The position numbers and the translations under genes were made by a program. From NCBI GenBank assembly GCA_001797335.1, contig MGPE01000006.1, forward strand, positions 279,516-313,105: a DNA stretch of 33,590 bases. The letters run 5' to 3'. This document shows, piece after piece, positions 1 through 33,590 of this stretch (positions are counted from its first letter, which is position 1; the number at the start of each line of letters is the position of its first letter). The stretch is from Deltaproteobacteria bacterium GWA2_38_16. Its GTDB lineage: Bacteria; Bdellovibrionota; JACOXK01; 2-02-FULL-40-11. The notes under the pieces are model-generated. The model had not been told where the DNA came from and ran no database searches. It was given only the letters and a program-made list of their open reading frames with translations.

Positions 1-4
1 ATCG

Positions 5-862
5 ATGTCACCACTTTTAATATTAGCCATGATCGTAAGCGCCATCATGGTATTTATTATTACCCTCATTAGTTATGAATCTATCGAGAGATTTACTGTT
101 GGAAATGCAAACTGGGTCGCAGACAAAATGGATTTAATGTTTATTCCCCTCTCCCCTAAAAATGCATTTCGGATACTGATGATAGGGCCTTTTATTTTAG
201 GACTTTCCATTTTTCTACTGCTTTGGCCCCATGCATTTGGAGGACTCTTCTTAGCATGTCTTTTTATTTTTATTGGATTTAAAATGCCACGCCCTTTTGT
301 AGAAATGCTTTTAACGAAACGAACCAAAAAATTAAACCTTCAATTGGTCGATGGACTCACCCTCATGGCTAATTCTTTAAGATCGGGGCTGAGCCTGATG
401 CAAACCCTTCAAATTGTAGTAGATGAAATGCCAAATCCCCTTTCTCAAGAAATGAATCTTATTTTATCTGAACAGCGATTAGGGGTTCCCGTTGAAAAAG
501 CGTTTCAAAATTTTGCCACCCGCATGAATACAGAAGACATCGAAATGTTTGTGACTTCTGTTATTGTTTTAAGAGAAACGGGTGGAAATTTAGCCGAAAC
601 TTTTGATACAATTGTTCATACCATTCGCGAACGATTAAAATTGGAAAATAAAATATCGGCCTTAACGGCCCAAGGCGTTGTTCAAGGAACGGTGGTAAGC
701 TTGATGCCTTTTGCATTAGCGGCCCTTTTAACAGCGATTGACCCAGAGCACATGAAACCCCTTTTTACAACCATTCCAGGATATGTCATGATGGCAGTAG
801 CCATTATTTTTGTATTAATCGGAGCTCTTTTAATTAAAAAAATTGTTGCAATAAAAATTTAA
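5..862 (+). CDS. tadB: TadB-like type II secretion F-domain inner-membrane protein
   Basis: Inner-membrane platform protein of a Tad (tight adherence) pilus/secretion machine, where TadB and TadC anchor the TadA ATPase. There are hydrophobic segments at about residues 4-22 and 55-100, a cytoplasmic T2SSF domain at about 110-230 (LVDGLTLMANSLRSGLSL, then the EQRLGVPVEKAF and ETGGNLAETFDTI motifs typical of TadB), and two C-terminal membrane segments. At 285 residues it is near the usual TadB length. The ATG lies four bases inside the window, so a longer N-terminus cannot be excluded. TadC normally follows tadB, but the next gene here is a YD-repeat protein. The rest of a tad operon would have to lie to the left. 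TadC is the alternative identity. Confidence 0.85.
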   Translation: MSPLLILAMIVSAIMVFIITLISYESIERFTVGNANWVADKMDLMFIPLSPKNAFRILMIGPFILGLSIFLLLWPHAFGGLFLACLFIFIGFKMPRPFVEMLLTKRTKKLNLQLVDGLTLMANSLRSGLSLMQTLQIVVDEMPNPLSQEMNLILSEQRLGVPVEKAFQNFATRMNTEDIEMFVTSVIVLRETGGNLAETFDTIVHTIRERLKLENKISALTAQGVVQGTVVSLMPFALAALLTAIDPEHMKPLFTTIPGYVMMAVAIIFVLIGALLIKKIVAIKI

Positions 863-903
863 AGGTTTTTAAAAAGGCGCCGATAAGAACTTTAGAAAGT
901 TAT

Positions 904-930
904 GGATCCCCGATGAAGCTTGGGGATGAC
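904..930. repeat. Short palindromic dispersed repeat
   Basis: A GGATCCCC...GGGGATGAC inverted repeat lies between tadB and the YD-repeat gene; the stem is ATCCCC (906-911) with GGGGAT (922-927). It matches the GTCATCCC...GGGAT core of the element at 3143-3170, read on the opposite strand. It contains a TTG that would extend the downstream reading frame, but this is not the true start. Confidence 0.6.
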
Positions 931-946
931 AAAAAAGGGGGAAACG

Positions 947-2620
947 ATGAAAACATCATTTAAATTAGTAAACTTGGTTGGACTTATAATCTCTGTAATT
1001 TTAGGGGGTTACGCATTTGGTCAGGGGGTTATAAATGTCCAAAACGGAAATATTAACCACTTCTACCAAGACTTCTCAGTCCCAGGTCACGGCTATACCC
1101 TAACTCTAGAAAGATCGTTTAACTCAAAATCTAACTTCCTAGGAATGTTTGGCCATCGATGGGGGAGTAATTTTGATGTCAGTTTTAAAGAAACCCCGGA
1201 AGGAACTGTTGAAATTACGGAATTTGGAGGAGGCTTTAAAACAACGTTTGCCCCAAAAGAGTATAGTTTAAAAGATGTCAATAGTTTCATCGATGCTCTC
1301 TACCAAAAACTTCCTGAAGCTTCAAAAACAGAAACGTTAAAACTTTCTTTAAAGAATGACCCTAAGCTTCGCCATCAATTGGCATGGGAACATAAAATGG
1401 TTAAAGACATCGCTTGGAACTCTACCCTTTTTGCCAATGACAGAGGCCCAGAAACCCTTCAAAAAACAAAATCTAAAGTTGGAAAAACGATATGGGTTCG
1501 TACCTTTGCCGATGGAAAAAAAGAGCTCTTTAATGAAAAAAATCAACTTATTCGACGGGAAGATGCCAATAAAAACTTCTTAAATCTTGAGTATAACAAA
1601 GAAGGCCTCTTAACCAAAGTATCTGATGTGAGTGGTCGCCAAATTCTTTTTACCTATAATACGGCTAAAAAGGTGGAAAGCGTCACCAGTCCCTTAGGAA
1701 AAAAATGCGCATTTAAATACGACAAAGACTCTCACTTAATCTATGCCAAAAATGCGGCTGGGTATGAATTTAATTATAAATATAATCCCAGCACTCATCA
1801 CATGTTAGAGGTGTCTTATCCCACGGGACAAAAAGAAGCCATGCAATACGACGATGAAGATCGCATTACCTTTCACGAAGGACCGGAAGACATTAAAACC
1901 ACTTATCGATATGACACCAAAGGAAATCCGGATAAATTCTTTAACGTCATTGTAACCAAAGAAATTGGCAAAAAACCAAACCAAGCTACCACGGTGGATA
2001 AATACGATTATGAATTTGGACAACGGGAAAATGGTACGCGCTATACCTATAAACTAGCCACGGTCTTAGATGGGGTAAAAACTGAAACGGTCTATACTCC
2101 CTGCTGTGGGAAACCCGTTTCTATTAATCGGGATGGGAAAATGACTCGCTTTGAATATTTGCCCAATGGGCTTTTGAAAAATAAAACCTCTCCCGATGGA
2201 GAAATGGTCACCCTCTTCTATGACAATTCATTTAATAAAGTCTCTAAAGTAGTTCGCGCAGATCCTGTATCGAAAGCCAGTAGCGCTACAGAATATCAAT
2301 ACGATAAAAATGGAAATCTTTCTTTTGCGAAAAGCCCAGATAAAAAGATTTCTGTTCAGCTCTTTTACGACACCAAGGGACGGATTAAACAGCTTTTGGA
2401 TCAAACAGGGAAAAAGATCTCTTTTGATTACAACGAGCTCGGAAAACCCACTAAGATTACTCAAGAAGGAACAGGATCCATTATTGTGAGCTACAATGCT
2501 GCTGGTGAAATTACCAATGTAAAGAGCACGGCTGGAAGAAAGATTGCCGTAGAGGTTACTTCGGCCTTTCAAAGCCTCTTAGATATTATTCGCCCAGCAG
2601 GTGTAAGCTTAAATATCTGA
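947..2620 (+). CDS. Secreted YD-repeat (RHS-like) protein, DUF6531-type N-terminus
   Basis: Exported RHS/YD-repeat protein of about 557 residues. The start was placed at the ATG preceded by GGGGGAAA; this gives a clean signal peptide (MKTSFKLVNLVGLII...GGYAFG) that a TTG start 27 bases upstream would spoil. The N-terminal third (INHFYQDFSVPGHGYTLTLE, then SFNSKSNFLGMFGHRWGSNF) resembles the DUF6531 module that opens many RHS proteins. From about residue 200 to the end there are repeated YD-type units such as LEYNKEGLLTKVSDVSGR and FEYLPNGLLKNKTSPDG, which in this family build a beta-cage. The RHS core end motif and a polymorphic C-terminal toxin are both missing: the protein ends in RPAGVSLNI. 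It is probably a wall- or surface-associated carbohydrate-binding or shell protein rather than a toxin carrier; this role is inferred. Confidence 0.75.
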   Translation: MKTSFKLVNLVGLIISVILGGYAFGQGVINVQNGNINHFYQDFSVPGHGYTLTLERSFNSKSNFLGMFGHRWGSNFDVSFKETPEGTVEITEFGGGFKTTFAPKEYSLKDVNSFIDALYQKLPEASKTETLKLSLKNDPKLRHQLAWEHKMVKDIAWNSTLFANDRGPETLQKTKSKVGKTIWVRTFADGKKELFNEKNQLIRREDANKNFLNLEYNKEGLLTKVSDVSGRQILFTYNTAKKVESVTSPLGKKCAFKYDKDSHLIYAKNAAGYEFNYKYNPSTHHMLEVSYPTGQKEAMQYDDEDRITFHEGPEDIKTTYRYDTKGNPDKFFNVIVTKEIGKKPNQATTVDKYDYEFGQRENGTRYTYKLATVLDGVKTETVYTPCCGKPVSINRDGKMTRFEYLPNGLLKNKTSPDGEMVTLFYDNSFNKVSKVVRADPVSKASSATEYQYDKNGNLSFAKSPDKKISVQLFYDTKGRIKQLLDQTGKKISFDYNELGKPTKITQEGTGSIIVSYNAAGEITNVKSTAGRKIAVEVTSAFQSLLDIIRPAGVSLNI

Positions 2621-2780
2621 CGTAAAAGGCAGGGTGTTTAAAGAGTAATCAATTGCTCGAGGAAATGACAAGAAAAACACTCAAAGAAGGCTAAAAAGAA
2701 GATTAAAAGATCATGAGAAATGAGCATAAAAATATGAAATTACTAGTTAATTTAGGCTGCCTCAAAAATCATGATCAACT

Positions 2781-2796
2781 TGGTATAAGGGTTGCA
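2781..2796 (+). promoter_or_regulatory. Candidate sigma-54 (-24/-12) promoter for the small secreted protein
   Basis: TGGTAT-AAGGG-TTGCA fits the sigma-54 consensus TGGCAC-N5-TTGCW with the invariant GG and GC in exact register; the only changes are C to T at positions 4 and 6. The predicted start of transcription is near 2807, leaving a leader of about 30 bases that holds the AAGGAGG ribosome site. A 6-5-6 inverted repeat (AAATTA / TAATTT, 2737-2753) sits about 60 bases upstream of the predicted start and could be a protein site, though AT-rich repeats arise easily by chance. Confidence 0.6.
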
Positions 2797-2837
2797 ATAA
2801 TTATAGGTAGACGAATTTTATAATAAGGAGGATCGTT

Positions 2838-3077
2838 ATGAAAAAACTAGGACTACTCATTATCGTATTGGCCTTTTTGGTTCCAGGAGCTTCATTTGCT
2901 ACTGCACCAGAAAAAAAGCCTCTTCCTGAAATTACAGGAAGCGGTAATGGCGATTGTGGCTCTAGATCCGTGCAAGCCGAAAACAATGAAAAGGCTGCAG
3001 CTGAATTAGCTCGCAAGAAAGCTACACCTGCTGAGCATGGATCACATGGTGAAGACCAATCCCCAGCAACAAAATAA
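2838..3077 (+). CDS. Small secreted protein of unknown function
   Basis: I do not recognise a family. The 79-residue product starts with a textbook signal peptide (MKKLGLLIIVLAFLVPGASFA) and leaves a mature peptide of about 58 residues. The mature part is hydrophilic, with one cysteine in GSGNGDCGSRS, a short Lys/Glu/Ala helix-prone stretch and a Gly/His/Ser-rich tail. Expression signals are unusually complete for such a short gene: a sigma-54-type promoter at 2781-2796, a consensus AAGGAGG ribosome site seven bases before the ATG, and a long terminator at 3087-3138. This argues for a real, strongly expressed single-gene unit. An antisense frame over the same bases has no comparable signals. 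Confidence 0.7.
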   Translation: MKKLGLLIIVLAFLVPGASFATAPEKKPLPEITGSGNGDCGSRSVQAENNEKAAAELARKKATPAEHGSHGEDQSPATK

Positions 3078-3086
3078 GTTTTCAAA

Positions 3087-3138
3087 ACACGCGTGAGAAT
3101 ACTTCTGAACAACAGAGAGTATTCTCATGTGTGTTTTT
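3087..3138 (+). terminator. Strong intrinsic terminator
   Basis: A 17-bp stem (3087-3103 pairing with 3118-3134, two G-U pairs, 14-base loop) runs into a T tract. It lies 10 bases after the stop codon of the small secreted protein, so it very likely ends that transcript. Confidence 0.85.
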
Positions 3139-3142
3139 TATT

Positions 3143-3170
3143 GTCATCCCGGGCTTGACCCGGGATCTAT
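3143..3170. repeat. Short palindromic dispersed repeat (GTCATCCCGGG type)
   Basis: GTCATCCCGGG-CTTGA-CCCGGGAT forms a near-perfect hairpin (CCCGGG / CCCGGG). The same GTCATCCC...GGGAT layout recurs at 904-930 and, more diverged, at 7412-7442. The stop codon of the minus-strand small membrane protein (TAG, 3167-3169) lies inside this element. Confidence 0.7.
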
Positions 3171-3460
3171 TCTTTCCCTGACAAAATCTTTTCCAACCGC
3201 TCTTCTTCTGAAGCTTTAATATGTTCCTTTGGCTTCTTGTCATTCTGAGGGCTAAAGGCCCGAAGAATCTCGTTTTTTTTGATGAGATCCTTCGCTTTGC
3301 TCAGGATGACAGTATTTTTGGACAGCCTCGACACCTGAAGCACCACTGTCTTTTGAATATGCTCCCACAGTGGTTTTCCCTCCACAGGAACCTGCAACAC
3401 TCCATAGATCGCAGCACAAAGAATAATGATTTTAAAGGGCCATTTTAGAAGTTTAAACAT
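3167..3460 (-). CDS. Small single-pass membrane protein with an in-frame palindromic repeat insert
   Basis: Unrecognised 97-residue protein. An N-terminal signal anchor (MFKLLKWPFKIIILCAAIYG) is followed by VEGKPLWEHIQKTV and a charged tail ending EERLEKILSGKE. Between them lie exactly 24 residues, VILSKAKDL through FSPQND, encoded by the dispersed repeat at 3239-3310. The repeat is 72 bases long, so it keeps the frame. I chose the ATG at 3460 because it begins at the anchor and coincides with the predicted +1 of a good sigma-70 promoter (3467-3495). An upstream ATG at 3490 would add MRLSNRYTRG but lies within that promoter. The stop is inside another repeat (3143-3170). It is divergent from xseA. 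The function is unknown, and the frame may be decaying. Confidence 0.5.
   Translation of the reverse strand: MFKLLKWPFKIIILCAAIYGVLQVPVEGKPLWEHIQKTVVLQVSRLSKNTVILSKAKDLIKKNEILRAFSPQNDKKPKEHIKASEEERLEKILSGKE
3239..3310. repeat. Long palindromic dispersed repeat, inside a coding region
   Basis: 72 bases with terminal inverted repeats GTCATTCTGAG...CTCAGGATGAC and an inner GAATCTC...GAGATCC pair around a T-rich loop. It is the same element as 4828-4900 and 16295-16367. On the minus strand it supplies 24 sense codons to the small membrane protein at 3167-3460. Confidence 0.85.
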
Positions 3461-3466
3461 GCCCCT

Positions 3467-3495
3467 AGTATAGCGGTTTGACAGTCTCATTTCAA
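3467..3495 (-). promoter_or_regulatory. Sigma-70 type promoter, minus strand
   Basis: TTGAAA, a 17-base spacer, then TATACT, read on the minus strand. The predicted +1 is 3460, the A of the ATG of the small membrane protein, so the transcript would be leaderless. On the plus strand a TTGACA (3478-3483) lies inside the same stretch and could serve xseA, but no good -10 follows it. Confidence 0.5.
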
Positions 3496-3516
3496 TTATG
3501 AGATACGATATAACTT

Positions 3517-4824
3517 ATGGAAGAAACATCCTTACAGTCACCTTCTGAATCTACGGGGGTCACTTCCCAACGAAAAATCTTAACCGTCAGCGAATTGACG
3601 CGAGATATTAAAACCCTTCTGGAAACCGGTTTTGATTCCATTTGGGTAAAAGGGGAAATCTCTTCTTTTAAAGTTCCCTCGTCTGGCCACTTTTATTTTA
3701 ATTTGAAAGATGAAAAATCGATGCTGGCCTGTGTCATGTTTAAATTTAAAAACCAATATCTTAAATTTGAACTTAAAGACGGACTAGAAGTTATTTGTGG
3801 CGGTCGGATTACACTTTATGAGCCCAGAGGCAGTTATCAACTCTTGGTTGAAACCATAGAGCCCAAAGGCTTAGGAGCTCTTCAGCTTCGATTTGAACAA
3901 CTCAAAGAAAAACTTTCCAAAGAGGGGCTTTTTTCACCAGAACATAAAAAGCCACTCCCTTATCTTCCTCAAAAAATTGCGCTCATTACTTCCCCAACAG
4001 GTGCTGCCATTCAAGATATGCTGAATATCTTAAATCGTCGCTTTTCAAATCTTGAAATTTTATTGGTTCCTGTCTCCGTTCAGGGAGATAAAGCTGCCCC
4101 TGAAATTACAAGAGCCATTGAGCTTGTAAATCAAATGAATGAACACGATGTTATTATTGTGGGGCGCGGAGGAGGGTCTTTAGAAGATCTTTGGGCGTTT
4201 AACGAAGAAATCGTAGCCAGGGCTGTATTTGCTTCCCATATTCCCATTATTTCTGCTGTTGGTCATGAAATTGATTTTACCATTTGTGATTTTGTTGCAG
4301 ATTTAAGAGCCCCCACTCCTTCTGCAGCCGCAGAGCTTGTAGTTAAAAATAAAATTGATTTACAAAAAAATATTTTAAGTCAATTAAATCACTTACGACA
4401 AGCTTTCTTAACTCACGTTACTCGGTATAAAAAACAATTAGCAGAGCTTTCAGGTCGTATCATTGATCCTAGAAGAAAATTAGAAGACTGGAGATTAAGG
4501 CTTTCAGATCTTCAAGAAAGGCTTCATTATACCCTTCTTCAAAATGTTAAAAATGCCAAATCCAACCTTGAAAATCTTTCTCCTAAACTTTCTTCTCAAA
4601 TACATTTAATCTTAGAACGCCATCGCCATCACATTACTCGATTAAAGTCACTTCTTAAAAGCTTAAATCCACTGGCTATTTTAGAAAGGGGATTTAGTAT
4701 TACAAAGATTTTAAAAACAGGGCATATTCTTCGAAAATCCTCTGAGGCAAAACAACAGGATATGGTTTCTATTGAACTTTCTTCAGGAAAATTAATGTGC
4801 GAGATTAAAGAGATAAAAAATTAA
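3517..4824 (+). CDS. xseA: Exodeoxyribonuclease VII large subunit
   Basis: Large subunit of exonuclease VII, the cytoplasmic single-strand DNA exonuclease that acts with the small subunit XseB in repair. The 435-residue length is typical. An N-terminal OB fold (about residues 24-120, VKGEISSFKVPSSGHFYF and IEPKGLGALQLRFE) is followed by the catalytic domain with the signatures ITSPTGAAIQDM, IIVGRGGGSLEDLWAFNEE and ISAVGHEIDFTICDFVADLR. A coiled-coil helical region and the closing LNPLAILERGFSI motif complete it. The ATG has no clear ribosome site. xseB, which often follows, is not in the window: the next gene is lon on the other strand, with a palindromic repeat between the two stops. Confidence 0.97.
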   Translation: MEETSLQSPSESTGVTSQRKILTVSELTRDIKTLLETGFDSIWVKGEISSFKVPSSGHFYFNLKDEKSMLACVMFKFKNQYLKFELKDGLEVICGGRITLYEPRGSYQLLVETIEPKGLGALQLRFEQLKEKLSKEGLFSPEHKKPLPYLPQKIALITSPTGAAIQDMLNILNRRFSNLEILLVPVSVQGDKAAPEITRAIELVNQMNEHDVIIVGRGGGSLEDLWAFNEEIVARAVFASHIPIISAVGHEIDFTICDFVADLRAPTPSAAAELVVKNKIDLQKNILSQLNHLRQAFLTHVTRYKKQLAELSGRIIDPRRKLEDWRLRLSDLQERLHYTLLQNVKNAKSNLENLSPKLSSQIHLILERHRHHITRLKSLLKSLNPLAILERGFSITKILKTGHILRKSSEAKQQDMVSIELSSGKLMCEIKEIKN

Positions 4825-4827
4825 GGT

Positions 4828-4900
4828 GTCATTCTGAGGGAGCAACGCGACCGAAAAATCTCTTTTTCTATAAGAGATCCTTCGCTTTGCTCAGGATGAC
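4828..4900. repeat. Long palindromic dispersed repeat between convergent genes
   Basis: 73 bases, GTCATTCTGAGGGAGC...GCTCAGGATGAC, filling almost all the space between the xseA and lon stops. It can fold as one long hairpin with inner GAAAAATCTC / GAGATCC pairing and a T-rich loop, so it may also act as a two-way terminator. It is the same family as 3239-3310 and 16295-16367. Confidence 0.85.
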
Positions 4901-4905
4901 ATTTA

Positions 4906-7314
4906 TTACGCAGCTTTTTCTGCTAGAAATCTTCTTTTTTCCCTTGTTTCCGTTTCTACCGCCTTAACAAGAGCAATTTCAAATACATCTTTAATGGTTT
5001 TAACAAAGATAAATTGCAACTTATCCCTAATTTCCTTTGGAATTTCTTTTAGATCGTCTTTATTTCCTTCAGGAATAATTAAGGTTTTAATATTGTGTTG
5101 AAGTGCTGCTAACGTTTTTTCTCGCACCCCCCCAATAGGGTAAACTTTTCCGGTTAAGCTAATTTCTCCCGTCATAGCCACTTCTTTATAAACAGGACGC
5201 TGGGTAATTAAAGACAATAGCGCTGTAGCAATCGTTACTCCTGCCGAAGGTCCATCTTTAGGAATAGCTCCTTTGGGGACATGAACATGAAGTTCATAAT
5301 TTTCAAAAAAGTCGTCACTAATTCCCCATTCTTTGGCATGGGATCGGATATAACTTAAGGCGGCCTGGGCAGATTCTTTCATGACATCTCCCAATTGTCC
5401 TGTAAGGGTCAAGGTTCTATTCTTCCCTTTCATTTGAGTCGCTTCCACATACAACACTTCTCCTCCATACGGAGTCCATGCCAGTCCTGTCGTTACACCA
5501 ATTTCATTTTTTTGCTGCTCTTCTGTCGGTAAATATTTTGGATTCCCTAAAAAGTCAGGGATATTTTTCCCACTTATAGAAACAGCCGCTGCTTTATCTT
5601 CTGCCCATTTGCGAGCTACTTTTCTAAAAATACTGGCAAATTCCCTTTCTAAATTTCTAAGCCCCGCTTCCTGAGTGTATTGATGAATAATGGCTTTAAT
5701 GGCGTCTTCAGATAACGTTACTTGATCTTTCTTAAGTCCATTTTGTTCTAACTGCTTAGGAATTAAAAATCGTTGAGCAATTTTTACTTTTTCATCCTCG
5801 GTATAACCAGGCAATTGGATTACTTCCATTCTGTCCCTTAAAGCCGGGGGGACGGGATCCACTAAATTAGCCGTCGTAATAAATAAGACATTCGACAAAT
5901 TATAGGGAAGATTTAAGTAATGATCTGTAAAACTATAATTTTGTTCTGGATCCAAAACTTCTAGAAGTGCAGAAGCCGGATCTCCCCTAAAATCACTGCC
6001 TAATTTATCAATTTCATCGAGCATAAAGACAGGATTATTGGTTTGGGCTTGCTTTAAGCCTTGAATAATTTTCCCAGGCATCGCTCCCACATAAGTCCGT
6101 CGGTGTCCACGAATTTCTGCTTCATCTCGCAATCCCCCTAAAGACACTCGAACAAATTTTCTCCCCATAGCTCGGGCAATAGATCTCCCCAATGAAGTTT
6201 TTCCAACTCCTGGAGGACCTGAGAAACATAAAATAGGGCCAGTCATATGTTCTTTTAATTTTCGAACCGCTAAAAATTCTAAAATCCGCTCTTTCACCTT
6301 TTCAAGACCAAAATGATCTTCATCTAAAATCTCTTTGGCTCGCTTAATATCAATATTATCCTGGGAATGCTGGGCCCAAGGAACCTCTGTCACACATTCT
6401 AAATAACTTCGAGCCACCGTCGATTCAGAAGAATCTGGATGCATTTTTTCAAGCCGGCCCAATTGTTTTAAAGCTTCCTCTTTAACTTCTTTGGGCATTC
6501 CAGCAGCTTCAATTTTAGTTCTAAATTCCTCCACCTCATCTTCTTTGGAATCCAAATCACCTAATTCTGACTTAATGGCTTTTAGTTGTTCCCTTAAAAA
6601 ATATTCTCTTTGAGATTTCGTCATTTCATCTCTGGCCTGAGAACGGATTTTGGCTTGCAGAGATAAAACATCAAGCTCACGAGATAAAATAGTGCTTACC
6701 TTTTGAAGTCTTAGATGCACACTGTCTATTTCTAACACTTCCTGAGCATCGTTAACTTTTAATCCCATATTGGAAGCAATCAGATCTGCCAATTTTCCAG
6801 GTTCTAAAACTTCATCTAAAATCATGAGGAGATCGGGAGCTAACACTCTGCCCATAGAAATGAGTTTTTCAATTTGTTCCTTTACATTTCTCACCAAGGC
6901 TTCTACTGAAATACTTTCTTCTTCTCCAAAAGCTTCTGTATCTTTTAATTTTGTTATTTTCACCTGATAGAAGGGATCTTCTTGAGTATATTTTTGGATT
7001 TTCCCTTTCCCAAGTCCCTGAATTAAAACTTTAACTCGCCCATCAGGAAGTTTCCTCATGCGCATCACCATGGCATAAGTTCCAATAGCATAAATACCTT
7101 GAGGGGCAGGGTTTTCATCTGAAATATCTTTTTGAGCAGATAAGAAAATAATTTTTTCGTGCGCCATGGCATGTTCCACAGCTTTAATGGAGGCTTCCCG
7201 TCCAACAAACAAAGGTAAGATCATATAAGGGAAAACCACCACATCTCTTACCGGCAACATGGGCAACGTATCGGGCACCTTTACGTCTTTTACTTCTTCA
7301 ATGGGATCATCCAT
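4906..7314 (-). CDS. lon: ATP-dependent Lon protease
   Basis: Cytoplasmic ATP-dependent serine protease that degrades damaged and regulatory proteins; 802 residues, full length. A LonN substrate-binding domain (about 15-215) and a helical linker lead to the AAA+ module with Walker A GPPGVGKTS (366-374), Walker B VFMLDEID (429-436) and the ELDP-like loop LEVLDPEQN. The C-terminal protease domain carries the Ser-Lys dyad: Ser690 in KDGPSAG and Lys723 in TGKVYPIGG. A clear AAAGGAGA ribosome site precedes the ATG. It follows dksA on the same strand with 135 bases between, which include a palindromic repeat, so it is probably its own transcription unit. No CIRCE or obvious heat-shock promoter is visible. 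Confidence 0.98.
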   Translation of the reverse strand: MDDPIEEVKDVKVPDTLPMLPVRDVVVFPYMILPLFVGREASIKAVEHAMAHEKIIFLSAQKDISDENPAPQGIYAIGTYAMVMRMRKLPDGRVKVLIQGLGKGKIQKYTQEDPFYQVKITKLKDTEAFGEEESISVEALVRNVKEQIEKLISMGRVLAPDLLMILDEVLEPGKLADLIASNMGLKVNDAQEVLEIDSVHLRLQKVSTILSRELDVLSLQAKIRSQARDEMTKSQREYFLREQLKAIKSELGDLDSKEDEVEEFRTKIEAAGMPKEVKEEALKQLGRLEKMHPDSSESTVARSYLECVTEVPWAQHSQDNIDIKRAKEILDEDHFGLEKVKERILEFLAVRKLKEHMTGPILCFSGPPGVGKTSLGRSIARAMGRKFVRVSLGGLRDEAEIRGHRRTYVGAMPGKIIQGLKQAQTNNPVFMLDEIDKLGSDFRGDPASALLEVLDPEQNYSFTDHYLNLPYNLSNVLFITTANLVDPVPPALRDRMEVIQLPGYTEDEKVKIAQRFLIPKQLEQNGLKKDQVTLSEDAIKAIIHQYTQEAGLRNLEREFASIFRKVARKWAEDKAAAVSISGKNIPDFLGNPKYLPTEEQQKNEIGVTTGLAWTPYGGEVLYVEATQMKGKNRTLTLTGQLGDVMKESAQAALSYIRSHAKEWGISDDFFENYELHVHVPKGAIPKDGPSAGVTIATALLSLITQRPVYKEVAMTGEISLTGKVYPIGGVREKTLAALQHNIKTLIIPEGNKDDLKEIPKEIRDKLQFIFVKTIKDVFEIALVKAVETETREKRRFLAEKAA

Positions 7315-7411
7315 GAGTGTCTCCTTTGTTCTTATAGCCTTTACTTTCTATTTCGGAGGTTTAGGCAGGAGACTTTAGGAAAAAAGAAAGGGCATTCTCA
7401 TGTGATTTTAA

Positions 7412-7442
7412 TCTAGATTCCCCGGCTTAACCGGGGAACGAC
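7412..7442. repeat. Short palindromic dispersed repeat (diverged copy)
   Basis: TTCCCCGG-CTTAA-CCGGGGAA is a perfect 8-bp hairpin (7418-7438) flanked by CTAGA and CGACGG. It resembles the short GTCATCCC...GGGAT repeats seen elsewhere but is more diverged. It lies just past the dksA stop. No T tract follows, so it is listed as a repeat, not a terminator. Confidence 0.5.
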
Positions 7443-7449
7443 GGTGGGA

Positions 7450-7818
7450 CTATGACGAAGCGTACATTTTTTCTTTATGCTCTTCTTCTTCCTTACACTT
7501 AATACAGAGAGTGGCAAAGGGTCTTACTTCTAGGCGACTCAAGCCAATATCATCTCCGCAGGCTTCGCATACACCATACTGCCCATTATTAATAAGCTCT
7601 AAGGCCTTAGTAATTTTAGGAAGAATAGCTCGTTCTCGATCATTTAAACGGAGCATAACAGATTTTGTAAGTTCAGCACTGGCTAAATCAATTTCATCAG
7701 GAAGATCATCGTTGCTAACATTTAGGCTTTCCGTTCTCACCTTCATGCTGCTTTCTAAGATTTGTTTTTTTTGATTTAAGAGACGTTCTTTAAATCTTTC
7801 TAAGTCCTTCTTCTTCAT
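7450..7818 (-). CDS. dksA: DksA/TraR-family RNA polymerase-binding regulator
   Basis: Zinc-finger protein of the DksA family, which inserts a coiled coil into the RNA polymerase secondary channel and works with ppGpp. At 122 residues it has a helical N-terminal coiled coil, the acidic DxxDxA tip motif (DEIDLASAE, Asp41 and Asp44) and a complete C4 finger, Cys84-x2-Cys87-x17-Cys105-x2-Cys108. It is shorter than the 151-residue E. coli DksA but within the range of the family in other phyla. The ATG is preceded by AAGGGGGGAAGG. The 175 bases upstream, to the lipoprotein gene, hold only AT-rich sequence with TATTAT/TATAAC-like stretches, which may include its promoter. A plain TraR/DksA paralogue rather than the main DksA is possible. 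Confidence 0.88.
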   Translation of the reverse strand: MKKKDLERFKERLLNQKKQILESSMKVRTESLNVSNDDLPDEIDLASAELTKSVMLRLNDRERAILPKITKALELINNGQYGVCEACGDDIGLSRLEVRPFATLCIKCKEEEEHKEKMYASS

Positions 7819-7993
7819 AACCTTCCCCCCTTTTCTTCTAATAACCTATACTCACGTACTTTTGCCCTTAGGGATCACACAACACATATACGAGCCTTAC
7901 TACTGGGTTATAATATTACCACGCTCTTAAATCTTTGAAAAGTAAAAACTGTTATGCATTGTAGAAAATAGACGAAAGAATAGGCAAAAAGGT

Positions 7994-9634
7994 TTAGGGG
8001 GTTTCTAAAGAAATGATTTTCCCCTCTTGAACCGTCAGTAAAGGCAATTCTTTTTTAACATCATGATTGTCTGAAAAATAAGCAATTCCAGCCACTCCTT
8101 TTATTTCAGACAAGGCTAAAAGTTGATTTTTTAAATCTTCTCGTGTTTGGACTTCTTCTTTTTGTAAGAGGTCCTTTAAAAGTGTTGCCGCATCAAAGGC
8201 TTGGGCTTCCCAAATTTGGGGAGTATCATCAAAATGATGTTCAAAATCAGATACAAATATTTTAACTTGTGGATCCAGGCTACTTTCAGAAAAACCATCT
8301 ACAAAGACTGCTCCACTAACATACTCACCCCCTCTTTTTAAAAGCTCTTGAGAGTTCCACCCCTGAGTTCCTAAAAGATGAAGACCCTCTACATCATGGA
8401 AAAAGAGAGTGGGAACAATTTGCCCCACTGTTTTGGCATAATCAGGAATAAAAAGAGCTTCAAAATCAATCTGAGGAGGAAGTTTAACCTGTGATTGGGG
8501 AACCGTTTCTTTATTGAGTTGAATTTTTAACTGCTCTTCTGCCAGATGGTATTCTGATTTTCGGGCTTTGGGTTGATACATGCCTACTAACTTTTTAATT
8601 TCATCATTAAAGTCTTCCTGATCAGATTCATACGCTTCAATTCCTTCTAGAGTTCCGCCACATCCTTCGATAGCGTCCCAAAATTGATTCGCAAATTCAA
8701 CTCCATAAGAATCCTGAGGATATAAAATAGCAAATTTTTTAAGCCCCTTGTCCTGACACGCATAGCGAATCAGGGTATCGGTTTGATGAAACTTCGTCAT
8801 AGCATTTCTAAAAACATAATCTCCGATAGAAGTAATAGAAGGGTGTTGAGAAAGATTTAATAGAGGGACATGCAATTGCTGAGCACGAAGTGCCGCTGCT
8901 TCTGAAGAAGGAGTCAAAAGGGGCCCAATAATGGCCATAACCCCATGTTGTTCTAAAAGGGTTTCAACACCTCTAGCCGCTTCTTCTGCGCTGCCTTGAG
9001 AATCATAAATAGCCAATTCAAAGGAAATATCTTTTTTAGATGAAAAAAATCCCAATGCTTCTTGAATCCCATGTAAACTGCGAATTCCAAAGGGGGCATA
9101 TTTCCCTGAGAGAGGCAGTACACATCCAATCACATTTTTTTGAGTTTTAAAGACTTTAGAAATCTTTGAAATAAATTCTTGGATTTTTGCTTTTTGAGTT
9201 TCCTCTTGCGTCAGCTCCACAGCCTTTTGAAAATGTTCTTTGGACAGTTCCTGGTCCCCTTCATTAAAAAAAATCTGCCCTAACTTAAAGTGAATTTCTG
9301 AGGATGGATATGAATCCCCATGCCGTTCTAATAAAAAATTTAATTCTTCTTTATTTAGATTTTCAATCAATTGATAGGATTCTTCCAGGCGATTTTGTTT
9401 ATAGAGTGCTTGCGCAAGAAGTCCTTTTGCCTCGAGAGAGGAAGAGGTATTAGGATATTTTTCAATAAAATGCTGTAGATTTTCGCTATTTTTTTCAAGG
9501 AGTTCTAATTCTTGCTGGGCCGTGGGGGAATCGGGTAGTTCCACTTTTTCTTCTTGCCGAACCTCTCTCCCCGCACATCCCGCCAGAAGCAGCACTGATA
9601 AAAAATAAATCAAAAAGTGAATGTTTCTATTCAC
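7994..9634 (-). CDS. LpoA/LppC-like lipoprotein with TPR and periplasmic-binding-protein fold
   Basis: Probable outer-membrane lipoprotein of 546 residues. The lipobox LLLAGC puts the lipidated cysteine at residue 20. An N-terminal helical/TPR-like region (about 35-155, with [21 protein letters not shown]) is followed by a type I periplasmic-binding fold from about 165 ([48 protein letters not shown]). This two-part design matches the penicillin-binding-protein activator LpoA/LppC, which stimulates peptidoglycan synthesis, although a substrate-binding lipoprotein is also possible. The GTG start overlaps the dnaJ stop by eight bases, so the gene is translationally coupled to dnaJ at the end of the chaperone operon. 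Confidence 0.8.
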
Positions 9635-10775
9635 CGAAGAAGTCTTTCATTTTATTAAGAAACCCTTTCCTTAAAGGCTCTACATTATCTCCAGAAACAT
9701 CTGCATATTTTCGCAAAAGTTCTTTTTGTTCTGAAGATAATTTTGTTGGCACCTCTACCACTATTCGCACCAATTGATCTCCTTTACCATATCCATGGAT
9801 ATCCGGAAAACCTTTTTCTCTCAGACGAAAAACTTTTCCCCATTGGGTGCCTGAAGGAACTGTCATTTTCACTTTCCCATAAAGAGTAGGAACTTCAATC
9901 TCACATCCCAACGCTGCTTGAGTAAAAGAAATAGGGACATCGCAAATAACATCATTATTTTCTCTTGAAAAAATAGGGTGATTCCCCACTTCAATGACAA
10001 TATATAAATCTCCACCCCGTCCTCCTTTTTGACCTGCATTTCCCTCCCCAGAAAGACGTAAACTTTGTCCGGTATCTACCCCAGGGGGAATGGTCACCTC
10101 CATGGTTTTTTTCATTCGCACTTTTCCCTGACCATGGCAGTGAGTACACGGAGATCCTATTTCGCTTCCTTCTCCTCCACAGCGATCGCAGGTACGAGCA
10201 ATACTAAAAAATCCTTGTTGAAAACGAACTTCTCCAGTTCCTTGACATCGAGAACAGGTGGAAGGCTTGGTCCCTGGTTTTGCACCACTTCCATGGCAGG
10301 TATCGCACATCACATCTTTAGGAATATCGAGTTTTATTTTTTTTCCAAACGCTGCCTCTTCAAATGAAACCTTTAAATTATATCTTAAATCTTCCCCTCG
10401 AATACCTACTTCTCGCCTTCCTTTTCGGGTACGTCTTCCTCCGCCAAAGAAGTCTTCAAAAATATCTCCAAATAAATCTTCAACGCCGCCTCCAAATCCT
10501 CCTGTCCTAAATCCCTCAAATCCTCCAAAGCCAGCTCCCCCTTGTTGAGTACCCGCATGCCCAAATTGATCATAGGCTTGTTTTTTTTGTGCATCAGAGA
10601 GAACTTCATAAGCCTCGGAAATTTCTTTAAATTTTTCTTCGGCTTCTTTATTGCCCGGATTTCTATCTGGATGGTATTTAAGGGCTAATTTTCGATAGGC
10701 CTTCTTAATATCGTCACTACTGGCCGAACGAGAAACAGAGAGGACCTCATAGTAATCTCTTTTTTGACTTGCCAC
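9627..10775 (-). CDS. dnaJ: Chaperone DnaJ (Hsp40)
   Basis: Co-chaperone that delivers clients to DnaK and stimulates its ATPase. At 382 residues it is a complete type I DnaJ: J domain with HPD at 35-37, a Gly/Phe-rich segment (about 72-112), and four CxxCxGxG zinc motifs (Cys157/160, 174/177, 196/199, 210/213). The C-terminal substrate-binding domains end at [11 protein letters not shown]. The start is a GTG seven bases after the dnaK stop; no strong ribosome site is visible, which suggests coupling to dnaK translation. It overlaps the following lipoprotein gene by eight bases. Confidence 0.98.
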
Positions 10776-10781
10776 GGGGGC

Positions 10782-12731
10782 TTATTTCACTTCCTTATAA
10801 TCGGCATCAATAACATCATCTTCTTTTTTCTTTTTTTCTGTTTTATCTTCAGAGGGCGATTCAGAAGAAGTCTCAGAAGAAGTTGATGAAGTCTGAGATT
10901 TAGCCTTTTGCTGCGCTTCTTTGTAGATATGCTCGCTTAATTTATAAGTAGCTTGATTAAGTTCTTCTACACCCTTATTAATTTCTTCAACATCAGAGCT
11001 TGACAAGGTTTTCTTCACTTTATCAATAGCTTCTTGAATGGCTTTTCGAGTAGCTTCATCTACTTTATCACCATGTTCTTTTAAAGATTTTTCAGCAGTA
11101 TAAACTAAATTATCTGCTGCATTTCTAGCATGAATCAGTTCTGATTTTTTCTTATCTTCCTCCGCATGAGATTCAGCATCTTTTACCATTTTTTGAATTT
11201 CAGAATCACTTAAACCACTGGAAGACCGAACTTGAACCGATTGCTCTTTGCCCGTTCCCAAATCTTTGGCATGAACATGAACAATTCCATTCGCATCAAT
11301 ATCAAAAGTAACTTCAATTTGAGGCATTCCACGAGGAGCAGGAGGAATTCCAACCAAATCAAATCTCGCCAATGATTTATTGTCAGGAGCCATTTCCCTT
11401 TCCCCTTGTAACACATGCACCGTCACGGCAGGTTGATTATCGGCTGCCGTTGAAAAAATTTGACTCTTACGCGTAGGAATCGTGGTATTTCTTTCAATAA
11501 TCTTTGTAAAAACACTCCCTAAGGTTTCAATCCCTAAAGAAAGAGGAGTCACATCTAACAGCAATACATCTTTAACCTCTCCCTTAAGAACACCCCCTTG
11601 AATGGCGGCTCCCACAGCAACTACTTCATCGGGATTAACCCCCTTGTGAGGTTCTTTACCAAAAATTTCTTTTACTTTTTGTTGAACACGCGGCATCCGC
11701 GTCATTCCTCCCACCAATACAACGTCGTTAAGATCTTTGGCTGAAAGTTTAGCATCAGCCAACGCTTTTTTACAGGGCCCCACTAATCGATCGATGAGAT
11801 CGGACACCAAACTTTCAAATTTAGCTCGAGTAAGCTTTACATTTAAATGTTTTGGGCCAGACTGATCCGCGGTAATAAAGGGAAGATTAATATCCGTTTC
11901 TAAAGAAGAAGATAGCTCACATTTTGCTTTCTCTGCGGCTTCTTTCAGTCGTTGAAGAGCAATTTTATCTTTTCTTAAATCAATCCCATTTTCTTTTTTA
12001 AATTCATCTGCTAGAAAATCCACAACTTTTAAATCAAAATCTTCTCCTCCTAAAAAGGTATCTCCATTGGTTGACTTCACTTCAAAAACACCAGATCCTA
12101 ATTCCAAAATAGAAATATCAAAAGTCCCACCGCCTAAATCAAAAATAGCTACTTTTTCATCTGTTTTTTTATCTAACCCATAGGCCAAAGCTGCCGCAGT
12201 AGGTTCATTAATAATTCTTTCTACTTCTAAGCCTGCAATTTTACCGGCATCTTTGGTTGCTTGCCGCTGACTATCATTAAAGTAAGCGGGAACGGTTACA
12301 ACGGCCTTGGTAATTTCATGCCCCAAGTAATCTTCTGCTGTTTTTTTCATTTTTTGAAGAATAAATGCAGAAATTTCTGGCGGGCTATAATCTTTAGTAT
12401 TAAGAGTTACCCAAGCATCACCATTGGTACTTTTTACCACATCGTAAGAAGCCCGTTTTTTCCACTCCACCACTTCTGGAGCCTCAGCCTTTCGCCCCAT
12501 CAATCTTTTTACAGAGTAAATAGTATTTTTGGGATTTGTCACTGCTTGACGCTTGGCCAACTGTCCCACTAATTTTTCTCCTTTATCAGTCATCGTAACC
12601 ACAGAAGGAGTGGTTCTAGATCCTTCGCTATTTTCAATAACCTTAGGCTCTCCTCCTTCCATTACCGCCACACATGAAAAAGTGGTCCCTAAATCAATCC
12701 CAATAATTCTCGATGTATCTTTTTTTGCCAT
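10782..12731 (-). CDS. dnaK: Chaperone DnaK (Hsp70)
   Basis: Major ATP-dependent cytoplasmic chaperone; 649 residues. The nucleotide-binding domain begins [19 protein letters not shown] and contains [43 protein letters not shown] and [11 protein letters not shown]. The substrate-binding domain includes [14 protein letters not shown]. The lid ends in a Ser/Thr/Lys-rich tail ([16 protein letters not shown]) and a [11 protein letters not shown] terminus like that of other bacterial DnaKs. AAGGGAGAA precedes the ATG. It lies 17 bases after grpE and 6 before dnaJ in one minus-strand operon. Confidence 0.99.
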
Positions 12732-12748
12732 ATATTTATTCTCCCTTC

Positions 12749-13288
12749 TTAAGCTTTCTTTTTTGCTACTACCACTTTAGCGACCCGAAGAAGCCGATCG
12801 TGGTATAAATAACCTTTTTGATGTTCCTCAATCACTGTTCCTGTTTCCACATTTTCTTTTTCTTTTTCCAACACGGCCTCATGAAAATGAGGATCAAATT
12901 TTTTCCCCATGCTTTCAATAGATGAAATTCCAAATTTTGCTAATACAGTCCCAAATTGTTTTAATGTCAACCGAATCCCATCTTCAAATCCTTTTAGATC
13001 ATTGGAGCCTGTGGCATGGGACAGTGCTTTCTCCAATGAATCCATGACTTCCAAAAGTTCCCTTGCTAAAACTTCATTTCCATATTTAATCAAATCCGCT
13101 TTCTCTTTTACAATCCGCTTTTTATAATTTTCGAAGTCTGCATAGAGATAAAGCCATTTATTGTAATTTTCTTTGGCTTCCTTTTGAGCCTCCTCTTGTT
13201 TTTTCTTATACTCTTCTAAAACTATATTTTCAGTTTTTAGCGCCTCCTGGGACGTTTCTTGTACTTTTGGTGTTTCTTTATCTTTCAT
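12749..13288 (-). CDS. grpE: Nucleotide exchange factor GrpE
   Basis: Exchange factor that releases ADP from DnaK; 179 residues. A long charged coiled coil (about 20-65, [19 protein letters not shown], then [11 protein letters not shown]) is followed by the four-helix part and the C-terminal beta domain ([34 protein letters not shown]). The ATG overlaps the hemW stop as ATGA, so the two are translationally coupled. In many bacteria hrcA precedes grpE; here hemW takes that place. Confidence 0.97.
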
Positions 13289-14421
13289 ACAAATTCTAGT
13301 AAAACCTGATTGAGATAAACTAGTCCTTTCGAGGTTAATTTGAGCATTTTTTGAGTAGAGTCAAGAAAACCTTTTTTAAAAAGCATGTCAATCTTGCAAC
13401 CATATGATTTTATTATAGATTCTTTGAATCTGTCTTCAAAGTCTTGAAATTGGATTCCTTCTAAAAGTCTTAGATGAGTGATCATATATTCTTTTTTAAC
13501 TGTTTCTATAGAAATATTTTCTTCTTCTTCCATCGCATGGCCTTGGTTCATTACTTTTTCCCAATACATCTTTAAAGGATCACTATTTTTAAAATGTACA
13601 CCCCAGGGATGGTCATCAGAGGTAATATAAGAATACGCTCCTGCCCCAAGACCTAAATAATTTTTAAGTTTCCAATATTTTAAATTATGCTGACATTGAA
13701 AAGTTGGTTTTGAAAAGGCAGAAACTTCGTAGTGCTCATACCCCTTTGAGGGCAGATATTGAATAACATACTCATACATATCTCTTTGTAATTCATCCAT
13801 TGGGAGATTTGGAAAAAGAGGATTGGTCTTATCAACTGTTAAATTATAGGTCGAAATATGTGTTGGATTTAAGTCCATAGCCTTACCTATATCTTTTTTA
13901 AATTCTTCTAAAGACTGCTGAGGGATACCAAAGATAAAATCAAGGTTTATATTCTTAAATCCTACTTCTTGTGCCATCCTATATGCTTCCTCTGCTTGTT
14001 TAGCTGAGTGAACTCTCTCTAACGTTTTAAGATGTTGAGGATGAAAGGTTTGTACCCCTAAACTTAAACGATTGATTCTGGCATCTTTAAAGGCCTTTAA
14101 TTTTTCTAAACTAAGAGAGCTGGGATTTGCTTCCAACGTTATTTCCAACGAGGGGGACACGTTAAATTCTGTGCGCAAGAGATTCACCAGTTCTTGAATT
14201 TGCTCTGAAGAATGCACTGAAGGAGTCCCTCCTCCAAAATAAAGAGTGTCGACTATTTTGGTGTTTGAAATTTTTTGGGCGTAAAATAAAATTTCTTTTT
14301 TTAGTGCGATTATATAAGAGGTGAGCTCTTGTTTTGTTTTTAATGCATAGGCATTAAAATCACAGTAAACACACCGATGAATGCAGTAGGGTAGGTGGAT
14401 ATAAATGCCCAAATTCATCAT
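13285..14421 (-). CDS. hemW: HemW-like radical SAM protein (coproporphyrinogen oxidase family)
   Basis: Radical SAM protein of the HemN/HemW family. The cluster motif is CxxxCxxC (IHLPYCIHRCVYCDFNAY), followed by GGGTPS, the LEANPSSL and RLSLGVQTF motifs, and the conserved HNLKYWKLKNYLGLGAGAYS. The family includes HemN (oxygen-independent coproporphyrinogen III oxidase) and HemW (heme chaperone). The short N-terminus before the CxxxCxxC and the linkage to grpE-dnaK favour HemW. The start was set at the first ATG, seven bases after an AGGA that overlaps the lptF stop; a TTG one codon upstream is less likely. It overlaps grpE by four bases. Confidence 0.9.
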   Translation of the reverse strand: MMNLGIYIHLPYCIHRCVYCDFNAYALKTKQELTSYIIALKKEILFYAQKISNTKIVDTLYFGGGTPSVHSSEQIQELVNLLRTEFNVSPSLEITLEANPSSLSLEKLKAFKDARINRLSLGVQTFHPQHLKTLERVHSAKQAEEAYRMAQEVGFKNINLDFIFGIPQQSLEEFKKDIGKAMDLNPTHISTYNLTVDKTNPLFPNLPMDELQRDMYEYVIQYLPSKGYEHYEVSAFSKPTFQCQHNLKYWKLKNYLGLGAGAYSYITSDDHPWGVHFKNSDPLKMYWEKVMNQGHAMEEEENISIETVKKEYMITHLRLLEGIQFQDFEDRFKESIIKSYGCKIDMLFKKGFLDSTQKMLKLTSKGLVYLNQVLLEFV

Positions 14422-14430
14422 CAATACGTC

Positions 14431-15540
14431 CTACCGTCGATTAGCTCTAAAAATTAAATATCCAGCAATGGCTGCATATAAGATATTGGGAACCCACATG
14501 GAAACGGAGGCAGGCAAGGTCCCTAAAACAGCTACTCTTTGGGCATTCATATATAAAAGCCAGTATACACCCACTAAAAGAAGGGTAAATACAAAGGAAA
14601 AAGATTTTACTGCACGGGTAGGACGAATACCTAATGCTATCCCAAGTACTGCAAAAATAATATTTACAAAAGCAACGGAATATTTCTTATAATACTCTGA
14701 TTCTAACATACGCGCCCTTGCAAATTTTTTCTCTTTTTTTGCTTTTGCAATTTCTTGTTGAAACCCTTCTATAAATAATTCACTCCCTCGTTTTTCTCTC
14801 GTATCTACCCGCATCATGGCACTTAATGCAAGGTTAATGGTGTAACGATCAAAACTAATTTTTTGAATAGAATCTGCATTTTGAGGCGTTGAATGAATAT
14901 TCCCTTTACTTAAAACTAAAAAAATATTGGGTAAATCCGGAGAAGAAATAAGAGCCCCTTTTTCAGCTACCACAGCAATAGGTTTTTCTTTATCCCTTTT
15001 GTCATATAAAAATACATGTTCTAATGTTTTTTCCTTGGGATTAAGTTTGTCGGTATATAAAACCAACCCAAAAAAATCATCATTAAAAACGCCTTCTTTA
15101 ATCCCTACGGTCGCTTTACTTTGCCCAATTTCAAAAATAACTCGCCTATAATTAATTCCACCCCAGGGCTCTAAATATAAGGTTAAATATAAACAAAATA
15201 TAAAAACAATAACTGAAAATAATAAAACCGGCATGGCCAATTGAAGAATGCTAAAACCAGATGCTTTTAATGCCGTAATTTCACTATCCGAAGAAAGTCT
15301 TCCAAAAACCATGAGCACAGAAAATAAAAGAGCAATAGGAATAGAAATCGCTAAAAACCCAATCAATAGATAAAACATGAGTCTCAAAACGGTCCCAATT
15401 CCTACTCCATACACAATAATAAGCTCATTGAGTCTTAAGATTTGAGACATGATTAAAATAAAAATAAAAACAGAAAGGCCTAGGAAAAACGGGGTAATCA
15501 ATTCCCGAAAAAGATATCGAAAAATAATCGTCTTATGCAC
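14431..15540 (-). CDS. lptF: LptF/LptG family lipopolysaccharide export permease
   Basis: Inner-membrane permease of the LptB2FG transporter that extracts lipopolysaccharide for transport to the outer membrane. About 369 residues with six hydrophobic segments: two near the N-terminus (ITPFFLGLSVFIFILIM and the LLIGFLAISIPIALLFSV region), one at about 100-120, and three at the C-terminus. A large periplasmic beta-jellyroll region lies between the two halves. The family motif LSSDSEITALKASG is present. I chose the GTG at 15540 because VHKTIIFRYLFRELITPFF matches the usual opening of the family; an ATG at 15600 would add an atypical tail over a divergent promoter. Only one of the F/G pair is in the window. 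LptG is the alternative. Confidence 0.88.
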   Translation of the reverse strand: MHKTIIFRYLFRELITPFFLGLSVFIFILIMSQILRLNELIIVYGVGIGTVLRLMFYLLIGFLAISIPIALLFSVLMVFGRLSSDSEITALKASGFSILQLAMPVLLFSVIVFIFCLYLTLYLEPWGGINYRRVIFEIGQSKATVGIKEGVFNDDFFGLVLYTDKLNPKEKTLEHVFLYDKRDKEKPIAVVAEKGALISSPDLPNIFLVLSKGNIHSTPQNADSIQKISFDRYTINLALSAMMRVDTREKRGSELFIEGFQQEIAKAKKEKKFARARMLESEYYKKYSVAFVNIIFAVLGIALGIRPTRAVKSFSFVFTLLLVGVYWLLYMNAQRVAVLGTLPASVSMWVPNILYAAIAGYLIFRANRR

Positions 15541-15553
15541 CGTGTACTTAAAG

Positions 15554-15581
15554 TTTACAGAAAAGCACCGTAATCCGTCAA
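15554..15581 (-). promoter_or_regulatory. Possible sigma-70 promoter for the lptF-hemW-grpE operon
   Basis: TTGACG, a 16-base spacer, then TGTAAA on the minus strand, with +1 expected near 15547, only a few bases before the GTG chosen for lptF. The -10 match is modest (4 of 6). It sits next to the better divergent promoter at 15586-15614. Confidence 0.3.
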
Positions 15582-15585
15582 GGCA

Positions 15586-15614
15586 TTGATTTTTAAGCAT
15601 TTTCCGCTTATAAT
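15586..15614 (+). promoter_or_regulatory. Sigma-70 promoter, plus strand
   Basis: TTGATT, a 17-base spacer, then a perfect TATAAT. The predicted +1 near 15621 leaves a leader of about 64 bases before the GTG of the unknown helical protein. Confidence 0.65.
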
Positions 15615-15684
15615 AAATAAAAGAATACATTATTTTATTAAAGGCCTTACTTTTAATTCACGTTTCATAAAAAAGGGAGGGTCC

Positions 15685-16287
15685 GTGGCAAAAATCACAG
15701 AAATAAAAGGGCAAGTCAGTATTTTTACAGAGCCTTTAGAATTTTTCAGAGAACTTGTATTGGGCGCTCTTAAAAATCAAAATGTCAATGTTAATGAAGA
15801 TATAGAATACTATTTGGTATCCCTTCTCACAAAATATCTCTCTGTGGAGGCCATGCAAAAATCAGAGCAAGATCCTTTGGCTATTCAGCTTCATAAAGCC
15901 ATGATCTCAGGCACGCAAGAACAAATTCAACTTTTAAAAGAATTGGGGGATTTCTCTCTTTATATTTCAGGATTTTTCTCAGATAGCTTAAATCGAAAAC
16001 TTGTCGATGTAGATTATTATATTGCGATGGGAGGGGTGGCCTATAAAAGGTTATCTGAGGTTTTTGAAAAATCTGTATTAAAAGCCATGTTTGAAGACTT
16101 AGGATCCCGGTTTCTCACCTATACAGATATTTTAGCCGAAGTCTCTGACACTACTTTTACGCATACACATCGAGATATTCTGAGGCTTTATGAAAAGTGG
16201 CTTAAAACCAGAAGTGAACGTGTCGCCTCACTCTTGAAAAAAGAAGGGCTTTTCCCAATAGATACTATCCCCACTGAACTTATTTAA
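15685..16287 (+). CDS. Conserved-looking helical cytoplasmic protein, function unknown
   Basis: About 200 residues, no signal peptide or membrane segment, and predicted to be almost wholly helical. I cannot assign a family. It has a compact, non-repetitive, well-folded look: ITEIKGQVSIFTEPLEFFRE at the start, YYLVSLLTKYLSVEAM, GDFSLYISGFFSDSLNRKLV, YYIAMGGVAYKRLSEVFE, and a basic C-terminus (RLYEKWLKTRSERVASLLKK). The start is the GTG at 15685, which follows GGGAGGG; reading from an upstream ATG would add 33 residues that overlap the promoter. It is divergent from lptF and followed by a palindromic repeat, so it appears monocistronic. Confidence 0.75.
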   Translation: MAKITEIKGQVSIFTEPLEFFRELVLGALKNQNVNVNEDIEYYLVSLLTKYLSVEAMQKSEQDPLAIQLHKAMISGTQEQIQLLKELGDFSLYISGFFSDSLNRKLVDVDYYIAMGGVAYKRLSEVFEKSVLKAMFEDLGSRFLTYTDILAEVSDTTFTHTHRDILRLYEKWLKTRSERVASLLKKEGLFPIDTIPTELI

Positions 16288-16294
16288 TACACCT

Positions 16295-16367
16295 GTCATC
16301 CCGAGCCAAAGGCGAGGGATCTCGTCAATAAAAACGAGATTCTTCGGGCTAACTCCCTCAGAATGAC
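16295..16367. repeat. Long palindromic dispersed repeat
   Basis: 73 bases, GTCATCCCGAG...CCTCAGAATGAC with inner GGATCTCG...CGAGATTC pairing (AATAAA loop region). It is the same family as 3239-3310 and 4828-4900 and begins eight bases after a stop codon. Its hairpin could also end transcription of the preceding gene. Confidence 0.85.
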
Positions 16368-16430
16368 TGGAACGTCAAACTAATTTTAAATAAAGTTGTA
16401 TTAAAGGCAAAGTTTCAGTATCTTTCTCAT

Positions 16431-17165
16431 ATGAAAAAGATTTTAGTCTTATGCTTTCTACTTCTCACACCTTTAGCTCTAGCAGAAAACCTTACTGGCA
16501 TTATTGTGGGGAGATACGCCAATCTTCGCTCTGCTCCCAATGTGATTAATTCCACGATTCTTACCAAAGCATTCAGGGGAACCACCCTTAAAATCTTAGA
16601 TAAGCAAACTGAAAAAGTCACCATTGGAGAAATAGAAGGGTACTGGTACCAGGTAGAGCTCATTGAAAGCGCTGAGAAGGGGTGGCTTTTAGATAAATAT
16701 ATTGCTTTAGAAGGGGATCCTCAAATTCAAGATTACATTAAGTCTATCACCGCTAGCTTTTATTATTATCGTTCAAATTTAGATGATCAGCTCAAAGAAA
16801 TAAAAAAAAACTTAACCCGAAAAAATGCTTTAGAACAACTAAAAAACTACTCCCCTCGTTTTTTAAATTATATGGGCTATCATTTATTGGCTGAAAAAAA
16901 TGTTCTATCCATTCCTGTCCTCATCACTTTTATGAATCCAGAGTTCTCAAAAGAAAATAGTCAAGATGCAAACTATAATTTTACCTGGGAACTTTTAGAA
17001 AGACTCACTCCAAACACTCTTATTACCAGCAACTACCAAAGTTTTCTCTATTGGTGGCAAAAATATCATGAATCTATTGAAATTTCGCTTCCTTGGTATG
17101 ACCTCGCCACGATTTTTAAAAAAATTCAAGACAATGAAAATCGTGTATATCGAAAAAATTTCTAA
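16431..17165 (+). CDS. Exported protein with a bacterial SH3 domain
   Basis: 244-residue secreted or periplasmic protein. The signal peptide (MKKILVLCFLLLTPLALA, cleavage before Glu-Asn) is followed by an SH3b-type domain at about residues 22-95: GRYANLRSAPNVINSTIL is the classic opening, and GYWYQVELIESAEKGWLLDKYIA the closing strands. Such domains usually bind peptidoglycan or peptides. The remaining 145 residues are helical, rich in Tyr and Trp (FYYYRSNLDDQLKEIKKNL, SFLYWWQKYHESIEISLPWY), and have no family I recognise. No clear ribosome site precedes the ATG. The stop is five bases from the convergent helix-turn-helix gene. Confidence 0.75.
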   Translation: MKKILVLCFLLLTPLALAENLTGIIVGRYANLRSAPNVINSTILTKAFRGTTLKILDKQTEKVTIGEIEGYWYQVELIESAEKGWLLDKYIALEGDPQIQDYIKSITASFYYYRSNLDDQLKEIKKNLTRKNALEQLKNYSPRFLNYMGYHLLAEKNVLSIPVLITFMNPEFSKENSQDANYNFTWELLERLTPNTLITSNYQSFLYWWQKYHESIEISLPWYDLATIFKKIQDNENRVYRKNF

Positions 17166-17170
17166 GAAGA

Positions 17171-17422
17171 TTATTGTTTAGCTTCTAAGACTTGAACCAA
17201 CGTTTTTAAATCAGCAATTTGTTCTTTTAAATCAGAAATTACTTTTTCAGGATCTTCTAGGGGAAAACTTCCATCATCAAAAAGATAATATTTCCCCTCT
17301 CGAAGCTCATATTGAATTTTATTAGCTCTAATTCTTCGACGGAGGGTTGAAAGACTCATCCCTTTTTTAACCGCATATTCTAACAGAGGAAGCCAAGCGC
17401 CTTTTTGAGTTTCAGAATCCAT
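17171..17422 (-). CDS. Small helix-turn-helix DNA-binding protein with coiled-coil tail
   Basis: 83 residues. Residues 11-50 (LLEYAVKKGMSLSTLRRRI, then IQYELREGKYYLFDD) look like a MerR/excisionase-type winged helix in which a helix-turn-helix is followed by a short beta wing that reads the recognition segment. The last 25 residues (DLKEQIADLKTLVQVLEAK) form a heptad coiled coil, so it is probably a dimer. It has a clean sigma-70 promoter (17455-17483) and a GAGGA ribosome site. Its targets are unknown; it is divergent from the patatin gene, whose promoter region it might control. Confidence 0.7.
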   Translation of the reverse strand: MDSETQKGAWLPLLEYAVKKGMSLSTLRRRIRANKIQYELREGKYYLFDDGSFPLEDPEKVISDLKEQIADLKTLVQVLEAKQ

Positions 17423-17454
17423 AAAAATCCTCTTTCCCTTTAGACTAGGGATTG

Positions 17455-17483
17455 AGTATAGTAAGCCCTGAGATTCGGGTCAA
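17455..17483 (-). promoter_or_regulatory. Sigma-70 promoter of the small helix-turn-helix gene
   Basis: TTGACC, 17-base spacer, TATACT on the minus strand; +1 near 17448, followed by a GAGGA ribosome site before the ATG at 17422. It lies in the short divergent region shared with the patatin gene. Confidence 0.65.
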
Positions 17484-17495
17484 TAATTTATTGAT

Positions 17496-18707
17496 ATGAA
17501 GAAAATATCTTTTGCCCATAAACAGAAGGTAGCTTTTGTCGCCAGTGGTGGAGCCATTAAAGCAGCTTGTTTTCATATTGGTGTTGGGCTCGCCTTGGAA
17601 AAAAAGGGGCTTCAGTTTGTGGGAGGCACTCTTAAACAAGCCAAAAAATCATCTGGAACTAATGGAAATGGTTCCAATGGTTCTAAAAAAATACCTATTC
17701 AAACGTATGTAGGTTCAAGTGCGGGATCTATTATAGCAAGTTTACTCGCCTCAGGGTTTTCGCTCACAGAAATCATTCAATCCTTTTTGGAACAAGAGGG
17801 AGCAAGAATTCCCAAAGTTGGTTATACGGATTTATTTCATTTATCGAGACCAAACATTCGAAAATACATTAAAGCTTTTTGGCCTAAAAAAATTGGTATT
17901 GGTAGTGGCGGGCTTGAAACCTTTGTTAAAAACCATCTTTCTTTTGGGGGCATTTTTACAACTGTAGGAATTGAAAAATATTTAAGGGAAAAAGCGCTCC
18001 CTACCAACAAATTTGAAGAGCTAACGGCAGATCTTTTTATTGTTGCTACCCAGCTCGATCACCCTAATAAATCTATTTTTTGCAAATTTAAAAATTTAAA
18101 ACCTAGGCCTGAACATCATGCTGTTTTTGATAACTCTGTCTCTATCTCTCATGCCTGTGCTGCCTCTACCTCTCTTCCTCCCATTTATCAGCCCTATCCC
18201 ATTGGTTCTGGAAAAGAGCTCACCTATTATTATGATGGAGAAATTAGAGAAACCCTCTCAACCCATGTGGCAAAAGATGTGGGATGTGATCTTGTGATTG
18301 CCTCCTATACCCATCAACCCTATCATTATCATCCAGAAATTGGATCTTTAGCCGATTATGGGATTGCCAATGTGATGATCCAAGCTATTTATCAAGTTAT
18401 TGAACAAAAAATTCACTCTTCTAGGCGATTATTTCAACATAAAAAAATGGTTTTGGATACGGTTAATCAATTCTTTAAAGATAATGACCTTCCTGATAAA
18501 AAACGAGCAGAACTCTGTGACATTTTAGAAGAAAAACTTAAATTTAATAAAAATGTGGATTACCTTTTTATTCATCCCCTTTCTCAAGATTATCAATTTT
18601 TCTTAAGTGATCATTTTAATTTATCCGAAAATTATATGATTAAAATTGTGAGAAGCGGATTTAAGGCTGCCATTCACCAACTTAAAAATTATGAGTTTCA
18701 ATCATGA
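17496..18707 (+). CDS. Patatin-like phospholipase
   Basis: Patatin-family acyl hydrolase of 403 residues that uses a Ser-Asp dyad to cleave lipid acyl esters. The glycine-rich oxyanion motif (SGGAIKAACFHIG, from residue 17), the nucleophile elbow GSSAG with Ser75, and the DGE motif with Asp247 (DGE instead of the commoner DGG/DGA) are all present. There is no signal peptide, so it is likely cytoplasmic or delivered by another route. Residues 51-65 are a Ser/Gly/Asn-rich low-complexity stretch (SSGTNGNGSNGSKK) between the oxyanion and nucleophile motifs, longer than expected in simple patatins. The stop overlaps the nadE start as ATGA, so the pair is one operon. Confidence 0.88.
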   Translation: MKKISFAHKQKVAFVASGGAIKAACFHIGVGLALEKKGLQFVGGTLKQAKKSSGTNGNGSNGSKKIPIQTYVGSSAGSIIASLLASGFSLTEIIQSFLEQEGARIPKVGYTDLFHLSRPNIRKYIKAFWPKKIGIGSGGLETFVKNHLSFGGIFTTVGIEKYLREKALPTNKFEELTADLFIVATQLDHPNKSIFCKFKNLKPRPEHHAVFDNSVSISHACAASTSLPPIYQPYPIGSGKELTYYYDGEIRETLSTHVAKDVGCDLVIASYTHQPYHYHPEIGSLADYGIANVMIQAIYQVIEQKIHSSRRLFQHKKMVLDTVNQFFKDNDLPDKKRAELCDILEEKLKFNKNVDYLFIHPLSQDYQFFLSDHFNLSENYMIKIVRSGFKAAIHQLKNYEFQS

Positions 18708-20356
18708 AAATTGCACTGGCACAAATTAATCCCACCATTGGGGCTTTTGAATATAACAGTCGAAAAATGTTGGATTTTATAAAAACGGCCAAAGCTAAAA
18801 AAGCAGAGCTTGTCATTTTCCCTGAACTTTCTTTAGTGGGCTATCCCCCTTTAGATCTTTTAGAAAAAGAGTCTTTTGTAAAAGACAATTTAAAATATTT
18901 AAAACAGTTTTCCTCTCACATTCAAGACATCGCTGTGATTTGTGGTTTTATCGATAAAAATGGAGGAAAAAGTGGAAAAGAATTTTTTAATAGCTTGGCT
19001 TTTATTTCGAACCGAAAAATAATTGCTAAACACCATAAAGTTCTTCTTCCCAGCTACGATGTTTTTGATGAAACAAGACATTTTGAACCGGGAGTAAAAC
19101 TACACTCTGCCTTATTTCATCAACACACTTTTGCTTTATCTATTTGTGAAGACATTTGGAATGATAAAGATTTTTGGAAACATCGCTTGTATCCTAAAGA
19201 CCCTGTGGCAGATTTTTTTCAGCGCAAAAAAGCTATTTTGATTAACATTTCTGCTTCTCCTTACTCCATCAATAAGCTTGGATTAAGGCGAAAAATGCTT
19301 TCTGCTATTTCCAAAAAATATAAAGTTCCTTCTTTCTATGTCAATCAAGTAGGCAGCAACGATGAGCTCATTTTTGATGGAGGAAGTTTCGCCTTGGATG
19401 AAAAAGGAAAACTTATCGCCCAATGTTCAGATTTTAAAGAAGATTTAGTTATGGTCGATTTAGAAGAAAAAACAGGAGAAAAACATGCCATTTCAACTTC
19501 TTCTTTAGAGGAAGTGTATAAAGCTCTTCTTTTAGGAATTCAAGATTATGTGCGAAAATGTGGATTTAAAAAAGTTCTCTTAGGCCTCAGTGGGGGGATT
19601 GATTCAGCATTAACTGCAGCCCTAGCCACGGATGCCTTAGGAAAAGAAAATGTAATTGGAATTCTTATGCCTTCCAAATATTCTTCTCAAGGAAGTATCG
19701 AGGATGCAAAAACACTCGCTAAAAATTTAGGAATTAAAACAGAGCTTATCCCCATTCATTCCCTTTTTGATTCTTATATTGAAAGTTTAACTCCTGTGTT
19801 TAAAAATGAAAATTCTCAACTCACACAAGAAAATTTGCAAGCCAGAATCCGAGGAAATTTACTGATGGCGCTTTCTAACCAATGGGGAGCACTTTTACTT
19901 ACAACTGGAAATAAATCTGAACTGGGAACTGGCTATTGCACTCTTTATGGAGATATGTCAGGGGGATTAGCCGTATTAGCCGATGTCCCAAAAACCTTAG
20001 TTTACGAACTTTCTCGATATATGAATCTTAAAACACCTGTTATTCCTGAAAACTCCATTACAAAACCTCCTTCTGCAGAATTAAGGCCTAACCAAACTGA
20101 CCAAGATACACTTCCTCCTTACGATCAATTAGACCAAATTTTAAAAGCCTATATTGAAAATCTTGAACCGATTGCTAAAATTGTTAAAAAAGGATTTTCC
20201 CAATCTCTAGTCAAAGACATTGTGAAACGCATTGATCGAAATGAATATAAGCGCCGCCAAGCCCCTCCTGCACTTCGTATTTCTTATAAAGCTTTTGGCA
20301 TTGGCCGCCGTCTTCCCATCGCCCAACAATACCAAGAATCTGAGGAGTATCAGTGA
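18704..20356 (+). CDS. nadE: Glutamine-dependent NAD+ synthetase
   Basis: Last step of NAD biosynthesis: amidation of deamido-NAD+ using glutamine. At 550 residues it has both domains. The N-terminal nitrilase-type amidase carries the Glu-Lys-Cys triad: Glu41 in FPELSLVGYPP, Lys112 in HHKVLLPSYDVF and Cys148 in LSICEDIW. The C-terminal synthetase domain has the P-loop LGLSGGIDSALTAALA (Ser296 onwards), TTGNKSELGTGYCTLYGDM and the terminal ITKPPSAELRPNQTDQD region. The start overlaps the patatin stop by four bases. Confidence 0.97.
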   Translation: MKIALAQINPTIGAFEYNSRKMLDFIKTAKAKKAELVIFPELSLVGYPPLDLLEKESFVKDNLKYLKQFSSHIQDIAVICGFIDKNGGKSGKEFFNSLAFISNRKIIAKHHKVLLPSYDVFDETRHFEPGVKLHSALFHQHTFALSICEDIWNDKDFWKHRLYPKDPVADFFQRKKAILINISASPYSINKLGLRRKMLSAISKKYKVPSFYVNQVGSNDELIFDGGSFALDEKGKLIAQCSDFKEDLVMVDLEEKTGEKHAISTSSLEEVYKALLLGIQDYVRKCGFKKVLLGLSGGIDSALTAALATDALGKENVIGILMPSKYSSQGSIEDAKTLAKNLGIKTELIPIHSLFDSYIESLTPVFKNENSQLTQENLQARIRGNLLMALSNQWGALLLTTGNKSELGTGYCTLYGDMSGGLAVLADVPKTLVYELSRYMNLKTPVIPENSITKPPSAELRPNQTDQDTLPPYDQLDQILKAYIENLEPIAKIVKKGFSQSLVKDIVKRIDRNEYKRRQAPPALRISYKAFGIGRRLPIAQQYQESEEYQ

Positions 20357-20390
20357 AACATTCTAAACAACTTTTTATTTTTGAGGATGC

Positions 20391-21359
20391 TCATTGATTT
20401 TTAAAATAAAATTTCTTAGACACTTTAGGGTATATTTCTCCCGAAACCTCAGCATAGGGGTAAATAAAATAGTTAAGGGGAGCAGCTTTTTGAGGAGGAT
20501 TGAGCACAATATCACGTCCTTGACTAAACTTAATTCTATTGCTGGGTAAAGTACCAAAATATTTTTCAATTTCACCCGTTTTTTTGGCTTCCGTAGCATC
20601 TACAGGAATCCAGCCTTTTTGGGCATCGTAAGCTATTGCCCAACAATGATAGCCTGGAATTTCTCCCTCTTTTTGATCTACTGGAATTGGAAATCCAATT
20701 TCAAAACGAGCTGGAATATTTTCACTTCGATTTAAGGCAATAAAAAGAGAATGAAAATCCGTGCAATTTCCTCTTTTCGTACTACAGGCCCAAACAGCAT
20801 CTCCATTGCCCCAGCCTGACCCACTTTTGTCATAGGTCATTGTCTTAACAATATAATCATAGAGAACTCTAATTTTTTGATACGTGGATGATGCCTTTTT
20901 TGTTTCTTCTTTTGCAATTATTTGAATCTCTGGAGAAATAGGCACTAATTGATCTGGTTTTTGGTATAAAGCAGGATTTAAAAATGAATTATTTTTCTTT
21001 TCTCCTTTATATGGAAAACGCTCAATTTCATATTCAAACTTTAAAGTGTGCGGTTCTTTTTTTGTTTTTCCCTCTATGTAAATCATCCGATTTCCATATT
21101 TATTTTCTTGGGTCAATTTCACAGGCCATAGAGAATGTGATTTAAAAGAAAGGACTTTTTGGCTTTGATCTTCCACTGGATAAGGTATCCACAAAGATAG
21201 TTTTTTATTCTCTTCCTGAGAGGGGGGAATTACCACTTCATAGGTAAATGAATACCTTCTGGACTCTTGAAATGGAATTTCCGAGGCATATAAAAATTGC
21301 CCAAAACACAAGAAAGTAAAAACTATAATGGCTCTATTTGATATCAACAATTTCCTCAT
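20391..21359 (-). CDS. Exported transglutaminase-like cysteine protease-fold protein
   Basis: 322 residues with an N-terminal signal sequence (IIVFTFLCFGQFLYA, cleavage near residue 26). The N-terminal half is a beta-rich domain (RYSFTYEVVIPPSQEENKK, LSLWIPYPVEDQSQK) of the kind that precedes transglutaminase-like cores. The core has the full Cys-His-Asp set: Cys199 in RGNCTDFHSLFIALNR, His238 in GYHCWAIAY and Asp254 in GWIPVDATEA. Bacterial members are periplasmic proteases or amide-bond enzymes; the substrate is unknown. It lies downstream of the HEAT-repeat protein with 111 bases between, and both are exported, so a shared process is possible but not shown. Confidence 0.87.
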   Translation of the reverse strand: MRKLLISNRAIIVFTFLCFGQFLYASEIPFQESRRYSFTYEVVIPPSQEENKKLSLWIPYPVEDQSQKVLSFKSHSLWPVKLTQENKYGNRMIYIEGKTKKEPHTLKFEYEIERFPYKGEKKNNSFLNPALYQKPDQLVPISPEIQIIAKEETKKASSTYQKIRVLYDYIVKTMTYDKSGSGWGNGDAVWACSTKRGNCTDFHSLFIALNRSENIPARFEIGFPIPVDQKEGEIPGYHCWAIAYDAQKGWIPVDATEAKKTGEIEKYFGTLPSNRIKFSQGRDIVLNPPQKAAPLNYFIYPYAEVSGEIYPKVSKKFYFKNQ

Positions 21360-21470
21360 CCAATGATAAGAACAATTTTTTTCACTTTTTTACTTTTCTA
21401 GAATTTTTGTCTTACGCTTATAAAACAACCTAAACCTTTATGAAAACGATTTCAAGAGTATACGGAATCT

Positions 21471-23123
21471 TTAGTGTTGGCCGAAGTCTTTTAAACCTTG
21501 ATTTATTTTTTCTTTATCTTTGCTATCAAAAAACGTGCTTTGTAATAACGACCGTAAGGTATCGCGTGCAGCCCAATAGACATTAATATCCGCATCCTTT
21601 AAAGCAGAAATTAAAGGATCAATCACCAGCGGGCTTTCCATACGACCCAAAGCTGAAACTGCAATATACCTTACATTTGGAAGTGAATTTTTAACAAAGG
21701 GAATAATAAGAGAAATAGCACTCGTTGCCTTAAGCGCTCCCAAGGCAGCTATTGCGGCATTTTTAACCCATATATTTTTATCTTCTTGAAGTGCTTTTTC
21801 TAAATAAGGAATGCTTAATGGATTTTGAATATTGGCTAAAGCTGAGCAAGCAGTACTTCTAATGACAGATTCTTCGTGTTTTAATGCCGCTAAATAAAAA
21901 TAAATATCTTGAGATGTATCTCTCTTCGCATATTCATCTTCAAAATATTTTTCTCTCTTAGAAAAAAGCTTTTCTAGAGAAAAAGGATCTATAAAGACCG
22001 TTATTTCAAGAAATGGATTATGAACAACCAGAGTTCCTTTTAAAAATAAAATTTGGAATGGGCTAAAATATTCTTTAATAGAAAGCTCTACCATAAATAT
22101 CTTTTTTAAAAGCTTTCCCGTTTTTACATCAAAAATAAAAAGGTAAAAATCATCTAGTTTATGTGTTCTTCTGCCTAATAAAAAAAGTTTATTTCCCAGT
22201 TTAAGAGGGTAAGCGGCCGTCAAAAATAACTCTGTTTGATAACAATGTTGTGCCTGCCCATTGTTCTGTACAGCACAAAATTGATCATCTTTATACTGAA
22301 GGTGAGATGAGGTTACCTCATTTAAAGGTTCCTCTTTTACTTTTTGATAACAATAAGAAAGTTTATCCCTAACACTTTTCAAGTCCCATCCTAAATCTTT
22401 CCAGATGTGTTCTTGAAACGAATTTACCAAAGAGGCTTGACCCAAATAAACTAACCCTTTTTCCCAAAATGGAATGGCCATTTCACATGACTGCTCAGTT
22501 AAAAAAAGAGCCTCTGCCACACCATTAAAATATTCTGCTAATTCATCTGGTGAACCAACGCGTTCAAAATATGAAGCTTCTTTAAGAGGAATAGAAAAAT
22601 GTGAAATAGTATTTCTCCACTCTTCTTCTTTATTTTTTAGGTGCTGTATTTCAAGAGAGGGATTATTTAAATTAGAAAAAGATTTATAAAATTCCTCTTT
22701 CCATCGTAATTTTAATTCTTCTAAAGCCTTATGTTCATCTTTCATCCAATAAGCAAAATCTTCTAACAAAAGATTTGTTTCCAAAAGGCGTTTAAAAAAT
22801 GCCGCTTTTAATGAATCCAGTTCAGGATGAGATAAAAGTTTTAATCGCTGTTCTTGAACCCATGCTTTTAAAGGAATATAAGCACCATTGATATAAAAAG
22901 ACTCATGAGATTTTTCCTCTTTTTCTAAATCAGACTCTTGAGGAAGTAAAAACCAGGCTTCTTTCCATAATTTTCGCTGAATTTTTTCTTCATAACGATT
23001 TCTAATTTTTTGAAGACCTATTGTTTCTTCACCTAACCATGGATAAGAAATATCAGCATACCCATAAGAACACCCTAACAAAAGGCCTATAATGATCGCT
23101 TTTATATTTAAAACAAATTTCAC
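21471..23123 (-). CDS. Exported HEAT-repeat protein
   Basis: About 550 residues. The GTG at 23123 was chosen because it gives an immediate export signal (VKFVLNIKAIIIGLLLGCSYGYA); an upstream ATG would add a 47-residue tail with no such feature. LLLGC could be a lipobox, or cleavage could follow GYA, so lipoprotein versus soluble periplasmic is open. Residues 20-270 are Trp- and Glu-rich and helical; 280-400 look like a beta-propeller-type segment (YQTELFLTAAYPLKLGNKL, FDVKTGKLLKKIF). The last 150 residues hold about four HEAT/PBS-lyase repeats (VIRSTACSALANIQNPLS; WVKNAAIAALGALKATS; NVRYIAVSALGRMESPLV; NVYWAARDTLRSLL). The role is unknown; HEAT arrays usually bind proteins. Confidence 0.7.
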   Translation of the reverse strand: MKFVLNIKAIIIGLLLGCSYGYADISYPWLGEETIGLQKIRNRYEEKIQRKLWKEAWFLLPQESDLEKEEKSHESFYINGAYIPLKAWVQEQRLKLLSHPELDSLKAAFFKRLLETNLLLEDFAYWMKDEHKALEELKLRWKEEFYKSFSNLNNPSLEIQHLKNKEEEWRNTISHFSIPLKEASYFERVGSPDELAEYFNGVAEALFLTEQSCEMAIPFWEKGLVYLGQASLVNSFQEHIWKDLGWDLKSVRDKLSYCYQKVKEEPLNEVTSSHLQYKDDQFCAVQNNGQAQHCYQTELFLTAAYPLKLGNKLFLLGRRTHKLDDFYLFIFDVKTGKLLKKIFMVELSIKEYFSPFQILFLKGTLVVHNPFLEITVFIDPFSLEKLFSKREKYFEDEYAKRDTSQDIYFYLAALKHEESVIRSTACSALANIQNPLSIPYLEKALQEDKNIWVKNAAIAALGALKATSAISLIIPFVKNSLPNVRYIAVSALGRMESPLVIDPLISALKDADINVYWAARDTLRSLLQSTFFDSKDKEKINQGLKDFGQH

Positions 23124-23248
23124 AGTGCACTCTCTTATACCTCCCTTTTGCCTAAAAATAAAGAGCCCCTCCTCACGATCTAGATCTGTCCATAATTTTG
23201 ACGTCAAAAGTACAGTCAGATGGTGTAAAAAAAATATACGATATGCTA

Positions 23249-23277
23249 TTGACATATTAGACATCTTCTATTATCAT
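23249..23277 (+). promoter_or_regulatory. Sigma-70 promoter of the sigma-54 activator gene
   Basis: TTGACA, 17-base spacer, TATCAT; +1 near 23284. The roughly 114-base leader ends in AAGGGGGAG just before the ATG at 23398. The long leader holds no structure I can name. Confidence 0.65.
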
Positions 23278-23397
23278 TAGTAATTAGTTAAGGGGAATCA
23301 ACGAGTTAGTAGCTTATGGTACGTCTAATTGATTTACAGGCTACGTACAGGAAAATGACAAAAAAATGAGTAAAGTTAATGAAGGGGGAGCGAATAC

Positions 23398-24957
23398 ATG
23401 TTTGATTGGGATGAGTTTGAGCACTTACACGTTATCCGAAAACTAAAAGAAATCCTAACCCAGTGGTGGAATGTAGAAATCTTCTTTGCCGATGACCGCG
23501 GTTTTTTAAGAGGTATTGAAAAAGGTCAGGAAAAAGCATTTAAAAATGCCGTATGTAATCTCGTTGTTAATTCAGAACGAGGATTTGATAGCCTTTCAGA
23601 ATTTTCTAAAAAGATAACTCAAAAAATCCGTCTTGTAAGCAGCGAATCCCTCACAGACCAGTGGGACATTGGTCTCACGGCAACGGCCTTCCCCATTTAT
23701 CTTTCAGATGAATTTATGGGAACCGTTCTTGCTGTAGGCTATTTTGAAGATTCTAATATAGAAACCCAACGAACAACTCTTAAAAAGAGTTTAAAAGAAA
23801 TGGGCTTAAGTGGGGAAGATACCGAAGAAGCCATTCAAAGTATTAAAAGTATAAAATCTCATGAAATAAGTTATTTTTCAGAATTGGTAAGCCTGGTCGC
23901 AGAAGAAATTGTCACTCTTCATTCTGAAATTTCTGTTCGGGAAGATCGTATTAGTGAACTCAATAAAGAGTTGGGTATCCGCTATAAATACGATGCCATG
24001 ATTGGAAAAAGTAAACCCATGCAAGAGCTCTATACTCTCTTAGATAAAATCAAAGAGTCCGAAAGTACCTGTCTTATTCAAGGGGAAAATGGTACTGGGA
24101 AAGAGTTGATCGCCAGAGCTATCCACTATAATAGCCGCCGAAAAGATAAAATTTTTGTTACTCAAAACTGCTCCGCTTTTAATGAAAATCTATTGGATTC
24201 AGAACTTTTTGGCCATGTTAAAGGTTCTTTTACGGGCGCCGTTCGAGATAAAAAAGGACTTTTCGAAGTGGCTGATAAAGGCACCTTTTTCCTAGATGAA
24301 ATTGGGGATATGTCTCAAGCCATGCAGGTTAAAGTGCTTCGAGTACTTCAAGAAGGGACATTCCTTCCTGTGGGAGCCGTAGAACCCAGGCATGTGGAAG
24401 TGCGTGTTTTAGCAGCCACCAACAGAGATTTAAAAGACATGGTAGAACGAGGAGAATTTAGAGAAGATCTATATTATAGAATTAACGTTATTAATATTCA
24501 TGTTCCTCCGTTAAGAGAACGCAAAGAAGATATTCCACTTCTCATTGATTTTTTCTTAGAAAAATCGTCCAAAGAACGCGCCACAAAGAAAAAAATAATT
24601 GCTAAACGTGCCATGGAAAAACTCTTAGACTTCAACTGGCCTGGTAATGTACGTGAACTTGAAAATGAAATGGAACGACTATCAGTCCTATCCGGCAGTG
24701 AACAAAAAATTACCGCCGATATGCTTTCTCCCAGAATTAAAACTTTTGGAGAAAAAGGGAAAATCCAAGGTGTTCGTGTTCAAGGAAAATTAAAAGATGC
24801 CCTTGAAGAACTAGAACGCGAAATGATTAAAGAGGGCTTAAGACGGGTTAGCTGGAATAAATCAAAACTAGCCAAAGAACTGGGTATTAGCCGAGCTGGC
24901 TTAATTATGAAAGTAGAAAAGTACGGCCTGGATAAACGCAAAATGCTTAAGAAGTAG
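23398..24957 (+). CDS. Sigma-54 enhancer-binding activator with an N-terminal PocR/GAF-like sensor
   Basis: Bacterial enhancer-binding protein of 519 residues that remodels sigma-54 RNA polymerase using ATP. Residues 1-155 are a sensor region resembling PocR/GAF-type ligand domains (DQWDIGLTATAFPIYLSDEF is the core). A coiled-coil linker (160-195) follows. The AAA+ domain (about 196-430) is intact: Walker A GENGTGKE (229-236), GSFTGA sigma-54 loop (276-281; Ser for Ala is a known variant), Walker B FFLDEIGD (297-304) and arginine-finger region REDLYYRI (355-362). A Fis-type helix-turn-helix closes it (WNKSKLAKELGISRAGLIM). There is no receiver domain, so activation is probably by a bound ligand. 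It is a candidate activator of the sigma-54-type promoters at 2781 and 25097. Confidence 0.93.
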   Translation: MFDWDEFEHLHVIRKLKEILTQWWNVEIFFADDRGFLRGIEKGQEKAFKNAVCNLVVNSERGFDSLSEFSKKITQKIRLVSSESLTDQWDIGLTATAFPIYLSDEFMGTVLAVGYFEDSNIETQRTTLKKSLKEMGLSGEDTEEAIQSIKSIKSHEISYFSELVSLVAEEIVTLHSEISVREDRISELNKELGIRYKYDAMIGKSKPMQELYTLLDKIKESESTCLIQGENGTGKELIARAIHYNSRRKDKIFVTQNCSAFNENLLDSELFGHVKGSFTGAVRDKKGLFEVADKGTFFLDEIGDMSQAMQVKVLRVLQEGTFLPVGAVEPRHVEVRVLAATNRDLKDMVERGEFREDLYYRINVINIHVPPLRERKEDIPLLIDFFLEKSSKERATKKKIIAKRAMEKLLDFNWPGNVRELENEMERLSVLSGSEQKITADMLSPRIKTFGEKGKIQGVRVQGKLKDALEELEREMIKEGLRRVSWNKSKLAKELGISRAGLIMKVEKYGLDKRKMLKK

Positions 24958-25012
24958 ACGTCGGCTAAATCGTTTACGTAAAATACACCTCATTCTTATT
25001 TTTGAATAAATA

Positions 25013-25028
25013 TTCTTAAATTTAAGAA
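25013..25028. promoter_or_regulatory. 16-bp perfect palindrome, candidate upstream activator site
   Basis: TTCTTAAATTTAAGAA is a perfect inverted repeat centred about 102 bases upstream of the start of transcription predicted from the sigma-54-type promoter at 25097-25112. That is the distance at which Fis-type enhancer-binding proteins usually bind. The AT-rich surroundings raise the chance of coincidence. Confidence 0.45.
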
Positions 25029-25096
25029 AATAAAATTAATAAGTAATTTTAATAGGTTACATATTATTTTTTGCTCTTTTTAATCCTTTCTTTTAT

Positions 25097-25112
25097 TGGC
25101 ATAGATATTGCT
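25097..25112 (+). promoter_or_regulatory. Candidate sigma-54 (-24/-12) promoter before the degenerate activator
   Basis: TGGCAT-AGATA-TTGCT matches TGGCAC-N5-TTGCW with only one change (C to T) in the two boxes; the GG and GC are in exact register. Transcription would start near 25123, just before the ATG at 25128, giving an almost leaderless message. It lies between an active sigma-54 activator and its degenerate paralogue. Confidence 0.6.
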
Positions 25113-25127
25113 AAAAACATCGACATT

Positions 25128-26159
25128 ATGGTGGGGGCAAGCGATCCAAAAATTCAAGGACTTTTAGAAGAAGTGTATCAAGATATATTCTCTTTAAATG
25201 AAGAGCTGGATATTTCAGAAAAGAAAATTGAAATCCTTAAAACCACCCTTCACCATAAAACTCAATTTGGTTTTATCTATAGTAAGAATATTAAAATGCA
25301 GCAGCTTTTTATCCTGGCTGAAAAATATAAAGATAGCTCTCTACCCATTTTGATTATAGGGGAAAAAGGATGCGCCAAAGAGGCTTTGGCCAGAGCCATT
25401 CATTTAAAATCCAACCGGCGAGGTCCTTTTTTAATTGATGATTCTACTCAAAAACTAGACAATTTACTTACTCATGAAGATTCCACCCTTTACTTTGCCG
25501 ATGTTTCTATTGTCACCCCAGAAAAACAAAAAAAGATCATGGAATGCCTTCACCTAGCTTCTGCTCAAAAAACAAGAATTATTGTCTCCACACAAAAAAG
25601 TGCCCAATTAGAACCTCATCTCTATCATCGTTTAAAACCGTTAACTTTAACCGTGGTTCCCTTAAGAGAGAGGAAAGAAGACATCTTACATCTGATTGAC
25701 ACCTTTATCCGAGAATTTACCAAAAATGAAAAAAATATTTCTCGTTTTTCATCCTCTGCTTTAAATAAATTGGTTGATTACCCTTGGCCAGGAAATGTCA
25801 GCGAACTAAAGCTGGAGATTAAAAGAATCCTCATCGATTTTCCGGATAGAAAAAACTATTCTTTAGAGTGTTTGCCTGAAAAAATTATTGGCTCTTCCTT
25901 AAAAGAACTTTTTTCCATTATTGAGGGAAATGAAAGTCTCCCAAAGGCCATGGAAACCTTGGAAAGAAAAATGGTTCTGGAATCTTTACTTAAACATCGG
26001 TGGAATAAATCAAAAGTTTCTCGAGAATTAGGAATTTCTAGGTCAGGGCTCATTCAAAAGGTGGAAAAGTACCATATTCGTCCACTTCACTTATCTAAAT
26101 TTTCACAGACAAAACGTCGAATGAGTGTTAAAAACTCTTCCTTCATGTCTATAAACTGA
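25128..26159 (+). CDS. Degenerate sigma-54 activator paralogue lacking GAFTGA, with intact Fis-type DNA-binding domain
   Basis: 343 residues, clearly related to the preceding activator. It keeps part of the linker (LLEEVYQDIFSLNEELDI), but the sensor is gone. Walker A is altered (GEKGCAKE, residues 78-85, for GENGTGKE). The segment that should hold GSFTGA is missing, making this part about 24 residues shorter. Walker B reads LYFADVSI, with the catalytic Glu replaced by Val. By contrast PLRERKEDI, YPWPGNVSELKLEI and the helix-turn-helix (RWNKSKVSRELGISRSGLIQKVEKY) are well kept. It should therefore bind DNA but not activate sigma-54 polymerase. The start is uncertain: the ATG lacks a ribosome site, TTG at 25071 and GTG at 25173 are alternatives. 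The C-terminal tail overlaps the convergent PilZ gene by 73 bases. Confidence 0.8.
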   Translation: MVGASDPKIQGLLEEVYQDIFSLNEELDISEKKIEILKTTLHHKTQFGFIYSKNIKMQQLFILAEKYKDSSLPILIIGEKGCAKEALARAIHLKSNRRGPFLIDDSTQKLDNLLTHEDSTLYFADVSIVTPEKQKKIMECLHLASAQKTRIIVSTQKSAQLEPHLYHRLKPLTLTVVPLRERKEDILHLIDTFIREFTKNEKNISRFSSSALNKLVDYPWPGNVSELKLEIKRILIDFPDRKNYSLECLPEKIIGSSLKELFSIIEGNESLPKAMETLERKMVLESLLKHRWNKSKVSRELGISRSGLIQKVEKYHIRPLHLSKFSQTKRRMSVKNSSFMSIN

Positions 26160-26458
26160 ATCCCCACGCCATTCACCCCGGTTGTATCAGAAGACCATCC
26201 TTCTGTAGTCCAAATCACTTTTCCTTTTGTGCGGATTAAAACAGGGTTATTGGGCAGTGCAAAATGAAGATTCACAACCGTTCCTACAGAAAAGGGAATT
26301 TTTCGGGCATTGCTTTTTAAAAACACCCCCCCTTCGCTAATATTTTCAGAATAAAGGGTTAAAAAACTATCTTTCCCTTTGTTTGAAGGAATCTTAAAAA
26401 CAATTTGGGCTTGGATTCTGGTTCGAGGGGAAAGCCTGGTTTCCTGAGTCTCAGACAT
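26087..26458 (-). CDS. PilZ-domain protein
   Basis: 123-residue single-domain PilZ protein, the family that often binds cyclic di-GMP. Visible motifs are the arginine cluster at the start of the domain (RLSPRTRIQAQIVFKI) and the ENISEGGVFLKS motif that corresponds to D/NxSxxG, followed by strands VGTVVNLHFALP and IRTKGKVIWTTEG. The RxxxR spacing is present (Arg8 to Arg12), so binding is plausible. PilZ proteins commonly govern motility, pili or polysaccharide secretion. The 3' end overlaps the end of the convergent degenerate activator gene by 73 bases, and both frames look genuine. The region upstream, shared with the carboxylase operon, is only 68 bases. Confidence 0.88.
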   Translation of the reverse strand: MSETQETRLSPRTRIQAQIVFKIPSNKGKDSFLTLYSENISEGGVFLKSNARKIPFSVGTVVNLHFALPNNPVLIRTKGKVIWTTEGWSSDTTGVNGVGIQFIDMKEEFLTLIRRFVCENLDK

Positions 26459-26526
26459 GCAAAAACGCTAACATACTAAAACTTAATTGACAAGGTTCTT
26501 TGTTTAAGTCTAGAGTCGGAGAATAG

Positions 26527-28071
26527 ATGGCTAATCCATATGAAATTCTTGAGGAATTAAACAAAGAAGCCTCCTTGGGAGGGGGCCAAGAAAGGATTAC
26601 TCGTCAGCATGAATCTGGCAAACTCACTGCCCGCGAACGCATCGATTTACTCCTGGATGAAGATAGCTTTGTTGAAGTTGACCGCTTTGTAAAACACCGT
26701 TGCATTGATTTTGATATGGATAAACAAAAAATCGCAGGAGATGGGGTGGTTTCTGGTTATGGAACCATTGATGGGCGTCTTATCTATGTCTATGCCCAGG
26801 ATTTTACCATTTTTGGCGGCTCTTTAAGCGGCACGAATGCAAAAAAGATTTGTAAATTAATGGAGATGGCTCTTAAAAATGGTGCCCCTATGATTGGCCT
26901 TTGTGATTCTGGAGGAGCCCGTATTCAAGAAGGTGTGGAATCTCTGGGTGGTTATGCAGATATTTTCTTAAGAAATACCCTGGCCTCAGGTGTTATTCCC
27001 CAAATTACAGCGGTGATGGGACCTTGTGCAGGAGGAGCTGTCTATTCTCCCGCCATTACAGATTTTATTTTCATGGTGAAAAATACAAGCTACATGTTTG
27101 TTACAGGGCCAGAGGTTATTAAAACGGTCACCCACGAAGAAGTCACCAAAGAAAAACTTGGTGGCGCCATGACGCACAATAGCCATAGTGGAGTTGCCCA
27201 TTTTGCTTGCGATGATGAAAAACATTGTTTGCAAATGATTCGAGAGCTTTTAAGTTTTTTACCGTCTAATAATTTAGAAGAACCCCCTCTTTTTAAAACC
27301 CAAGATGATCCCAGACGCACGGATAGTGAACTCCAAAATATTATTCCGGATAATCCTAAAAAACCTTATGATGTAAAACAAATTATTTATAGTATTGTAG
27401 ATGATAGAAAATTTTTTGAAATTCAACAACATTATGCTCTAAATATTGTCATTGGATTTGCACGTATGAATGGGAAATCGGTTGGGATTGTGGCCAACCA
27501 ACCTGATATCTTAGCCGGCTGTTTGGACATTTCTGCTTCCATGAAAGCCGCTCGGTTTGTTCGCTTTTGTGATGCTTTTAACATTCCTTTGATTACCCTT
27601 GTGGATGTCCCTGGATTTTTACCGGGTACGGATCAAGAATTTGGAGGCATTATTAAACACGGAGCTAAACTTCTTTATGCCTACGCAGAAGCAACGGTTC
27701 CTAAAATCACCGTTATTACTCGAAAAGCCTATGGCGGAGCTTATGATGTGATGGCTTCAAAACATTTAAGAGCGGATGTAAATTTTGCATATCCCACAGC
27801 AGAAATTGCCGTCATGGGTCCCGATGGTGCTGTGAATATTATTTTTAAAAAAGATATTGAAAATGCCCAGAATGCAGAAGAAAAAAGAGAAGAACTCATC
27901 CGAGATTACAGAGAAAAATTTGCAAATCCCTATAAGGCTGCCGAACGGGGATATATTGATGAAATTATTTCCCCAAAAGATACGCGCTATAAAATTATAA
28001 AAGCGCTGGATATGCTTAAAAACAAACGAGAATCCACCCCCCCTAAAAAACATGGGAATATCCCTCTCTAA
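26527..28071 (+). CDS. Acyl-CoA (propionyl-CoA) carboxylase, carboxyltransferase beta subunit
   Basis: Carboxyltransferase subunit that moves CO2 from biotin to an acyl-CoA; 514 residues, typical of PccB. Markers are [19 protein letters not shown] near the start, [59 protein letters not shown], and in the C-terminal half [36 protein letters not shown] and [23 protein letters not shown] lies just before the ATG. It heads a packed operon with biotin carboxylase, biotin carrier and methylmalonyl-CoA mutase, which makes propionyl-CoA the most likely substrate; acetyl-CoA or another short acyl-CoA is possible. Confidence 0.92.
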
Positions 28072-28074
28072 GTT

Positions 28075-29601
28075 ATGCCAAAGTTTTTTAAAAAGGTTTT
28101 AGTCGCAAATCGCGGTGAAATTGCTATTCGAATTATCCGAGCACTTCACGAAATGGAAATCGAAGCCGTTGCGGTGTATTCAGAAGCCGATCGAATAAGT
28201 TCTCATATATCGCTGGCTGACGAAGCCTATCTTTTGGGGGGCCCTATTGCTTCAGACTCCTACTTAAATATTCCCAAAATTATTGATGCTGCTAAAAAAG
28301 CACATGTAGATGCCATTCATCCAGGATATGGATTTCTATCTGAAAATGACGAATTTTCAGATGCATGTGAAAAAGCTGGGATTACGTTTATTGGTCCCAC
28401 AGCCCACGTCATGCGCATGATGGGGGATAAAGTTCAAGCCCGAGAAACCATGATTAAAGCAGGAATTCCGGTTGTACCAGGAACCGCTGAACCCATTACA
28501 TCCCTTTTACAAGCCAAAAAAATATCCCAAAAACTGGGATATCCCATCGTCGTTAAAGCCTCTGCGGGGGGAGGTGGAAAAGGAATGCGCATTGTTCATT
28601 CTGAGAAAGATCTTAAAAAATCTTTAGAAGCAGCCGCCAGGGAAGCAAAATCTGCTTTTGGAGATGACACCATTTATATCGAGAAATATTTAGAAAGCCC
28701 TCACCACATTGAAATACAAATTATTGCTGACAAGCAGGGAAATGTTATTCACCTGTTTGAACGGGAATGTTCTATCCAGCGGCGTCATCAAAAAGTGATT
28801 GAAGAAACACCTTCTCCGTATATCGATCAAAAACTGAGAGATAAAATGTGCAAAATTGCCATTCAAGCAGCTAAAGCCATTAAATATACTAATGCAGGAA
28901 CTTTTGAATTTTTAGTAGATAAAAAGAAAAATTTTTACTTCTTAGAAACCAACACCCGTCTTCAGGTAGAACACCCCATTACAGAAATGGTTACAGGGGT
29001 CGATATTGTAAAACTTCAAATACGAATTGCCGCCGGACATCCCATCCCCTTTAAACAAAAAGATATTGTGCAAACAGGGCATGCCATTGAATGTAGAATT
29101 TATGCCGAAGATCCTTTAAATAATTTTCTACCTTCTCCTGGAAAAATTTTATCTTATAGAATTCCTCAAGGACCTTTTGTGCGATTGGATAGTTATCTCT
29201 ATTTAGGGTGTGAAATTCCCATTTATTACGACCCTTTAATTGGAAAATTATGTGTTTGGGGAATTAATCGAAAAGAAGCAGTCCAAAGACTTTCCAGAGT
29301 GCTTAAAGAATTTGTAATTAAAGGAATTCGAACAAATCTTATTTTTCACCGACAAGTGGTCTTAGTCCCTCACTTCATTCATGGAAAATATGACACCCAT
29401 TTTATTGATCATGAATTTAAACTTTCTCAAACAAAGCCCCATCAACCTCTAAAAAATATGGTGCTTGCTGTAGCCGCCATTGATGCCTACAAAAAAGGAC
29501 GAGAAACGGTTGGAACCGTAAAAAGAGAATATCATATTTCACCGTGGTTAAGAGTGGCTAGAACCGAAGGGCTGAGGCACTCTAATAGAGGCTTTATATG
29601 A
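28075..29601 (+). CDS. Biotin carboxylase subunit of acyl-CoA carboxylase
   Basis: ATP-dependent carboxylation of biotin; 508 residues. It begins with the standard FKKVLVANRGEIAIRIIRAL and carries VDAIHPGYGFLSENDEF. The ATP-grasp glycine loop is KASAGGGGKGMRIV (161-174). RECSIQRRHQKVIEETPSP and NTRLQVEHPITEMVTGVD form the active-site region, and ECRIYAEDPLNNFLPSPG the C-terminal domain. The usual E-M/Y before NTR is Glu-Thr here (FLETNTRLQVEH). It lacks a fused biotin domain, which is supplied by the next gene. It lies three bases after the beta subunit stop and overlaps the carrier gene by four bases (ATGA). Confidence 0.93.
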   Translation: MPKFFKKVLVANRGEIAIRIIRALHEMEIEAVAVYSEADRISSHISLADEAYLLGGPIASDSYLNIPKIIDAAKKAHVDAIHPGYGFLSENDEFSDACEKAGITFIGPTAHVMRMMGDKVQARETMIKAGIPVVPGTAEPITSLLQAKKISQKLGYPIVVKASAGGGGKGMRIVHSEKDLKKSLEAAAREAKSAFGDDTIYIEKYLESPHHIEIQIIADKQGNVIHLFERECSIQRRHQKVIEETPSPYIDQKLRDKMCKIAIQAAKAIKYTNAGTFEFLVDKKKNFYFLETNTRLQVEHPITEMVTGVDIVKLQIRIAAGHPIPFKQKDIVQTGHAIECRIYAEDPLNNFLPSPGKILSYRIPQGPFVRLDSYLYLGCEIPIYYDPLIGKLCVWGINRKEAVQRLSRVLKEFVIKGIRTNLIFHRQVVLVPHFIHGKYDTHFIDHEFKLSQTKPHQPLKNMVLAVAAIDAYKKGRETVGTVKREYHISPWLRVARTEGLRHSNRGFI

Positions 29602-30086
29602 TTTTTGATTCTTATTTTGATGATAAATATCACGAAGTTAAAATTGTTGAAGATAAACACGGCTATCTTATTACCATCGATCAAGATGAGTCCTTTCATA
29701 TCGATGTCATGGATAGACTGACCGGCGGATATTCTTTGCTCCATAAAGGCCGATCTTTTGAGTTTGATGTCGAAAGTAAAGATTCCCATTATACGATTCT
29801 TTCTCGAGGAAATTTATTTAATCTTGAAATTATTAATCGCAAATCCGCAGCTTTACGCAGCAAAGAAAGCGAAGAGAAAAAAATTACGGCTAAAATGCCT
29901 GGAAAAATTATTAAAGTATTAGCCAAAGTGGGTGATCCTGTTACCAAAGGACAAGGGCTTATTATTATGGAAGCCATGAAAATGGAAAATGAACTCAAAG
30001 CTCCCATTTCAGGAAAAGTAAAATCTATTCATGTTCAAGAAGGAAAAACCGTAGATTCTGGAGCAGACCTTCTTTTAATCGAATAG
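29598..30086 (+). CDS. Biotin carboxyl carrier protein of acyl-CoA carboxylase
   Basis: 162 residues. The C-terminal 75 residues form a biotinyl/lipoyl domain with the biotinylation site [12 protein letters not shown] (Lys128) and the flanking [20 protein letters not shown]. The N-terminal 90 residues are a beta-rich extension ([19 protein letters not shown]) that may dock the subunit, similar to the region that joins carboxylase and carrier in fused alpha subunits such as PccA. It overlaps the biotin carboxylase stop by four bases; the mutase starts two bases after its stop. Confidence 0.92.
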
Positions 30087-30088
30087 TC

Positions 30089-31588
30089 ATGAATGAACTT
30101 CCCGGACAATTTCCCTTCACACGCGGTATTCAACCCAGCATGTATCGTACAAGACTTTGGACCATGCGCCAATATGCAGGGTTTGGTACAGCCGAAGAAT
30201 CCAATAAACGATACCATTATCTTTTAAAACATGGACAAAAAGGGTTAAGCATTGCTTTTGATCTCCCCACTCAAATGGGGTTTGATTCAGACCATCCCAT
30301 GAGCCACGGAGAAGTGGGAAAAGTAGGGGTTTCTATTGATACCCTTGACGACATGAAACTTCTTTTAAAAGGAATTCCTTTGGGTGAAGTTTCAACGTCG
30401 ATGACAATTAATGCCACGGCTTCTATTCTTCTTTGTCTTTATATGGCAGTGGCAAAATCTAAAAATATTCCTCTTCATACCCTTCAAGGAACCATTCAAA
30501 ATGACATTTTAAAAGAATATATTGCCAGAGGTACTTATATCTATCCTCCCCAAGCATCTTTAAGAATCATTACAGACATTTTTAAATTTTGTAAAAAATC
30601 CCTCCCCTTATGGAATACGATTTCTATTTCTGGCTATCATATTCGAGAAGCTGGCTCTACGGCGGTTCAAGAGGTAGCCTTTACTCTGGCCAATGGAATT
30701 ACGTATGTTGAAGCTGCTTTAAAAGCAGGGCTTCAGATTGATGAATTTGCTCCTCGTTTATCTTTTTTTTTCAATGTGCATAATAATTTTTTAGAAGAAA
30801 TCGCAAAATTTAGAGCCGCTAGACGTCTCTGGGCAAAAATTGTTAAAGAGCGATTTAAAGCCAAAGAAGATCGTTCTTTAATGCTTCGCTTTCACGCTCA
30901 AACAGCGGGATGTAGCTTAACTGCTCAACAACCTTTAAATAACATTACGCGCGTTACCCTGCAGGCATTGGCAGCCGTTCTTGGGGGGACACAATCTCTC
31001 CACACCAATAGCTTTGATGAAGCTCTTTCTTTGCCCACTGAAGAAGCCGTTCGTATTGCCCTTCGCACACAGCAAATTATTGCAGATGAAACAGGAGTCA
31101 TTAATACGGTAGATCCCGTTGGTGGTTCAGAGATCATTGAACACCTCACAAACGAAATTGAAGAAAAAGCCTTAGCCTATATTCAAAAAATTGATGAACA
31201 AGGCGGTGTGATTGCTTGTATTCAAAATGGGTATTTACAACGAGAAATCCAAGCTTCAAGTTTTGAGTATCAAAAAAAGGTGGAAGCCAAAGAAGAAATT
31301 ATTGTAGGCGTCAATAAATTTACTATCGAAAAAGAAGAAAAAATAAAAACTCAAAAAATAAGCCCCACATTAGAAAAGAAACAAATTGAAAAATTAAAAA
31401 AGTTTAAAAAAAGTAGAAGCTCACACACAGTAGCTCATGCCCTTTCTCAAATAAAAAAAGGGGCCGCCTCCAAAGAAAATCTGATTCCAGCTATTTTAGA
31501 AGCCGTAGAATCCTATGCGACACTCGGAGAAATTTCCGATGCCATGCGAGAGGTCTTTGGAACGTATAAAGAAAATGTCACCTTATAA
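30089..31588 (+). CDS. Methylmalonyl-CoA mutase, catalytic (alpha) subunit without cobalamin domain
   Basis: Catalytic TIM-barrel part of the adenosylcobalamin-dependent mutase that converts methylmalonyl-CoA to succinyl-CoA; 499 residues. Signatures are [56 protein letters not shown] and [16 protein letters not shown] (His269, equivalent to the catalytic His). The tyrosine in YAGFGTAEE and the DLPTQ motif fit methylmalonyl-CoA rather than isobutyryl-CoA mutase. It begins directly at [13 protein letters not shown], so the 40-60 residue N-terminal extension seen in most relatives is missing. The B12-binding domain is normally fused or encoded next door, but it is not found in this window. The gene follows the carrier protein by two bases. 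Confidence 0.92.
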
Positions 31589-31619
31589 CTTTTATACGTT
31601 TATAGGAGGATTCTCTGCA

Positions 31620-31694
31620 GTGGGAGGCCCCACCACAAAAGAAAAACTTTTAAAGATAGAAGATACTGGAATTAATGGTTTGAGTGGAAACTAA
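31620..31694 (+). pseudogene. Possible remnant of a fifth operon gene (24 codons)
   Basis: A consensus TAGGAGG (31603-31609) ten bases before a GTG introduces a reading frame that stops after 24 codons: KEKLLKIEDTGINGLSGN at its end. The strong ribosome site so close to the mutase stop suggests a former next gene. LLKIEDTGI is loosely like the KIDHIGIAV opening of methylmalonyl-CoA epimerase, which would fit this pathway, but the match is short and could be chance. A real short leader peptide is the other option. Confidence 0.25.
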
Positions 31695-31713
31695 AGTAAG
31701 TATTTTGGTATAT

Positions 31714-32535
31714 ATGTCAACAGCTTTCAAAATTCCAGAGAATGTTAAAAGTGAATTCAATCTTCAAGGTGAAGGCATCCTGCTTGAAGGTGGGAGTGGA
31801 CATGCTTATAGATTTGGAGATGTCGTTATAAAACAAGTCTTAGATACTGAAGAATCTAAATGGAGTTCGGAGTTATTGAATAAAATTCCTATCTCTTCTG
31901 AAATTTTAATTGCAAAGCCTGTTAAAGCAAAAAGCGGAAGCTGGGTTATAGAAAATTGGGCCGCCACTACGTATATAAAATCAGCGCATATTAAGAATAA
32001 TTGGCAAGATAGGCTAAATGCCTCAAGAAAATTTCATGCCCTATTAAAAAACTATGCATGGAATGTAGCACTTCGACCAAAAAGACATCGGTTTTCTTAT
32101 GCAAACAGTATTGTGTGGGGCGATATTTCGTTTGAAAATATGTTTAATGGAAAAATAGGCGCATATATCAAACAGATATTTTCATTTTTCAAACATATAA
32201 ATTGTAATAATCAGATTATTCATAGTGATTTATGTGGCAATACGCTTTTTACTGAAAACAAAATCCCCGTGATTATTGATTTTTCACCGGCTTTTAGACC
32301 AACTGCCTATGCAGAAGCCATCATTGTATGTGATGGCATTGCTTGGGAAAATGCTCCTTTGGAGCTGATAGATATCCTTAATGCGAAAGATAGAGATCAG
32401 TATATACTGAGAGCCATAAACTTTCGGCTTATTGTGGCTGCTTTAAATGAATTCAACCGTCCAGGTTTATTTAAGAGCGAAGTTAAGTGTTTTGAACCGA
32501 TTTTAAAGAAACTTTTCTCGGGATTAAGCAGCTAA
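31714..32535 (+). CDS. Aminoglycoside-phosphotransferase-like kinase (TIGR02569-type)
   Basis: Protein-kinase-fold small-molecule phosphotransferase of about 273 residues. Visible elements are a short glycine loop (LEGGSGHAYRFGDVVIK, with Lys40 as the likely ATP lysine), the catalytic HSDLCGN motif (170-176, Asp172 and Asn176), and the metal-binding IIDFSPAFRP (Asp189). YAEAIIVCDGIAW after it resembles the uncharacterised TIGR02569 family rather than known resistance enzymes. The substrate is unknown and a resistance role should not be assumed. I chose the ATG at 31714; a GTG at 31684 would add ten residues, and neither has a good ribosome site. It is convergent with the toxin-antitoxin pair, with six bases between. 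Confidence 0.7.
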   Translation: MSTAFKIPENVKSEFNLQGEGILLEGGSGHAYRFGDVVIKQVLDTEESKWSSELLNKIPISSEILIAKPVKAKSGSWVIENWAATTYIKSAHIKNNWQDRLNASRKFHALLKNYAWNVALRPKRHRFSYANSIVWGDISFENMFNGKIGAYIKQIFSFFKHINCNNQIIHSDLCGNTLFTENKIPVIIDFSPAFRPTAYAEAIIVCDGIAWENAPLELIDILNAKDRDQYILRAINFRLIVAALNEFNRPGLFKSEVKCFEPILKKLFSGLSS

Positions 32536-32541
32536 TTTAAA

Positions 32542-32778
32542 TTATGCAACTTTCTTCATTTTTTCTAAACCTTCAAGAATAAACATACGCATTAGAATCT
32601 GATATGGAACTCCCTTTTTTTGGGAAAGCTTTTTAAGATCCTTAACTGTTTGTTCTTCTAAGGCCACACTAGTTGGTTGTTTCCGCCCTTGCTTTAAACG
32701 CTTAGCAGATTCAATGATTTTTTTCTCATCATATTCAATATTATTGTATTCTTTTAGTGATTTTGCGTACTTTGTCAT
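32542..32778 (-). CDS. BrnA-like (CopG/ribbon-helix-helix) antitoxin
   Basis: 78-residue partner of the BrnT-like toxin. The N-terminal half is charged (SLKEYNNIEYDEKKIIESAK) and probably wraps the toxin. The C-terminal half (PTSVALEEQTVKDLKKLSQK, then YQILMRMFILEGL) is a ribbon-helix-helix DNA-binding module. An AAGGAG site lies inside the toxin gene, and the frames overlap by 38 bases, toxin first, as in brnTA operons. The complex probably represses its own promoter at the palindrome 33102-33122. Confidence 0.8.
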   Translation of the reverse strand: MTKYAKSLKEYNNIEYDEKKIIESAKRLKQGRKQPTSVALEEQTVKDLKKLSQKKGVPYQILMRMFILEGLEKMKKVA

Positions 32779-33097
32779 AAGTTTTTCTCTCCTTTTTGCT
32801 GGCTGATCGACTACTAATAGCTCTTACTTTTTTATTACGAAAAGTAAAAATAATTGTCAGTAATCGCTCATGCCATGTTGGGCCAATAATGCCATATCTA
32901 TCTTCACTGGCTTCAAGTTCCATCTGTTTTCCTAAAGGAATAGCTTGTCTTCCAATAAAAACTTCCTCAACTTCTTGACGGGTTACTTTATGTTTAACGA
33001 AGTTCTTTAAGGAATTACCTTTATCCCACTCAAATTCGAAAATTGGCGTATTTAGCAACCAACTCCAAAGCCACTCCATGAGAATAAACTTAGCCAT
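32741..33097 (-). CDS. brnT: BrnT-family (DUF497) ribonuclease toxin
   Basis: Type II toxin of the BrnT family, which cleaves RNA and slows growth until bound by antitoxin. Family marks are FEFEWDKGNSLKNFVKHKVT (the FxWDxxKxxxNxxKH opening), EVFIGRQAIPLGKQ, the ERLLTIIFTFRNKKVRAIS strand pair and the closing SSRSASKKERKTY (family S-A-R-x-A-x-x-x-E). The protein has 118 residues from the first ATG; about 20 residues precede the usual domain start (MEWLWSWLLNTPI), and an internal ATG at 33079 is possible. The first ATG lies two bases after the predicted +1, so its message would be nearly leaderless. Confidence 0.88.
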   Translation of the reverse strand: MAKFILMEWLWSWLLNTPIFEFEWDKGNSLKNFVKHKVTRQEVEEVFIGRQAIPLGKQMELEASEDRYGIIGPTWHERLLTIIFTFRNKKVRAISSRSASKKERKTYDKVRKITKRIQ

Positions 33098-33101
33098 TTA
33101 C

Positions 33102-33122
33102 ATATAGTGTATAACACTATAT
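33102..33122. promoter_or_regulatory. Operator palindrome of the toxin-antitoxin operon
   Basis: ATATAGTGT-ATA-ACACTATAT is a perfect 9-3-9 inverted repeat lying across the -10 box of the toxin promoter. This is the expected place for autorepression by the ribbon-helix-helix antitoxin. Confidence 0.7.
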
Positions 33123-33134
33123 AAAGTTCGTCAA
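33106..33134 (-). promoter_or_regulatory. Sigma-70 promoter of the toxin-antitoxin operon
   Basis: TTGACG, 17-base spacer, TACACT on the minus strand, with the -10 inside the palindrome 33102-33122. The predicted +1 is near 33099, two bases before the toxin ATG. Confidence 0.55.
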
Positions 33135-33199
33135 TAATTTATGATTATAAAGCTAAAACTATTGGGGAATAAAAAACGCTTTTTAAAATTTAGTCTTCT

Positions 33200-33590
33200 T
33201 TAAATAAAAAAATCAGGTTGGAGTTCTTGGTTTGGGTTTATGGCGTATTTTTTAAAATCTTTAACACCGAAAGATTTTAACACCTCTTCATCTATAAAAA
33301 AGTTTCCACTACACTGACGAGAGTTTTGAGTAAAAATAAAATAGGCGGCATCGGCTACCATTTGGGGAGTTCGTGAATGGTTGGCAAGCTCCTCTCCCCC
33401 TAAAATATTATAAATAGCGGCTGTTGCGATGGTGGTTTTTGGCCAAAGTGCATTTACAGCAATGCCATCTTCCCTAAATTCTTCGCTCATTCCCAACACA
33501 CATTCACTCATTCCATATTTAGACATCGTATAGGCCAGATGTTGTGAAAACCACTGGGGCTTCAAATTAAGCGGAGGAGAAAGATTTAGA
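33200..33590 (-). CDS. Short-chain dehydrogenase resembling HSDL2 (5' end beyond the window)
   Basis: C-terminal 129 residues of an NAD(P)-dependent short-chain dehydrogenase/reductase. The frame is open to the right edge of the window (LNLSPPLNLKPQWFSQHLAY), so the nucleotide-binding N-terminus lies outside. It contains the catalytic YxxxK (YTMSKYGMSECVLGMSEEF) and a run of residues close to human HSDL2 and its bacterial relatives: AVNALWPKTTIATAA, VADAAYFIFTQ, CSGNFFIDEEVL and the ending QPDFFI. It has no SCP2 sterol-carrier domain, unlike animal HSDL2. Bacterial members are linked to fatty-acid or lipid metabolism; the substrate is unknown. Confidence 0.88.
   Translation of the reverse strand, partial: LNLSPPLNLKPQWFSQHLAYTMSKYGMSECVLGMSEEFREDGIAVNALWPKTTIATAAIYNILGGEELANHSRTPQMVADAAYFIFTQNSRQCSGNFFIDEEVLKSFGVKDFKKYAINPNQELQPDFFI

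Follow-up and report, generated by a model that had tools for sequence, protein, structure and literature searches.

Repeats and genes of the analysed region

Within the window (the entire stretch of 33,590 nucleotides that was analysed), a small gene for a predicted membrane protein (3167..3460, minus strand) is located next to the divergent gene xseA (3517..4824, plus strand). It encodes 97 amino acids when counted from the methionine in common with the orthologue of the related genome G003; the ATG-started open frame reaches position 3490 (3167-3490), and the start codon is to be taken as provisional. The gene holds a repeat (3239..3310) of exactly 72 nt, which runs from GTC to GAC on the plus strand and supplies 24 codons (VILSKAKDLIKKNEILRAFSPQND) to the minus-strand frame, both ends being flush with codon boundaries; sequence and open reading frame (ORF) agree here with an earlier note on this DNA, in which an in-frame repeat of 24 codons was described. 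The repeat, assigned as a whole to neither strand, is a dimer in which two hairpin units stand head to head (hairpin model matches at 3239-3270, plus, and 3285-3310, minus) and is composed of: (i) a long-loop unit of 33 nt, GTCATTCTGAGGGCTAAAGGCCCGAAGAATCTC (3239..3271, plus strand); (ii) a 12-nt spacer; and (iii) a canonical 27-nt unit of opposite orientation, GTCATCCTGAGCAAAGCGAAGGATCTC (3284..3310, minus strand).

Two other dimers recognized by sequence and hairpin model (4828..4900 and 16295..16367, likewise without a strand) are 73 nt long and intergenic, as previously reported. The former separates the convergent genes xseA and lon, starting 4 nt past the xseA stop codon and ending 6 nt ahead of the end of lon. 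The construction of the dimer from a smaller hairpin unit, which is commoner singly and in many cases lies in frame in other genes, was missed in the earlier note, as was a further related unit, GTCATCCCGGGCTTGACCCGGGATCT (3143..3168, plus strand; model match of 18.7 bits, E 0.0012), with an 8-bp stem and a 5-nt loop by inspection. This unit represents a second type of palindrome, and its end overlaps with the TAG stop codon of the small gene that carries 3239-3310. An Rfam search of the window gave no match.

For comparison, eight genomes of the class were used, i.e. six genomes of four genera of one family and two of a sister family (the genome of the window is designated G000). Only three orthologues of the small protein were found in the genomes searched, and a Pfam search with its sequence returned nothing. 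Its N-terminal half is conserved in the syntenic orthologues of G003 and G002, which also neighbour xseA; a second small gene, for a secreted protein, lies beyond. The G003 orthologue carries a different palindrome, GTCATCCCGGGC..CCCGGGATCC (VIPGERSETRDPS), in frame in an apparently equivalent linker, and behind it the tail RPKEMFKASEEEKLKELLS aligns with the C-terminal segment KPKEHIKASEEERLEKILS of the window protein, so that approximately 20 residues past the insert are conserved and the stop codon is found at the equivalent place. The orthologue of G002 comprises 64 amino acids, with no insert and no clearly alignable C-terminal tail. The insert-free orthologue that the earlier note called for was thus found, and the two flanking halves belong to one protein insofar as the first is kept in both relatives and the second in G003.

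Differences from G003 are fewest at the second codon position and most numerous at the third (16, 8 and 19, and 8, 3 and 13, for positions 1 to 3 of the two gene parts). With a codon model trained on this genome, the ORF scored near zero per codon (-0.06 for the N-terminal part, -0.07 for the insert and +0.03 for the C-terminal part). The small gene appears to be real, with moderate doubt about its tail, and the copy at 3239-3310 is probably translated; it is counted as coding by homology only, and its exact junction is to be taken as provisional.

Structure of the hairpin unit

The unit follows the pattern GTCAT-Y-CTGAGC..GCGAAG-R-ATCTC, and its commonest form reaches 27 nt, or nine codons, when the usual following C is included. 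It is open in four of the six frames, all four of which are in use; a bias towards the frame HPERSEGS (13, 5, 4, 7) was not significant (P 0.08). Covariation was analysed with units gathered by a pattern that fixed some positions and left pyrimidine 6 and purine 28 free. The 34 distinct units of the genome fold as one hairpin, with 99.6% of cells paired and 34 cells double-changed, compared with a mean of 9.1 in shuffles, and sliding of the partner gave no comparable signal. Pyrimidine 6 and purine 28 covary (19 U-A and 15 C-G pairs, no mismatch). The stem consists of 7 standard pairs and a two-position G-A/A-G step, its first two pairs being A-U and U-A in 34/34 units, and closes on a loop of 3 nt in the short form and of greater length in the long forms. 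In the alignment of 88 units GTC is invariant and is preceded by T in 46, A in 23, C in 15 and G in 4 cases; the units end with AT-CTC, and the C after ATCT is present in 63/88.

Units in the genome and in coding sequences

A blast-type search of the whole 2.0 Mb genome yielded 42 matches (E<=0.001), far beyond chance, which bears out the earlier description of the repeat as dispersed, and a search with the hairpin model yielded 110 unit matches (E<=0.1). In the genome stretches read around matches, which the census covers without being exhaustive, 66 elements (88 units) were mapped, i.e. 22 head-to-head dimers, all in +- order, and 44 single units. Most surviving copies are intergenic, often only a few nucleotides from stop codons. 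Coding status was called with a simple codon model and inspection, without a gene caller, and split genes were left out, so frame-breaking insertions are uncounted in the following numbers. Twenty-three of the 66 elements are internal and in frame in ORFs whose two flanks were taken as coding (for those other than the window copy, on the grounds of codon score or homology or the two together), and a further six form terminal coding segments, comprising three N-terminal signal peptides and three C-termini. Internal positions are occupied by 2/22 dimers vs. 21/44 single units (Fisher P 0.002), which makes the window copy, as one of two coding dimers, unusual.

Carrier proteins and empty sites

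The carriers, mostly housekeeping proteins, include (i) LipB, CarB, CoaX, DapB, ParB, ArgS and MutS, confirmed by NCBIfam, and (ii) LysA, ThiI, LpxK, AroE, a pyruvate-dehydrogenase-type E2, an aldehyde dehydrogenase and NnrD, recognized by eye from sequence and orthologues. In proteins of the relatives, units were recognized by eye in PrmC, MurG, UvrD, MutL, GlmU and a penicillin-binding protein. The LipB carrier reads GVWVHSHPERSEGSLKKIAS, and its relatives, with GVWVENKKIAS, GVWVQDKKIAS and GVWVGSKKIAS, have exactly nine residues fewer; the same nine-residue gap separates it from the solved lipoyltransferase PDB 2qhs. The CarB carrier has seven additional residues at the insert in comparison with Escherichia coli CarB (PDB 1bxr). 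Insert-free orthologues were also found for PrmC, MurG, ParB, DapB, the FeS oxidoreductase and the C-termini of two small proteins.

Further details were observed for some of the carriers. An AroE-like ORF (L065:2298-3212) contains two units and a peptide of another type of repetitive palindromic element (REP; SFPRKRESMDPRLRGDD), i.e. three palindromes, and is perhaps a gene in decay. Units are present in the DNA repair genes for MutS, MutL and UvrD/PcrA (L046, L308, L293, L184), matching a published note on intragenic REPs. In signal peptides of this genome the unit supplies the n-region in the RFFTTFRMT frame (L048:1487-1512, L059:2048-2073 and L196:1990-2015), and in those of relatives it makes up the part close to the cleavage site, read in the VIPSxARDL frame (L164:302-327, L297:784-809, L306:783-808 and L307:799-824). 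Secreted proteins may have recruited the unit repeatedly.

Distribution, recurrence and probable decay across genera

The unit is present in 8/8 genomes of the class examined. Among 114 sampled genomes of the phylum, two further families contain dozens of matches, two genomes contain one each and 102 contain none (E<=1e-5); further matching loci come from one Nitrospinota MAG and from MAGs of Acidobacteria. Tandem runs of units with 31-nt spacing were observed in one genome from a different family of this phylum (G010:C21:4-153 and G010:C56:28984-29071).

Several loops that are hit in G000 are also occupied in related genomes: those of the window protein, CarB, CoaX and ThiI in G003, and those of the FeS protein and LysA in G001. 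Four such coincidences with G003 by independent random insertion have a Poisson estimate of 4e-7, a rough value that uses assumed, generous copy numbers, and either shared permissive loops or shared ancestry fit the recurrence better than chance. At the same place in LysA, G000 has an intact unit, G001 a longer unit at the same codon, G005 a half unit and G003 a 12-nt remnant (AGATC-GATGACA). The four loop loci (L194, L220, L214 and L222) look like stages in the decay of a single insertion, and an old insertion that has been eroding in frame is the likely explanation. The LysA series is what would be expected if every loop occupied in several genera went back to one ancestral insertion, later rewritten or eroded, with no part for independent insertions. 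That general explanation is possible but rather doubtful, as the palindrome types in CarB and the small protein differ between G000 and G003, and the FeS protein carries a unit in G000 and G001 and lacks one in both G004 and G005, which belong to the same genus as G001. Both processes are probable: independent insertion into loops that permit it, and ancestral insertion followed by change.

Comparison with known palindromic repeats

CGTC-tagged REPs occur in several phyla, some of them in frame inside genes; their dimers encode 20-30 residues, many intragenic cases concern DNA repair genes, different REPs occupy about the same recB site in two Xanthomonas species, and RPE-4 and RPE-6 of Rickettsia conorii are tied to this group (Di Nocera et al., 2013; PMC3733652). 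Hypothetical proteins of <120 amino acids were left out of that survey as probably spurious, so the window gene would have been excluded. The group is defined by a terminal CGTC (often TGTC or CCTC), an 8-9 bp stem starting from A-T and T-A, a 4-5 nt loop and a 3-nt tail with the consensus CCA (PMC3733652). The units described here resemble it in being small hairpins, single or in dimers in which the head-to-head order predominates over tail-to-tail; they too are mostly intergenic near 3′ ends, also lie in frame in genes, including DNA repair genes, and have no dedicated transposase, and their coding dimers again add 20-30 residues. The GTC tag and the A-T make-up of the first two stem pairs recall the definition in part. 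The units differ in the base before GTC, which is mostly T (46/88) or A and is C in only 15 cases, in the tail (CTC vs. CCA), in the G-A/A-G step of the stem, in the 3-nt loop of the short form and in the predominance of single units as the coding form. Because the tail and the loop of the short form depart from the definition, the units were not filed as CGTC REPs, although the hairpin plan and the kind of event are alike.

The Rickettsia palindromic elements (RPEs; Ogata and colleagues), as far as they are described in PMC3733652, are likewise dispersed palindromes that occupy in-frame positions in many unrelated proteins. Here too, genes for unrelated proteins carry in-frame insertions that their orthologues lack, and the resemblance to RPEs drawn in the earlier note holds for the kind of event (dispersal and an in-frame peptide), to which the comparison was confined. 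The host is an uncultured lineage and not Rickettsia. RPE-1 is longer than the units of this genome. The intragenic CGTC-type REPs are a precedent for this kind of event. A literature search by peptide or repeat sequence found no relevant paper.

With the GTAG REPs that are mobilised by RAYT transposases, the units share a palindromic structure, dispersal, dimers and positions near stop codons, but they have no GTAG tag, and this genome has no intact Y1 transposase. The Y1 family (PF01797) is represented in G000 by a broken IS200-like copy, with no intact RAYT-type gene, and is absent from G001, G002, G005 and G006, all of which bear the repeat. No hairpin units were present in the sequence surrounding the Y1 genes of G000, G003 and G004; in G007 an intact copy has two units nearby. 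Mobilisation by RAYT was rejected because of the absence of Y1 from these four of the eight repeat-bearing genomes, the broken copy in G000 and the likeness of the G007 copy to an ordinary IS200 TnpA. No candidate transposase for the units was found in the class genomes searched.

Origin and retention of the insert

We consider the window segment very probably to be a tolerated, frame-filtered insertion of a REP-type dimer into the linker of the small protein, with no known function. The 72-nt dimer would have entered where the N-terminal membrane segment, which is conserved, is joined to the C-terminal tail, and would have been kept since it did not close the frame and additional residues are tolerated in the linker. 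It would be one case of a genome-wide spread of ~27-nt units (nine codons), in which (i) a mobilising activity presumably inserts the units, (ii) selection would remove frame-breaking or harmful insertions, and (iii) copies would be retained in tolerant loops. Genic copies would survive if their net length is divisible by three and they sit at a place of variable length, whether a loop, a linker, a terminus or a signal peptide, and would then persist or erode in frame, as in LysA; they are presumably neutral, and the frame appears to be kept by which insertions survive.

A spurious read-through would give the same picture if the real gene were shorter and the repeat an ordinary intergenic REP in its 3′ region, with the frame open since the repeat is open in most frames. 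The tailless G002 orthologue, the weak codon score and the intergenic position of 20/22 dimers agree with it, but the conserved residues past the insert in G003, with an equivalent stop codon and codon-like changes, and the frequency of in-frame insertion of this repeat in well-known genes make it unlikely. The earlier note proposed that this copy, at 72 nt, may have been selected or trimmed to keep the frame open. The lengths of the two intragenic dimers, 66 and 72 nt, are indeed divisible by three, but dimers range from 53 to 75 nt with widely varying spacers, 8/22 are multiples of three (chance, one third) and another 72-nt copy is intergenic; no trimming is visible, it is enough that insertions of a fitting length survived, and the proposal is very unlikely.

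Exaptation of the added peptide to a function in the small protein is highly improbable. It would accord with palindromes in an apparently equivalent linker in two genera and with the recurrence of elements in signal peptides of secreted proteins, but the inserted peptides of the two genera have almost nothing in common and G002 has none, so no peptide sequence is conserved. A broader proposal, that the element is adapted to coding sequence, with a nine-codon unit open in four frames recolonising the same linkers across genera, feeding signal peptides and acting as a recurring source of new protein segments, also seems improbable to us. The element CGTC-1, from the lengths in PMC3733652, is also 27 nt long (4+16+4+3), so a length of nine codons can arise without adaptation to genes.

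In this uncultured lineage, such repeats are carried by CarB, MutS, LipB, ArgS and other core proteins. To our knowledge, protein-coding palindromes are best known from Rickettsia, where their route into genes is unexplained. The set of eight genomes lets insertion, sharing and decay be traced at single sites, as in LysA, so that the entry of repeats into genes and their possible use by proteins become directly testable.

In a few cases, a 5′ half-unit was observed directly ahead of a full unit, in the same orientation and in frame each time (L072:1919, L329:1658, L306:762, UvrD of G005 at L184 and CoaX of G003 at L252). These arrays may hint at the route by which the units are copied.
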